Positions 1 to 64,000 of a DNA stretch of 64,000 nt are shown here, one piece after another. Origin of the DNA: Aggregicoccus sp. 17bor-14 (GTDB lineage: Bacteria > Myxococcota > Myxococcia > Myxococcales > Myxococcaceae); contig NZ_VJZZ01000003.1 of the NCBI RefSeq assembly GCF_009659535.1, forward strand, positions 62,001 to 126,000, written 5' to 3'. The notes under the pieces were generated by a model. That model had not been told where the DNA came from, searched no databases, and was given only the letters and a program-made list of their open reading frames with translations. The translations under genes and the position numbers were made by a program. The stretch's first letter is position 1, and each line of letters starts with the position of its first letter.

Positions 1-643
1 AGACGGTGGACAGGCGCGCGCCGAGCCCCGCGAGCGACGCGGTGCTGCAGGCGGTGGGCGCAGCCGTGCTCGCGCTGGCCGCAGCGCTGCTCAGCGCCGA
101 GGAGAGCCCGATGGTGAGCCCGTCCGAGCGGGCCCACAGCAGCCGCTCGTCGTACAGAGAGGCCACGGCCGTGGTGCGCACGTCGAAGCCGGCCGCCTGC
201 AGGCCCGCGTTCATCTTCGCCACCAGCGAGGCGTAGGACTCCGCCAGGTTCGCCGTCCCCGGCTCCACGCGCACCAGCCAGAGCACGCCGGTGCCCGGGT
301 CGCCCGAGAGGCCGCTGCCGGGCATGGGGGTCACGGGCGGCGGGCCCGCGTCCGGCGGAGGCGGGTCGATGGGGCCCGCATCGCCCCCACCGCCGCCACC
401 GCCACCGCCACCGCCACCACCGCCTCCGATACCGCCGCCGCCGCCGCCGTCCCCGATACCTCCACCTCCCCCGCCACCGCCGCCGCCGGTGCCACCCCCA
501 CCGCCCCCGTTGCCCGGGTCCACGATGATGATGACCGGCGGGGGCTGCCCCGCATCAGGCTCCGGCGGCTCCGGGATGACCGGAGCATCCATGAGGCAGC
601 CCGTGAGGCTGACGCCCAGCAGCATCGTGGTGAGTGTGCGCAT
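1..643 (-). CDS. Glycine-tract lipoprotein, partial (runs off the left edge)
   Basis: The frame starts at ATG 643 and is still open at base 1, so only about 214 residues are visible. A purine-rich ribosome site (GGGAGGGAAGAG) sits just upstream. The N-terminus is a lipoprotein signal with lipobox LTGC, lipidated Cys16. A proline-rich stretch follows, then an almost pure glycine tract (roughly residues 45-88, interrupted by Thr, Ile and Asp), then a second Pro/Asp region and a compact domain beginning near GTGVLWLVRVEP. The tract is probably a flexible linker from the outer-membrane anchor. It is the last visible gene of the motor-like operon, 71 bases after the FliF/FliG-like gene. The opposite strand offers a polyproline ORF over the same bases; the lipobox, ribosome site and operon position favour this strand. 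Function unknown. Confidence 0.75.
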   Translation of the reverse strand, partial: MRTLTTMLLGVSLTGCLMDAPVIPEPPEPDAGQPPPVIIIVDPGNGGGGGGTGGGGGGGGGGIGDGGGGGGIGGGGGGGGGGGGGGGDAGPIDPPPPDAGPPPVTPMPGSGLSGDPGTGVLWLVRVEPGTANLAESYASLVAKMNAGLQAAGFDVRTTAVASLYDERLLWARSDGLTIGLSSALSSAAASASTAAPTACSTASLAGLGARLSTV

Positions 644-714
644 CGACTCTTCCCTCCCCTTCAGTCCGGCCCGGGTGCTTCTCGGTGCTCCTCGGTGTTC
701 CAAGCCCTGCAGCG

Positions 715-2385
715 CTAGACCGCCTTGCGCGCCAGCTCCTCGCGGAGGCTGACGAGCAGCTCGCGGCGCGCCGCGAGGAACTCGTCGCGCGCGCTGCTGC
801 CGCGCAGCTTGAGCTCCTCGCGAAGCTCGCGCTGCAGCTTCGTGGGGCAGGCAGCGAGCAACTGCTCGCGGACCGACACCTCGGCCCCGCCCAGGTAGCT
901 GACGAGCCGCGCGGGCGGCAGGCGCAGCAGCGCCGCGCTGAGCTGCTCCACCGGCGAGCGGGTGAGGGTGGACTCGGTGATGAGCGAGCGGGTGGCGCGC
1001 GTGTCGCCCTCGCGCCGCAGCTGCTCCACCAGCCGGTCCTGCTCCTCGAGCGGCAGCGTCTCCAGCAGCTCGCCGAGCATGGCGTCCACCTGGCTCGCGC
1101 CGCCGGCGCTCTCGGCGAGGCGCGAGCGCAGCTCCTCGGCCACGGCGAGCGCGTGCGCGGTGCTCACCTCGGGCTGGCGCGCGAGCGCGAGCGCGAGTGC
1201 GGTGCGCTGCGCGTCCGAGAGCTCCTGCAGCGCGGCGGTGCGCGCCGCGGCCGGGGCGAAGCGCAGCGCCACCTCGAGCGCCGCGGAGGGCAGCGCCCGC
1301 ACGGCGGAGGCGAAGCGCTGCGGGGGCACGCCCTGCAGGAAGCTGAAGGCCGCGTCCGCGGAGTCCGCCGCCTGGACGAGGCGCGCGGCGAGCGTGCGGC
1401 CCTCGAGCTCCGAGAGCGCCTGGGCGCGCGCCGCGGCGTCCAGCGCCGGGACGCGGCCCAGCTCCGCCGCCACGCCGGCCACCGCGGGGCCGAGGTCCGC
1501 ATCGCCGCGCAGGTCCTCGAGCAGGAAGTCGCCCAGCTCGCGGGTCCACAGGGCCACCGGGCGCAGCTCGCCGCGGGTGAGCGCCTCGCGCACCACGGCG
1601 TTTCGCACCGCGCGCTCCTCGCGCAGCGTGCGCTCGAGCCGGCGCGCGCGCGCCGCCGGGTAGTCCAGCGCGGGTGCGGCCTGCGCGTTCGCGGGCGCGG
1701 CCTCGGGCAGCGGCTCGGGCTCGAGCCACGCGCCCCCGCCGCTGCCGTCCGCCGGGCGGCGCAGCGCGAGCACGAGCAGGCCGCCCAGCACCATCAGGCT
1801 GAGGGCGAGCAGCAGCACCACCGCGAGCAGGGGCGCCGCGGGCAGCAGGCTCTCCTGCAGGCGCTCACCCATCGTGGGCACCGGGGCGTCCGGCGCGCTG
1901 GGCGCGGCCGCGGCGGGCTGCGGCGGCGTGGGCGCGGGCGGCTGCGCCTCCAGGTGCGGGGCGTTGCGCGGCGGGAAGGCGAGCGCCTCCACGTTCACGT
2001 TGGACTGGCCCGCGACCTCCTTCAGCCGCTGGGCGACGAGCCCCTTGAGGCGGGTGCGGAAGGGGGCCGGCAGCTGGCTGTCCACCAGCACGCTGGCGTT
2101 CACGCTGCGCACGGTGGGCAGCTTCGCGCCGCCCGAGAGGCTCTCGAAGCCGGGGACGGCGCCGCCCACGGCCTCGTCCTCCACGCGCGCCTCCACGGAG
2201 ACGAGCACGCACTGCTCGGGGCAGAGGGTGCGCAGCAGGTCGTTGACCTCCGCGCGCGAGCGCTCCTCGGCGTCCGCACGGGTGCGGCCCAGGGGGGTGG
2301 CGGCGGGGTCCGCGGCGAGCGCGGCGCTCGCGCACAGCGCGGCGAGCAGGACGGAGAAGGTACGGAAGGGCTTGGCAGGGAGCAT
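715..2385 (-). CDS. FliF C-domain/FliG-like fusion: rotor-like membrane protein
   Basis: The protein has 556 residues. Residues 1-25 are a signal peptide or first membrane helix. Residues about 55-137 resemble the FliF C-terminal periplasmic domain (VRSVNASVLVD, a helix, then VNVEALAFPP). A Pro/Ala linker leads to a transmembrane helix at about 181-208. Residues about 245-556 are all-helical; the last 120 follow the FliG C-terminal pattern (LLETLPLEEQDRLVEQL ... LPPARLVSYLGGAEVSV ... ACPTKLQRELREELKLRG). In flagella FliF forms the MS ring and FliG contacts MotA; here both appear joined through one membrane helix. The start is 2 bases after the motB stop, so translation is probably coupled. 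FliF/FliG homology is inferred by eye from pattern and order. The neighbouring MotA/MotB genes make a rotor-like role the best guess. Confidence 0.7.
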   Translation of the reverse strand: MLPAKPFRTFSVLLAALCASAALAADPAATPLGRTRADAEERSRAEVNDLLRTLCPEQCVLVSVEARVEDEAVGGAVPGFESLSGGAKLPTVRSVNASVLVDSQLPAPFRTRLKGLVAQRLKEVAGQSNVNVEALAFPPRNAPHLEAQPPAPTPPQPAAAAPSAPDAPVPTMGERLQESLLPAAPLLAVVLLLALSLMVLGGLLVLALRRPADGSGGGAWLEPEPLPEAAPANAQAAPALDYPAARARRLERTLREERAVRNAVVREALTRGELRPVALWTRELGDFLLEDLRGDADLGPAVAGVAAELGRVPALDAAARAQALSELEGRTLAARLVQAADSADAAFSFLQGVPPQRFASAVRALPSAALEVALRFAPAAARTAALQELSDAQRTALALALARQPEVSTAHALAVAEELRSRLAESAGGASQVDAMLGELLETLPLEEQDRLVEQLRREGDTRATRSLITESTLTRSPVEQLSAALLRLPPARLVSYLGGAEVSVREQLLAACPTKLQRELREELKLRGSSARDEFLAARRELLVSLREELARKAV

Positions 2386-2387
2386 GG

Positions 2388-3020
2388 CTATTCGACCCGG
2401 ATGACCACACGACGGTTGGCGGCGCGCTGCTCCTCGACGGAGAGCGAGCCATTGGCCTTGAGCGCGCGCACGTCGGCGTAGCCGCGCACGGACATCAGCT
2501 CACGGGAGACACCCGCGCCCTCGAGCGCGGCGCGGACGTTGATGGCGCGCTGGGAGGACAGCTCCCAGTTCGAGGCGAAGCGCGCGGTGCTGATGGGGCG
2601 GTCGTCGGTGTGCCCCTCGATGATGACCGCGCGCGTGGGCAGCGTGGCCACCAGGCGCGCCACCTCCTCGAGCGTGCCCCGCCCTTCCGCGCGGATGTCC
2701 GCCGCGCCCGAGTCGAAGAGCAGCGCATCCTTGAACTCGATGGCGAGCCCCTCGTTGTCCTCGGTGGTGCGCACGCGATCCTGCAGGTTCTTCTCCGTCA
2801 CCAGCTTGTCCACCCGCTCCTTCAGCTCCACGAGCGGCGCCTGCTGGTGGCCGTTCATGGAGGCCGCGAGCTTCTCGAACTGCGCGAGCTTCACCGGCGA
2901 GACGGCCAGCAGCAGCACGAAGAAGCCGATGAGCAGGGTGAGCAGGTCCGCGTAGCTGATGAGCCACAGCTCGTCGTGCTGCGGCTCGTTGAGCAGCGCG
3001 TCGAAGTCGTCCGCGGCCAT
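2388..3020 (-). CDS. motB: MotB-type stator protein with peptidoglycan-binding OmpA domain
   Basis: The protein has 210 residues, shorter than E. coli MotB (about 308). The single transmembrane helix (about 18-40) has the MotB pattern SYADLLTLLIGFF, with the ion-carrying aspartate at Asp25. A short helical linker follows, then an OmpA/MotB domain (about 95-210) with EGHTDDRPI, SNWELSSQRA and NRRVVI, the residues that bind peptidoglycan. MotB pairs with MotA to form an ion-driven stator anchored to the cell wall. It lies 3 bases downstream of motA and 2 bases upstream of the FliF/FliG-like gene. The symbol reflects the family only, since no flagellar structural genes are seen. Known Myxococcus gliding stators of the AglR/AglS type are TolR-like and lack this domain, so this is probably a separate system. 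Confidence 0.92.
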   Translation of the reverse strand: MAADDFDALLNEPQHDELWLISYADLLTLLIGFFVLLLAVSPVKLAQFEKLAASMNGHQQAPLVELKERVDKLVTEKNLQDRVRTTEDNEGLAIEFKDALLFDSGAADIRAEGRGTLEEVARLVATLPTRAVIIEGHTDDRPISTARFASNWELSSQRAINVRAALEGAGVSRELMSVRGYADVRALKANGSLSVEEQRAANRRVVIRVE

Positions 3021-3023
3021 GGG

Positions 3024-3818
3024 CTAGCGGCTCCCGCCCACCGAGACGTCCGGAGACACCGGCGCCGCGGCGGCCTGCGGCGCGCCCGCCAGCTCGAAGA
3101 GGCGGCGCACGTCCGACAGCGGCTTGTCCTGCACCGTGAGCACCAGCGCGCGCGTGAGCAGCTTCGCCTCCTCCACCCGGCTCGCGGTCTGCGAGTGGAT
3201 GACGCGCGCGAGCGGCTGGTACACGGCGTTGGCCAGGAGCAGGCCGTAGAGCGTGCACAAGAGCGCGAGCGCCATGGAGGGGCCCAGCTGGTCGAAGCGC
3301 GCCAGGTCCTTGAGCAGGTTGATGAGGCCCAGCACCGTGCCGACGAGGCCGGTGGCGGGCGCCACGCGCCCGAGCGTCCCCAGCACGTCCTCGCTGCGCT
3401 TGCGCTCGCTCACCAGGCAGTAGAGCGCGGTGGAGGCGGTGCTCTCCAGCTCCTCGGCGGAGTACTGGCGCACCACGAGCGGGCCCAGCTGGCGCAGCAG
3501 CGCGTGCGAGGAGGCGTCCGCCACCTCCAGCGCGCGCGCAGGGCGGCGCGCGCGCAGCTCGGCGGCGAACTGGGTGAGCTCCTCGTAGAGCCGCAGGCGG
3601 CTGCGCGCCGCGTCGAAGCGCAGCGCCTCGGCCACCGCCTTCACCGCGTTGAACAGGTCCGTGAAGCGGTAGGCCACCATGGCCATGAAGAAGGGCGCGA
3701 GCCCCAGCAGCAGCAGCGAGGGCGGGTGCACCACGCCGGAGAAGCCGGCCGCGTGCCCCAGCTGCAGGATGTAGGCGATGAGCAGGCCCAGGCCCGCGAG
3801 TCCGATGATGACGTGCAT
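3024..3818 (-). CDS. motA: MotA-type stator proton/sodium channel subunit
   Basis: The protein has 264 residues with the four-helix MotA layout. Two N-terminal helices (about 1-22 and 33-52) come first, then a cytoplasmic segment (about 55-145) that would contact the rotor. Two C-terminal helices carry APATGLVGTVLGLINLL and MALALLCTLYGLLLAN, the pore-lining signature of MotA/TolQ/ExbB. It forms the ion channel with MotB and converts ion flow into torque or force. It starts 5 bases after the TPR lipoprotein stop and ends 3 bases before motB. The full cytoplasmic segment and the MotB partner place it nearer MotA than TolQ. The C-terminal tail after residue 245 is Ala/Pro-rich and probably disordered. 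Confidence 0.92.
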   Translation of the reverse strand: MHVIIGLAGLGLLIAYILQLGHAAGFSGVVHPPSLLLLGLAPFFMAMVAYRFTDLFNAVKAVAEALRFDAARSRLRLYEELTQFAAELRARRPARALEVADASSHALLRQLGPLVVRQYSAEELESTASTALYCLVSERKRSEDVLGTLGRVAPATGLVGTVLGLINLLKDLARFDQLGPSMALALLCTLYGLLLANAVYQPLARVIHSQTASRVEEAKLLTRALVLTVQDKPLSDVRRLFELAGAPQAAAAPVSPDVSVGGSR

Positions 3819-3823
3819 GGTTG

Positions 3824-4585
3824 CTACTCCTCGCCCAGGGCGGCGCTGCGCAGCGCTTCGGCCACGCCTGCGTTGTCGGGGTTGATGGTGAGCGCCTTCT
3901 CCCAGGCCTCGCGCGCGAGCCGCGTCTTGCCCAGCTTCAGGTACAGCGAGCCCTTCATGGACAGCAGGCGCGCGTCGTTCGGGTAGTCGTTCTCCAGGTT
4001 CACCAGCTCGATGAGCCCGAGCTCGTAGCGGCGCGCCGCGTACATCTCGCTCACCTTGGCGATGCCGCCCAGGTAGCTGCGCTTGCGGGCCGCCGCGCGC
4101 GCGTCCAGCGCCGCCGGCGCGGAGCCCGCGGCCTTGGCGTCGCCCTTCGCGACCGGGGCCTTGTCGCCCTTGTCGCTCTTCTCGGCCTTGTCACCCTTCT
4201 GCGCGAGGGCGTCCGAGAGCATCTCCTCGTCCGCGGCGGTGAGCTGCTCGGCGGGGCCGCCCATGCCGGCGAGCGGCACGCGCACCTCGTAGCCGCCGCT
4301 GGCCTCGGGCAGCTCCATCTCCCACACGCGGCCCGCCTCGGCCATGCGGATGACGTACTTGCCGGGCGCCGGGGCGGCGGCGGTGCCCGCGCCAGAGGCC
4401 GCGCCTGCGCCAGCGGCCGCGCTCGCGGCGCCGGGGCGGGCGGGGGACGTGGGCGCCGCGGGCTGCGCGGCCTGGCGGCGCATCTCCGCGGGGATGACCA
4501 GCGTCTTGGAGGGGCTGCTGGCGCAGCCCGCGAGCGACAGCAGCGCGAGCGCGCCCAGGGCGCGGCGCTTCGTGAAGGTCACCAT
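3824..4585 (-). CDS. TPR lipoprotein of the motor-like operon
   Basis: The product has 253 residues from ATG 4585. The signal peptide ends in lipobox LAGC with lipidated Cys21. The middle is Ala/Pro-rich and charged, with a KGDKAEKSDKGDK run. The C-terminus (about 165-253) is helical and fits tetratricopeptide repeats (LIELVNLENDYPNDARLLS, then KLGKTRLAREAWEKALTINP). TPR lipoproteins usually act as scaffolds in the periplasm. The gene overlaps the end of the upstream CsgG/FlgO-like gene by 7 bases and lies 5 bases before motA, so co-translation is likely. Glt and Nfs gliding and sporulation machines of Myxococcus also carry TPR proteins beside barrels; orthology is not claimed. Confidence 0.85.
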   Translation of the reverse strand: MVTFTKRRALGALALLSLAGCASSPSKTLVIPAEMRRQAAQPAAPTSPARPGAASAAAGAGAASGAGTAAAPAPGKYVIRMAEAGRVWEMELPEASGGYEVRVPLAGMGGPAEQLTAADEEMLSDALAQKGDKAEKSDKGDKAPVAKGDAKAAGSAPAALDARAAARKRSYLGGIAKVSEMYAARRYELGLIELVNLENDYPNDARLLSMKGSLYLKLGKTRLAREAWEKALTINPDNAGVAEALRSAALGEE

Positions 4586-5739
4586 ACGAGTGCAACTCCC
4601 GCCTGCGGAACGATGCCGCCGACCTTGTAGGAGCCCGTGTCGCGCTCCACCTTGAAGGGGATGAGGTAGTGGACGCTGGCCTGCAGGGTGAAGCGGTGCG
4701 TGAGGGTGCACTCGGCCTGCGGCCCGAAGAAGGGCGAGTTGTTCTCCTTGCCCGTGATCAGCGCGCCCGCCGAGCCACCGAGGAAGCACTGCACCTTGTA
4801 GATGTTGTCCTCGGTGAGCCGCGAGAGCATCGTGGCCGCCAGCGTGAGGCCGGCCATGCGGGCCGGGTTGATGAGCCCGCCCACGGTGACGCCCGCGCGC
4901 CAGTTGCGCTCCTCGCCGAAGGCCTCGGTGAAGCGCGCCGCCACATAGGCCGCGCCGAAGGAGCCGTCCGGGTGCTCGGAGACGGGCACGTACGCGGCGC
5001 CGGTCTGCAGGGAGTACTTCCACTGCGGGCGCGCGTTCACCCGGTCCTCGAGGTCCTTGAGCTTCGCCTCGCGCGTCTGCACGCGGTCCGCGGTGCGGTA
5101 GAGCATCGCGGTGTAGGGGTGCACGCGGTAGCCCTCGGCGAAGGCGACCGTGGCGTCGCTCGCGCGCACCATCTCCACGTCGAGCGCGAGCGAGTTGGGG
5201 GCGGTGTTGAGCGTGAGGTTGGCCTGCAAGAGCATCTGCGCGCTGTACTTGTCCGCGAGCTGCGACAGCTCCTCCTTGCGGGTGACGCCGCGCTGCACCA
5301 CCCACTGCCCGTCCTTCACCTCGCCGCGCGTGGCGTAGCACTCGAAGCAGCGCACCACGGCCACGTTGGCCGCGCGGTACACCGCGGCGACCAGCCGGGC
5401 CTCGAGGATGGCGGCGAACTCCGGGTTCATGTTGTCCGAGACGCGGATGCGCTCGAGCAGGATGGGCGAGACGCGCGCGGCGCCCATGCGGGCGATGTCC
5501 GCGGCGAACTCGTCCAGCATCTCGTCCAGCGCGTCGTTCGCGTCCACGGTGCTGCCGGGAGCGACGAGGCGCCCGTCCTTCGCGAGCGGCTTCGGGGGCG
5601 GCGCCTTCTTGCGGTAGATGCTCGCGTTCGCGGGCATCTCCTCGGTGGCGTCGCTGGACGCGGTGGGGCTCTGGGCCTGCGCCGTCAGCGCGCACAGCAG
5701 CGCGGGCAGCAGCAGGAGGTGGGGGACTTCACGGCGCAT
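4579..5739 (-). CDS. Exported FlgO/CsgG-like protein with a C-terminal beta-barrel-like region
   Basis: The product has 386 residues from ATG 5739, with a cleavable signal peptide (LLLLPALLCALTAQAQ). Residues about 60-200 look like the alpha/beta fold of FlgO/CsgG-type envelope proteins: an early helix (LDEMLDEFAADIARM), the strand VSPILLERIRVSD and a helix over LEARLVAAVYRAAN. A CFEC pair follows near residue 120. Residues about 210-240 may be a coiled coil (REAKLKDLEDRVN). The last 140 residues alternate like outer-membrane strands and end in VALVW, an aromatic last residue typical of barrels. The start overlaps the upstream TPR gene by 11 bases. In vibrios FlgO is a flagellar outer-membrane-ring protein, which is suggestive beside motA/motB, but the match here is only by pattern. 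Confidence 0.65.
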   Translation of the reverse strand: MRREVPHLLLLPALLCALTAQAQSPTASSDATEEMPANASIYRKKAPPPKPLAKDGRLVAPGSTVDANDALDEMLDEFAADIARMGAARVSPILLERIRVSDNMNPEFAAILEARLVAAVYRAANVAVVRCFECYATRGEVKDGQWVVQRGVTRKEELSQLADKYSAQMLLQANLTLNTAPNSLALDVEMVRASDATVAFAEGYRVHPYTAMLYRTADRVQTREAKLKDLEDRVNARPQWKYSLQTGAAYVPVSEHPDGSFGAAYVAARFTEAFGEERNWRAGVTVGGLINPARMAGLTLAATMLSRLTEDNIYKVQCFLGGSAGALITGKENNSPFFGPQAECTLTHRFTLQASVHYLIPFKVERDTGSYKVGGIVPQAGVALVW

Positions 5740-7516
5740 GCGTGACCTCGGTTCCCGCGCCGGCAGCGGGGGTTGCGACAGGGGGAGACCCGGCGGCCCC
5801 GGCGGGGGTCGGCGGGCTGAAGCCGTCTCCCGGCGTGCCATCGGGCCGGGGAAGGGAGAGCAGCGAGTAGGGCTCGGGCCAGGGCACGGTGACGGCCGGA
5901 GGCGCCACCGCCTCGCGCGGCGCGCCCACCGCCACCTCGCCCACGCTCACGTAGGCGGGCGCGCGGCGGCCCTTCGCGCCCGGCTCCGCCGGACGGTCCG
6001 CGAGCGCCGCGTAGAGCGGGATGAAGCTGCGCGCGTTGCGCGAGTGCACCCCCTCCTCCAGCGTCTTGAGGCGCGCGCCCAGCACGGGCTGCCAGCCGGG
6101 GCCGGTGAGCCGCGCGCTCGCGAGCACCAGGGCCTGCGCCACCTGCATCGCCACCGCGTCCACCTCGGCCTGCTGGCGGGGGCTCACGCCGGGCGCTGCG
6201 CGCAGCGCGAGCAGCGCCGTCACGCTGCGCTCGAGCCGGGGGCGGTCCTCCTGCTGCAGCGAGAGCTCCGCCTGCAGCGCGAAGCCGCGCGCCTGCGCGA
6301 GCGCGTCCTTCTGGCGCAGCAGCTCGGCCGCCACCTCCTCGGCGCCGCGCGCGTTGCCCACCGCGAGCGCGCGCCCGCCCAGCGTCACCAGCCGCTGCAG
6401 GCGCGCGGAGGTGGGCCCCAGCGCCGCGAGCAGCGCGAGGTCGTCCGCATCCAGGCTGGAGCGCGCGAGCGCCTCGAGCGCGAGCCCGCGCAGGCCCTCG
6501 AGCGCGGGGCTGGCCGGGGCGCTGGCGCTGGAGCCGGCGGCACTGGAGGGCGCGGGCTTCGGGGCCTCGGTGATGAGCGCGCGCTGCAGCAGGCTGCGCA
6601 GCGCCTCGCGGTTGCCCAGGGCCTCGTAGGCGAGCGCGCGGCGCAGGAGCAGATCCTCGCGCAGCTGCGCCGCGTCCTCCGGCGAGCCCGCGAAGGCGGG
6701 CTCGTCCCCGCCTTGCGCGGCGAGGCGCAGGAGCGGCAGCCACTTGCCGCCGGCCGCGAGCGTCGCGGCGGCGCGCTCGTGCACCAGCAGCCGGACGGGC
6801 GCGAGCGCGGGCGCGTCCACCAGCGCGAGGTAGCGCTCGGCCGGGTCCAGCCCCAGCTCCAGGCGCATCAGCTGGGCCCACGCGGCGAGCTCCGCGTGCA
6901 GGCTCGCGGGGGCGACCGTCTGGGCGGCCTGCAGGGCCAGCTCGCGCTCCCCGCGCGAGAGCAGCCGCACGCTGCGGTGATAGCCCAGCCGGGCACCGGC
7001 CTCCGCGGGCAGCGCGCGCTGCAGCTTCGCGAGCTCGGCGGCGCCCAGCTGCGCGAGCTCGTCCCCCGCGGCGACCGGGGAGCCGCAGCTCCAGGGGCGC
7101 ACGCCCACGTCCGTGGCCTCGTCCGACCAGCGCTCGTCCTCGAGCGGCCAGCGCAGCAGCGGGCCCTGGGCGGCGAGCGCCGAGGTGCGGCGGAAGAAGG
7201 TGGGGTCGAGCAGGTCGCGCCACAGGGTCTGGGAGCGGGCGGCGCCCGCCCCCAGGCGCGCGCGGCGCTGGGCCTCGAGCCTCAGCAGGCTGCGCGCGGT
7301 GGGCGCGCGCAGCTCCTGCGCCGCGAGCGGCGGCAGGGGCTCGCACTGCGCCAGGCGCACCACGTCGCCGTAGAGCGCCTGGGCCTCGCTCTCGGCCTCG
7401 CTCTCCGGGTGCTCGGAGAGCAGCAGCACGAGCGCGTGGAGATCCCGCTCGCCGAAGGCGCGGTCGTACTGCGCGGGCCCTGCGGCCAGCGCGGCGAGGA
7501 GCACTGCGTGGATCAC
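5729..7516 (-). CDS. Exported helical-repeat (TPR-like) protein
   Basis: The product has 595 residues. The N-terminus MIHAVLLAALAAGPAQ is a short signal peptide. The rest is almost wholly helical, with repeated Leu/Ala-rich helix pairs (such as LLRRALAYEALGNREALRSLL) that fit degenerate TPR or HEAT-like repeats. Low-complexity Ala/Ser/Pro breaks occur near residue 320 and at the C-terminus (after about 545). No catalytic motif is visible. It overlaps the barrel gene before it by 4 bases and the FlgO/CsgG-like gene after it by 11 bases, so it belongs to the motor-like operon. A periplasmic scaffold linking inner-membrane motor to outer-membrane components is plausible but inferred. Confidence 0.75.
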   Translation of the reverse strand: MIHAVLLAALAAGPAQYDRAFGERDLHALVLLLSEHPESEAESEAQALYGDVVRLAQCEPLPPLAAQELRAPTARSLLRLEAQRRARLGAGAARSQTLWRDLLDPTFFRRTSALAAQGPLLRWPLEDERWSDEATDVGVRPWSCGSPVAAGDELAQLGAAELAKLQRALPAEAGARLGYHRSVRLLSRGERELALQAAQTVAPASLHAELAAWAQLMRLELGLDPAERYLALVDAPALAPVRLLVHERAAATLAAGGKWLPLLRLAAQGGDEPAFAGSPEDAAQLREDLLLRRALAYEALGNREALRSLLQRALITEAPKPAPSSAAGSSASAPASPALEGLRGLALEALARSSLDADDLALLAALGPTSARLQRLVTLGGRALAVGNARGAEEVAAELLRQKDALAQARGFALQAELSLQQEDRPRLERSVTALLALRAAPGVSPRQQAEVDAVAMQVAQALVLASARLTGPGWQPVLGARLKTLEEGVHSRNARSFIPLYAALADRPAEPGAKGRRAPAYVSVGEVAVGAPREAVAPPAVTVPWPEPYSLLSLPRPDGTPGDGFSPPTPAGAAGSPPVATPAAGAGTEVTHAP

Positions 7517-8502
7517 AGCTGGAACCCGAGCGAGAAGGCCGGCAGCACCCCGAGCGCCACCGAGCTGCGGCTGCGCTTCTCCAGCGAGCCGACGAAGGGC
7601 ACGTCCACCTGCAGGAACATCGTGCGGGTGCGCACCAGCAGGCCGGGCCCGAGCGCGAGCGTGGGGTTGGTGGCGCGGTCGGTGAAGGTGAGGCCCAGGT
7701 GCCCTGCGAGCTGCAGGTCGAAGTGCACCAGGTTCGTGAGCTCGCTGCCGCCCAGCAGCGCCTTGCCGTAGCCCACGCTCTGACGCCAGCCGGCGGCCGC
7801 GAGGAAGACGGGCTTGTGGGCGTCCGGCACCAGTCCCGTGCGCTCGAAGACCTCGCTGCCCGCACCCGTGAGCGAGGAGAAGAAGAGCGCGAGCCTCAGC
7901 TCGGGGCCGCCCGACTCGTGCGGGTAGTAGGACGCGGTCGCCGTGAGCCCCGGGCTGCGGTAGTAGTCGCCGCGCGCGAGGTAGGTGGGGCCGACGGTGA
8001 AGAGCGCGTGGTGCTCCTTGAGCAGGCGGCGGCGCTCCACCTTCACCGGCACCCCGTCCGCCCCGGGGGGCACCGCGGGCGGCGGAGGGAGGCTCGCCGT
8101 GGACGCGAGCACGGGGGCAGGTGCAGCGGCAGCCGGGGCCACGGCGCCGGAGCCCGCGGGACCCGCAGCGGCCGTCTCCGCCGGGGCCGCCGTCGGTGCC
8201 GCAGCGGCAGCGGCTGCGGCTGCGGTGGGCGCGGAGGTCTGCGCGGCCGCGTCGGGAGACGCCACCGTGGGCTCGCTCGAGGACGCCGCGGTCGCGGCAG
8301 GAGCGGCCGCGGGCGCTGCCGCCGGGGCCTCGGCGCCGGGTGCCGCCTCGGCCGCCGGGCTCGCGGGAGCCGCGGCGTCGGAGGGCGCGGGGGCGCGGGG
8401 CGCCGTGGGCGCGGCCGCCTCCGGCGGAGGGCCCGCGGGCGGAGCGGAGGGCGCGGTCGGCACCGAGCCGAGCGCGAGCAGTGCGAGGAAGAGCGCGCTC
8501 AT
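7513..8502 (-). CDS. Outer-membrane beta-barrel-like protein with Ala/Pro-rich linker
   Basis: The product has 329 residues from ATG 8502, which overlaps the upstream stop (ATGA). After a short signal sequence (MSALFLALLALGS), residues about 17-150 are an Ala/Pro/Glu low-complexity linker. Residues about 155-329 alternate hydrophobic and polar positions in strand-length blocks (HHALFTVGPTYLARGDYYR, HFDLQLAGHLGLTFTD, FSLGFQL), as in outer-membrane barrels. The roughly 175-residue barrel would hold about eight strands. It stands second in the motor-like operon. GltA/GltB/GltH of the Myxococcus gliding machine are also barrels in such operons; this is an analogy, not an assignment. Confidence 0.75.
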   Translation of the reverse strand: MSALFLALLALGSVPTAPSAPPAGPPPEAAAPTAPRAPAPSDAAAPASPAAEAAPGAEAPAAAPAAAPAATAASSSEPTVASPDAAAQTSAPTAAAAAAAAAPTAAPAETAAAGPAGSGAVAPAAAAPAPVLASTASLPPPPAVPPGADGVPVKVERRRLLKEHHALFTVGPTYLARGDYYRSPGLTATASYYPHESGGPELRLALFFSSLTGAGSEVFERTGLVPDAHKPVFLAAAGWRQSVGYGKALLGGSELTNLVHFDLQLAGHLGLTFTDRATNPTLALGPGLLVRTRTMFLQVDVPFVGSLEKRSRSSVALGVLPAFSLGFQL

Positions 8503-9506
8503 GTGGAGGTCTTCAGCATGCAGCCGGAGGTGGTGTTCCAGATGGCGGCGTCGCCATCCGGCGGCTCGTAGGTGCGCTCGCAGTTCGCGTGGCACACCTC
8601 GATCTCGTAGCGCGCGGCGGCCTCCTGGAGGGAGCCGTGCGGGGCGGGGAGGCTGGAGGTGGCGGCGGCCGCGAGCGACACGCGCGGCGGCGAGGCGGGG
8701 CTCACCTTCACCGCCTTGGGACCGAAGGTGAAGTTCAGGCCCGTCACCTGCCCCGCGCTGCTGCACACCTTGAACTCGCGCGCGGTGCTGAGCTCGCTCG
8801 CGCTGAAGACCGGGAAGCCCTCGAGCGGCGGCTGCTGCATCAGGTCGAAGGGGAGCTGCGCACGCGCCACGCGCTCGAGCGGCGAGGTGAGCGCCGCGTC
8901 CGCCGAGTAGGTCCACGTCTCCGAGACGTCGAAGGGGAGGCTCGTGCCCGCCCCCGCCTGCAGCGTGAGCGCCCAGACCAGCGGCTGGGTGGCGCTGCTG
9001 CGCAGCGTGCGCAAGTCGCCCGCGAGCCCGGTGGGCAGCGGGAGCGCCAGGTTGTTGAAGTACACGAGCACCGGCCGCACGCGCCCCGCGCCGTAGCGCG
9101 CCTGGGCCGCGGCAATGGCACGGTTGTAGGCCAGCAGGTCGAGGCGCTGGGTGCCGGGCTGCGCGCTGCAGTCGGGCGAGAGCTCCTGGGCGGCCAGCTC
9201 CTGCCCCTCGCGACCCGCGGGCAGCATCAGCGTGCGCAGCGCGCTCGTGAGCTGCTGGTGCACGCGCGCGCACTCGGCGGAGTCCGCCAGGTAGAGGTCG
9301 AAGATGAGGCCGTACACCACCGGTGCGGGGGTCACCTTCAGGCTGTGCGTGCGCTGCAGGCGCTCGAGCTCCGCCGGGTGCGGGTCCACGAAGCGCCCCT
9401 CGCAGCCCGGCCCGAGCAGCAGTCCGAGCGCGCAGAGGATCAGAGGCCGGAGAGGTGGGAACGCGAGCACAAGGCCGTATACCCCGAACTCCCGGTGCCA
9501 GCGCAA
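8499..9506 (-). CDS. Lipoprotein, first gene of the motor-like operon
   Basis: The longest frame has 335 residues. A hydrophobic segment (LRPLILCALGLLLGPGC) ends in a lipobox-like Cys35. GTG at 9470 would give a more usual signal length (23 residues to the Cys) and may be the true start. The mature part has cysteines near 220 (KVCSSAG) and a C-terminal cluster (EVCHANCERTYEPP) that may form disulfides in the periplasm. A segment near 130-200 contains VRPVLVYFNNLALPLP. No known domain was recognised. It is transcribed first, divergently from the SPFH pair, and overlaps the next gene by 4 bases. Confidence 0.75.
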   Translation of the reverse strand: MRWHREFGVYGLVLAFPPLRPLILCALGLLLGPGCEGRFVDPHPAELERLQRTHSLKVTPAPVVYGLIFDLYLADSAECARVHQQLTSALRTLMLPAGREGQELAAQELSPDCSAQPGTQRLDLLAYNRAIAAAQARYGAGRVRPVLVYFNNLALPLPTGLAGDLRTLRSSATQPLVWALTLQAGAGTSLPFDVSETWTYSADAALTSPLERVARAQLPFDLMQQPPLEGFPVFSASELSTAREFKVCSSAGQVTGLNFTFGPKAVKVSPASPPRVSLAAAATSSLPAPHGSLQEAAARYEIEVCHANCERTYEPPDGDAAIWNTTSGCMLKTST

Positions 9507-9536
9507 GGGGGGTACAAATCTCTACTCGCAGTGCGT

Positions 9537-9547
9537 GTGAGTCTCAC
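9537..9547. promoter_or_regulatory. Short palindrome between the divergent motor-like and SPFH operons
   Basis: GTGAG-T-CTCAC is a perfect 5-base inverted repeat around one base. It lies in the 81-base space shared by the two divergent start regions, where a repressor or activator could act on both. No clear -35/-10 pair was seen beside it. It may be chance. Confidence 0.25.
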
Positions 9548-9587
9548 GGCTAGGCGGCGATGTGCGCTGCCACTAGGCTGTTCACCC

Positions 9588-10604
9588 ATGAACTTCGACT
9601 TCTCCGGGGTGCTGCACGGCGTGCTGCTGGGCGCCGGCCTCTACCTCTTCCTGCGCTGCGTGGTGGGCGGCTTCTTCACGGTGGACCAGAACGAGCGCGC
9701 GGTGAAGACCGCCTTCGGGCGCGCCGAGCGGCTGGGGCCCGGGCTCACCAACCGCACCGGCCCCCTGAGCGAGGGGCTCGCCCGCACGGACGAGGAGCGC
9801 TACGACTACCCGCGCCTGCGCGTGATCCCCCCCGGCGGCCCCTACTTCAAGTGGCCCTGGGAGAAGGTGCACAAGGTGAGCGTGGCCACCCGCACGCTCA
9901 ACATGGCGCAGGACCCGGAGAGCCCGCGCGCGAACCAGGGCGGCAAGGTGCTGGAGGCGGTCACCAAGGACCAGCTCAACACCGGCCTCACCGGGCAGAT
10001 CCGCTACCGCGTGAGCGAGAAGAACCTGTACGCGTTCCTCTTCGGCGTGAAGCAGCCCATCGTCCACACCATGGCCTACTTCGTGTCCATCCTGCGCGAG
10101 CGCATCGCCAACTTCGAGGCGCCCCCGCACTCGCCGGACGAGCAGCGCGCGAGCCAGCCCGCCGAGGCCGCGGTGGTGAGCGGCGTCTCCATCAACGACC
10201 TGCGCAAGAACATGCGCGACCTCAACGAGCACATGGACCGCGAGTGCAAGGGCAGCGAGGCGCGCTACGGCATCGTGCTGGACGCGAGCCTCATCACCAG
10301 CATCGACCCGCCCAACGAGGTGGAGAGCGCGCTCGCCGCCATCAACACGGCGCACAACCACGTGAGCAGCGAGGTGAGCCTCGCGCAGGCCAGCGCGGAC
10401 CAGAAGATCGTCCAGTCGCGGCGCGCGGTGGAGATCGAGACCCTGCGCGCGCAGACGGAGGTCGAGCCGCTGGTGGCGCTCTCCAGCGAGCTCGCGCTGC
10501 TCAAGCGCAGCGGGCCCGCGGCGCTCGCCGGCTACGTGCGCAACATTCGTCTGGGGCTCTACTCGAAGGCGCAGCAGGTGGTGCTGGGGGTGAAGAATGG
10601 CTGA
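9588..10604 (+). CDS. SPFH/band 7 domain membrane protein, first of a pair
   Basis: The product has 338 residues from ATG 9588. A short N-terminal transmembrane helix (about 5-25) is followed by an SPFH domain that begins VDQNERAVKTAFGRAE and continues through the strand-rich core. A helical coiled-coil-like region (about 255-310) has SEVSLAQASADQKIVQSRRAVEIETLRAQ, the Glu/Ala/Gln-rich helix typical of stomatin and flotillin relatives. Family members oligomerise on membranes and organise microdomains or regulate proteases. It overlaps the second SPFH gene by 8 bases. No ribosome site is obvious. No NfeD-type or protease partner gene lies next to it. Confidence 0.88.
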   Translation: MNFDFSGVLHGVLLGAGLYLFLRCVVGGFFTVDQNERAVKTAFGRAERLGPGLTNRTGPLSEGLARTDEERYDYPRLRVIPPGGPYFKWPWEKVHKVSVATRTLNMAQDPESPRANQGGKVLEAVTKDQLNTGLTGQIRYRVSEKNLYAFLFGVKQPIVHTMAYFVSILRERIANFEAPPHSPDEQRASQPAEAAVVSGVSINDLRKNMRDLNEHMDRECKGSEARYGIVLDASLITSIDPPNEVESALAAINTAHNHVSSEVSLAQASADQKIVQSRRAVEIETLRAQTEVEPLVALSSELALLKRSGPAALAGYVRNIRLGLYSKAQQVVLGVKNG

Positions 10605-11517
10605 GACGCTCTTCGGGATGGTGCTGGGCTTCGTCGCCACCGCCATCGGGTTGCCGGTGTTCTTCACGCTGCTCAAAATGCTCGGCTTCTACACGGTGGT
10701 GGAGGAGCGCACCTGCCGCGTGTACGTGCTCTTCGGCAGCGTGGTGGCGGAGCTGCGCGAGCCGGGCCTCAACTTCCTCTGGCCCAAGCTGGGCTGGCGC
10801 GCGCTCATCGTGCACTGGGTGGGCCGCGTGCACGTGGTGGACCTGCGCCTGGACCAGCAGTACCTGCGCAGCCTCGCGGTCAACAGCGAGGAGGGCGCGC
10901 CCATGGGCATCGGGGTCTGGTACGAGATGTACGTCAGCGACCCGGTGCGCTTCCTCTTCGAGAACGCGGACCCACGCGGCAGCCTCGCGGCCAACGTGAG
11001 CAACGCCACGGTGCGCAGCCTCAGCAACATGAAGCTCTCGGACATGCTGGAGAGCCGGCACACCATGAGCCGCACCGTGCGCGCCGAGGTCAGCCCGCAG
11101 AGCCACGCCTGGGGCTACAAGCTGGGCAGCGTGTACATCCGCAAGGTGCACTTCCGCGACACGGAGATGATCCGGCAGATCGAGGAGAAGGTGGTGAACC
11201 GGCTGCGCCAGGTGACCAGCGCCATCCGCCAGGACGGCGCGAACCAGGTGAGCATCATCACCAGCACCGCGGACCGGCAGGCGGCGGTGGAGTTCGCCAA
11301 GGCGGCCGCCCTGCGCCCGCAGATCGTGGGCGCGGCGCTGCGGCGCATCGGGGAGGACCCCGAGGTGCTGAACGTGATGTTCGAGGTGCTCGAGCTGCAG
11401 CGGCTGATGGCGAGCAACGCCGCCGTGACGCTGGTGCCCCAGGAGCCCACGGGCGGCGGGCTCATCGGCCAGCTGCTCGCGGCGCGCGGGGTGCCCGAGC
11501 CGGTGAAGGGGCGCTAA
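10597..11517 (+). CDS. SPFH/band 7 domain membrane protein, second of a pair
   Basis: The product has 306 residues. The N-terminal helix (about 5-30) carries GMVLGFVATAIGLPVFF. The SPFH domain begins TVVEERTCRVYVLFGSVVAEL and includes VDLRLDQQYLRSLAVNS. It is shorter in the coiled-coil part than its upstream partner. Two unlike SPFH proteins in tandem suggest a hetero-oligomeric membrane ring, as with HflK and HflC, although the sequences are not close to those. The stop codon TAA abuts the left end of the IS91-type element, so the final A is also the first base of the inverted repeat. Confidence 0.88.
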   Translation: MAETLFGMVLGFVATAIGLPVFFTLLKMLGFYTVVEERTCRVYVLFGSVVAELREPGLNFLWPKLGWRALIVHWVGRVHVVDLRLDQQYLRSLAVNSEEGAPMGIGVWYEMYVSDPVRFLFENADPRGSLAANVSNATVRSLSNMKLSDMLESRHTMSRTVRAEVSPQSHAWGYKLGSVYIRKVHFRDTEMIRQIEEKVVNRLRQVTSAIRQDGANQVSIITSTADRQAAVEFAKAAALRPQIVGAALRRIGEDPEVLNVMFEVLELQRLMASNAAVTLVPQEPTGGGLIGQLLAARGVPEPVKGR

Positions 11518-11565
11518 GCCCCCGGACAAAGTTTGTGTCCACCCCCAGGACGGACTCGCTGCGGG
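11517..11565 (+). repeat. Left inverted end of the IS91-type element
   Basis: It starts AGCCCCCGGACA and contains the hairpin GGACAAA/TTTGTGTCC and the block GGACTCGCTGCGGG at 11552-11565. It mirrors 13302-13349 on the opposite strand. Because it follows the SPFH stop directly, the hairpin may also end transcription. Confidence 0.7.
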
Positions 11566-11813
11566 TGGACGGGGCAGAGCAGGAGCGGCTGCGAGGCATC
11601 GGCCACTCCTCGGGGGCATAGGACAAACAGCCCGTGTTTCTCGCGCAGCGGCCCGTCGCGCGCGTGTCCGTGGAGCCCTGCCCTCCGCCGAAGTCCCCGC
11701 CTCGCGGCCACCGCACGGGCGTCCTCGGCCAAGCCGCAGGCGCACCTCGGGACTCGAGCGCCCCCGTTGCGCCCGGCCAGCCCACCTGCACTCCACCGCG
11801 TCTGCGCGCGGCC

Positions 11814-13224
11814 CTACTCCCACCCCGGCGGTCCCTGCGCGGCCGCCAGCGGCGGCACCCCCGTCGCCTCGCCCACGTGAGCGAGGATGGCCCGGACGAC
11901 GGGTGGGTCCGCCAGGTACGACAGCACCCGGCGCTTGCCCCCGCAGCGGGTGCAGAGGAAGACGTCCAGGGCGAAGGTGCGCTGCAGCAGCCCCGCCCAG
12001 TCCAAGCGCGGAGCGCGCTCCCGCCGGGCGGCCTCCACCCGCGGGGCATGGACTGTCGGCGCAGTGAGCGCGGATGCTTCGGATAAGGGTACCGGGGTGA
12101 CGCCCCTGCGCAGCTTCGACCCCGGTGCGAAGACGCCGTGGAAGCGCACCAGGTTGCTGCGGGGCGGCGGCACCAGGGCCGCGAGCTTGCGTAGGAGCTC
12201 GAGCCCGGTGAAGTGCAGGTGCGTGCGCCCGCCCGGCATTGCCCGCTTCATCCGGTAGGCAATTCGCCCATCTGCAAGGCGCTCGAAGCGCTCCAGGGCC
12301 AGCGGCCCCCCGGGCGCCGTAGCGGCAGAGACGCTCCAGGCCCTCTCTGTCATGCGAGTGCAGGTGCGTGTTGGCGTGGAGACTGAAGCCTTCCTGGAAG
12401 GAGCAGCGCGGCTGCTGACGGGGCGGAGCGCGCACGTCCAAGCCCAGCAGCGCCAGCTGCCCGCGCAAGCTGTGGGCCCGGTAGCCCTCGAGCGCATCGT
12501 CCTCGGCTTCTCGTTCCAGCACCCCACGCGCGGCGAGGAGCGCCAGCACCCGGCGGCGCACCTGCGCGAGCAGTCGCTCGAGCTCCTCCTGCGAGGGCGC
12601 TGGCAACGGGACGAAGGCCGCCTCAGGCGAGAAGACCCCGTCCGGCAGCAGCGCGTGAAAGTGGGGCGTCAGCTGCAGCGCGCTGCCGAAGCGCTGCACG
12701 AAGGTGACGGCGCCCGTCTCCCTTGCGCGCACGCCCCGGCGCCGTGCGCGCCGGCGCTGCAGCGCGAAGACGGCGCGCAGGAAGAGTGCGAGCACCTCCG
12801 AGAGAAGCCGCGCGTCGCGCGCGAGCGCCAAGCGGACTGCGAAGGGAAAGGACAGCGTCCACTGCCGCCACGGCACGTGGGGTAGCACGCGCTCCACCAG
12901 GTGCGCCGCCGTCCCGTGCGCCCGCTTCGCGTTGCACGAGGGGCATACGCCGCGCCCCTTGCAACTGAAGGCCACGAGGAGCTCATCGTGACACGTGTCA
13001 CAGCGCACGCGTGCGAAGCCGTTCGCCAGCTGACCGCAATCGAGATAGCGCGAGAAGTCGCGCGTCACGTAGCGCGGCAGGCCCCGGCCGACCGCGTCCG
13101 CCTCGGCCACGAGCGTGGCCAGGTTCTCCCGCACCGCGGCGTACAGCGGCGTGCCCTCCGGCTGCCTGCGCCGGTAGATGCGTGCGCCCCCCTCGCACGG
13201 TCTTGCTGCCCCCGCCTCGCCCAT
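11814..13224 (-). pseudogene. IS91-family HUH transposase, frameshifted
   Basis: The N-terminal part has a Cys4-type zinc-binding domain (CDTCHDE ... CPSCNAKRAHG) and then the HUH signature QLTPHFHALLPDGVF. The frame from 13224 breaks near 12306-12311, where a run of six G on the coding strand appears to be one base too long. Moving by one base continues as GPLALERFERLADGRIAYRMKR, which matches the expected family continuation after LERLCRYGAR, and runs to a stop at 11814. The single-base change may be a true inactivating mutation or a read error in a homopolymer. Rolling-circle transposases of this family cut one strand with a tyrosine. Confidence 0.8.
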
Positions 13225-13301
13225 TCCGCTCCAGCCCCGAGCAGGACACTACGGGAGGCGGCCGACAGTGCACCTGGGCGCCCCCCCGCGGCGCCGCCCT
13301 C

Positions 13302-13349
13302 CCCGCAGCGAGTCCATGGGAGGGGGGACAATCCCTCTGTCCGGGGGCT
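13302..13349 (-). repeat. Right inverted end of the IS91-type element
   Basis: Read on the minus strand it begins AGCCCCCGGACA, has a hairpin between GGACA and TGTCC, and then GGACTCGCTGCGGG (13302-13315). It pairs with the left end. Its outermost base is the last base of the TGA stop of the neighbouring MBL-fold gene. Confidence 0.7.
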
Positions 13350-14098
13350 CAGGCGCGCAGGGCCGGCCCGCACATCGAGTCCGCGAGCGCCTGCAAGAGC
13401 GCGCCGCCCTCCCCCGCCCACGCGCTGCCGTGCATGCACGCGAGCGTGCGCGGGTCCACCCGGGCGAGCCGCGCGAGCTGTCCCCGCGCCGTGTCCGAGT
13501 GGCTGAAGTAGTCCAGCGCGCCGCGAAAGGCCTCGCTGGGCCCCAGGATGTCGCCCTCGGTGAGCGGCGGGCACGCGGCGCCCCCGGGCTGGGTGAAGAG
13601 GTCTCCGCACAGGAGCGTGCGGGTGCTCGCCTCGAAGAGGTAGCCGCACTCCCAGCCGTGCGGCAGGTGCGGGGTGTCCAGCCAGGTCACGCTGTGGCGC
13701 CCCAGCGACAGGGTCTCGCCGTCCGCGAGCGCGCGCGGCGGCCGGTCCGCCATGTCCTCCAGGGAGGTGAGCGCCGCGACGCGCGAGCACACTGGCTGCG
13801 CCTGGGGCGCCACCGTGAGCAGCGCGTTGAGCGCTCCGCACTCGTCCGCCTCCACGTGGCTGACGCCCAGCCAGCGCAGGCGCTCGAGCGGGAGCACGCT
13901 CGCGATGGCGTCGCGCACCAGCGGGAAGAAGCGCCGGGGGCCGGTGTGGAAGAGCAGCGGCTCGTCGTCCACCACCAGGTACTGGTTGAAGCTGAAGCCC
14001 CCGGGCACCACCGAGGGCGGCAGGGGCGTGCTGATGCGGAAGATGCCGTCCGCCACCTCGTCCACCCGCGTGCCCATCTCCACGTTCACGACGCCCAT
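13349..14098 (-). CDS. MBL-fold protein of the flavodiiron/ODP type
   Basis: The product has 249 residues in the metallo-beta-lactamase fold, with metal-ligand motifs in the diiron order. HVEADE is at 81-86, His144 and His147 lie in DTPHLPHGW, Asp166 in LCGDLF, and MHGSAW is near the C-terminus. In flavodiiron and oxygen-binding diiron proteins the first motif is normally HxExDH; here the last position is Glu86, as in some two-domain-lacking relatives. No flavodoxin domain follows, so oxygen binding or sensing is more likely than flavin-dependent reduction. The gene ends against the right end of the IS91-type element. Confidence 0.8.
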   Translation of the reverse strand: MGVVNVEMGTRVDEVADGIFRISTPLPPSVVPGGFSFNQYLVVDDEPLLFHTGPRRFFPLVRDAIASVLPLERLRWLGVSHVEADECGALNALLTVAPQAQPVCSRVAALTSLEDMADRPPRALADGETLSLGRHSVTWLDTPHLPHGWECGYLFEASTRTLLCGDLFTQPGGAACPPLTEGDILGPSEAFRGALDYFSHSDTARGQLARLARVDPRTLACMHGSAWAGEGGALLQALADSMCGPALRA

Positions 14099-14218
14099 GG
14101 CGCCCTCCTTGCGTCAGAGAGCCCGAGCCTGGGCACCGCGGCGCGCCCGGGCCCATGCCCCTGCGGGACGACGCGGCGGGGCTCGCCCGGCCGCAGGCAC
14201 GCGGGGCGTGCGGCCGCC

Positions 14219-15022
14219 TCAGTGCGCCGCGGCCGCCGCCAGGACGAGGAGGTAGTTGAGCCCCACGCCCACCGAGAGGTGCAGGGGGCTGCCGCGCGAG
14301 GAGCCCACGGCGAAGTTCAGGTGGCCCAGCGGCCCCAGCGCGAGCTTCACGCCTCCCTCCACCCCGGCGTCGAAGAAGCCGCTCTCGCCGTAGCCGCGGC
14401 TCCCCCACCCCGCCTGCACGTTCGCGTAGGGCACGAGCCAGTCGGTGGCGAAGTGCTGGTAGCCCACGAAGCCGGTGAGCTCGGTGGGGTTGGGCGTCAG
14501 CGCCCACTGCACCCCGAAGTTGAGCCGCCGCGAGCGGGCCCACATCGGCTGGATGTTCAGGGCGAGCACCGCGCCGGGGCCGTGCGCCTCGCTCGCGCGG
14601 TACCACCAGAGGACCTCGGCGTCCGGGTGGTCGATGGAGAGCACGTCGCGGCGCAGCTGGTGCGCCGTGGCGAGGTCCGCAGGCGTGGCGCGCGCCTCGT
14701 GCAGGCGGGCCAGGGGCGCATACGCGCCGCTCCACCCCTCCTGCTTCGCGCGCTCGAGCGGCGGCTCGGCCGCATCCAGCTGCCCGTCCTCCAGCAGCAG
14801 CTCGCCCTGCTCCACGCAGTCCGTCACCAGGCCCGCGCCGCAGCCGCGGCCCAGCGCCTCGACCGCCTGCGGGCGCTCGCCGCGGGCGAGGTGCTGCGTC
14901 GCCTCGAAGCGGCAGAGCCCCGCGTTGCCCTCCGCGCAGGTGCTCGGCGGCGGGCGCGTGGGCACCGTGGCGCAGCCGGCGCAGAGCAAGGAGGCGAGGA
15001 GCGCGGGGAGGAGCAGACGCAT
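14219..15022 (-). CDS. Lipoprotein with helical N-half and barrel-like C-half
   Basis: The product has 267 residues. The signal ends in lipobox CAGC, lipidated Cys17. Residues about 25-130 are helical with cysteines at regular spacing (STCAEGNAGLCRFEA, GRGCGAGLVTDCVEQGELL), reminiscent of Sel1/TPR-like repeats. Residues about 150-267 alternate as in outer-membrane strands (LALNIQPMWARSRRLNFGVQW, HLSVGVGLNYLLV). It could be a small outer-membrane-associated protein. Neighbours give no functional clue, and the function is unknown. Confidence 0.75.
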   Translation of the reverse strand: MRLLLPALLASLLCAGCATVPTRPPPSTCAEGNAGLCRFEATQHLARGERPQAVEALGRGCGAGLVTDCVEQGELLLEDGQLDAAEPPLERAKQEGWSGAYAPLARLHEARATPADLATAHQLRRDVLSIDHPDAEVLWWYRASEAHGPGAVLALNIQPMWARSRRLNFGVQWALTPNPTELTGFVGYQHFATDWLVPYANVQAGWGSRGYGESGFFDAGVEGGVKLALGPLGHLNFAVGSSRGSPLHLSVGVGLNYLLVLAAAAAH

Positions 15023-15083
15023 GCGCCTGCGCAGCCTAGCGCGGGGAGCCCTCGCGTGCTCGCGGGTGCAAGCGGACCCACTG

Positions 15084-15119
15084 TCCCCTCTCCCCCTGGG
15101 AGAGGGACGGGGTGAGGGA
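15084..15119 (-). repeat. Dispersed intergenic palindrome, copy A
   Basis: It has the form CCCTCTCCCCCTGGGAGAGGG followed by ACGGGGTGAGGG. Copies B (16989-17024) and C (42773-42806) share the same core and tail in the opposite orientation. All three lie between genes. The core folds into a hairpin. It resembles the widespread REP-like CCCTCACCC-type intergenic sequences. Confidence 0.7.
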
Positions 15120-15198
15120 TGTGCGACTCCGAGCCTCGAGCCTCGAGCCTCGTACGCTCAGGGCGGATGGCGACCCGGTCCTGCTCCCCGCGAGCGCC

Positions 15199-15942
15199 CT
15201 ACGCCTGACGCTCGCAGTCGCGCGGCCCCTCGAAGGTCCACGTGGTCTGCAGGAGGAGGCTGAAGGCGCCGAGCACCGCGGCCTCGCGCTCCTCGGGGCG
15301 CAGGGAGGGCGAGAGCCACAGCTGCAGGGGCTTCTGCGTCTGCACCACGCCCACCACCTCGCCCCCGCGCAAGAGCTGGAAGCCGGGGTACGGCACGCTC
15401 GCCACGCCCTGCGTGTCGTAGCCCAGGCTCTCCGCGCTCAGGTGCACCGCGCCCACCGTCACCTGCCCCTCCACGCGCTCCGTCCCGACCCACGCGCTGC
15501 CGGGAGCCGGCTGGAGGTCCACCTGGCCCGCGCCGCCCCTCACGCGGCAGCTCACGCGGTTCTGCGCCGTGCCCATCGTCAGCTCGCCGTGGAACGCCGC
15601 GAGCTGCACCTGCTGCCCGGTCATCTGCTCGCGGCACTCCACCTCGAGTGGCGCCGCGCGCCCGGCCGAGGCGAGCGCGAAGCGGTACTCGCGCTCGGTG
15701 TGGCACAGCTGCGCGTCGCCCACCCCGAGGCGATTCGTCGTCGCGCCGTCCTCGTCGAAAGCGGCCTCGTACTCACCGGCCTTCAGGGTGCCGCGGGTGG
15801 AGAGCAGGTGGCGGTACTTCTTCTCCACCTTGAGGGGGGCCGCATCGCGTGCGAGCGGCTCGGGCACCTCGAGCCGCACGGGCGCACAGCCCGCCATGGC
15901 CATCATCCCCACCAGCACTGCGCACAGCCGCTTCGCATCCAT
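15199..15942 (-). CDS. Lipoprotein of unknown function
   Basis: The product has 247 residues from ATG 15942, with purine-rich GGAAGGGGAG upstream. The signal ends in lipobox MAGC, lipidated Cys19. The mature region is strand-rich (VSCRVRGGAGQVDLQPAPGS, VGAVHLSAESLGYD), with Cys residues near 98, 124, 152 and 243. No family was recognised. It lies downstream of the MBL-fold hydrolase at 16008 on the same strand, separated by 65 bases, and may share its transcript. Confidence 0.7.
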   Translation of the reverse strand: MDAKRLCAVLVGMMAMAGCAPVRLEVPEPLARDAAPLKVEKKYRHLLSTRGTLKAGEYEAAFDEDGATTNRLGVGDAQLCHTEREYRFALASAGRAAPLEVECREQMTGQQVQLAAFHGELTMGTAQNRVSCRVRGGAGQVDLQPAPGSAWVGTERVEGQVTVGAVHLSAESLGYDTQGVASVPYPGFQLLRGGEVVGVVQTQKPLQLWLSPSLRPEEREAAVLGAFSLLLQTTWTFEGPRDCERQA

Positions 15943-16007
15943 GTCCGGCTCCCCTTCCGTGGGTTTCAGGAGGAAGACCGGACGGGGCGCAGAAAATGGG
16001 AACCGCC

Positions 16008-16937
16008 CTACCGCAGCCCCTCCTGCACCAGCCCGCGGCGCATCAGGTCGGCCATCTGCCCGCCGTCGTGCGCCACCACCTGGTGCACTTGGGGCGCGGT
16101 GCGCAGCAGGGTGTGCAGCTCGCGCAGCTCGCGCGCCATCGCGTCCGCGTCCTCCTGGCCGAGCCAGTTGGCGAGCCGCGGGTGCATCACCGGCTGCTCG
16201 ATGTTCTCGCGCTGCCAGGCGACATCGCCCACCAGCAGGAACTCCTGGCCGCCCGCGAGCTGCACGTAGACGAGCTGGCTGCCGGGCGTGTGGCCCGGCG
16301 CCGCGATGAGCACCACGCCGGGCCGCAGCCGGTGCAGCCCCTGGTAGCGCAAGGGGGTGAAGTGCGCGCACACCTCGGGGGTGAACCCCGCCCGCTCCGC
16401 GTGGTGCCCCACCAGCTGCGCCTCCGTCAGCGCGACGTGCGGGGCGAGCTCGGCAAGGTAGGGCGAGTGGGCGATGCCCGAGGCGTGGTCGAAGTGCTCG
16501 TGCGTCACCGCCACCACGTCCGCCTTGCGCATCGCCTCCTGCATGCGCGCCCACGCGGCTGCGTCGAACTCCTTCACGGGGAGGTTCTCCGCGAAGGTCT
16601 TCTCGTCCGCCACCGCGTCCAGCACCGCCGTGCGCCCGTCCTCCCAGACGAGCTGATAGGTGAAGAACTCGAAGGTGACCGGCCCGAAGCCGCCGCCCGC
16701 CACCGCCAGCACCCGCGCGGGCAGCTCGCCGCTCGCCACCCGCTGGGCGCGCAGCTCCTTCGGCAGGGGCCCCTCGCCGCTGCGGGCGAGCGCGCGCACC
16801 GCCTCGAGGTCGAAGAAGGGCGGCGCGTCCTCGGGGATGGACTTCGCGGTCAGCCCCACTGCCAGGAAGAGGCCCAGCAGCACGAGCAGTCCCAGCACTC
16901 CCCACCCCAGGCGTTTCCAGATGCGCGATCGGCTCAT
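16008..16937 (-). CDS. Membrane-anchored metallo-beta-lactamase-fold hydrolase
   Basis: The product has 309 residues. A single N-terminal transmembrane helix (about 11-30) anchors the protein. The metal-binding motif THEHFDH lies at 145-151 (HxHxDH), with a later ligand in APGHTPGSQLV and Asp in LVGDVAW. This is the standard two-metal site of MBL hydrolases. The substrate cannot be told; lactonase, thioesterase and phosphodiesterase relatives all share it. The anchor would put the domain on the periplasmic face if the helix is a signal anchor. Confidence 0.85.
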   Translation of the reverse strand: MSRSRIWKRLGWGVLGLLVLLGLFLAVGLTAKSIPEDAPPFFDLEAVRALARSGEGPLPKELRAQRVASGELPARVLAVAGGGFGPVTFEFFTYQLVWEDGRTAVLDAVADEKTFAENLPVKEFDAAAWARMQEAMRKADVVAVTHEHFDHASGIAHSPYLAELAPHVALTEAQLVGHHAERAGFTPEVCAHFTPLRYQGLHRLRPGVVLIAAPGHTPGSQLVYVQLAGGQEFLLVGDVAWQRENIEQPVMHPRLANWLGQEDADAMARELRELHTLLRTAPQVHQVVAHDGGQMADLMRRGLVQEGLR

Positions 16938-16988
16938 GCGGGCGGAGATAGCACCGGGCCTCGGGACGGCACAGGAATGAAGCCTCTT

Positions 16989-17024
16989 CCCTCACCCCGA
17001 CCCTCGCCCAGAGGGAGAGGGAGG
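16989..17024 (+). repeat. Dispersed intergenic palindrome, copy B
   Basis: It reads CCCTCACCCCGACCCT then CGCCCAGAGGGAGAGGG. It sits in the 93-base space between the ABC-2 permease stop and the MBL hydrolase start, and it matches copies A and C. Confidence 0.7.
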
Positions 17025-17030
17025 ACGCGG

Positions 17031-17819
17031 TCAGCTGCTCGCGCTCGTGTAGCGCCCGATGCTGCGCAGCCACACGCGGCGGCTGAGCCACGAGAAGGCC
17101 AGCGAGCCCACCACCGCCACCACCAGCGAGCGCGGCGGGAGCCGACCCAGCAGCGCCTGCGCCGGATAGGTGGTCATCAGCGCGAGCGGGATGACGAAGG
17201 TGAACACCACCGACAGCACCCCGCGGAACACGGTGGAGGGCCAGCGCGCCGCATCGAAGATGGAGGTGAAGAAGTAGGTCAGGTTGTCCACCTTCACCAC
17301 GTAGAAGGCCGCGCTGATGGTGAGGATCCACAGGGAGTAGAGCAGCAGCACGCTCGCGCACAGCAGCACCAGCGACTCCAGGATGCCGAGCGCGGACGGC
17401 AGCCGCCCCAGCCGCGCGAACGCATACGCGAAGAGCCCCAGCGCCGCGACGCCGTTGATGGCGCGCCAGGGCAGGAAGCGCGAGGTGGAGACGAGGAACT
17501 GCGCGTCCGCGGGCTTGAGCAGCACGAAGTCCAGCGTGCCCTTGCGGATGTGCTCCACCACCCCCGCGAGCCCCGGGTTGATCGCGCCCTCGAGGATGCC
17601 CTGCAGCAGCGTGAACCAGCCGATGACCAGCAGCGCCTCGCCGAAGCTCCAGCCCGGGATGCTCTGCTCGCCGCGGTAGACCACGAAGAGCGGCGCGAGC
17701 GCCGTGCCCATCCAGAAGAGGCTGATGACGCCGTCGATGAGGAAGTCGCCGCGGTACTGCATGGCGAGCAGGCTGCTCGCGCGAAGCTGCACACCGAAGA
17801 GGCGGAGGTAGCGCTGCAT
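17031..17819 (-). CDS. ABC-2 type exporter permease (second membrane subunit)
   Basis: The product has 262 residues with about six transmembrane helices (segments near 20-45, 55-80, 110-130, 140-165, 170-195 and 225-245). It fits the paired uncharacterised ABC-2 permeases found with an ATPase of the COG4586 type. It is the last gene of a three-gene unit, starting 4 bases after the first permease stop. The substrate is unknown; related systems export drugs, lipids or polysaccharide. Confidence 0.82.
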   Translation of the reverse strand: MQRYLRLFGVQLRASSLLAMQYRGDFLIDGVISLFWMGTALAPLFVVYRGEQSIPGWSFGEALLVIGWFTLLQGILEGAINPGLAGVVEHIRKGTLDFVLLKPADAQFLVSTSRFLPWRAINGVAALGLFAYAFARLGRLPSALGILESLVLLCASVLLLYSLWILTISAAFYVVKVDNLTYFFTSIFDAARWPSTVFRGVLSVVFTFVIPLALMTTYPAQALLGRLPPRSLVVAVVGSLAFSWLSRRVWLRSIGRYTSASS

Positions 17820-17823
17820 CCGT

Positions 17824-18627
17824 CTAACCCCCGTACGCCGCGAAGCGCTTGAGCCCGCGGCGCCACAGCACTGTGCACAGCCCCGCCATCAGCGCCACCC
17901 ACAGCCACTGCCGCGCGAGCAGCGCCGCCGACTCGCCGAACCCGTGCGCCCCGGTGAGCAGCTCCACCGGGAGCCCGATCTGGTAGCGGAAGGGCAGCCA
18001 GTCCGCGAGCACCCGCAGCGGCGTGGGGAACACCTCCAGCGGGTAGAGGTAGCCCGAGAGCACGAAGAAGAGCGCGAGCCACACGTCCATCACCTTGGTG
18101 CTGCTCTCCATGTAGAGCGCGAGCGTGCCGATGGCCACGTTGGCGAAGAAGGTGATGAGCCAGCCGCCCAGCAGCGCCACGAGGAAGAGCCCCCAGCCCC
18201 ACGCGTGCGCGGGCACCGCCCTGCCCCCCACCGCGAAGACGCTGAAGAGCAGCACCGGCACCGCCACGATGAGCCGCAGCGGCACCGCCGCCAGGTTCTC
18301 CGCCGCGTAGGCCCACAGCGGGCTCACCGGGCGCAGGAGGCGCATCGCGAGCGTGCCCTGGCGCACCTCGAAGTTCATCTGCCACGCGGCCCAGGCGCCG
18401 GTGAGCTGGCGCACCACGAAGGTGGCGAGGAAGTAGCCCACGAAGTCCTTGCCGCCGAAGCGCCCCACCGGGCTCACCCGCGCCACCTCCGTCCACAGCG
18501 CCATCATCACGAAGGGCATGGTGGTGCTGAGCACCCAGATGAAGAGCTCGGCGCGGTAGGCCACCGCCTCGCTGAAGCCGATGCGCAGCATCGTCGGGAA
18601 GGCACGCACCGTGCTGCGCACGCTCAT
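17824..18627 (-). CDS. ABC-2 type exporter permease (first membrane subunit)
   Basis: The product has 267 residues from ATG 18627, which overlaps the ATPase stop (ATGA). About six transmembrane helices are visible (FIWVLSTTMPFVMMALW, LIVAVPVLLFSVFAV, GWGLFLVALLGGWLITFF and others). It is a partner of the second permease at 17031, and the two probably form a heterodimeric channel driven by the ATPase. Confidence 0.85.
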   Translation of the reverse strand: MSVRSTVRAFPTMLRIGFSEAVAYRAELFIWVLSTTMPFVMMALWTEVARVSPVGRFGGKDFVGYFLATFVVRQLTGAWAAWQMNFEVRQGTLAMRLLRPVSPLWAYAAENLAAVPLRLIVAVPVLLFSVFAVGGRAVPAHAWGWGLFLVALLGGWLITFFANVAIGTLALYMESSTKVMDVWLALFFVLSGYLYPLEVFPTPLRVLADWLPFRYQIGLPVELLTGAHGFGESAALLARQWLWVALMAGLCTVLWRRGLKRFAAYGG

Positions 18628-19640
18628 GCCACCTCCGCCGAGGACTCCGCCGGCGCTGCGAGCCGGGCCGCGCGGTTCTGGGAGAACAGCTCGCTCATCA
18701 CCTCCTCGAGCGGGGCGTTCTCCACGGTGAGGTCCAGCACCGGCAGCTGCCCCAGGGCGCGCGCCACGGTGGCGTTCACCGCCTCCTGGGACACCTGCAG
18801 CACCGCCATGCCGGCCTCGTGCGTCACCACCTTGCCCAGGGGCGCGAGCGCGGCCGCGTCCACCTCGCGCTCGAGCCGCAGCACCACCCGCTTCTCCGGC
18901 CGCACGCGCTGGGCGAGCGCCTCCAGGCCGCCATCGTAGGAGAGCTGCCCCTTGTCGATGACGACCACCCGCGGGCACAGCGCCGCCACGTCGTCCATGT
19001 AGTGGCTGGTGAGGATGAGCGTCGCGCCGGTGCTCTCGTTGTAGGCCTTGATGAAGCGGCGCATCGTCACCTGCATGCTCACGTCCAGGCCGATGGTGGG
19101 CTCGTCCAGGAAGAGCACCTTGGGGCGGTGGATGAGGGCCGCCGCGAGCTCGCACTTCATGCGCTCGCCGAGGCTGAGCTGGCGGGTGGGCTTGCCGATG
19201 AGGTCTCCCAGCTCGAGCAGCCCCACCAGCTCGTCCACCGTGCGCCGGTACTGCGCCATGGGCACGTCGTAGATGGCGCGGTTGAGCTCGAAGGTCTCGC
19301 TGGGGGGCAGGTCCCAGAGCAGCTGCTGCTTCTGGCCCATCACCAGCATGATCTTCTTGAGGAAGGCGTCTTCGCGGTGGCGCGGCACGTGGCCGTCCAC
19401 CCGCACCTCGCCCTCCGAGGGGTGCAGGAGCCCCGAGAGCACCTTGAGCGTGGTGGTCTTCCCGGCGCCGTTGGGCCCCAGGAAGCCCACCCGCTCGCCG
19501 GGGCGGATGTCGAAGCTGATGCCATCCACCGCCTTGACGGTGGTGTAGTCGCGGTGGACCAACGAGCGCAGGGCCGCCTTGAGGCCAGGCGGGCGCTTGT
19601 GGACCTGATAGTGCTTGCGCAGGCCTTTGACGGAGATCAT
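18624..19640 (-). CDS. ABC-2 exporter ATPase
   Basis: The product has 338 residues with a full nucleotide-binding domain: Walker A GPNGAGKTT, Q-loop QKQQLL, signature LSLGE (with RMKCELAAAL), Walker B VLFLDEPTIGLD and the switch His in LTSHYMDD. The segment RSLVHRDYTTVKAVDGISF before Walker A and the C-terminal extension (about 245-338) fit the COG4586 exporter group. It drives the two permeases encoded just downstream with overlapping or near-contiguous starts. The gene is divergent from the Rsm22-type methyltransferase, 65 bases away. Confidence 0.9.
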   Translation of the reverse strand: MISVKGLRKHYQVHKRPPGLKAALRSLVHRDYTTVKAVDGISFDIRPGERVGFLGPNGAGKTTTLKVLSGLLHPSEGEVRVDGHVPRHREDAFLKKIMLVMGQKQQLLWDLPPSETFELNRAIYDVPMAQYRRTVDELVGLLELGDLIGKPTRQLSLGERMKCELAAALIHRPKVLFLDEPTIGLDVSMQVTMRRFIKAYNESTGATLILTSHYMDDVAALCPRVVVIDKGQLSYDGGLEALAQRVRPEKRVVLRLEREVDAAALAPLGKVVTHEAGMAVLQVSQEAVNATVARALGQLPVLDLTVENAPLEEVMSELFSQNRAARLAAPAESSAEVA

Positions 19641-19705
19641 GAGCGTGCGTGGGTTTAACGCGGTCGGCCCCTCCGGGCGACCCCAGTTTCGTGAGCGATT
19701 GACGG

Positions 19706-20872
19706 ATGAGTGACGCGTACGCCAGAGACCTCGAGCGCTGGATGCCCCGGCTGATCGCCGTGTGGCGCGCGCAGCGCAAGCAGAAGGGCTCGGCCGAGCT
19801 CCCCGAGACCCGCCTCACCCCCCAGGAGGTGCGGGAGGTGGCGGCCGGGGTGAAGCAGCTGTCCATGGGGCTCACCCGCGAGCGCCAGCTCGCCGGCGCC
19901 CGCTACATGGACGACCCGAAGCTCCTGGGCGCCTACCTGCTCTTCTACTGGCCCGTCTCCTATGCCCAGGCGCGCCAGGCCCTGGGGGAGCTGCCCAGCC
20001 GCCCCCGCAGCGTGCTGGACCTGGGCAGCGGCCCCGGACCCCTCGCCTTTGCGGCGATGGACGCGGGCGCCTCCGAGGTGACGGCGGCGGACCGCAGCAA
20101 GCCCGCGCTCACGCTCGCGCGCGCCCTCGCGCTGGAGGCGGGCGAGGCGCTGGCCACGCGCGACTGGGACCCGCTCAAGAAGAGCCCGCTGCCCGAGGGC
20201 CAGTTCGACCTCATCACCCTGGGCCACGTGCTCAACGAGCTGTACGGCACGGGGGACGGCGCCACGAACCCGCGCGCCGCGCTGCTCGAGAGCGTGCTGG
20301 AGCGGGTGAAGAAGGGCGGCAGCCTGCTCATCCTCGAGCCCGCGCTGCGCGAGACGAGCCGCGGCCTGCTCAAGGTGCGCGACGTGCTCGTGGCCAAGGG
20401 CTACGCGGTGCGCGCCCCCTGCATGTTCCGCGGCCCCTGCCAGGCGCTGGTGAAGGAGACGGACTGGTGCCACGCGGAGCGCGCCTGGCCGATGCCGCGG
20501 GTGGTGGAGGAGCTCGCGCGCGCGGCGAGCCTGCACAAGGAGAGCCTCAAGATGAGCTACCTCGTCCTCGCGCCGAAGGGCGAGGCGTGGGCGGAGCCTC
20601 CCTCCGGGCGGCTCTTTCGCATCGTGTCCGAGTCGCTCGAGGGCAAGGGGCGCCAGCGCTACATGGGCTGCGGCCCGGAAGGCCGCGTGGGGCTCGCGCT
20701 GCAGGAGCGGCACAAGAACGAGCAGAACGCCCCTTTCTTCAAGCTGCAGCGCGGCGACGTCATCTCCGTCACCGAGACCGAGCCCAAGGGGGATGGCCTC
20801 GGCCTGAGCGACAAGAGCGAGGTGCGCGTCGTCGCCCCGGCGGGCCGCGGCGTGCCGCCGTTCAAGCCCTGA
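19706..20872 (+). CDS. Rsm22-type methyltransferase with Fe-S cysteines
   Basis: The product has 388 residues. A helical N-region leads into a class I SAM-binding fold with motif I LDLGSGPGPLAFAAMDAG. Downstream are Cys239, Cys245 and Cys255 (CMFRGPC, then DWC) and Cys322 (MGCGPEG), the spacing seen in Rsm22/METTL17 proteins, where four cysteines bind an iron-sulfur cluster. These proteins associate with the small ribosomal subunit. Bacterial members are of uncertain role, and the RNA target cannot be read from the sequence. It lies alone between the ABC exporter and metNIQ. Confidence 0.82.
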   Translation: MSDAYARDLERWMPRLIAVWRAQRKQKGSAELPETRLTPQEVREVAAGVKQLSMGLTRERQLAGARYMDDPKLLGAYLLFYWPVSYAQARQALGELPSRPRSVLDLGSGPGPLAFAAMDAGASEVTAADRSKPALTLARALALEAGEALATRDWDPLKKSPLPEGQFDLITLGHVLNELYGTGDGATNPRAALLESVLERVKKGGSLLILEPALRETSRGLLKVRDVLVAKGYAVRAPCMFRGPCQALVKETDWCHAERAWPMPRVVEELARAASLHKESLKMSYLVLAPKGEAWAEPPSGRLFRIVSESLEGKGRQRYMGCGPEGRVGLALQERHKNEQNAPFFKLQRGDVISVTETEPKGDGLGLSDKSEVRVVAPAGRGVPPFKP

Positions 20873-21079
20873 GTCCTCCCATTCATGCGCTCCAGTAGCG
20901 CTGCGCACAGTCCCGCCCCCACTTCGCTTTGACTCCGCGCGGCGCGGCCGACAACTCTGACCCCTCCCATTCCGACGGCGCAGCGCCTCCCCGGCCTCCC
21001 CCTGCGACCGCGTTGACCACAGGCTCCCCGAGCAGCGCACGGGCCTGCGGGCGGGTGGAGGCCGGCGTGGTCGTGGCGT

Positions 21080-22084
21080 GTGATCGAGCTTCAGGATGTC
21101 CACAAGGTGTACCGGCAGGACGGCCGAGAGGTGGCTGCCCTGCAGGGGGTCTCGCTGCAGGTGCGGGCGGGTGAGGTGTTCGGAGTGCTCGGCCAGAGTG
21201 GCGCGGGCAAGAGCACGCTCATCCGCTGTGTGAACCTGCTCGAGCGGCCCAGCGCGGGAAGCGTGCGGGTGGAGGGGCGCGACCTGCTCTCGCTCAGCCC
21301 GGCCCAGCTGCGTGAGGCGCGGCAGGGAATCGGGATGATCTTCCAGCACTTCAACCTCTTCGGCTCGCAGACGGTGGCCGGCAACGTGGCCTACCCGCTG
21401 GAGGTGGCGGGCTGGGACAAGGCGCGCATCCGCGCGCGCGTGGCCGAGCTGCTCGAGCTGGTGGGGCTCCAGGACAAGGCACAGAGCTACCCGGCGCAGA
21501 TCTCGGGCGGACAGAAGCAGCGCGTGGGCATCGCGCGGGCGCTCGCGGCGGGGCCGCGGCTGCTGCTCTCGGACGAGGCGACGAGCGCGCTGGACCCCGA
21601 GACCACGCGCTCCGTGCTGCAGCTGTTGCGCGACATCAACCGCCGCCTCGGCGTCACGGTGCTGCTCATCACCCACCAGATGGAGGTGGTGAAGGCCATC
21701 TGTGACTCGGTGGCGGTGCTGGAGCGGGGCCGCGCCGTGGAGCAGGGCCCGGTGCTCGAGCTCATCAGCCGCCCCGGCACGCGGCTGCACGAGCTGTGCT
21801 ACCCGCCCTTCGCCGCGCGCGACTGGCAGGTGCGCGAGGGCGGGCGCCTCGTCGGCGTGTCCTTCGTGGGCGAGCGCGCGACCCAGCCGGTGGTGACGAC
21901 GATGGCGCGCCGCTACGGCGTGGACGCGAACCTGCTGGAGGGCTCGCTCGAGCGCGTGGGCGACGCGCGCATCGGCCGGCTCCTCTTCGAGCTGCACGGC
22001 GCCCCCGAGGCGGTGGACGCGGCGCTCGGCTTCCTGCGCGAGCAGGGCCTGACTCCAGAGCCTCTGGAGGCGCTCACCCCATGA
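21080..22084 (+). CDS. metN: D-/L-methionine ABC importer ATPase
   Basis: The product has 334 residues. Walker A is GQSGAGKST, the signature ISGGQKQRVGIARAL and Walker B LLLSDEATSALD, with switch His in LITHQ. The C-terminal part (about 260-334) fits the NIL regulatory domain that binds methionine and inhibits transport in MetN. The start is GTG with no clear ribosome site. The stop overlaps the metI start (ATGA). The 207-base upstream space holds no SAM riboswitch that could be recognised. Confidence 0.93.
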   Translation: MIELQDVHKVYRQDGREVAALQGVSLQVRAGEVFGVLGQSGAGKSTLIRCVNLLERPSAGSVRVEGRDLLSLSPAQLREARQGIGMIFQHFNLFGSQTVAGNVAYPLEVAGWDKARIRARVAELLELVGLQDKAQSYPAQISGGQKQRVGIARALAAGPRLLLSDEATSALDPETTRSVLQLLRDINRRLGVTVLLITHQMEVVKAICDSVAVLERGRAVEQGPVLELISRPGTRLHELCYPPFAARDWQVREGGRLVGVSFVGERATQPVVTTMARRYGVDANLLEGSLERVGDARIGRLLFELHGAPEAVDAALGFLREQGLTPEPLEALTP

Positions 22085-22761
22085 ACGCCCAGCTGCTGCA
22101 GTCCCTGTGGGTGGCCACGGGGGAGACCCTGTACATGACGCTCGCCGCGGCGCTGCTGGTGCTGCTGCTGGGCGTGCCGCTCGGCGTGCTGCTGGTGGTG
22201 ACGGACCGCGGCGGCCTGTGGGAGCGCCCGGCGCTCGCGCGCGCGCTGGGCACGGCGGTGAACGTGGGGCGCTCGGTGCCCTTCATCATCCTGATGGTGG
22301 CGATCGTCCCGCTCACGCGCCTGCTGGTGGGCACCACCATCGGCACCACGGCGGCGATCGTGCCGCTGGTGGTGGCGGCGATTCCCTTCATGGGGCGCAT
22401 CGTGGAGCAGAGCCTGCGCGAGGTGGAGCACGGCAAGGTGGAGGCCGCGGTGGCGATGGGCTCCACGCACCGCCAGGTCATCCTGCGCGTGCTCATCCCG
22501 GAGGCCCTGCCCTCGCTCATCCGCGGCGTCGCGCTGATGGTGATCAGCCTGCTGGGCTACAGCGCCATGGCGGGCGCGGTCGGAGGCGGAGGCCTCGGCG
22601 ACCTCGCGGTGAAGTACGGCTACATGCGCTTTCGCACCGACGTGATGCTCGGCTGCCTCGTGGTGCTGCTGGTGCTGGTGCAGGGGGTGCAGCTCGTCGG
22701 TGACGGGCTCGCCTCCCGCTTCGACCGCAGCGCCCGCCGCAGCGCGCGCAGCGACTCCTGA
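22081..22761 (+). CDS. metI: Methionine ABC importer permease
   Basis: The product has 226 residues, with about five transmembrane helices and the conserved coupling loop EAAVAMGSTHRQVILRVLIPEALPSLIRG. Length and pattern fit MetI. It forms the membrane channel with MetN. It overlaps metN by 4 bases and is followed by metQ after 28 bases. Confidence 0.93.
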   Translation: MNAQLLQSLWVATGETLYMTLAAALLVLLLGVPLGVLLVVTDRGGLWERPALARALGTAVNVGRSVPFIILMVAIVPLTRLLVGTTIGTTAAIVPLVVAAIPFMGRIVEQSLREVEHGKVEAAVAMGSTHRQVILRVLIPEALPSLIRGVALMVISLLGYSAMAGAVGGGGLGDLAVKYGYMRFRTDVMLGCLVVLLVLVQGVQLVGDGLASRFDRSARRSARSDS

Positions 22762-22789
22762 TCCTTCCTTCCCTCCCGGAGCACCTTCG

Positions 22790-23599
22790 ATGACGTCTTC
22801 TCGCCTCGTCTCCCGCTTCCTCGTCACCCTGCTGCTGGGCCTCTCCGCCTGCAAGAAGCCCGAGGCCGCGGGGCACACGCTGAAGGTGGGCGTGAACCCC
22901 GTGCCGCACGGGGAGATCCTGCGCGAGGCGGCGAAGCTCGTGGAGAAGCAGGGCCTGCACGTGGAGATCGTGGAGTTCACCGACTACGTGCAGCCGAATA
23001 TCGCGCTCACCGACGGGCAGCTGGACGCGAACTACTTCCAGCACGTGCCGTACATGGAGCGCTTCGCGCAGGACCGCAAGCTCGCGCTGCAGAGCGTGGG
23101 CGCGGTGCATCTGGAGCCGCTCGCGCTCTACTCCACGAAGTACGCGAAGCTGGAGGAGCTGCCCGAGGGCGCGCGCGTCACGATTCCGGCGGACCCCACC
23201 AACGCGGGGCGCGCGCTGCACCTGCTCGCCGAGCAGGGCCTGCTCACCCTGCGCGACGGCGTGGGCGTGGGCGCCACCGTGCAGGACGTGGTGGGCAACC
23301 CGCGCAAGCTCGAGCTGCGCGAGATCGACGCGGAGCAGCAGCCGCGCACGCTCGAGGACGTGGCGGCGGCCGTCATCAACGGCAACTACTTCCTCGAGGC
23401 GCAGAAGAACCTGCACCTGGACGCGAAGGTGCTCGCGCGCGAGGCCGCGCAGGGCAACCCGTACGCGAACGTGCTCGCGGTGCGAAAGGGCGACGCGCAG
23501 CGCCCCGAGGTGCAGCAGCTGCTCAAGGCCCTGCAGTCCCCCGAGGTGCGCCAGTTCATCGAGCGCACCTACGGCGGCGCCGTGACCCCCGCATTCTGA
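22790..23599 (+). CDS. metQ: Methionine-binding lipoprotein
   Basis: The product has 269 residues from ATG 22790, chosen because it gives a normal lipoprotein signal. The lipobox LSAC gives lipidated Cys21. The NLPA/MetQ pattern includes VGVNPVPHGEILREA, FTDYVQPNIAL and the YFQHVPYM region. It captures methionine in the periplasm and delivers it to MetNI. It is the last gene of metNIQ. Confidence 0.93.
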   Translation: MTSSRLVSRFLVTLLLGLSACKKPEAAGHTLKVGVNPVPHGEILREAAKLVEKQGLHVEIVEFTDYVQPNIALTDGQLDANYFQHVPYMERFAQDRKLALQSVGAVHLEPLALYSTKYAKLEELPEGARVTIPADPTNAGRALHLLAEQGLLTLRDGVGVGATVQDVVGNPRKLELREIDAEQQPRTLEDVAAAVINGNYFLEAQKNLHLDAKVLAREAAQGNPYANVLAVRKGDAQRPEVQQLLKALQSPEVRQFIERTYGGAVTPAF

Positions 23600-23605
23600 G
23601 GCCCG

Positions 23606-23788
23606 TCAGCGCGGCATCGGCACTTGCGGGCGCAGCAGGAGCTCGGTCATCGCCCGGAACGCGCGCACCCCGTCGCGCGCAGCGCGCAGCGGGGACACGG
23701 TGAGCAGGCTCACCTGGGCGCGCAGCACGCGCAGCCGCGGCAGGCGGCGGCGGGAGCGTGGGTGGTTCACCAGCAGGGCGACGTTCAT
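23606..23788 (-). CDS. Small basic protein, 60 residues
   Basis: ATG 23788 is preceded by an excellent ribosome site (AAAGGAG, 7 bases before the start), which supports a real gene. The product is Arg/Leu-rich and very basic (SRRRLPRLRVLRAQ), with no membrane segment and no known family. It converges with metQ 6 bases away. A longer frame starts at 23836 but has no ribosome site. Confidence 0.5.
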   Translation of the reverse strand: MNVALLVNHPRSRRRLPRLRVLRAQVSLLTVSPLRAARDGVRAFRAMTELLLRPQVPMPR

Positions 23789-23977
23789 GTGCGGGCTCCT
23801 TTGCGGGACGCACCCACCCTGCACCCACCGCGCCACAGGTCCATGGACGCCCTGTCAAACTCCGGTGAACACCTGCGGGCGCTCGGCGGGCCCGGCGGGC
23901 GAGCCTGCGAGCAGCCCCGGTAACACTCGCGCGGGACTGCGCTGGCCTCCCGCGCCGCAGTGCGCTGCGCTGGGACC

Positions 23978-24349
23978 ATGAAGCAGGCCTTTCGCCAATT
24001 CGCAGACCGGACGGCCCTCATCGCGGGCTCGCCCTGGACCTTTCTCACGATGGTGGTGCTCACGGGCGTGTGGTTGGTGTGCGGGCCCCTCTTCGGGTTC
24101 TCGGACACCTGGCAGCTGACGATGAACACGCTCGCGTCCCAGCTCACCTTCCTCGTGGCCTTCCTGCTGCAGAACACGCAGAACCGGGACACGCGCGCGC
24201 TGCACCTGAAGCTGGACGAGCTCCTGCGCGCGGTGGACGGCGCGCGCCCCGCGCTCATCAACCTCGAGCGCCTGAGCGACGCGGAGCTGGATCGGCTGCA
24301 GGAGGAGTTCGAGCGGGTGCGCCGGGGCCGTCCGGTCGCCGGACCCTAG
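23978..24349 (+). CDS. Small membrane protein of the low-affinity iron permease type
   Basis: The product has 123 residues from ATG 23978. Two transmembrane helices (about 20-40, LTMVVLTGVWLVCGPLFG; about 50-70, TLASQLTFLVAFLLQ) precede a charged helix with DTRALHLKLDELLRAV, a layout seen in the bacterial low-affinity iron permease family (PF04120). The pattern QNTQNRDTRALHLKLDEL is characteristic. Iron transport by bacterial members is not well proven, so the name marks the family only. It converges with the Eis-like gene. Confidence 0.75.
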   Translation: MKQAFRQFADRTALIAGSPWTFLTMVVLTGVWLVCGPLFGFSDTWQLTMNTLASQLTFLVAFLLQNTQNRDTRALHLKLDELLRAVDGARPALINLERLSDAELDRLQEEFERVRRGRPVAGP

Positions 24350-24356
24350 CGGGCAC

Positions 24357-25541
24357 CTAGAACATGTCCGTCATGGTGGGCGCGGGCCCCGCGAAGAGCG
24401 CGGTGGCCTGCGCGAGCGAGCCCTCGTCCGCCTCGAGCGCGCCCACGGCCTGCAGCGCCGCGGGCGAGAGGTGCCCCGTGTAGAGCGGCGCGAGCGCGCG
24501 CACATCCAAGCGCAGCCGACCTTCCCCGCCGGGTCGCACGCGCGCCGTACCGTCCTCCACCTCCAGCAGGAAGCGCCCGCTGTTGTGCGGCAGCAGCGCG
24601 TCCTCCACCTCCAGGTGCAGGCTCGCACGCGCGGCCGCGGGGTAGCCGCGCGCCACCAGCGCCGCCGGCACGTCCAGCAGCCGCACCATCCACTGGAACA
24701 CCAGCTTCACCTGCAGGCTCTGCTCCTCGAGCAGCAGCAGCATCGGGTCCTGCGGCCCTGCGTGCCACACCACGTCGCGCGCGAGCGAGCGGTGGTCGCC
24801 GAGGAAGCTCAGGAGCCTGCGCGCGGCGCGCGGCGTGAGGGCCACCAGGTCCGGCAACGCGAGCTCCTGGGTGAGGTCCGCCTGGCGCCGGCGCGTGAGG
24901 TAGAGGTAGCCCTCCACCTGGCTCCCGTCCTCCACGAGGTAGCCGTACGCCGTCTCGCCGCGTGGGTGCAGCACGCGGTTCCACACGTAGTCGCCGCGAT
25001 CCAACAGGCCCGGGCGCAGCTGCGCGTGGCGGCGGTAGGCCGCCTGTACCGCCAGGGCGTCCGCGGGCGCGATGGGGCGCAGCGTGAGGGCGCGCTCGCG
25101 CAAGGCGAGCGCGGAGCCCGGCACCCGCACCTCGAAGCGCGAGCCGGCCACCTCGAAGCCCACCCGGCGGTACAGCGGCTGGGTCGCGGGGTAGAGCGTG
25201 GCGAGCGGCACACCGCGCGCGTGCAGCTCGCGCAGGCCCGCCTGCATGAGGCGCGTGGCTGCGCCGCGCCCGCGGTGCGCCGGCGCGACGCCCACCCCGG
25301 CGATGCCGGTCGTCGGCACGCGCCGCCCGCCGAACCACTGCCCCATGTGCACGTAGAGCAGCGTCGCCGCCACCTCGCCCCGCTCGCGCAGCACCCGCAC
25401 GTGCGAGAGCCCCGACTTCTCCAGCCACGCGGGGCCCTCTGCCGGCGCGAGCGCGAAGGACTGGGCCACCACGTCCCCGGCCGCAAGCAGCTCCCGGTCA
25501 CGGTCGAGGGGGCCGAAGTCGACGGAGGGGGACAGGGTCAC
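24357..25541 (-). CDS. Eis-like GNAT N-acetyltransferase
   Basis: The product has 394 residues, GTG start at 25541. The first GNAT domain has VGVAPAHRGRGAATRLM, the acetyl-CoA-binding motif A (V-x-P-x-x-R-G-x-G-x-A/S). A second GNAT-like domain follows, then a C-terminal SCP2-like region, as in Eis/DUF4111-type enzymes. The protein ends in a bare carboxylate (TMTDMF), which in Eis proteins serves as the catalytic base. Eis enzymes acetylate amines on many molecules, including aminoglycosides; the natural substrate here is unknown. Confidence 0.85.
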   Translation of the reverse strand: MTLSPSVDFGPLDRDRELLAAGDVVAQSFALAPAEGPAWLEKSGLSHVRVLRERGEVAATLLYVHMGQWFGGRRVPTTGIAGVGVAPAHRGRGAATRLMQAGLRELHARGVPLATLYPATQPLYRRVGFEVAGSRFEVRVPGSALALRERALTLRPIAPADALAVQAAYRRHAQLRPGLLDRGDYVWNRVLHPRGETAYGYLVEDGSQVEGYLYLTRRRQADLTQELALPDLVALTPRAARRLLSFLGDHRSLARDVVWHAGPQDPMLLLLEEQSLQVKLVFQWMVRLLDVPAALVARGYPAAARASLHLEVEDALLPHNSGRFLLEVEDGTARVRPGGEGRLRLDVRALAPLYTGHLSPAALQAVGALEADEGSLAQATALFAGPAPTMTDMF

Positions 25542-25598
25542 GCGCAGGCTCCCGGGCAGAGGCGGGCGAGCCTAGGGCATGCCGGGGCGCGAAGGGGT

Positions 25599-25728
25599 GC
25601 CGTGATGCCGCCTGCCCCCCGGGGGTGGGGCCGGGTGGACGAAGGGCCCCCGGCTGCGCGCGCAGCACGTCGCGCTCGAGCTCTCGCGCTCGGAGCTCGG
25701 CGGGCTGCAGGTGGAGTTCCTCGGCTGA
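25599..25728 (+). pseudogene. Possible 3' remnant of a protein-coding gene
   Basis: Between in-frame stops lies a 42-codon stretch ending KGPRLRAQHVALELSRSEL then GGLQVEFLG, which looks protein-like and ends in a TGA at 25726-25728. It has no start codon, because the frame opens right after a TGA. It may be the tail of a gene lost by deletion. Codon use is as GC-rich as its surroundings, so chance cannot be excluded. Confidence 0.25.
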
Positions 25729-25761
25729 CCCGGCGCGGGCGGGACGCGCTATAGCGTGGGG

Positions 25762-27582
25762 ATGCGCCTGCCCGCTGCAGCCCTCGCCGTCGTCCTCGTG
25801 GCCAGCGCCGCCGTGGCGCAGCCCGCCTTCGAGCCCCTGCCCGGCGGGCCCGAGCGCTACCGCATCGACTTCGCGCGGCACTTCTACGCGACTCCCGCGG
25901 CGCTGGAGGCCGAGCGGCGCGCGCTGGACGCTGCCTTGCGCGCCCTCGCCACGCGCGAGGGCCACCTCGCGGAGAGCGCGCCCGCGCTCGCGCGCACGCT
26001 CGAGCAGCTGCAGGACGTGCTCCTGCGCAGCGAGCGGCTCAGCGCCTATCTCACCCTGCGCGCCGCCACCGACACGCGCGATGCGGCCTCGCGCGAGGAG
26101 GACGCCGCCCTGGAGGCGCGGGTGGAGGCGCGCACGGACGCGGTGCGCGAGGAGCTCGCCCGCCTCGCGCCCGCGCGCGCCGAGCGCCTCGCCGCCCAGG
26201 TCCCCGCGCTGCGCAGCGCCCTGCCCTTCCTCGCCCGCGTGCGCGCGGAGACCCGCCCCCTGCCCGCGGGGGCGCTGAAAGTATTGGAGGCGACGCGGCC
26301 CTCGATGGACACCTGGCAGGCGGAGCTGCGCGAGCTGCTGCTTCAGCCTGTACCGCCCCTGAAGCCGGACGCGGCGGACGAGCGCGCGCGGCAGGAGGCC
26401 TTCACGCGCCACTACGCCGCGCTGCAGGAGCGCCGCGAGCCCCTGGCCTTCGCGCTCGTGCGCCTCGCGCGGGCGCGCAACGCGCTCGCCCAGCTGCGCG
26501 GCTACGCGGACGCGGCCGAGGAGGCGTACGCGCAGCGCGGCTGGAGCGAGGAGCAGGTGCGCACGCTGCTCGCCCAGCTCGCCTCCCGCGCGGACCTCTA
26601 CGCGCGCTACCAGCGGCTGCGCGCCGAGCCCCTGGGCCACCCGGCGCACGCCTGGGACGTGGGTGCGCGCACGGCTGCCTCCGCGCGCCCGCGCTTCACC
26701 TACCCGGAGACGCGCGCGCTCCTGCAGGAGGTGCTCGCGCCGCTGGGGCCCCGCTACGGCGCGGAGCTCTCGCGGCTGCTGGACCCGGAGGAGCGGCGCC
26801 TGGACATCGCCCCGGGGCCGAACCGCCAGCGCGGCGGCTTCTCCAAGGGCTTCCCGGGAATGACGAGCGTCTTCTACACCTCGGGCTTCAACGGCGAGTA
26901 CCGCGACGTGCGCGTGCTCACCCACGAGTCCACGCACGCGGTCCACCGCCAGCTGATGGCCGCGCGCCCCGCCGCGGCGCTTTACGCGAGCGGCCCCAAC
27001 TTCCTGCTCGAGGCGACGGCCATCTTCAACGAGCTGCTCCTGCCGGCGACCCTCGCCGAGCGCGCCGCCCGTGCCGGAGACCCTGCGCTGCGCCGCTACT
27101 ACCTGGAGCAGTTCCTGGAGGGAAAGGGGCTCGCGGTGGTGTTCATCACCGCGGCGGAGGCCGAGCTGGAGCAGCGCGTGTACGAGGGCGTTGCGGCAGG
27201 AAGCGTGCGCAGCGCGGACGACCTCGACGCACTCACCCGCGAGTGCTTCACCCGCTACGCCGTGTGGCCGGACGCGCGCGCGGAGCTCGCGGCCCACTGG
27301 ATGGAGATCCCGCTCCTCTACGAGGACCCCTTCTACGACGTGAACTACACCTGGGCCGGCCTGCTCGCGCTGCGCCTCTTCGCGGCCTACGAGCGCGACC
27401 CGAAGCGCTTCGCCCCGGGCTACGTGGCGATGATGGCCCAGGGCTTCGATCGCCCGGTGGAGGCGCTCCTGCGCGACTTCGTGGGGGTGGAGCTGCACTC
27501 CCCGGAGCTGGTGGAGGCGGCGCTCGCGGCGGCCGGCAGCCGGCTCGAGGCGCTGCAGCGCGTCGAAGCTCCCACCCGGTGA
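25762..27582 (+). CDS. Exported M3-family zinc metallopeptidase
   Basis: The product has 606 residues from ATG 25762; GTG 25756 is the only other close start. A signal peptide (AALAVVLVASAAVAQ) precedes the helical N-domain. The zinc motif HESTH lies at 388-392 (LTHESTHAVH), with an upstream region like oligoendopeptidase F/PepF (FSKGFPGMTSVFYTSGF) and a third-ligand Glu in LLEATAIFNELLL. M3 peptidases cut short peptides and are usually cytosolic, so the signal peptide and likely periplasmic location are notable. Confidence 0.87.
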   Translation: MRLPAAALAVVLVASAAVAQPAFEPLPGGPERYRIDFARHFYATPAALEAERRALDAALRALATREGHLAESAPALARTLEQLQDVLLRSERLSAYLTLRAATDTRDAASREEDAALEARVEARTDAVREELARLAPARAERLAAQVPALRSALPFLARVRAETRPLPAGALKVLEATRPSMDTWQAELRELLLQPVPPLKPDAADERARQEAFTRHYAALQERREPLAFALVRLARARNALAQLRGYADAAEEAYAQRGWSEEQVRTLLAQLASRADLYARYQRLRAEPLGHPAHAWDVGARTAASARPRFTYPETRALLQEVLAPLGPRYGAELSRLLDPEERRLDIAPGPNRQRGGFSKGFPGMTSVFYTSGFNGEYRDVRVLTHESTHAVHRQLMAARPAAALYASGPNFLLEATAIFNELLLPATLAERAARAGDPALRRYYLEQFLEGKGLAVVFITAAEAELEQRVYEGVAAGSVRSADDLDALTRECFTRYAVWPDARAELAAHWMEIPLLYEDPFYDVNYTWAGLLALRLFAAYERDPKRFAPGYVAMMAQGFDRPVEALLRDFVGVELHSPELVEAALAAAGSRLEALQRVEAPTR

Positions 27583-27677
27583 GCGCCCGATTCAGGACGG
27601 CCTGAGGGAGCTCCCTCATTCCCATTTTTCCGTCGCCGGAGGATGTTGCGGGCCTTGTTGTTGCGGAGGGCAGGCCG

Positions 27678-31854
<4,177 letters not shown>

Positions 31855-31877
31855 CGCCCCTGCTCCACGAAAAGTGA

Positions 31878-31910
31878 GTGCCCGGCCGGAGACCCTCCCC
31901 GGCCGGGCAC
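31878..31910. terminator. Hairpin between convergent genes
   Basis: The perfect 12-base arms GTGCCCGGCCGG and CCGGCCGGGCAC enclose a nine-base loop. On the minus strand it is followed by CACTTTTCG, a weak U-tract, so it best ends the EF-G-like transcript. On the plus strand it lacks a U-tract. Confidence 0.65.
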
Positions 31911-32043
31911 CCTTCGAGCACGCGCGCGGGTGGGCTGCCAGGTGGCTCCGCGCGGTCACTCCCCACAGGAGGAGCGCGCGGCGCAGCGCCGGTGGACGAA
32001 GGGGCGCGGGCGCGCGGCCTGCGCCCGCCCGAGCAGCAAGCGG

Positions 32044-34050
32044 CTAGGCTCCGGCCGTCGGCTGATGGCTCACCACGCGCTCGGCCTGCTTGCCCACGAG
32101 CTCCGAGTAGTGGTCCGGCCGCGCGACGAAGCTGCCCAGGCCCGCGGACGCCGAGCGCAGCTCCACGATGAAGCCGGGCAGCTCCGCCTGCGGCACGTAG
32201 GCGGCGAGCACGTCCCAGCCGGGAACCTCCGGGTGCACGTCCAGGCCCAGTATCTGCCCGCGCCGTCCCGTCACCAGGCGCTGCGCGCCGGCCGTGGCGC
32301 TGCGCGGCACCTGGATCTCCACGTGGAGGATGGGCTCGAGCAGCACGGGCTCGAGGCGCGGCAAGATCTCCACCATCGCGAGCCTCCCCGTGGTGCGGAA
32401 GGCCTGGTCCGAGCTGTCCACCGAGTGGTAGGTGCCGCCGGTGAGCGTGACGGCCACGTCCACCACGGGGAAGCCGAGGGGCCCGCGGCGCAGGCCGTCC
32501 TTCACGCCCTCCTCGATCGCCGGCACGTACTGCTTGGGCACCACGCCGCCCACGATGGCGGAGCGGAACTCGAAGCCCTCGCCCCGCGCGCGCGGCGCCA
32601 CGCTCACCACCACGTCGCCGAACTGGCCGTGCCCGCCCGACTGGCGCTTGTGGCGCGCGTGGTGCGTGCCCTGGCGCCGCAGCGTCTCGCGGTAGGGCAC
32701 CGGCGGCGGGCGCGTGGCCACCGGCAGCCGCAGGTGCGTGCGCAGCCGCTCGAGCGCCTCGCGCAGGTGCACCTCGCCCTGGCCTCCGAGCAGGAGCATC
32801 TGCGAGTCCGCCTCCTGGTCCACGACGAGCGCCGGGTCCTCCTCCACGAGCCTCCCGAGCGCCGCCGTGAGCTTCACGTCGTCGCTGCGCCGCTCCGCCG
32901 TGATCGCCACCACGTGCATGGGCGGAGCCGGCAAGGGCCAGCCCTCGGCGCGCCGCACGCCCTCGAGGTCCGCGAGCTCCCCGGTGTGCAGCGCCTCCAC
33001 GCGCCCCAGCGTCACCACCTCGCCCGCGCGCGCGGCGCCACTCCCGCGCGTGCCGGGCGGCCGGTGCAGGCCGTTGATGCGGCTGCCGGCGAGCGTGTCG
33101 CCATCCGAGACCTCGCCGCGCCACACCCGCACCAGCGAGTGCTTGCCCACGTGCGCCAGGTGCTGCGTCTTGAAGGCCTGCACCAGCACGCCACCCTCCG
33201 CACCGCCCAGCCCCAGCCGCTCGCGGGTCTTCTCCACACCCGGCACCTCGTGGCGCAAGCCCTTGAGCAGCCGCTGCAGGCCGACCCCGCGCGCCGCGGA
33301 GCCGAGGAACACCGGCACCAGCCTGTCCTCGCGCAGCGCGTGCTCGAGCTCGCCGTAGAGGGCACCGGCCTCGGGCACCTTGTCCTCGAGCAGCTGCTCC
33401 AGCAGGGCGTCGTCCAGGTCCGCGAGCCGCTCGAGCAGCTGCCTGCGCGCCACCTCCTCGCGCGGCCGCTCCGCCTCCGGGAGCTGCAGCGGCACCGCGC
33501 GCCCCTCGGGCTCGGCGCCCCAGGCGCGCTCGCTCACCAGGTCCACCACGCCCACCAGCCGCCCGCCGTCGCGCAGCGCGAGCTCGCGCATCACCAGGGG
33601 CCGGGAGCTCGCGCCCTGCAGGGCATCGAAGAGCTCGGGCAGGGAGGCGTCCTCGTCGTCCAGCACGTTGAGGAAGAGCAGGTGCGGGATGCGGCGCGCG
33701 TCGAGGAAGGAGAGCAGCGGCGCGAGCGCCGCGGCGCGCTCCACTTGCGCGTCGCACACCACCAGGGCCGCGTCGCACACGCACAGCGCGTGGCGCGCCT
33801 CCAGCGCGAGCTCGGGCGCGCCCGGGCAGTCCAAGAGCGTCCAGCTCTCCCCGTGGTCCTGCAGCCCCACCGCGGAGAGCCCGAGGGTCATCTCGCGCGG
33901 GGGGCCTGCGCCGTGGCCGTTGCCCGCGCCTCCGGATGGGCGCCCACCGTCGCCCCCCGTGGCGCGCAGCAGCGCTCCCAGCAGCGTCGTCTTGCCTACG
34001 CCCTGCGGCCCGACGAGGGCCACGACTCTCGGCGAAGCGGGATGGTTCAT
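32044..34050 (-). CDS. Elongation factor G-like protein with altered GTPase motifs
   Basis: The product has 668 residues. The P-loop is intact (GPQGVGKTT, 14-22). The G3 motif is DCPGAPE rather than DTPGH, so the catalytic His is missing. The G4 position reads LNVLDDED in place of NKxD. Domains II, III, IV and V can be followed (RHKRQSGGHGQFGDVVV is the domain IV signature). It resembles the divergent EF-G2/FusA2 group, which often lacks ribosome-dependent translocase activity. It may be a ribosome-associated regulator; no partner gene is adjacent. Confidence 0.85.
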   Translation of the reverse strand: MNHPASPRVVALVGPQGVGKTTLLGALLRATGGDGGRPSGGAGNGHGAGPPREMTLGLSAVGLQDHGESWTLLDCPGAPELALEARHALCVCDAALVVCDAQVERAAALAPLLSFLDARRIPHLLFLNVLDDEDASLPELFDALQGASSRPLVMRELALRDGGRLVGVVDLVSERAWGAEPEGRAVPLQLPEAERPREEVARRQLLERLADLDDALLEQLLEDKVPEAGALYGELEHALREDRLVPVFLGSAARGVGLQRLLKGLRHEVPGVEKTRERLGLGGAEGGVLVQAFKTQHLAHVGKHSLVRVWRGEVSDGDTLAGSRINGLHRPPGTRGSGAARAGEVVTLGRVEALHTGELADLEGVRRAEGWPLPAPPMHVVAITAERRSDDVKLTAALGRLVEEDPALVVDQEADSQMLLLGGQGEVHLREALERLRTHLRLPVATRPPPVPYRETLRRQGTHHARHKRQSGGHGQFGDVVVSVAPRARGEGFEFRSAIVGGVVPKQYVPAIEEGVKDGLRRGPLGFPVVDVAVTLTGGTYHSVDSSDQAFRTTGRLAMVEILPRLEPVLLEPILHVEIQVPRSATAGAQRLVTGRRGQILGLDVHPEVPGWDVLAAYVPQAELPGFIVELRSASAGLGSFVARPDHYSELVGKQAERVVSHQPTAGA

Positions 34051-34151
34051 GGACGGCCTCCCCGGCTCCCGGGAAGGTGGGGCGCGCCCGCGCGCGCGAG
34101 AAGAGGCCGTGCAGCCTCGCTCGGATGGCGCCCCCTCTCCTGCTCGTCCCT

Positions 34152-34193
34152 CCCTTCAGGACGAGCCCTTCGGTACGAGCCCTTCAGGACGAG
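34152..34193. repeat. Three tandem 14-base units
   Basis: CCCTTCAGGACGAG, CCCTTCGGTACGAG and CCCTTCAGGACGAG lie head to tail in the 150-base space downstream of the M20 peptidase stop and upstream of the EF-G-like start. The first and third copies are identical. No protein motif or regulator site is recognised. Confidence 0.6.
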
Positions 34194-34200
34194 CCCGGCG

Positions 34201-35601
34201 TCACTTCGCGAGCGCCGCCGCCAGCTCCTCGTAGATGTGGATGGCGCTCTGGATGCTCTTCTCCCAGTCGCCCAGGTGCAGGCTCTCGTTCTCCGAGTGC
34301 GCGTTGGTGTAGGGGTCCTCCACGCCGATGAGCAGCGCGGGCACGCCGCCCAGCTCGCGCGCGAAGGGCTCCACGAAGGGGATGGAGCCGCCGCTGCCCA
34401 TGGCCACCGCGTCCCGCCCGTAGCCCTTCTTCAGGGCGCGGAAGGCCGCCTGGAAGGCCGGGTGGCTCGAGTCCGTGTACCACCAGCCCGCCGCCTGGTC
34501 CTCCTCGACGTGCACCTCGAGCCCCCAGGGCGCGCTCGCCTTGAGGTGCGCGACGAGCCGGCGCTGCACGTCCGCCGGGTCCAGGTCCGGCACCAGGCGG
34601 ATGCCCACGCGCGCCCAGGCGCTCTCGCAGATGATGTTGCGCGCGTCCTTGCGGCTGCTCGCCTGGATGGCGTTGACCGCGAGCGAGGGCTGGCGCCAGT
34701 TCGTCTCCCACGGGTGGCGCCCGCCGCCCATCAGCTCCACGCCGGGCAAGAGCCCCACCTGGCTGCGGAAGTGCGCCTCGTCCCCGGGCAGCGCCTGGAT
34801 GCTCTTGCGCTCGTCCGCGGTGAGCGGCTTCACCTTCTCCAGGATGCCGGGAATGGCGATGGTGCCGTCCGGGTGGGTGAGCCCCGCGAGCATCTTCGCG
34901 AGCCCCATCACCGGGTCCGGGATGGGCCCGCCCCACATGCCCGAGTGCACGCTCTGCTTCAGCGCGCGCACCTCCACGTCCACCGTGACGAGCCCGCGCA
35001 AGGAGGTGGTGATGGAGGGCAGGCCCGTGTCGAAGTTCGTGGTGTCGGTGAGCACGATGGCATCCGCGCTCAGCAGCTTGCGGTGCTGCTGCAGGAAGGC
35101 GGTGAGGTGCGTGCTGCCGATCTCCTCCTCGCCCTCGATGAGCACCTTCACGTTGAGCGGGAGCTGGCCTGCGCCCTTGAGCCAGGCGTCCACCGCGCTG
35201 GTGTGCACCACGATGCCCGCCTTGTCGTCCGCCGAGCCGCGGCCGTACAGGCGGCCGTCGCGCTCGGTGGGCTCGAAGGGGTCGCTCTTCCACGCGGAGG
35301 CGTCCCCGGCGGGCTGCACGTCGTGGTGCGCGTAGAGCAGCAGCGTGGGCTTGCCCGGCGCCGAGAGAACCTCGCCGTACACGTAGGGGTGCGCATCCCC
35401 CGTCTCCAGCAGCTGCACGTTCTGGAAGCCGCGCTTGCGCAGCAGCGCCGCGGTGGCCTCGGCGCTCTCGCGCACGCGCGCCGGGTCGAAGCCCGGGAAG
35501 GACACGCTGGGGATGCGCACCAGCGCCTTCAGGTCCTCGAGGTAAGAATTCTTCTGGGAGGCGAAATGTGTGAGCGCTTTGTCGGTGGGCCCAGTGGTCA
35601 T
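34201..35601 (-). CDS. M20-family dipeptidase
   Basis: The product has 466 residues from ATG 35601, with GGAA upstream; ATG 35616 is the alternative. The zinc-binding order of M20 is clear: [12 protein letters not shown] (first His), RGSADDKAG (bridging Asp), EGEEEIGS (Glu base and ligand), a later Asp in DTTNFD and the His region [12 protein letters not shown]. The lid domain lies between. These enzymes cut dipeptides such as beta-alanyl or Cys-Gly types. It is a cytosolic protein with no transporter nearby. Confidence 0.9.
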
Positions 35602-35663
35602 GGCGTTTCCATACATCAGCCCCGACGCCTGCGGGCGCGGGCCATGGCTACAATCGGCGGCAG

Positions 35664-36050
35664 ATGAACAGCTCCGACTCGACACCGCCCTGCGTCCTCA
35701 TCGTGGATGACGATCTCTTCGTCCGTAGGCTCCTGGAGGACGCGCTGAGCGCGAGCGGCCTCGAGCTGCGCGTGCTCGAGGCGGCGGACGGCGAGGAGGG
35801 GGTCGCGGTGGCCACGCGCGAGCGCCCGCAGGTCGTGCTCCTGGACCTCTTCATGCCGCGCATGAGCGGGCTGCAGGCGCTCGGGATGCTGCGCGCCGCG
35901 GTGCCCGAGACGCGCGTCGTGGTCATCAGCAGCATGGATGCCGAGCCGGTCATCGAGCAGGCGCTGCAGGCAGGCGCCGCGGGCTTCATCGCCAAGCCCT
36001 TCCACCCGCTCGAGATCGCCGCGGCCGTGCGCGAGGCACTCGCGGGATGA
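35664..36050 (+). CDS. Single-domain response regulator, partner of the GYF/PilZ protein
   Basis: The product has 128 residues. The receiver pattern has acidic pair VDDD, phosphorylation site Asp61 (LLDLFMP), Ser89/90 and Lys111 (IAKPFHP). It has no output domain. Its stop overlaps the ATG of the next gene (ATGA). That arrangement suggests the receiver signals through the GYF/J-like/PilZ protein, by inference. Confidence 0.92.
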
Positions 36051-37198
36051 GCGGCATCGGGAAGCCGCAGGGCTACTGGATCGGAGACAGCTCGGGCCGC
36101 GTGCTCGGCCCCCTGAGCCTGCAGGCACTGCGCGACCTGGTGGCGAGCGGGCGGCTCAAGGGCGCCTCGCGCGCCTCGCGAGACGGCAGCGCCTGGGAGC
36201 CCTTGCCCGAGTTCGCCGAGGTGCGCGACCTGGTGCAGGCGCCCAAGCCCAATGCCGCCTTCGAGCTCGCCCAGGCCGAGCGCGTGCGCACGCAGCTGCG
36301 CGCCCTGCGAGATGCGAACGCGTACGACACCTTCGGCGTGAAGCCGGGCGCGAGCCTCGACGAGCTGCGCGGCGCCTTCTTCCGCCTCGCCAAGCGCTAC
36401 CAGCCGGACCGCCTTCCCCCGGATGCGCACGCCGAGCTGCGCAGCGCGAACGCCGAGATGTTCGACCTGCTCTCGCGCCGCATGCGCGAGGCCGAGCAGC
36501 GCGCGGGCGGGGCGCCCCAGGCCATGCCGCCGGCGTCGCGCCCTTCGTTGACGCCCGTCCCGGGCTCGCTGCCGACGGTGTCCCGCCCTTCGTTGACGCC
36601 GGTCCCGGGCTCGCTGCCGACGGTTTCGCGCCCCCCTGGCTCTACGCCCGTCCCAGGCTCGCTCCCGACCGTGCCGCGGCCTCCGGGCGCGACGCCCGTC
36701 CCGGGCTCGCTGCCGACGGTGCCCCGGGCCGCGGCGCCAGCCGGCGCGGCAGCGCGCGGCGCGACCCCGCCGCCGCGGTCCACGCCCACCCCAGCACCCC
36801 GCGCGCCCGCAGCACCCGCGCCCTTCACCTACGACGCGAGCGAGTTCGTGGGCCTGCAGCGCCGCGGCGAGGAGCGGCTGCACGCGGACATCCGCTGCAC
36901 CACCCAGAGCGTGGGCATCTTCACGGACCACCGCGTGGTCAACATCTCCTCTGGCGGGATCTTCATTGCCACGCCCACGCCGCTGCGCCTCGGCACGAAG
37001 CTCAACGTGACGCTGCACTTCGAGGAGCCGCCCGGGAAGATGGAGCTCCTGGGCACCGTGGTCTGGGAGCACACCCTGGAGGACGGCCGGCAGCCGCGCG
37101 GCTACGGGGTGCGCCTCGACGCGCGTGCCGCGGAGCGCAAGGTCCTGGAGGAGTTCGTGCGAAAGCACCGCAAGGACCAGGACCAGGAAAAGAAGTAG
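36047..37198 (+). CDS. GYF / J-like / PilZ domain protein with a Pro-rich tandem-repeat linker
   Basis: The product has 383 residues. GYF_2 domain at about 8-65 (GYWIGDSSGRVLGPLSLQ ... GSAWEPLPE). A J-like helical hairpin at about 95-145 (YDTFGVKPGASLDELRGAF, where YQPDRLPPD replaces HPD). A linker at about 165-255 repeats PVPGSLPTV about four times, encoded by near-identical 45-60-base DNA units at roughly 36535-36725. The C-terminus (about 270-383) is a myxobacterial PilZ-type domain (VVNISSGGIFIATPTPLRLGTKLNV). It may link a receiver input to c-di-GMP-like sensing; canonical RxxxR binding residues are not evident. Confidence 0.82.
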   Translation: MSGIGKPQGYWIGDSSGRVLGPLSLQALRDLVASGRLKGASRASRDGSAWEPLPEFAEVRDLVQAPKPNAAFELAQAERVRTQLRALRDANAYDTFGVKPGASLDELRGAFFRLAKRYQPDRLPPDAHAELRSANAEMFDLLSRRMREAEQRAGGAPQAMPPASRPSLTPVPGSLPTVSRPSLTPVPGSLPTVSRPPGSTPVPGSLPTVPRPPGATPVPGSLPTVPRAAAPAGAAARGATPPPRSTPTPAPRAPAAPAPFTYDASEFVGLQRRGEERLHADIRCTTQSVGIFTDHRVVNISSGGIFIATPTPLRLGTKLNVTLHFEEPPGKMELLGTVVWEHTLEDGRQPRGYGVRLDARAAERKVLEEFVRKHRKDQDQEKK

Positions 37199-37339
37199 GG
37201 CGGGCACTCTCGGCGGGCGCGGCGGCGCGGGGACTTGCTCGCGCCGGCATCGCACCCGGGTACTAAGAAACAGCGGAACGGCAGGTGAGTCGGTGAGGCG
37301 TACGCTGCTGCGACTGCGACTGCGGGTCCTGCCGCCGCC

Positions 37340-37462
37340 TTACATCATCGAGCTGAAGAGGCTCGCCGCCGTGACGAAGAAGCCCGCCAGCACCACCGCG
37401 ACTGCGTTGAGCTCGAGAGCGCTCGGGTTCATCACGTTACCGAAGAGAGAATTGAAGGTCAT
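37340..37462 (-). CDS. 40-residue small membrane peptide
   Basis: ATG 37462 follows a strong ribosome site (AAGGAG, 7 bases). The product begins MTFNSLFGNVMNPSALELN and ends SLFSSMM; the middle (AVAVVLAGFFVTAASLFSS) is one transmembrane helix. Third codon positions are mostly G or C, like the genome. It is alone on its strand in the 393-base space between the GYF/PilZ gene and the histidine kinase. No family is recognised; a regulatory or toxin-like membrane peptide is possible. Confidence 0.55.
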   Translation of the reverse strand: MTFNSLFGNVMNPSALELNAVAVVLAGFFVTAASLFSSMM

Positions 37463-37591
37463 GGTCCTGCTCCTTGTGAGGGGGCGCCGTGTGTTCAGCG
37501 CCTTCGCCCTTTCCTACGGGGAGGGGATAAATCCATTGCGTCGGATCGGATTCGCCCGCGCTTCCGGGCACTTGGCGCTCTCGGAGACCCC

Positions 37592-39190
37592 GTGAAATTG
37601 CCCCCGGAGCACCGCGCCTTCGAGGCCCTCCCGCTCCCGGTGGTCATCCTCGAGGGCCCGCGCGTGGTGCACGTGAACCCCGCCCTGGAGGCGCTGGGGG
37701 GCGTGCCGCGCGAGACGCTGCTCACCTGGTCCGCGGAGCAGCTGATGGCGCACTTCCTCCCCCAGGAGCGCGCCTGGATGGAGCCGATGCGCGAGGCGGA
37801 CGTGCGCGGCGAGCCCACCCCGCAGGAGCTGTGGCTGCGGGTGCGCACCGCGGACGGGAGCCAGCGCCTCTTCTGGCTGCGCTGGTGCGAGGGGCCCCGC
37901 GAGGGCGAGCGCACCATGCTGATGCTCGACGCGGAGGGCGAGGCGAACACCCGGAGGCTCACCGAGGCGCTCGCCGCGGCGGCCGGCGAGCTGATGGGCT
38001 GCCGGACGGAGGAGGCCGTGCTCGAGGCCACCGTGGAGACCATCCACCGCCAGGGCTTCTGGGTGGCCACGCTGCTCGTGCAGGGCGAGGCGCTGGTGCA
38101 CGGCCCCATGCGCCAGGACCCCGACACGGTGGCGGCCGGCGAGCAGCTCTACGGCATGCCCATCCAGCAGGTGCGCTTTCCGCGCGGGAGCCTCCCGCAC
38201 CTCGAGGAGCTCTTCAGCTCCGGGCGCATCGCCTTCCACCAGGACATCCACCGGGTGCTGGACAGCTTCCACTCGCCGGAGGTCGCGGCTCTTTTGAAGC
38301 GGACCTTCCCCAGCATGCGCGCCCTGGATGCGCCGCTCTTCGTGGACGGCCGGGCCTACGGCGTCCTCGCGCTGCACGGAGATGCACTCAACCCGGCGAG
38401 CGCTGCCACGCTCGGCCTCTTCGCGCGCCAGGTGGGCAGCGCGCTGGAGAACGTGCGCCACCACGCGCAGGCCGCGCGCCAGCTCACGGAGCTGCGGCGG
38501 CTGCAGGGAGAGCTCGTGGACCGCGAGCGCCTCGCGGTGCTCGGTGAGGCGGCGGCGGTCGTGGCGCATGAGGTGCGCAATCCGCTGGGCGCCATCCTCA
38601 ACGCGGCGGCCGTGGTGCGCAGAGACCCCGCGGGGCCCTACGCCGCGCGCGCCGCGGCGATGCTGGAAGAGGAGGCGCTGCGGCTCGAGACCGTGGTGCG
38701 GGACCTGCTGGACGTGGTGCGCCCGCTCGAGCCGCGCCCGCGCCCGCTGCAGCTCGAGGAGCTCGCGCGCCGGGTGCTGGGGCTCTTCGTGGAGCGCGGC
38801 GAGGCGGCGGCGGACCAGCTGCTGCTGGACGAGGAGCCGCAGTTGCCAGAGCTGCACGCGGACCAGAGCCTCCTGCAGCTCGCGCTGGAGAACCTGGTGC
38901 GCAACGCCGTGCAGGCCTCGCCGCCCGGAAGCCCCGTGCACGTGCGCATCACCCGCACGCAGGACGGCGTGTGCCTGAGCGTGGAGGACCGCGGCACCGG
39001 CCTCGCGGAAGCCGACGCCGAGCGCGTCTTCGAGCCGTTCTTCACCACGCGCGCCACGGGCACGGGCCTGGGGCTCTCGGTGGTGCGCCGGGTGGTGCAC
39101 GCGCACGGAGGCAGCGTGCGCGCGGCGCCGCGCGATGGGGGCGGCGCGCGCTTCGAGCTGCGCCTGCCGCTGCGCTGCGCGACCCCTTGA
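37592..39190 (+). CDS. PAS-GAF sensor histidine kinase
   Basis: The product has 532 residues, GTG start. A PAS-like domain lies at about 5-115, a GAF domain at about 130-290 and HisKA at about 310-380, with phosphorylated His326 (VAHEVRNPLG). HATPase_c is at about 420-530, with N-box LENLVRNAVQASP and G-boxes EDRGTGLAEADAE and GTGLGLSVV. It has no membrane segment, so it is cytosolic. No response regulator gene is adjacent downstream; the receiver at 35664 is 1.5 kb upstream. Confidence 0.92.
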   Translation: MKLPPEHRAFEALPLPVVILEGPRVVHVNPALEALGGVPRETLLTWSAEQLMAHFLPQERAWMEPMREADVRGEPTPQELWLRVRTADGSQRLFWLRWCEGPREGERTMLMLDAEGEANTRRLTEALAAAAGELMGCRTEEAVLEATVETIHRQGFWVATLLVQGEALVHGPMRQDPDTVAAGEQLYGMPIQQVRFPRGSLPHLEELFSSGRIAFHQDIHRVLDSFHSPEVAALLKRTFPSMRALDAPLFVDGRAYGVLALHGDALNPASAATLGLFARQVGSALENVRHHAQAARQLTELRRLQGELVDRERLAVLGEAAAVVAHEVRNPLGAILNAAAVVRRDPAGPYAARAAAMLEEEALRLETVVRDLLDVVRPLEPRPRPLQLEELARRVLGLFVERGEAAADQLLLDEEPQLPELHADQSLLQLALENLVRNAVQASPPGSPVHVRITRTQDGVCLSVEDRGTGLAEADAERVFEPFFTTRATGTGLGLSVVRRVVHAHGGSVRAAPRDGGGARFELRLPLRCATP

Positions 39191-39248
39191 GGGCCCGCGC
39201 ATCGGAGTGCGCGGCTTCTCGAGTCCACCCGCACAGGAGGCAGCTCCC

Positions 39249-39932
39249 ATGAAGGTCATCCTCTTCGGCGCCACCGGCATGGTGGGCCAGGCCGTGTTGC
39301 GCGAGTGCCTCCTCGCGCCGGATGTGGAGCAGGTGCTCGCGGTGGGCCGCAGCCCCACGGGCCAAGAGCACCCGAAGCTGCGCGAGCTGCAACACCGGGA
39401 CTTCACGGACTTCGCGCCCGTTGCCTCCGAGCTCGCGGGCTACGACGCGTGCTTCTTCTGCCTGGGCGTGTCGTCGGCCGGGATGAGCGAGGCGGAGTAC
39501 CGGCGCGTGACGTACGACTTCACGCTCGCGGCCGCGGAGACGCTGGTGAAGGTGAGCCCCGCGATGACCTTCGTGTACGTGTCCGGTGCGGGCACGGACA
39601 GCAGCGAGCGCGGGCGCAGCATGTGGGCCCGCGTGAAGGGCCAGACGGAGAACGCGCTCTTGCGGCTGCCCTTCCGCGCCGCGTTCATGTTCCGGCCCGG
39701 CTACATCCAGCCGCTGCACGGCATCAAGTCGAAGACGCCGCTGTACCGCGCCCTCTACACCGTGATGGGCGGGCTCTACCCGGTGTGGCGCACCGTGTTC
39801 CCCAAGTACGTCTGCACCTCGGAGCAGGTAGGCCGCGCGATGCTGCGGGTCGCACGCGAGGGTGCACGGACGCCCATCGTGGAGAACGCAGAGATTGCGC
39901 GGCTCGGGAGCGAGGAAGGCCGGGACAACTGA
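39249..39932 (+). CDS. NAD(P)-binding Rossmann protein (epimerase-like)
   Basis: The product has 227 residues from ATG 39249 after AGGAGG. The glycine-rich motif is FGATGMVGQAVL. The active-site Tyr/Lys pair of extended SDRs is not clear; the protein belongs near the NAD(P)H-binding or HTATIP2/SDR-like sugar-epimerase relatives (VYVSGAGTDSSERGRSMWARVKGQ). It is probably a small oxidoreductase or sensor. It follows the histidine kinase by 58 bases. Confidence 0.8.
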   Translation: MKVILFGATGMVGQAVLRECLLAPDVEQVLAVGRSPTGQEHPKLRELQHRDFTDFAPVASELAGYDACFFCLGVSSAGMSEAEYRRVTYDFTLAAAETLVKVSPAMTFVYVSGAGTDSSERGRSMWARVKGQTENALLRLPFRAAFMFRPGYIQPLHGIKSKTPLYRALYTVMGGLYPVWRTVFPKYVCTSEQVGRAMLRVAREGARTPIVENAEIARLGSEEGRDN

Positions 39933-40155
39933 GCCGGTTCCCTCTGAGCCTCCGCACGTCGCGAGCATTCGGAGATGGCGCCAAGGGGGAGCGCGCCCTG
40001 CGCTTGCGCCTCCCTGGTGCAACCTGAGTAGGCAAGACGCGGTGTGCCGTCGAAACTGCGGGCAAAAAAGGTGGGCGGCCAATGGACTCACTGCCTTCGC
40101 GATGGCCCGCCTGCCAAGATGGCTTCGGTACCGACGCAAGGCGCGGCAGGAAGCA

Positions 40156-40584
40156 ATGACGACGACGCTCGAAGTGTCAGCCCAATTTGGCGGTCGAGAC
40201 GCCGCTCAGGCAGTCCTTCCCCATTTCCGTGCATTGAAGTCGGCGCTCGAAGGGAAGTCCTTCGAAGGCTTCCCCTTCCCGCAGCTCGCTTTCATCCTGC
40301 GCGTAGATGGCGAGATCAGTTCCTTTGATTTCTCGGGCGCAGGAAGCATCGATTTCGACAAGAAGCGTCGGTATGTCTCCGTCCATATCGGCATCACCCG
40401 TGAGGATTGGACGGAGCGAAGGCCGGTCGAAGTTTCGGCCCTCGTAGCCGACGCAATCATGTCGAGCGTCGATCTCTTGCGTGGGTGCGGGAACGCCCGG
40501 CTGCGAGGAGTTGATTGGATCTCATTGGAGAATGCCCTGAAGGCATTCTCTGCTGCATACAGAGCGCAGTTCTCGCACGCCTAG
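40156..40584 (+). CDS. Orphan protein in a lower-GC patch
   Basis: The product has 142 residues from ATG 40156 (GGAAG upstream). Composition is near 58% GC against about 73% around it, and codons use A and T more freely. The protein has a strand-rich middle (FDFSGAGSIDFDKKRRYVSV, then HIGITREDW) and a helical C-terminus. It resembles the style of small orphan immunity proteins of toxin systems, but no toxin gene is adjacent and no family was recognised. A horizontal origin is likely. Confidence 0.65.
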   Translation: MTTTLEVSAQFGGRDAAQAVLPHFRALKSALEGKSFEGFPFPQLAFILRVDGEISSFDFSGAGSIDFDKKRRYVSVHIGITREDWTERRPVEVSALVADAIMSSVDLLRGCGNARLRGVDWISLENALKAFSAAYRAQFSHA

Positions 40585-40662
40585 CAGCGCGACGACACAC
40601 GGCGCCGCCACTTCAAGATTGGTGACGTGGACCGCCAAGGCTCTGGACGCGCCAGGGTCTAG

Positions 40663-41814
40663 TCAGCGCCCGGTCTGCAGCAGTACGCAACGCAGGCCGC
40701 CGTTGCGCAGGGGTACTCTCGAGGAATCGGGCAGCGCGAGCGCCTGGAGCAGCGCGGGGTCGTCTGGAACGAGCAGTGCTGCACGCCAGCCTGCGAAGGC
40801 GCCACGCACCGTGGCGCCGAGCGCGCGGTAGAGGCCGGGCAGGTCCTCCGCCTCCCCTACCCGCTTGCCGTAGGGCGGATTCGCGACGAGCAGGCCGGGC
40901 CCCGGCACGGGCGGCGTGAGCACGCGCACGTCCCGGCGCTCGAGCGCGAGCGTGAGCCCTGCGCGCCGGGCGTTGCGCCGCGCAGTGCCCAGTGCGCCCG
41001 CGTTGAGATCGAAGCCGTGCAGGCTCCCACGCGGACGCTCCAGAGCCTCCCCCTTCGCGCGCGCTCGGCGCTGCTCCCACGTTGCGGGCACGTGCTGCGG
41101 GAAGGACTCGAAGGCGAAGGGGCGCGAGAGCCCGGGCGCGATACCCTGCGACATGCCGCCCGCCTCGATGAGGAAGGTGCCGCTGCCGCACATCGGGTCT
41201 ACGAGGGGCTCGCTGCCGTCGTAGCCCGCGAGCCGCAGGACGCCTGCGGCGAGCGTCTCGCGCAGCGGCGCGCGGCTCACCTCCTGGCGGTAGCCGCGTC
41301 TATGCAGGGGCTCGCCGCTGGTGTCTACGCTGAGGGTGAGCCGGCCCGCGGCCTCGCGCAGCAGCAGCGTGCAGCCCGCGGCCACCTCCTCCGTCTCCCC
41401 GCCGTCCAGCCCGCCGGCGCGCGAGAGTCCCGGCGCCCTCCACGCACGCGCGGCCGCTGAGAGTACCGCCGCCGGCGCGAACGCGCGCGAGAGCGCGAGC
41501 GAGAGGTGCAGCGGCGTACGCCCGTCCCACACGCGCGCGAGGGACACAGAAGCGAGCGTCCGCTCGAGCTGCGCGGGAGGTGGCGTGGGCAGTTCCGCGA
41601 GCCGCAGGAGCACTCGGCTCGCGAGCCGCAGGCGCAGGTTCGCCTCCTCGTGCAGGCCGGGCTCGCCCTCCAGCTCCACGCCGCCCGTCACCGCCCGCAC
41701 GGCTGCCGGGCGCAGGACTGCTCGCGCCTCGTCGGCTAGTGCGGCCTCGAGGCCAGGGAGCGAGGAGACGAAGAGCTGCTCCCTCTGATGGACGTCATTC
41801 ACGGGCAGGGGCAT
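40663..41814 (-). CDS. THUMP-domain RNA guanine methyltransferase
   Basis: The product has 383 residues from ATG 41814. The N-region (about 15-150) fits a THUMP RNA-binding domain. The SAM-binding motif is VDPMCGSGTFLIEA and the catalytic motif LLVANPPYGKRVG (NPPY), as in RlmL/TrmN-type N2-guanine methyltransferases of 23S rRNA or tRNA. The exact RNA target is not determined. It is divergent from the FNR-type gene, 51 bases away. Confidence 0.88.
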   Translation of the reverse strand: MPLPVNDVHQREQLFVSSLPGLEAALADEARAVLRPAAVRAVTGGVELEGEPGLHEEANLRLRLASRVLLRLAELPTPPPAQLERTLASVSLARVWDGRTPLHLSLALSRAFAPAAVLSAAARAWRAPGLSRAGGLDGGETEEVAAGCTLLLREAAGRLTLSVDTSGEPLHRRGYRQEVSRAPLRETLAAGVLRLAGYDGSEPLVDPMCGSGTFLIEAGGMSQGIAPGLSRPFAFESFPQHVPATWEQRRARAKGEALERPRGSLHGFDLNAGALGTARRNARRAGLTLALERRDVRVLTPPVPGPGLLVANPPYGKRVGEAEDLPGLYRALGATVRGAFAGWRAALLVPDDPALLQALALPDSSRVPLRNGGLRCVLLQTGR

Positions 41815-41865
41815 TGTGGCCGGGCGCCCCCCGCAGGGCCAGGGGCAAAGGATTAGAGAGACCGC

Positions 41866-42762
41866 ATGAGCGGAGTGATCACGACCGAGCGCAAGAAGGC
41901 GGTGGAGTACGAGGCCACCGTCGCCGAAATCCGCATGGAGACCGCCGACACGGCGACCCTGCTGCTGGACCTGGGCGACGCGCGTCCCGAGTACAAGGCC
42001 GGGCAGTACCTCAACATCGACCCGCGGCAGTTCCCTGCGCTCGTCGCGCTCACGGCCTTCCTCGAGGACAAGAAGGGGCGCAGGGAGCCCCTGCGTTCCT
42101 ACAGCATGGCCTCCGCCCCGCACGAGCGGTACGTCGCCATCACCGTGAAAGACGAGCCCTACGTGCCGGGCGAGAGCCAGTATCCGCCCCTGCTCAGCCC
42201 GTACCTCGTGCACGCGGGGCTCGTGGGCAAGCGCCTGCGCTTCACCGGCTTCATGGGCCCGTACATCCTCCCGCCCGACGTGGACGAGCGGACGGCCGAG
42301 GTGCTGCACCTCGTCGCGGGCTCGGGTGCCGTGCCCAACTTCGCTCTCATCAAGGACGCGCTGCACCGCGGGCTGAAGGTCCGCCACACGTTGATCATGG
42401 CGAACAAGACCTGGGGCGACGTGCTGTTCCGCGAGGAGCTGCATGCGCTCGAGCGCGCGCACCCGGAGAAGCTGCGCATCGTGCACACGCTGACCCGCGA
42501 GGCGGAGGGCTACGGCTACTCCGAGCGCGTGCGGCAGGGACGCATCAGCAAGGAGCTCATCGGCGAGCTGCTGCCTGCGGATCCCGCGGTTCGTGAGAAT
42601 CTGCTCGTCTACGCGTGCGGGCCCGCGATTACGCCGTGGGACCGGAGAAAGGCGCTCGAGACGCGGACCACGGCGACGCCGCGCTTCATCGAGGCCGTCA
42701 TTGCCCACCTGCACGAGCTGGGCGTGAGCGAGAAGCGGATCAAGCGCGAGACGTACGGGTAG
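41866..42762 (+). CDS. FNR-type flavin reductase
   Basis: The product has 298 residues. The FAD-binding motif is RSYSMAS (R-x-Y-S-x-x-S) and the NAD(P)-binding segment LVAGSGAVPNFALIKDAL, ending in VYACGPAITPWDRRK (CGP). It has no ferredoxin domain. Such reductases supply electrons to oxygenases or ferredoxins; no oxygenase is adjacent. It is cytosolic. Confidence 0.85.
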   Translation: MSGVITTERKKAVEYEATVAEIRMETADTATLLLDLGDARPEYKAGQYLNIDPRQFPALVALTAFLEDKKGRREPLRSYSMASAPHERYVAITVKDEPYVPGESQYPPLLSPYLVHAGLVGKRLRFTGFMGPYILPPDVDERTAEVLHLVAGSGAVPNFALIKDALHRGLKVRHTLIMANKTWGDVLFREELHALERAHPEKLRIVHTLTREAEGYGYSERVRQGRISKELIGELLPADPAVRENLLVYACGPAITPWDRRKALETRTTATPRFIEAVIAHLHELGVSEKRIKRETYG

Positions 42763-42772
42763 AGGCGGCAAT

Positions 42773-42806
42773 CCCTCACCCTGACCCTCTCCCAGGGGGA
42801 GAGGGA
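42773..42806 (+). repeat. Dispersed intergenic palindrome, copy C
   Basis: It reads CCCTCACCCTGACCCTCTCC then CAGGGGGAGAGGG in the 51-base space between the FNR-type gene and the convergent sensory-domain gene. It matches copies A and B. Confidence 0.7.
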
Positions 42807-42813
42807 AGACGCA

Positions 42814-43797
42814 TTACCCGACCTGGCGGCGGCGCGCGGAGCGCAGCGCGGGCGGACGCACCGGGACTCCCGTGTGCGCGGAGACCGCGAGCAGCACGTG
42901 CCAGTCCGTGCCGTTGATGCCCTGCCAGCGGCAGCGCACGGGGAGCCCGTTGCGGTCGCGCAGCGTGCGCTCGCCCTGGCCGCCGTTCTGCGCGAGCTGC
43001 GCGGGCGTGAGGCTCGCGAACTCGCCGCCCAGTGCCCCGAGGCCCACGTCGTACACGGTGCCCACGGGGGTCTGCGCGCCGAAGAGCGAGGGGTGCGAGA
43101 CGAGCCGGCCGTCCCCATCCACCACGAACACCAGCTGCTCGTCCGCGAGCTGCTCCTCGTCCTGGGCGCCGTGCAGCCAGCGCACCGGCACGTCCAGCGC
43201 CCACACGCCCGCGAGCTCGCCCCGGCCCGGGAAGAGCGCCGGCAGGCACGCCGTCGTCACCAGCCCCTCGCCGCCGCCGTCCACCGTGGGCGGCGTCCAG
43301 CGAACGGTGAGCGCGGGGTTCTGCTGTGGGTGCGCAATCCGGTACGGCCGGTAGCCCGTCCAGTCGAAGCGCGAGGGCACGTTGCGCTCGAGCCCAAGGT
43401 ACGGGTGCACCAGCGCCGCGTTGCCCGCGTCCATGTAGTAGAGCCAGGCCACGCCGGGCAGCCCCTCGCGCAGCTGCTGCAGCTCGGGGGCAAGCTCCGC
43501 GAGCGCGCACAGCCGCGCGCGCAGGGCCTCGTCGTGCGCGCGCTCCGCGCTCCAGCCGAACTCCACCGGGGCGCTCGCCTCGGCGGGCTGCGGCCGGAAG
43601 AAGCCCGAGGCGTCCTGCCCGAAGCGCTGCTGCACCAGCCACTGCGCCACCTCGTCCGGGGCGCGCAGGCCGTGGCCCAGCTGCCGCTGCGTGAGGGTGC
43701 GAAGCCGCGCGAGCGCGCCGAGCACGCGCGAGACCCGCTCGCCCAGGATGCGCGAGGCCCGCTCGAGTGCTTCGGTCGCGAGGTTGCTGCCGGACAT
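42814..43797 (-). CDS. Sensory (Cache-like) domain protein
   Basis: The product has 327 residues from ATG 43797, preceded by GGGGA; ATG 43815 is in frame. A helical N-region (about 1-55) precedes a mixed domain with GVAWLYYMDAGNAALVHPY, FDWTGYRPYRI, LAGVWALDVPV and FVVDGDGRLVSHPS, the repeated strand-helix layout of Cache sensor domains. It has no membrane segment and no kinase, cyclase or methyl-accepting output, so it may be a stand-alone cytosolic sensor. Ligand unknown. Confidence 0.7.
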   Translation of the reverse strand: MSGSNLATEALERASRILGERVSRVLGALARLRTLTQRQLGHGLRAPDEVAQWLVQQRFGQDASGFFRPQPAEASAPVEFGWSAERAHDEALRARLCALAELAPELQQLREGLPGVAWLYYMDAGNAALVHPYLGLERNVPSRFDWTGYRPYRIAHPQQNPALTVRWTPPTVDGGGEGLVTTACLPALFPGRGELAGVWALDVPVRWLHGAQDEEQLADEQLVFVVDGDGRLVSHPSLFGAQTPVGTVYDVGLGALGGEFASLTPAQLAQNGGQGERTLRDRNGLPVRCRWQGINGTDWHVLLAVSAHTGVPVRPPALRSARRRQVG

Positions 43798-43905
43798 GTC
43801 GGAAATCCCCTGCACTGCAGAACCGGGCGCGGCCCCCGGTCGCGTGCTTCCGGGGACCAGTGTACCCCAGGCGCGCGCGCCGCGTTCAGCCGGCGCGCGC
43901 GAGGC

Positions 43906-44823
43906 TCAAATCACGTCGGAGGGCTCGGCGGCCGGAGCCACCTCAGGCGCCGGCTCCGAAACGACCTCTGCAGCCGCCGTCGGGGACGCAGGCACCACCC
44001 CGAGCACGCGGGTGAGCTTGGGGTTCACCCCGCTCGAGCCCAGGAGCCGCTCCAGCTTCAGGCGCGCGCGCCGGTTGTCGCGGTGCACGCGCCGGCCGAG
44101 GATGAGCTCGTTCTTGAGCGAGTGCTCCCAGCCGGTGAGCTCCGTCACGGTCACCTGGTAGCCGAAGGCCTCCAGCGTGAGCGCGCGGATGACGTTGGTG
44201 AGGTGGCTGCCGAACTCGCGCCGGTGCCAGGCGTGCTCGTGCAGCAGCGCGAGCGCGGGGTCCGGGCTGCCCTTGTGCTCCTTGAGCTGCTGGGCGACCT
44301 CGGCCTGGCAGCAGGGCACCACGGCCACGTAGTCAGCGCCCTTCTGGATGGCGGCCACGAGCGCATCGTCGGTCGCCGTGTCGCAGGCGTGCAGCGCGGT
44401 GAGCAGGTGGAAGCGCTCGGGCCACTGCGCGGTCTCGAGGCTCGCGGTCTCGAACTGCATCCGGGAGAAGCCCAGCCGCCCCGCGCGCTCCTTCGCGCGC
44501 TGGGTGAGGTCCGGGCGCCCCTCGATGGAGACGAGGCTCCCCCCTTCCGCGTCCTTGAGGAACAGCTCGTAGAGGATGAAGCCGAGGTACGCGTTGCCGC
44601 TGCCCGCGTCCACGACGACGGGGGCCTGGGTGCGCTGCTGCAGGTCCTCGAAGGCCGGGCGCAGCAGGCCCATCAGGTGGTTCACCTGCTTGAGCTTGCG
44701 CAGCGCGTCCGCGTTGAGGTGCCCCTCGCGCGTGAGCAGGTGCAGCTCGCGCAGGAGCGCGGGGCTCTGCTCCGGCAGCAGCTCCTTGCGGACCGCTGCC
44801 GTGCCCTTGACCTGGCGCCTCAG
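43906..44823 (-). CDS. Class I SAM-dependent methyltransferase, probable CTG start
   Basis: The reliable frame has GTG at 44685 (259 residues), but the frame is open further upstream and coding-like (VKGTAAVRKELLPEQSPALL). CTG at 44821-44823 overlaps the Nfu stop as CTGA, in the position where ATGA would normally couple two genes, and would give 305 residues. The SAM motif is VVVDAGSGNAYLGF, followed by LVSIEGRPDL and LLTALHACDTATDDAL. The HACDTATD segment resembles the catalytic region of an uncharacterised methyltransferase group. Substrate unknown. Confidence 0.72.
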   Translation of the reverse strand: MRRQVKGTAAVRKELLPEQSPALLRELHLLTREGHLNADALRKLKQVNHLMGLLRPAFEDLQQRTQAPVVVDAGSGNAYLGFILYELFLKDAEGGSLVSIEGRPDLTQRAKERAGRLGFSRMQFETASLETAQWPERFHLLTALHACDTATDDALVAAIQKGADYVAVVPCCQAEVAQQLKEHKGSPDPALALLHEHAWHRREFGSHLTNVIRALTLEAFGYQVTVTELTGWEHSLKNELILGRRVHRDNRRARLKLERLLGSSGVNPKLTRVLGVVPASPTAAAEVVSEPAPEVAPAAEPSDVI

Positions 44824-45380
44824 ACCGCCACCACCTCGAGCACCTCGGGGATCAGCTCACGCAGCCGCCCCTCGATGCCCATCTTCAGCGTGGCCGTGCT
44901 CGAGGGGCAGCCGCTGCAGCTGCCCTTCATGTGCAGGTACACGAGCCCGTCCTCGAAGCGGTCGAGGGTGATGTCGCCGCCGTCCTGCGCGACCGCGGGG
45001 CGGATCTCCGTGTCCAGGATGTCCTGGATGCGCTGCTCCACCGAGCCCGTGGCGCCCATCGCCGTGCGCGCGGCCTGGATCGCGGCCTCGTCCACCACCG
45101 GCTCGTTCGCCGTGAGGTGGGTGTCCAGCGTGTCCATCACGCGGTCGTTGAGCTCGTCCCACTCACCGTCCTCGCCCTTGGTCACGGTGACGAAGTTCGT
45201 GCCCACCATCACCGCCGTCACGCCCGTGATGTCCATCAGGCGCTTGGCGAGCGGGCTCTTCTCCGCCGCCTGCTCCCTGCTGGTGATGTTCACGGCCCCG
45301 GACGTCAGCAGCTTGCGGTCCACCACGTACTTCAGCGTGCTGGGGTTGGGGGTCCACTCGAGCTGGATGTTCACCGACAT
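44820..45380 (-). CDS. Nfu-type iron-sulfur scaffold protein
   Basis: The product has 186 residues from ATG 45380, after GGGAG. The Nfu_N-type domain is at about 1-90 (EWTPNPSTLKYVVDRKLL), and the NifU C-terminal domain has the cluster-binding pair in GSCSGCPSS. The layout is that of mitochondrial NFU1 and bacterial Nfu proteins, which carry Fe-S clusters to target enzymes. The stop overlaps the methyltransferase start. Confidence 0.9.
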   Translation of the reverse strand: MSVNIQLEWTPNPSTLKYVVDRKLLTSGAVNITSREQAAEKSPLAKRLMDITGVTAVMVGTNFVTVTKGEDGEWDELNDRVMDTLDTHLTANEPVVDEAAIQAARTAMGATGSVEQRIQDILDTEIRPAVAQDGGDITLDRFEDGLVYLHMKGSCSGCPSSTATLKMGIEGRLRELIPEVLEVVAV

Positions 45381-45654
45381 GAAAAAGTCTCCCTTTGCCC
45401 CTCCTCTAAGCCCATGGCGCCCCCTTGGCAACCCGCACGCGCGGTGGGGAGGCGGGCGAGGGGGGCCCGGGGGCGGAGGCGCCGAAAACCCTTCGGATTC
45501 GCGGGACCGTCTAAGGTTTCGCCGCGGCGCGGCGCGGCCGGTCAACACCTGATCCGGGAGGCAGGTACACGGAGCGCCCCCCGTGTGGGATGCCTTCGTG
45601 TAGAGTGCCCCACCCTCTGCCGCCCGCCCGCCGTCACCCCCTGGGACTCCCCTG

Positions 45655-46095
45655 ATGGCCTACCCTCCGCGCCTCTCGCACCTCGCCACGCGTGCCGTCA
45701 CGGTCGCGAAGCTCGTGCCCACCTTCGCGGCGGCGCACCACATCGACGAGGAGGAGGCGGCCGAGCGCCTGGACGCCGCGCTGCGCGGGCGTCTCCTCGG
45801 AGACCTGCTCGACGCCACCTGGACGGCGCTGCTCGCGGGCACCAAGCGCCTGGACGAGGAGGGGCTGCTGGAGAAGGTGGCCACCACGCTGCGCGACCGG
45901 CCCCAGCGTCCCGGGCGCCTCGCCACCCTCACCCCCGGCTGGAGCGCCTTCCTGGTGCTCGCGGACCTCGAGGCCGGCACCGCGAGCGATGCGGTGCGGC
46001 GCGTGCTCAGCACCGACGAGGGCCGCAAGCGCGCCCTCGCCGGGCTCGCCGAGGTGGGCCGCTTCCTCGCAGCCGAGCTGACCCGGGGGCGCTGA
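45655..46095 (+). CDS. Conserved-looking small protein, unknown function
   Basis: The product has 146 residues, all-helical (VAKLVPTFAAAHHIDEEEAAERLDAALRG, GRKRALAGLAEVGRFLAAEL). It has no membrane segment or catalytic motif. It lies 4 bases before the kelch lipoprotein and probably shares its transcript. The 274-base space upstream of it to the Nfu gene shows no other gene. Confidence 0.7.
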   Translation: MAYPPRLSHLATRAVTVAKLVPTFAAAHHIDEEEAAERLDAALRGRLLGDLLDATWTALLAGTKRLDEEGLLEKVATTLRDRPQRPGRLATLTPGWSAFLVLADLEAGTASDAVRRVLSTDEGRKRALAGLAEVGRFLAAELTRGR

Positions 46096-46099
46096 CCAC

Positions 46100-49000
46100 G
46101 TGAGCGCGCGGCTGCTCCTGCTCACCAGCTGTGCCTGCTGCGCCGCGCTCGCGGCCGGCTGTGACGCCTCCGTCCCCGCCGCCTCCACGCCGCCCCCCGT
46201 TCGCCGCAGCAGCGCGGCGCTGCGCCAGGCCTCGGCGGACAGCGGCAAGCTGCGCACCCCGCGGCGCGACCATGCGGCGGTGCTGCTGGGCGACGGGCGG
46301 GTGCTGCTCGTGGGCGGAGAGACGGCGAACGGCACGCCGCTCGCGGACGTGGAGCTCTACGAGCCCCTCAGCGGCGAGTGGGTGGAGGCCTCTCCCCTGC
46401 TCACCCCGCGCTCGCGCGCCGCCGCGGTGCTGCTGCCGGACGGCCGCGTGCTGGTGAGCGGCGGCCTGGGCCTGCAGAAGGACGGGAGCGTGGCGCCGCT
46501 GGACTCGCAGGAGCTCTTCGACCCGGTGACGGGCAGCTGGAGCGAGACCGGTCCCCTCACCCGCCCGCGCGCGGACCACAGCGCCACGCGGCTGCTGGAC
46601 GGGCGCGTGCTGCTCGCCGGCGGGCAGACCACCGCCGAGCGCACCGGCGTGTCGGACGCCGAGGTCTACCAGCCCGAGACGGGCCTCTGCTCCGCCCTCA
46701 AGAGCCCGATGGCGGGCCCGCGCTTCGCCCACTCCGCGCTGCGCCTGCGCTCGGGCGCGGTGCTGCTCGCGGGCGGCGACGTGGACGACATCGTCTACGG
46801 CACCGCGCGCGCCGAGCTCTTCCAGCCCGAGGCCGGCACCTTCTCGCTGCTCGCCTCCCTCCCCGACCTGCGCTTCCACCACACCGCCACGCTGATGCCG
46901 GACGGCAGCGTGGCGCTCGTGGGCGGACGCGGCTCGGGCGTGCGCGCAGGGGCCAGCACGAACACCACCTTCGACTGGCGCGGCGAGGGCACCTCCTGGA
47001 CTCAGGGTCCCTTCCTCGCGCACGCCCGCGAGCAGCACACCGCGGCGCTGCTGCCCTCCGGGCGCCTGCTCGTCGCGGGCGGCTGGAGCGTCACCAGCCC
47101 GCGCTCCGGCACGCGCTACGCGCAGGTGCCCACCTGGGAGCTGCGCACGGCGGACGGGGGCCTCTGGGAGGAGCACCCGCTCCTGCGCGCGCGCGCCCGC
47201 CACTCCTCCACCCTGCTGCCCACCGGCGGCGTGCTGCTCGCCGGCGGGGAGGCGCCAGGGGCCAACGGCACCAGCGCGCTCGTGGTGCCCACCGAGCTGC
47301 TCGAGGTTGCGGACGACGGGTGGCAGGCAGCGCCCGGCCCGGGCGCCACGCGCGGGCACGCCCAGAGCCTGCTGCTGCTCGACGGGCGCGTGCTGGTGCT
47401 CGGCGAGACGAAGGACGGCGGCCCCGCGGAGCTCGTCTCGGGCGCCTGGGGCAGCGCGCGCCCCGAGGTGCTGCAGCTGCCGGACGCCCCGCCGCAGCCC
47501 GAGGCCAGCGCCACCCTGCTGGAGAGCGGCGAGGTGCTCGTCGCCGGCGGGCTCGCCAAGGGCGCGGGGCTCGAGGACGCCGCCCTCTTCCTCCCCTCGG
47601 ACGCGAGCTTCGTGCCGCTGCCGCCCATGCCGGAAGGGCACGCGCGCCACAGCGCGACCCTGCTGCCCAACGGCAACGTGCTGGTCGCCGGAGGCGTGGG
47701 GCCGGAGGGCCGGGCGAGCACGGCCTGCGCGCTCTACGATCCGATGCAGCGCGCCTGGCGCTCCCTCGTGCCGCTCACCGAGGCGCGCGCGGGCCACAGC
47801 GCCACGCTGCTGCCGGACGGGCGCGTGCTGCTCGCGGGCGGCGTGGACGCGGACGGCGCCGCGCTGCACAGCGTGGAGCTCTTCGACCCGGGCAGCGAGC
47901 GCTGGGAGCTCGTGCCCCTGCCCGGGCTGCTCGGCCGCGAGCAGCACCAGGCGCTGCTCGCCCCGGACGGAAGCCTCCTGCTGGTGGGAGGCCGCGAGGG
48001 CGCGACCGCGCGCCTCGAGGTCGAGCGCCTGAGCGGTGCGCCCCTCTCGGCGGACTCGGCCTTCGTCGAGGTGGTGGACACCCTGCCCGAGCCGCGCATC
48101 GCGCCTGCCACCATGCTGCTGCTCAACGGCCACGTGCTCGTCGTGGGCGGCGAGGACCTCCAGGGCAACCCCAATCCCTCCGCGCTGCTGCTGGACGGGC
48201 GCAGCGGGCGCGTGCTCGGCCCCGCCGCGCCGCCCGCCTACGCGCGCGCCGCGGGCGCCGCAGCCACGCTGCTGCCGGACGGACGCGTGCGCCTGGTGGG
48301 CGGCGGCGCCCCGGCCGAGCGCTACGACGAGGGGCGCGGCGCGCCCGAGGCCCTGCGCCCGGCCATCGAGGTGCTGCCCGCGGCGATTCCCCACAAGCAG
48401 CCGCTCGCGGTGCGCGGCAGCGGCCTCACCGGCGCGGGCGAGGCCTCCGGCGGCACCGCGCGCTCGAGCGCCACGGACGTGCCCCTGCTGCTGCTGCGCC
48501 GCGCGGACGGCAGCCTGCAGGCGCTCGCGCGAACCACCTCCTTCAGCGACCGCGCGCTCTCGGCCCAGCTCCCGCTGCTGCCCGGCGGGCCCCACTGGGT
48601 GTACCCGGTGACCAACGCCGTGGTGGGCGAGGCGCGCGCGCTGCAGCTGGGGCTGCCGCGCGGCGAGGCCTGCGAGGCGGACAACGCCTGCGCGAGCCAC
48701 GCCTGCTCCACCGGCGTGTGCTGCGACCACGCCTGTCCGGACGGCAGCTGCGCCAGTGGCACCTGCCAGGTGGGCTTCGCGCCCACCGGCTCCCTCTTCG
48801 ACGGCGGCATCGCGAGCATCCCGGGCACCTACGCGCCCACGTTGCCCCCCGACCCCGTCCCGCCCCACTTCGCCTCCGCCGCGGACAGCCTGCAGGCCCA
48901 CTGCGCCCAGGCGCTCGCGGTGCCCGCGGCGGTGCAGGGGGACGGGCCGCTCACCTTCGCGCTCGGCGGCGAGGTGCCCGAGGGCATGGAGGTGGATGCG

Positions 49001-49255
49001 GCCTCCGGCGAGCTGCGCTGGAGCCCCTCGCGCGCCCAGGTGGGGCACTACCGGGTGGTGCGGCGGGTGAGCAGCGCCGCGGGCGAGGACAGCGAGGTGC
49101 TGGACGTGGACGTGGCCTGCGACGCGATGCAGCTGGGCGTGCGCTGCGGCTGCAACGGCGGGGGCGAGGCCGGCTCGCTCGCCACGGCCGGAGCCCTGCT
49201 GGGGCTCCTGCGCCGGCGGCGCCGCAAGCGTGGCCCGGGCGACCTGTCGGCCTGA
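46100..49255 (+). CDS. Kelch-repeat lipoprotein with a MYXO-CTERM-like tail
   Basis: The product has 1051 residues, GTG start. The signal ends in lipobox AAGC, lipidated Cys21. Residues about 50-760 hold about a dozen kelch-like units (HSATLLPDGRVLLAGG and variants), which build beta-propellers. A Cys-rich segment follows (about 855-890, CEADNACASHACSTGVCCDH), then an Ig-like He_PIG-type domain. The end (GCNGGGEAGSLATAGALLGL, then LRRRRRKR) fits the MYXO-CTERM surface-sorting tag of Cys, hydrophobic stretch and Arg run. Both anchoring signals on one protein is odd. Likely a cell-surface adhesion or recognition protein. Confidence 0.85.
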   Translation: MSARLLLLTSCACCAALAAGCDASVPAASTPPPVRRSSAALRQASADSGKLRTPRRDHAAVLLGDGRVLLVGGETANGTPLADVELYEPLSGEWVEASPLLTPRSRAAAVLLPDGRVLVSGGLGLQKDGSVAPLDSQELFDPVTGSWSETGPLTRPRADHSATRLLDGRVLLAGGQTTAERTGVSDAEVYQPETGLCSALKSPMAGPRFAHSALRLRSGAVLLAGGDVDDIVYGTARAELFQPEAGTFSLLASLPDLRFHHTATLMPDGSVALVGGRGSGVRAGASTNTTFDWRGEGTSWTQGPFLAHAREQHTAALLPSGRLLVAGGWSVTSPRSGTRYAQVPTWELRTADGGLWEEHPLLRARARHSSTLLPTGGVLLAGGEAPGANGTSALVVPTELLEVADDGWQAAPGPGATRGHAQSLLLLDGRVLVLGETKDGGPAELVSGAWGSARPEVLQLPDAPPQPEASATLLESGEVLVAGGLAKGAGLEDAALFLPSDASFVPLPPMPEGHARHSATLLPNGNVLVAGGVGPEGRASTACALYDPMQRAWRSLVPLTEARAGHSATLLPDGRVLLAGGVDADGAALHSVELFDPGSERWELVPLPGLLGREQHQALLAPDGSLLLVGGREGATARLEVERLSGAPLSADSAFVEVVDTLPEPRIAPATMLLLNGHVLVVGGEDLQGNPNPSALLLDGRSGRVLGPAAPPAYARAAGAAATLLPDGRVRLVGGGAPAERYDEGRGAPEALRPAIEVLPAAIPHKQPLAVRGSGLTGAGEASGGTARSSATDVPLLLLRRADGSLQALARTTSFSDRALSAQLPLLPGGPHWVYPVTNAVVGEARALQLGLPRGEACEADNACASHACSTGVCCDHACPDGSCASGTCQVGFAPTGSLFDGGIASIPGTYAPTLPPDPVPPHFASAADSLQAHCAQALAVPAAVQGDGPLTFALGGEVPEGMEVDAASGELRWSPSRAQVGHYRVVRRVSSAAGEDSEVLDVDVACDAMQLGVRCGCNGGGEAGSLATAGALLGLLRRRRRKRGPGDLSA

Positions 49256-49378
49256 CGGCTGGCGCACCCCCCACTGCCCCCGTTATAGGCTCGCCCACCG
49301 CGCCGCGGCCTCCGCGCCCCGTCGCGGAGGCGCGGACGTCGAGTCCCGCCGTCGAGCCCCGCCCGAGAGCCCGCCCCG

Positions 49379-50569
49379 ATGTCCGCCCCGCTGCCCCTCA
49401 GCTTGCGCGTGCACCACGCCATCACCGACGTCGCCGAGGCGGCGTGGGATGCGCTGCTGGACGAGGCGGGGCTGCCCTTCCTCGAGTGGGCCTTCCTCGC
49501 GGCGCTGGAGGAGACGGGCTGCGTGTCGGCGGCGGCCGGCTGGCACCCGCGCCACCTCACGCTCTGGCGCGGCGCGCGGCTCGTCGCCGCGGCGCCCGCC
49601 TACCTCAAGGACGACAGCCACGGCGAGTTCGTCTTCGACTTCTCCTGGGCCACCGCCGCCGAGCGCGTGGGGGTGCGCTACTACCCGAAGCTGGTGCTCG
49701 CGGTGCCCTTCACCCCGGCCACCGGCCGCCGCGTGCTGGTGGCCCCGGGCGAGGACCGCGCGGCGCGCGAGGCGGAGCTGTACGCGGCGGCGCTCGAGTA
49801 CGCGCGCGCGAGCGGCCTCTCCGGCGTGCACGTGCACTTCCCCACCGCGGACGAGGCCTCGCGCCTCGAGGGCTGCGGCTTCGCGCTGCGGCTCGGCGTG
49901 CAGTACCACTGGCTCAACGCGGGCTACGGCGGGATGGAGGACTTCCTCGCCCGCTTCCACGCCAAGCGCCGCCACCAGCTGCGCCGCGAGCTGAAGGGGC
50001 CGGAGGCCCAGGGCCTCACCGTGCGCACCCTGCGCGGGGACGCGCTCAGCAGCGTGGACCCCGAGGCGCTGTACCAGCTCTACGCCGCCACCGTGGACCG
50101 CTACGGCTGGAGCCCGCGCGCGCTCAACGCCCCCTTCTTCCGCCGCATGCTCGAGCGCTTCGGGCACCGGGTGGAGTGGGTGGAGGCGCGGCGGCGGACG
50201 GACGGGAAGCTCGTGGCCGGGGCCTTCAACCTCGCCGCCCCGCGCGTGCTCTACGGCCGCTACTGGGGCACCTCCCAGGCGCCCGAGACCCACCCCTTCC
50301 TGCACTTCAACGTCTGCCTCTACGAGCCCGTGCGCGCGTGCATCGAGCGGGGGCTCGAGCGCTTCGAGCCCGGGGCCGGGGGCGAGCACAAGCTCACGCG
50401 CGGCTTCGAGCCGCAGCTCACGTACAGTGCCCACCGCCTCTTCCACGCCGGGCTGGACCGGGCCGTGCGCGCCTTCCTGCTCCACGAGCAGGCGGCCGTG
50501 CGGCAGGGGCTGCCCTTCTGGCGGGCGGAGACAGGTTTCAAGCAGGCCGCGCTCCCCGAGCCGCGTTAA
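49379..50569 (+). CDS. FemAB/GNAT-like acyltransferase
   Basis: The product has 396 residues. It has the COG3146 pattern: an N-domain with LPFLEWAFLAALEETGCVS and HPRHLTLWRGARLVAAAPAYLK, and a second domain with FHAKRRHQLRRELKG, RYGWSPRALNAPFF and LVAGAFNLAAPRVLYGRYWG. Members of this group are linked to peptidoglycan or surface polymer modification by resemblance to FemAB. It precedes clpS by 34 bases but has no obvious tie to proteolysis. Confidence 0.82.
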   Translation: MSAPLPLSLRVHHAITDVAEAAWDALLDEAGLPFLEWAFLAALEETGCVSAAAGWHPRHLTLWRGARLVAAAPAYLKDDSHGEFVFDFSWATAAERVGVRYYPKLVLAVPFTPATGRRVLVAPGEDRAAREAELYAAALEYARASGLSGVHVHFPTADEASRLEGCGFALRLGVQYHWLNAGYGGMEDFLARFHAKRRHQLRRELKGPEAQGLTVRTLRGDALSSVDPEALYQLYAATVDRYGWSPRALNAPFFRRMLERFGHRVEWVEARRRTDGKLVAGAFNLAAPRVLYGRYWGTSQAPETHPFLHFNVCLYEPVRACIERGLERFEPGAGGEHKLTRGFEPQLTYSAHRLFHAGLDRAVRAFLLHEQAAVRQGLPFWRAETGFKQAALPEPR

Positions 50570-50603
50570 CCCTCCCGCGTTACATCCCGAGGACGCCCAC
50601 ACG

Positions 50604-50927
50604 ATGCCGCAGAAGTACGAGCCCGATTCGAACGTCGCCACGGAGCTGGAGCCGAAGCAGAAGCTCAAGCGGCCCACGCGCTACAAGGTGCTGCTGCACA
50701 ACGACCACTACACGACGCGCGAGTTCGTGGTCGCCGTGCTCAAGGAGGTCTTCCACCGCTCGGAGACGGACGCGGTGCAGATCATGCTCCACGTTCATTA
50801 CAACGGCATCGGCGTGGCGGGCGTTTATACCTATGAGGTCGCAGAGACCAAGATCAAGGTTGTGGAGGCAGCGGCCAAGGACAATGGCTTCCCGCTGCGC
50901 CTCAGCATGGAACCGGAGGAAGGTTAG
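50604..50927 (+). CDS. clpS: ClpS adaptor protein
   Basis: The product has 107 residues from ATG 50604, after GAGGA. Core ClpS pattern: YKVLLHNDHYTTREFVVAVL (N-end-rule peptide pocket) and IMLHVHYNGIGVAGVYTYEVAETK. It hands N-degron proteins to ClpA. It lies 3 bases upstream of clpA and is co-expressed with it. Confidence 0.93.
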   Translation: MPQKYEPDSNVATELEPKQKLKRPTRYKVLLHNDHYTTREFVVAVLKEVFHRSETDAVQIMLHVHYNGIGVAGVYTYEVAETKIKVVEAAAKDNGFPLRLSMEPEEG

Positions 50928-50930
50928 AAC

Positions 50931-53243
<2,313 letters not shown>

Positions 53244-54293
53244 CTAGCGGCTCTTCCGGGGGGCCTCGCCGCAGGCCTCCCGGATGCAGTCGGGCACCTC
53301 GCCGAGCGCCAGGATGCGCTCGGCGGCCTGCAGCTCGGCTGCGGCGCGCGGCATCCCGTACACCACGCTGCTCGCCGCGTCCTGGGCGAGCGTGAGGCCG
53401 CCGGCCTGCCGCAGCGAGAGCAGGCCGCGCGCCCCGTCCTCGCCCATGCCGGTGAGCACGACGGCGCCCGCGCGCCAGCCGTACACCCGCGCGAGTGACT
53501 CGAGCAGCGCATCTCCGGAGGGGCAGGGCCCGGCGCGCGAGCGCGAGAGGCGCGCGACGCCCCCCGGGCCCACGAGCAGGTCGTGGCCATCCGGCGGGAG
53601 GTACACGTGGCCCGGCTCGAGTCGCTCACCCTCGCGCGCCAGCTGCAAGCCCAGTGCGGTGAGCCCGTCCAGCCAGCGCACCAGCCCCGGGGTGAAGCCC
53701 GCCTGCATGTGCTGCGCGACGAGCAGCGGGGCGGCGAGCTCCCCGGGCAGCCTGCCCAATATCTCCGCGAGCGCCGGGGGTCCCCCCGTGGAGGCCACGA
53801 GCGCGAACACGTCCACGCGCGCCGGCCCCGCCGCGGGCAGGGGCGGCCCCACGCGCGGGCGCCGGGTGACGACGGGGATCTCCGACACCAGGCACACGGA
53901 CTCCGCGAGCTGGCGGCCCCAGCGCCGCAGGTCCTCGAAGCCCGTCGCCGCCGGCTTGCCGATGAGCTCGAGCGCCCCGGCGCGCATCGCCTCGAAGCAG
54001 AGGCTCGCGCCGCGCTCGTCTGCGCCCTCCCCCGCCATCGAGCTCACCACCAGGATGCGCGTGGGCGCCTCCGTCATGATGCGCTCGATCGCCGCCGGCC
54101 CATCCAGCGCGGGCAGCAGCAGGTCCATGGTGATGACGTCCGGGCGCAGCAGCCGCGCGAGCGCGACGGCGCGCTGCCCGTCGGCGGCGCGCCCCACCAC
54201 CTCGATGCGCGGGTCCTCGGTGAGCAGCGCCGTGAGCGCGCTCGCCATGGTGGGCGAGTCGTCCACCACGAGCACCCGGACGGGCCGCCTCAC
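53244..54293 (-). CDS. Stand-alone CheB-type protein-glutamate methylesterase
   Basis: The product has 349 residues. Receiver domain at about 1-120, with phosphorylation site Asp57 (ITMDLLLPALDG). Methylesterase domain with catalytic Ser168 (VASTGG), His195 (VAQHMQAGF) and Asp286 (TGMGEDGARG). It removes methyl groups from chemoreceptor Glu residues and is activated by phosphorylation. No cheA, cheR or receptor gene is in the window, so its partner system lies elsewhere. Confidence 0.9.
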   Translation of the reverse strand: MRRPVRVLVVDDSPTMASALTALLTEDPRIEVVGRAADGQRAVALARLLRPDVITMDLLLPALDGPAAIERIMTEAPTRILVVSSMAGEGADERGASLCFEAMRAGALELIGKPAATGFEDLRRWGRQLAESVCLVSEIPVVTRRPRVGPPLPAAGPARVDVFALVASTGGPPALAEILGRLPGELAAPLLVAQHMQAGFTPGLVRWLDGLTALGLQLAREGERLEPGHVYLPPDGHDLLVGPGGVARLSRSRAGPCPSGDALLESLARVYGWRAGAVVLTGMGEDGARGLLSLRQAGGLTLAQDAASSVVYGMPRAAAELQAAERILALGEVPDCIREACGEAPRKSR

Positions 54294-54467
54294 CGGCGCC
54301 CCGCAGTGCCCGCGTGCGGCGCCTCCGCCTCCCCGTCACCCCTGCGCCTGCTCACGCGCCGTCCACCCTCGCTCCCGCCGCGGATGCGGCCGGGACGCGA
54401 GTCTAGCCAAGCCGTGCGCGCGCCCCCAACTGCGGGCCCCGCCGCCCCGCTCCCCCGCCCGGTGGGG

Positions 54468-55682
54468 CTAGAACTGCCCGCCGAGCGCCAGCGTGGGTCC
54501 GCCGCTACCCGCCCCCACGCCGGCCACCAGCCCGCTGTAGCGGTTGGGGTCCTCGCCGGAGAGCCAGAGGTAGGCGGCCGTCACCCCGGCGCCGAGGCCC
54601 ACCACCGCGAGCCCCGCCGTGCCCCACTGCTGGCGCTGCAGGCGCCCGCTGAGGGAGTCCAGCTTCTGGCGGCAGGCGGTCTCGTCCTGGCCGCACGCGG
54701 CGTAGACGGCCTGCGCCTTCGCATCCAGCTCGCCGGGCGAGGGCACGCCGCCCGCCAGCGCGAGCTGACGCGGGTGGAACTCGGTGCGGTACAGCGGCGC
54801 GGTGCTCTTCTGGTCCAGCAGGTAGGCGCCCGCGAGCGCGCCGACCGCCGCGCCCGTGGCCAGGTACGCCCCGATGCGCAGGCGCCCGTGGCGCTCGTGC
54901 CAGGCCTCTGCGTAGTCGGGCGAGGGCAGCAGCGTCACCTCCTGGCGGGCGAGCTGCGTGGGCTCGATGCGCACCGCGGCGGACTGCGAGATGAAGCCGT
55001 CCTTGCGCACCACCAGCCGGTGCACGCCCTGCGCGAGCGGCAGCGGGGCCTTGAGCGGCGTGGAGCCCAGCAGCGCGTCGTCCACCAGCACCTCGGCGCC
55101 CTCCTCGCTCGCGTGCACGAGGAGGCTGCCCTGGCGCTCGCGCAAGAGCGGCGCCATCAGCGACTGGGCGAGCCCGGGCAGCACGCCGGCGAGCTGCTCG
55201 AGCCCCGGCACCGGCCCGTAGGTCTGCTGGCTCACCACCGCGCCGCCGCTCACGTCCAGCAGGCGCAGCTCCACGCTGAGGCCCGCGCCCGTGCGCGTGA
55301 GGGTGCCCACCACGGTGTGCTGGGCGCCCAGCGCGCGGCTCAGCTGCAGGTTGCCCGAGCCCTCGGCGCCGAAGAGCTGCCGGTTGCGCTCGAGCGCGAG
55401 CAACTGGCGCACGTCGTCCGCGCTGAGCACCTGGAACACCTCGAGCTGGCGCAGGCCGCGCACCACGCCCAGGGTGGCCGCCTGGGCCTCCGGTGCGCCC
55501 GAGCCCTGCGCCGCGAGGTCCAGCACCACCAGGGGCGGGTGCTCTTCGGTCGCGCTCGAGGGCGCCGCGCTGGAGGCCGCCGCGCTCGGGGCGGCGGGCG
55601 CGGCGGCGCGCGCGAGCGTGGGCGCGAGGAGCAGCGGGCCCAGGAGAAGGCAAGGCAGGGTGCGGCGCAGCGGGCTGAACAC
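54468..55682 (-). CDS. Exported PEGA-domain protein
   Basis: The product has 404 residues from GTG 55682, after a GGGAG site. The signal peptide is LPCLLLGPLLLAPTLARA. A CsgG/peptidoglycan-assoc-like domain (about 45-195) contains LSADDVRQLLALERNRQLFG. A PEGA domain at about 205-275 (GSLLVHASEEGAEVLVDDAL) follows, then two small hydrophobic segments. PEGA domains are surface-associated. It is divergent from the Ig-like lipoprotein, with a shared 97-base promoter space. Confidence 0.78.
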   Translation of the reverse strand: MFSPLRRTLPCLLLGPLLLAPTLARAAAPAAPSAAASSAAPSSATEEHPPLVVLDLAAQGSGAPEAQAATLGVVRGLRQLEVFQVLSADDVRQLLALERNRQLFGAEGSGNLQLSRALGAQHTVVGTLTRTGAGLSVELRLLDVSGGAVVSQQTYGPVPGLEQLAGVLPGLAQSLMAPLLRERQGSLLVHASEEGAEVLVDDALLGSTPLKAPLPLAQGVHRLVVRKDGFISQSAAVRIEPTQLARQEVTLLPSPDYAEAWHERHGRLRIGAYLATGAAVGALAGAYLLDQKSTAPLYRTEFHPRQLALAGGVPSPGELDAKAQAVYAACGQDETACRQKLDSLSGRLQRQQWGTAGLAVVGLGAGVTAAYLWLSGEDPNRYSGLVAGVGAGSGGPTLALGGQF

Positions 55683-55703
55683 GGTGAAGTCTCCCCCCCC
55701 GGT

Positions 55704-55731
55704 TTGAAGCCCGGGCACTTGGCTGTATATG
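55704..55731 (+). promoter_or_regulatory. Probable sigma-70-type promoter
   Basis: TTGAAG (55704-55709) and TATATG (55726-55731) are spaced by 16 bases in a GC-rich setting. The start would be near 55738, giving a leader of about 40 bases to ATG 55780. It serves the Ig-like lipoprotein gene. Confidence 0.5.
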
Positions 55732-55779
55732 TCGGAAAGTGTTCGGAGCGCGAGAGGGCGCCCGATGGAGGGGGGCTGT

Positions 55780-57708
55780 ATGCGGAGTCGCATCGTGCGC
55801 AGTGCCGCGGGTCTGCTCGGACTCGCCGCGTTTACGGGTCTCGCGGGCTGCCGCGACCTGGATGTACCCCCGCCCGGCCCGGGCGCGCCGCCCGTGGTGC
55901 GCTTCGTCAACCCGGACGTGGCGGCCTCGGGTGCGCGCGTGTCGCAGACCCTCCCCGTGACGCTCGAGGCCCAGGACGCCAACGGCATCCGCTCGGTCAC
56001 CCTCGTGTGCGGCGCCACCCCGCTCTTCAGCTGGACCTCGGCGCCCTACGTGGCCACCGTGGACCTGCGCCCGTGCACGGCCGCCGCTGGCGCGGACGCG
56101 GGCACCGTCGCCGTCACGCTGGTGGCGCGCGCGGTGGACGCGACCGGCATGGAGGGCAGCGCGAGCGCCGAGGTGCAGGTGGACGCGAGCGCGCCCGCGG
56201 TGGAGCTGGTGCTGCCCGAGCGCGTGGCGCCCGGGCGCGCCTTCACCGTGCTGGTGAAGAGCGACCGGCCCATCGCCGGGCCGCTGGTGAGCGTGGAGGG
56301 CGTGGGCGTGCAGGCGGTCCCGGTGGACGCCAACACCTTCAGCGCCACGGTGCCTGCGGCGCCGGGGCTGGGCGTGGACACCTGGGACGCGGACGCAGGC
56401 GCCCCGCCGCTCGCGCTGCTCGAGCAGGTGGAGCGCCCGCTGGACGTGGCGGTGGAGGCGCGCGGGCTCAACGGCAACCCGGCGCCGCGCGTGGTGGCGC
56501 GCACCTTCGTCTCGCGCATCGCGTGGGAGCGCAGCATCCCGGGCGTGGCGCTGGGGCGCGCGAACGGCGACGGCACGGTCATCCCGCAGCTGCCGGTGGC
56601 GACGAAGGAGGGCCTGGTGCTGCCGGTGGTGAGCGCGGGCGGCCGCAGCGGCACGGAGTGGGTGCCGGTGCTGATGCGCGCGGCCGCGGGGGAGGTACGC
56701 ACCGTGCCCCCCGAGCAGCTGGACGGCGGCTACCTGGGCGCCGGCGTGGACCTGCTCGGGCGCACGCTGCTCGCCAACGGCAACGGCGACGCGCACTACT
56801 ACGACCTCGTGCAGGGCACCACCGCGCCGAGCAAGCCCCTCTCCGCGAGCGCCGTGCGCGTGCCGGCCGCCGTGGGCGACGAGCTGTGCTTCTCGCAGCT
56901 GGGCGCCACCTGCGGCCTGCTCGAGCTGCACTGCCTGCGCCCCGGGGGCAGCGAGCGCATCGCCCAGCTCTCCACGCCGGGGCTCGCGCAGCTGCGCAAC
57001 CCGAGCGCGATGGTGGTCTCGGGCGGGCGCGTGCTCGTGATGGGCATGGCCCAGGGCAGCAGCATCTGCTGCAGCGGCAGCGCGTGCTCCTCGGAGGCCC
57101 AGGACATGTTCGTGGACGCGGACGGGAGCAAGGGCATGGTCACGCTCTTCCCCAGCCCCGGCGGCCAGAGCGTCCCCGCCGTCTCGCGCGCCCTGCCGCT
57201 GGGTGGGGGCGCCTTCGCGCTGGGCTCGGAGACGCCGGGCTTCCTCAAGCCGGGGGGCGTCTACCGCTTCGGCAGCGACCGCGCGGTGTCCCAACCCTGG
57301 CCCGCGCTGGCGAGCTTCCCGGACTTCAACGCGCTCGTCAGCGGGCAGCTGGGCAGCGAGCAGCTGCTCACGCTCGAGGCGCAGGGGGCGACGCAGACCG
57401 CGCTCGCGCGCCACGCGCCTGGCCTCCAGCCCGCGACGAGCCTGCTGCCCGCCTCCTTCGAGCAGGAGACGCCTGCTCCGCTCGAGGCGGACAACAGCGC
57501 GGTCCCCACCGCGCAGGGCGTGGCGGTGCTGCTGCGCGTGACCAACGACGTGGGCGCGCTCGCGAGCGTGGACGCCCGCGGCAACCCCCGCTGGATCTAC
57601 CGCTACGACCGCAGCTTCGGAGGCGACCTGGCGGTGGCCACGCCCGACTCGGGCCTCGTGTACCTCGTGGACCTGCGCCGCCAGCGCGTGGTGGCGCTGT
57701 ATCCGTGA
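55780..57708 (+). CDS. Lipoprotein with Ig-like domain and propeller-like region
   Basis: The product has 642 residues from ATG 55780, with GGAGGGGG before it; ATG 55765 and upstream GTGs are weaker. The lipobox LAGC gives lipidated Cys24. Residues about 35-130 look like a bacterial Ig domain (PVVRFVNPDVAASGARVSQ ... VTLVCGATPLFSWT). The rest (about 255-642) is strand-rich with repeating blade-like segments, like an outer-surface beta-propeller. Function unknown. Confidence 0.78.
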   Translation: MRSRIVRSAAGLLGLAAFTGLAGCRDLDVPPPGPGAPPVVRFVNPDVAASGARVSQTLPVTLEAQDANGIRSVTLVCGATPLFSWTSAPYVATVDLRPCTAAAGADAGTVAVTLVARAVDATGMEGSASAEVQVDASAPAVELVLPERVAPGRAFTVLVKSDRPIAGPLVSVEGVGVQAVPVDANTFSATVPAAPGLGVDTWDADAGAPPLALLEQVERPLDVAVEARGLNGNPAPRVVARTFVSRIAWERSIPGVALGRANGDGTVIPQLPVATKEGLVLPVVSAGGRSGTEWVPVLMRAAAGEVRTVPPEQLDGGYLGAGVDLLGRTLLANGNGDAHYYDLVQGTTAPSKPLSASAVRVPAAVGDELCFSQLGATCGLLELHCLRPGGSERIAQLSTPGLAQLRNPSAMVVSGGRVLVMGMAQGSSICCSGSACSSEAQDMFVDADGSKGMVTLFPSPGGQSVPAVSRALPLGGGAFALGSETPGFLKPGGVYRFGSDRAVSQPWPALASFPDFNALVSGQLGSEQLLTLEAQGATQTALARHAPGLQPATSLLPASFEQETPAPLEADNSAVPTAQGVAVLLRVTNDVGALASVDARGNPRWIYRYDRSFGGDLAVATPDSGLVYLVDLRRQRVVALYP

Positions 57709-58270
57709 TGCCGCGCGCTGAGCGCCGAACGAACGCTGGCGTGCCGGTGGGAGCGTCAGGACCGGAAAAGTGGCGGAGCGCTGAGGTTCTTCGCGAGGGG
57801 GCGATGCCAGTCCGCGGCGCTCAGGGGTGACACGCTGGCCGGCGCGGCCCCTCGCGTGGAGCGAAACGCCCGTTCCACGCACCCATGCTCCGGCCCCGAG
57901 CGCAGCTTCACTCTGCGTGTGTCCCCCCTCGGGAGCGGCGGCCCGCGTCGCGCAAAAACGTAAAATAGGATTTTACCTTTCTGCAGCGCGCGCCGGTCCG
58001 CGCCCGGGAGGGGCGTCTCTCTTCGAGACACCTGTCCCGCGAGTCTTGGACGGCTTCACCCGCCCTGAGAAGCCCCGTTCCCTCCCGGCCTCTCCCTCTC
58101 GAGGCCGTGCCTCTCGCGCCACTCTCGCGCGCCCTGCTCGAAGCGTGCACCGGGGCCGCGAACGCGGCGCATGCGAGCTCGCTCCGTGCATCGATGCGCC
58201 CCACGGCCCCTCCGCCGAGTCTCGCCAGGCACGGTGGCCCGAAGCCCGCGAGCCCTGTCCCGGAGGGACG
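57709..58270. other. 562-base intergenic region without a recognisable gene
   Basis: No frame here looks coding. It contains an AT-rich palindrome (57960-57976) and the short hairpin GTCTC-TCTTC-GAGAC near 58014-58028. Two short direct blocks near 57860 and 58020 are similar but may be chance. Confidence 0.6.
57960..57976. promoter_or_regulatory. AT-rich palindrome, possible operator
   Basis: GTAAAAT-AGG-ATTTTAC is a perfect 7-base inverted repeat around AGG. It sits in an AT-rich patch inside sequence that is otherwise about 70% GC. A dimeric regulator site is plausible, but no adjacent gene start within 100 bases uses it. Confidence 0.35.
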
Positions 58271-59095
58271 CTACTCCGCCTTCTTCGGCTCCGCCGGGGC
58301 CTCGTCGAGGCTGGGGTCCACCGGCGGCGCGCCGATGGCGTGGTAGCCGCCGTCCACGTGGACGATCTCGCCCGTGGTGCTGGGCATCCAGTCGCTCAGC
58401 ATGGCGCAGGCGGTGCGGCTGACCATGTCGTGGCTGTCCTTGGCGCTCCAGCCCAGCGGGGCCTGGGTGCCCCAGCCCTGCTCGAGGCTCTTGAAGCCCG
58501 GGATGCCCTTGGCGGCGATGGTGGCGAGCGGCCCCGCGGCGAGCGCGTTGACGCGGATGCCCTTGGGGCCCAGGTCGCGCGCGAGGTAGCGCACGCAGGC
58601 CTCGAGCCCCGCCTTGCACACGCCCATCCAGTCGTAGATGGGCCAGGCGACGTTCTGGTTGTCGAAGTCCAGGGTGACGATGGAGCCGCCCGCGCTCATC
58701 AGGGGCATCACCGCCACGGCGAGGTCGCGCAGCGAGAACGTGGAGATGCGGAAGGCGGTCTGCACGCTCTCCCACGGGGTGTTGAGGAAGTTGCCGCCCA
58801 GCGCGTCCTCGGGCGCGTAGGCCACTGCGTGCAGCGCGCCGTCCACCCGGCCCCACTTCTGGCGCAGGCTCTCGGTGAGCGCGGTGAAGTGCGCGGGGTT
58901 GGTCACGTCCAGCTCGAGCACCTCGGTGCCGGACTTCAGGCGCTTGGCGCTGCGCTCGGTGAGGGAGCGGGCGCGGCCGAAGCCGGTGAGCATGATCTCG
59001 GCACCCTGCTCCAGCGCCCGCTCGGCGATGCCGTAGGCGATGGACTGGGGGGTGAGCACGCCGGTGATGAGGAGCTTCTTGCCCTGAAGCAGCAT
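58271..59095 (-). CDS. fabI: Enoyl-[acyl-carrier-protein] reductase (NADH)
   Basis: The product has 274 residues from ATG 59095. The Rossmann motif reads LLITGVLTPQSIAYGIAERA, and the active-site pair Tyr-x6-Lys is in YDWMGVCKAG, as in FabI/InhA. It reduces the last double bond in fatty-acid elongation. The middle (FDNQNVAWPIYDW) resembles InhA more than E. coli FabI. The C-terminal tail (about 255-274) is charged and extra. Divergent from sucA. Confidence 0.92.
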   Translation of the reverse strand: MLLQGKKLLITGVLTPQSIAYGIAERALEQGAEIMLTGFGRARSLTERSAKRLKSGTEVLELDVTNPAHFTALTESLRQKWGRVDGALHAVAYAPEDALGGNFLNTPWESVQTAFRISTFSLRDLAVAVMPLMSAGGSIVTLDFDNQNVAWPIYDWMGVCKAGLEACVRYLARDLGPKGIRVNALAAGPLATIAAKGIPGFKSLEQGWGTQAPLGWSAKDSHDMVSRTACAMLSDWMPSTTGEIVHVDGGYHAIGAPPVDPSLDEAPAEPKKAE

Positions 59096-59135
59096 GCGGA
59101 CTCTGCCTTTCCGTGTGAGGAGCGGGGGTGCGCCT

Positions 59136-59163
59136 TTATCACCTCTGCCCACCTGCGCGACAA
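59136..59163 (-). promoter_or_regulatory. Possible promoter for fabI
   Basis: On the minus strand TTGTCG and TGATAA are spaced by 16 bases, about 40 bases before the fabI start. Similarity to sigma-70 is partial. Confidence 0.35.
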
Positions 59164-59273
59164 AGCGATTGCGTCCATAACCCGGAGCCCCGGAGGAGCA
59201 GGGGCGCAGGGGCCAACAAATCGTCGGGAAAGTCTCCCATCTGCGCCCCCATCCAGTAAAAGACGCAACCGCC

Positions 59274-62172
<2,899 letters not shown>

Positions 62173-62183
<11 letters not shown>

Positions 62184-63405
62184 GATCAAGGTTCCGCCCC
62201 TGGGCGAGTCGATCACCGAAGCCGTCATCGGCAAGTGGAACAAGAAGGCCGGCGACGCCGTGAGCGCGGACGAGCCGCTCGTCGTGCTGGAGACCGACAA
62301 GGTCACCATCGACGTGCCCGCTCCCGCCGCCGGCACCCTGGGCAGCATCGCGTTCAAGGACGGTGACAAGGTCACCGTGGGCGCCGTGCTCGGCACGATC
62401 GAGGCCGGCGCCGGCGCTGGCGCTTCTGCGCCCGCGGCCGCCGCTGCGGCTCCGGCCGCTGCGCCGGCGCCTGCGGCCGCCGCGCCCGCGGGCCAGGACG
62501 GCCAGCGCATCACCCCCACCGCGCGCCGCATGGCCGAGGACCACGGCCTGGACCCCGCGCAGCTCAAGGGCTCGGGCGCCGGGGGCCGCATCACCAAGGA
62601 GGACGTGCTGGGTCACGTGAAGGGCGGCGCCCCCGCTCCGGCCTCCACGCCCGCCCCGGCCGCAGCGCCCGCCCCGGCCGCGCCCTCCGGCCCGCGCGCC
62701 AACGCCGCGCGCGAGGAGCGGGTGAAGATGACCCCGCTGCGCCGCCGCGTCGCCGAGCGCCTGGTGATGGCGCAGAGCACCGCCGCCATCCTCACCACCT
62801 TCAACGAGGTGGACATGGGCGGGGTGATGGCGGTGCGCAAGCAGTACAACGAGAAGTTCCAGGCCAAGCACGGCGTGAAGCTCGGCTTCATGAGCTTCTT
62901 CGTGCGCGCCGCGATCGAGGCCCTCAAGGCCTTCCCGCAGATCAACGCGGAGATCGACGGCGAGGACGTGGTCTTCAAGAAGTACTACGACATCGGCGTG
63001 GCGGTGAGCGGCACCCGCGGCCTCGTGGTCCCGGTCATCCGGGACGCGGACCAGCTGGGCCTCGCGGACCTGGAGAAGAAGATCGCCGAGTTCGGCCAGA
63101 AGGCGAAGAACGACAAGCTCGCGCTGGCGGACCTGCAGGGCGGCACCTTCACCATCTCCAACGGGGGCACCTTCGGCTCCATGCTCTCCACCCCCATCCT
63201 CAACCCGCCGCAGACGGGCATCCTGGGGATGCACAACATCGTGGAGCGCCCGGTGGCGCGCGACGGCCAGGTGGTCATCCGCCCGGTGATGTACCTCGCC
63301 CTGTCCTACGATCACCGCCTGGTGGACGGCCGGGAGGCCGTGCAGTTCCTCGTCCGCATCAAGGACTGCATCGAGGACCCCACGCGCATGCTGCTCGAGG
63401 TCTGA
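62173..63405 (+). CDS. sucB: 2-oxoglutarate dehydrogenase E2 (succinyltransferase)
   Basis: The product has 410 residues. The lipoyl domain is at 1-80 with lipoylated Lys43 (ETDKVTI). An Ala/Pro linker leads to the peripheral-subunit-binding domain (about 112-150, [18 protein letters not shown]). The catalytic domain ends with [16 protein letters not shown], the conserved His of E2 acyltransferases. It transfers succinyl groups to CoA with SucA. The E3 gene is not in the window. Confidence 0.96.
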
Positions 63406-63425
63406 GCGAGCCGCCTCCTCCCCCC

Positions 63426-63449
63426 TCGGCCCCCGGGTCGGGGGTCCGA
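63426..63449 (+). terminator. GC-rich hairpin after sucB
   Basis: TCGG-CCCCC pairs with GGGGG-T-CCGA with one bulged base and a five-base loop. No U-tract follows, so termination is uncertain. Confidence 0.35.
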
Positions 63450-63471
63450 TCAAAGCGTTGGCGATCCGGTG

Positions 63472-63610
63472 TTCTGGAGATGAAGTTTCCAGAAAACCGA
63501 AAATCGCCCCGGTGTGGCTGGACTTTCGGCCTCCCGGGTCACTAGAAGAGGGCTGCTCTTCCGAATGTGCGGAAGGGCGTAATGAGGGGGCCGCCCAACG
63601 GGCGGGCCCC
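63472..63610 (+). promoter_or_regulatory. Structured leader of the cold-shock gene
   Basis: Three inverted repeats lie upstream of the cold-shock start: TTCTGGA/TCCAGAA (63472-63494), GAAGAG/CTCTTC around GGCTG (63545-63561) and a GC-rich pair near 63585-63610 with a one-base bulge. Cold-shock mRNAs often use foldable leaders to control translation with temperature. Confidence 0.45.
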
Positions 63611-63628
63611 GGTAGACAAGGAAGCGAA

Positions 63629-63832
63629 ATGGCAACTGGTACCGTGAAGTGGTTCAACGACGCGAAGGGCTTCGGCTTCATCACCCAGGACGGGGGCGGC
63701 GAGGACGTGTTCTGCCACCACACCGCCATCCAGACCCAGGGCTTCCGCACCCTGGCTGAGGGTCAGAAGGTGGAGTTCGACGTCGGCCGTGGCCCCAAGG
63801 GCCTGCAGGCCCAGAACGTCCGCCCGCTGTAA
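63629..63832 (+). CDS. CspA-family cold-shock protein
   Basis: The product has 67 residues from ATG 63629 (GGAAG upstream). RNP1-like KGFGFITQD and RNP2-like DVFCHHTAI are present, and the length fits the single cold-shock domain. It binds single-stranded RNA or DNA and acts as an RNA chaperone. CHH in RNP2 replaces the usual VHF. Confidence 0.95.
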
Positions 63833-63868
63833 GGACGTTCAAGCCACGCCTCACGGGCTGGCTTGTCT

Positions 63869-63911
63869 GAGAGGCTCGGTACCCTTCGGGGCACCGGGCC
63901 TCTCGCTTTTT
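63869..63911 (+). terminator. Rho-independent terminator of the cold-shock gene
   Basis: GAGAGGC pairs with GCCTCTC, extended by CGGT/ACCG and CCC/GGG around a TTCG loop, followed by GCTTTTT. The best terminator in the window. Confidence 0.9.
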
Positions 63912-63953
63912 GCAGGAGGGGTTCGCAAGCTGTACGAGCGTGAGGACACCCGC

Positions 63954-64000
63954 GTGAAGCCACCTGCCTCGCTCAAGGCCCTGGCCGCCCGCCTGGAGGC
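63954..64000 (+). CDS. Possible gene start, cut by the right edge
   Basis: GTG 63954 follows GAGGA by seven bases and opens a frame (VKPPASLKALAARLEA) to the end of the window. Only 15 codons are visible. No family can be given. Confidence 0.3.
   Translation, partial: MKPPASLKALAARLE

Follow-up and report, generated by a model that had tools for sequence, protein, structure and literature searches.

IS91 and ISCR elements have ori and ter ends that are unlike one another, and they do not carry long inverted repeats. A full IS630-type element has one end on the N-terminal side of its transposase (N-type) and one on the C-terminal side (C-type), and duplication of a TA target within CTAG is the signature of this family. 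The target preference of IS630 for TA within CTAG goes back to Tenzen and Ohtsubo (1991), as cited in PMC2170065. Here, we describe a locus in Aggregicoccus sp. 17bor-14 that combines features of both families. In the window (the whole stretch of 64,000 nucleotides that was analyzed), an IS91-type transposase gene lies between long inverted ends, an arrangement that an earlier note had interpreted as either a new subgroup of IS91 or a composite ending. By far the best explanation, in our assessment, is that an IS91/ISCR-like element is nested in a short IS630-derived, MITE-like element (~165 bp), itself placed where a CTAG coincides with a stop codon, between two convergent genes. The locus consists of two ordinary insertion sequences, one nested in the other, and does not represent a new kind of IS91 element; the sole unusual detail of the nesting is that both outer ends are N-type.

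Inverted ends and their IS630-type relatives

The inverted ends start exactly at position 11517 and stop exactly at position 13349. Their outer bases are identical at 12 of 12 positions (AGCCCCCGGACA) and their inner bases at 14 of 14 (GGACTCGCTGCGGG), within an inverted match of ~48 bp that includes small gaps; the left end reads AGCCCCCGGACAAAGTTTGTGTCCACCCCCAGGACGGACTCGCTGCGGG at 11517, and the gapped inverted copy closes at 13349. The local alignment of the two ends scored 42, compared with maxima of 34 to 36 for single-base shuffles. The pair is therefore not a chance match, and the inverted ends of about 48 bases described in the earlier note are real. The accompanying statement that each end folds on itself is weak. 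A GGACA-N7-TGTCC palindrome is present in both ends (it is part of the minimum-energy fold of the left end and absent from that of the right), but the folding of the two ends did not exceed that of shuffled DNA (z = 0.14 and 0.55).

Four contig tips of the host genome (C1, C10, C22, and C27) match the left inverted end at 89% identity over its first 97 bp. Past this match, all four tips enter an open frame, MDSLRVDRAERERLRSIGHSADVDAAERDR, which is the N-terminus of an IS630-type transposase and is 67% identical to the start of such a transposase in G034, a Myxococcaceae genome. Three other tips (C8, C9, and C12) carry the counterpart end, AGCGCCCGGACA..., joined to ELPERSFSTLDELLAAVRRA..., the C-terminus of an IS630-type transposase. 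End sequence unaccompanied by an IS91 transposase was thus found on seven IS630-type tips, four with this end and three with the counterpart. Exact tip matches in the host genome numbered seven, comprising the left end of the window and six of the IS630 contig tips; among near matches, the seventh IS630 tip and the right end of the window belong to the group, and the others were at approximately the control level. The seven tips suggest that the host genome harbors IS630-type copies, and contig breaks at these places are what a repeated element would produce. Most other contig tips of this genome form a few repeated groups (e.g., ...ATCTCGCGCAGTCCAACTAG and ...GACAGGTTTAAAGGGGTGC), which look like the ends of several other multicopy elements.

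Complete relatives were present as nine copies across two Myxococcaceae genomes, three in G034 (1064 bp, with the same 12-bp tips as the window) and six in G002 (1061 bp, with related tips). They encode an HTH and DDE_3 transposase with an A7 run at the frame change, the catalytic half of which scored 112.5 bits with the NCBIfam model transpos_IS630, above the cut-off of 100. All nine are placed CTA-element-TAG, that is, in a CTAG target with TA duplicated. These copies (L146-L154, 1061-1064 bp) are nearly identical (99.5-100%) and look recently active. G034 also contains a truncated IS630-type copy (L051, 5465-5985), which is the closest relative of the left end of the window and is followed by an apparent IS3-type frame.

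The outer ends of the window match those of the element encoding the HTH and DDE_3 transposase, and the tips AGCCCCCGGACA...TGTCCGGGGGCT are common to the window and the 1064-bp element. The left remnant (11517-11614, plus strand) is an N-type end composed of the terminal repeat and the start of the IS630-type transposase frame, and it is 77% identical to G034. The right remnant (13284-13349, minus strand) comprises an inverted N-type end, which is the 48-bp match, and 18 unassigned bp on its inner side; the end scored 57 against the N-type tip (shuffle maximum, 27) and 20, which is chance level, against the C-type tip. The remnants of 98 bp and ~66 bp together account for ~165 bp. Since all that is left of the transposase is 98 bp from its N-terminal side, with no intact gene, the outer element is an IS630 derivative and not a full IS630 element. 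It would be a short, nonautonomous, MITE-like element, and such an origin may explain the doubled N-type end. The outer element resembles the IS630 family and its MITE-like derivatives in its tips and in the TA at its left flank, consistent with placement in a CTAG; it differs in having no transposase beyond the 98-bp start, two N-type ends, CA at its right flank, and an IS91-like element inside. A tip search of the host genome found no second element with two N-type ends, and the exact end pattern had no match in the species-genome collection.

An IS91/ISCR-like element between the ends

The sequence between the remnants (11615-13283, minus strand) is an IS91/ISCR-like element. The earlier report of an IS91-type transposase in this interval was confirmed by the detection of a zinc-binding domain (Zn_Tnp_IS91, 63.1 bits) and the HUH domain Y2_Tnp (50.9 bits). 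The gene (11814-13224, minus strand) is a pseudogene with a frameshift near 12310, the Pfam hits falling in two frames and the tblastn matches in frames -3 and -1. It scores below the curated IS91 and ISCR cut-offs of NCBIfam, with ISCR_clade_Ia as its best partial match. Three other copies in the same genome share homology with the IS91 body that stops at 11615-11616, and the flanks beyond this point are unrelated; this is the ori side, with its GCATAGGA tip. Rolling-circle transposition of IS91 and ISCR elements takes place next to a fixed tetranucleotide; no common tetranucleotide was obvious at the three ori flanks in the host genome. The ter boundary was placed approximately, near 13283, where sequence conservation among the relatives tapers off. 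The two inner boundaries, with the ter side placed approximately, are unlike one another, as in IS91 and ISCR elements. The inner element departs from that family in its frameshifted transposase and subthreshold NCBIfam scores, and the long inverted ends of the window are not part of it. Three more IS91-like remnants lie within about 10 kb on contig C6 of the host genome (G000; L021, 6400-7850, 9250-9290, and 15900-16060); one has an internal deletion, and they form a cluster of decayed copies.

We searched for either inverted end at 73 IS91-like transposase loci (315 kb), of which 29 represent the same bacterial family and 44 are taken from genomes of named species, the two sets overlapping in part. 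None of the 73 loci carried an end. The best matches spanned 20 to 26 bp with E values of 0.01 or worse; the same queries matched the IS630 tips with E values down to 6e-32. Long inverted repeats in IS91 elements were also sought in the literature, with no relevant result. These results bear directly on whether the locus represents a new IS91 subgroup that uses the 48-bp inverted repeats as its own ends and is mobilized by the HUH transposase. The distances between the ends and the IS91-type transposase that they enclose are plausible, but the ends occur with an IS630-type transposase in the absence of IS91, they are missing from all 73 loci, and an ori boundary belonging to the IS91 body itself lies within them. 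We consider this possibility extremely improbable, and the attribution of the inverted ends to the IS91 element is not sustained. The earlier note had itself named occurrence of the repeat without the transposase as the observation that would speak against it, and the further copies, on IS630-type tips lacking an IS91 transposase, are of exactly this kind. Its other suggestion, a composite ending, pointed in the right direction, in that an IS91-like element is nested between the ends of another IS family.

Target site and convergent host genes

The outer element is preceded by CTA, with the target TA at 11515-11516, as in the nine complete relatives. At 13350-13351, where the duplicate TA is expected, the sequence is CA (right flank, CAG), which would be accounted for by a TA to CA change. 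With these flanks, no direct target duplication of 4 or 5 bp spans the whole unit. The left host gene (10597-11517, plus strand) encodes a protein of 306 aa that is SPFH-like by inspection; its relatives are 63-79% identical across almost the full length, and the last base of its stop codon, TAA, is also the first base of the outer element. The convergent right host gene (13349-14098, minus strand) encodes a protein of 249 aa that is metallo-beta-lactamase-like by inspection; its relatives align to residues 239-242, and its stop codon TGA overlaps the last base of the element. Both outer boundaries therefore coincide with stop codons of convergent genes, which fits a single insertion into a CTAG that the two genes would have shared. 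CTAG occurs 17 times in the window, about nine times more rarely than the approximately 153 occurrences expected from base composition. The neighboring genes were not adjacent in the other genomes compared as a source of an empty site. At the junctions of the complete relatives, the flanking frames are long at some and short at many, and landing on stop codons was not evident as a general rule.

The flanks also bear on a second alternative, in which the right end is the remnant of an independent IS630-type insertion in opposite orientation, with a deletion between the two insertions, and a MITE-like element never existed. Two N-type ends that have diverged from one another, together with a right flank lacking TA, are compatible with such a history. 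It requires two insertions plus a deletion, however, and both outer boundaries meet convergent stop codons, as from one CTAG insertion. We regard this history as unlikely, though worth serious consideration.

The nested reading, against which stand the CA at the right flank and the two N-type ends, an arrangement seen once, would involve the following events. A DDE transposase would have mobilized a MITE-like derivative of the IS630/Tc1-mariner type, which entered by cut-and-paste at the TA of the CTAG that closed both convergent genes. The IS91/ISCR-like HUH element, with its own ori and ter ends and a transposase that is now frameshifted, would have come to lie inside it. On the right, TA would have changed to CA, converting TAA to TGA and preserving the stop codon.

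A variant of this sequence of events is that the MITE-like ends and their IS91-like cargo came to the locus as one element, with an IS630-type transposase acting in trans. The 12-bp tips are kept at the outer ends, and the contig tips point to IS630-type copies in the genome; a single copy of the unit was found, however, and the order of insertion cannot be read from one copy. Arrival as a unit appears improbable, and it is very doubtful that IS91-like cargo is moved as a unit by a MITE-like element whose two IS630 ends are both N-terminal, with the IS630-type transposase in trans.

The nested reading brings out an IS630 group in Myxococcaceae in which every complete copy sits in CTAG, a target that would here have placed the outer insertion at a stop codon. 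It also removes a false lead for the biology of IS91, as the apparent long inverted repeats arise from nesting.
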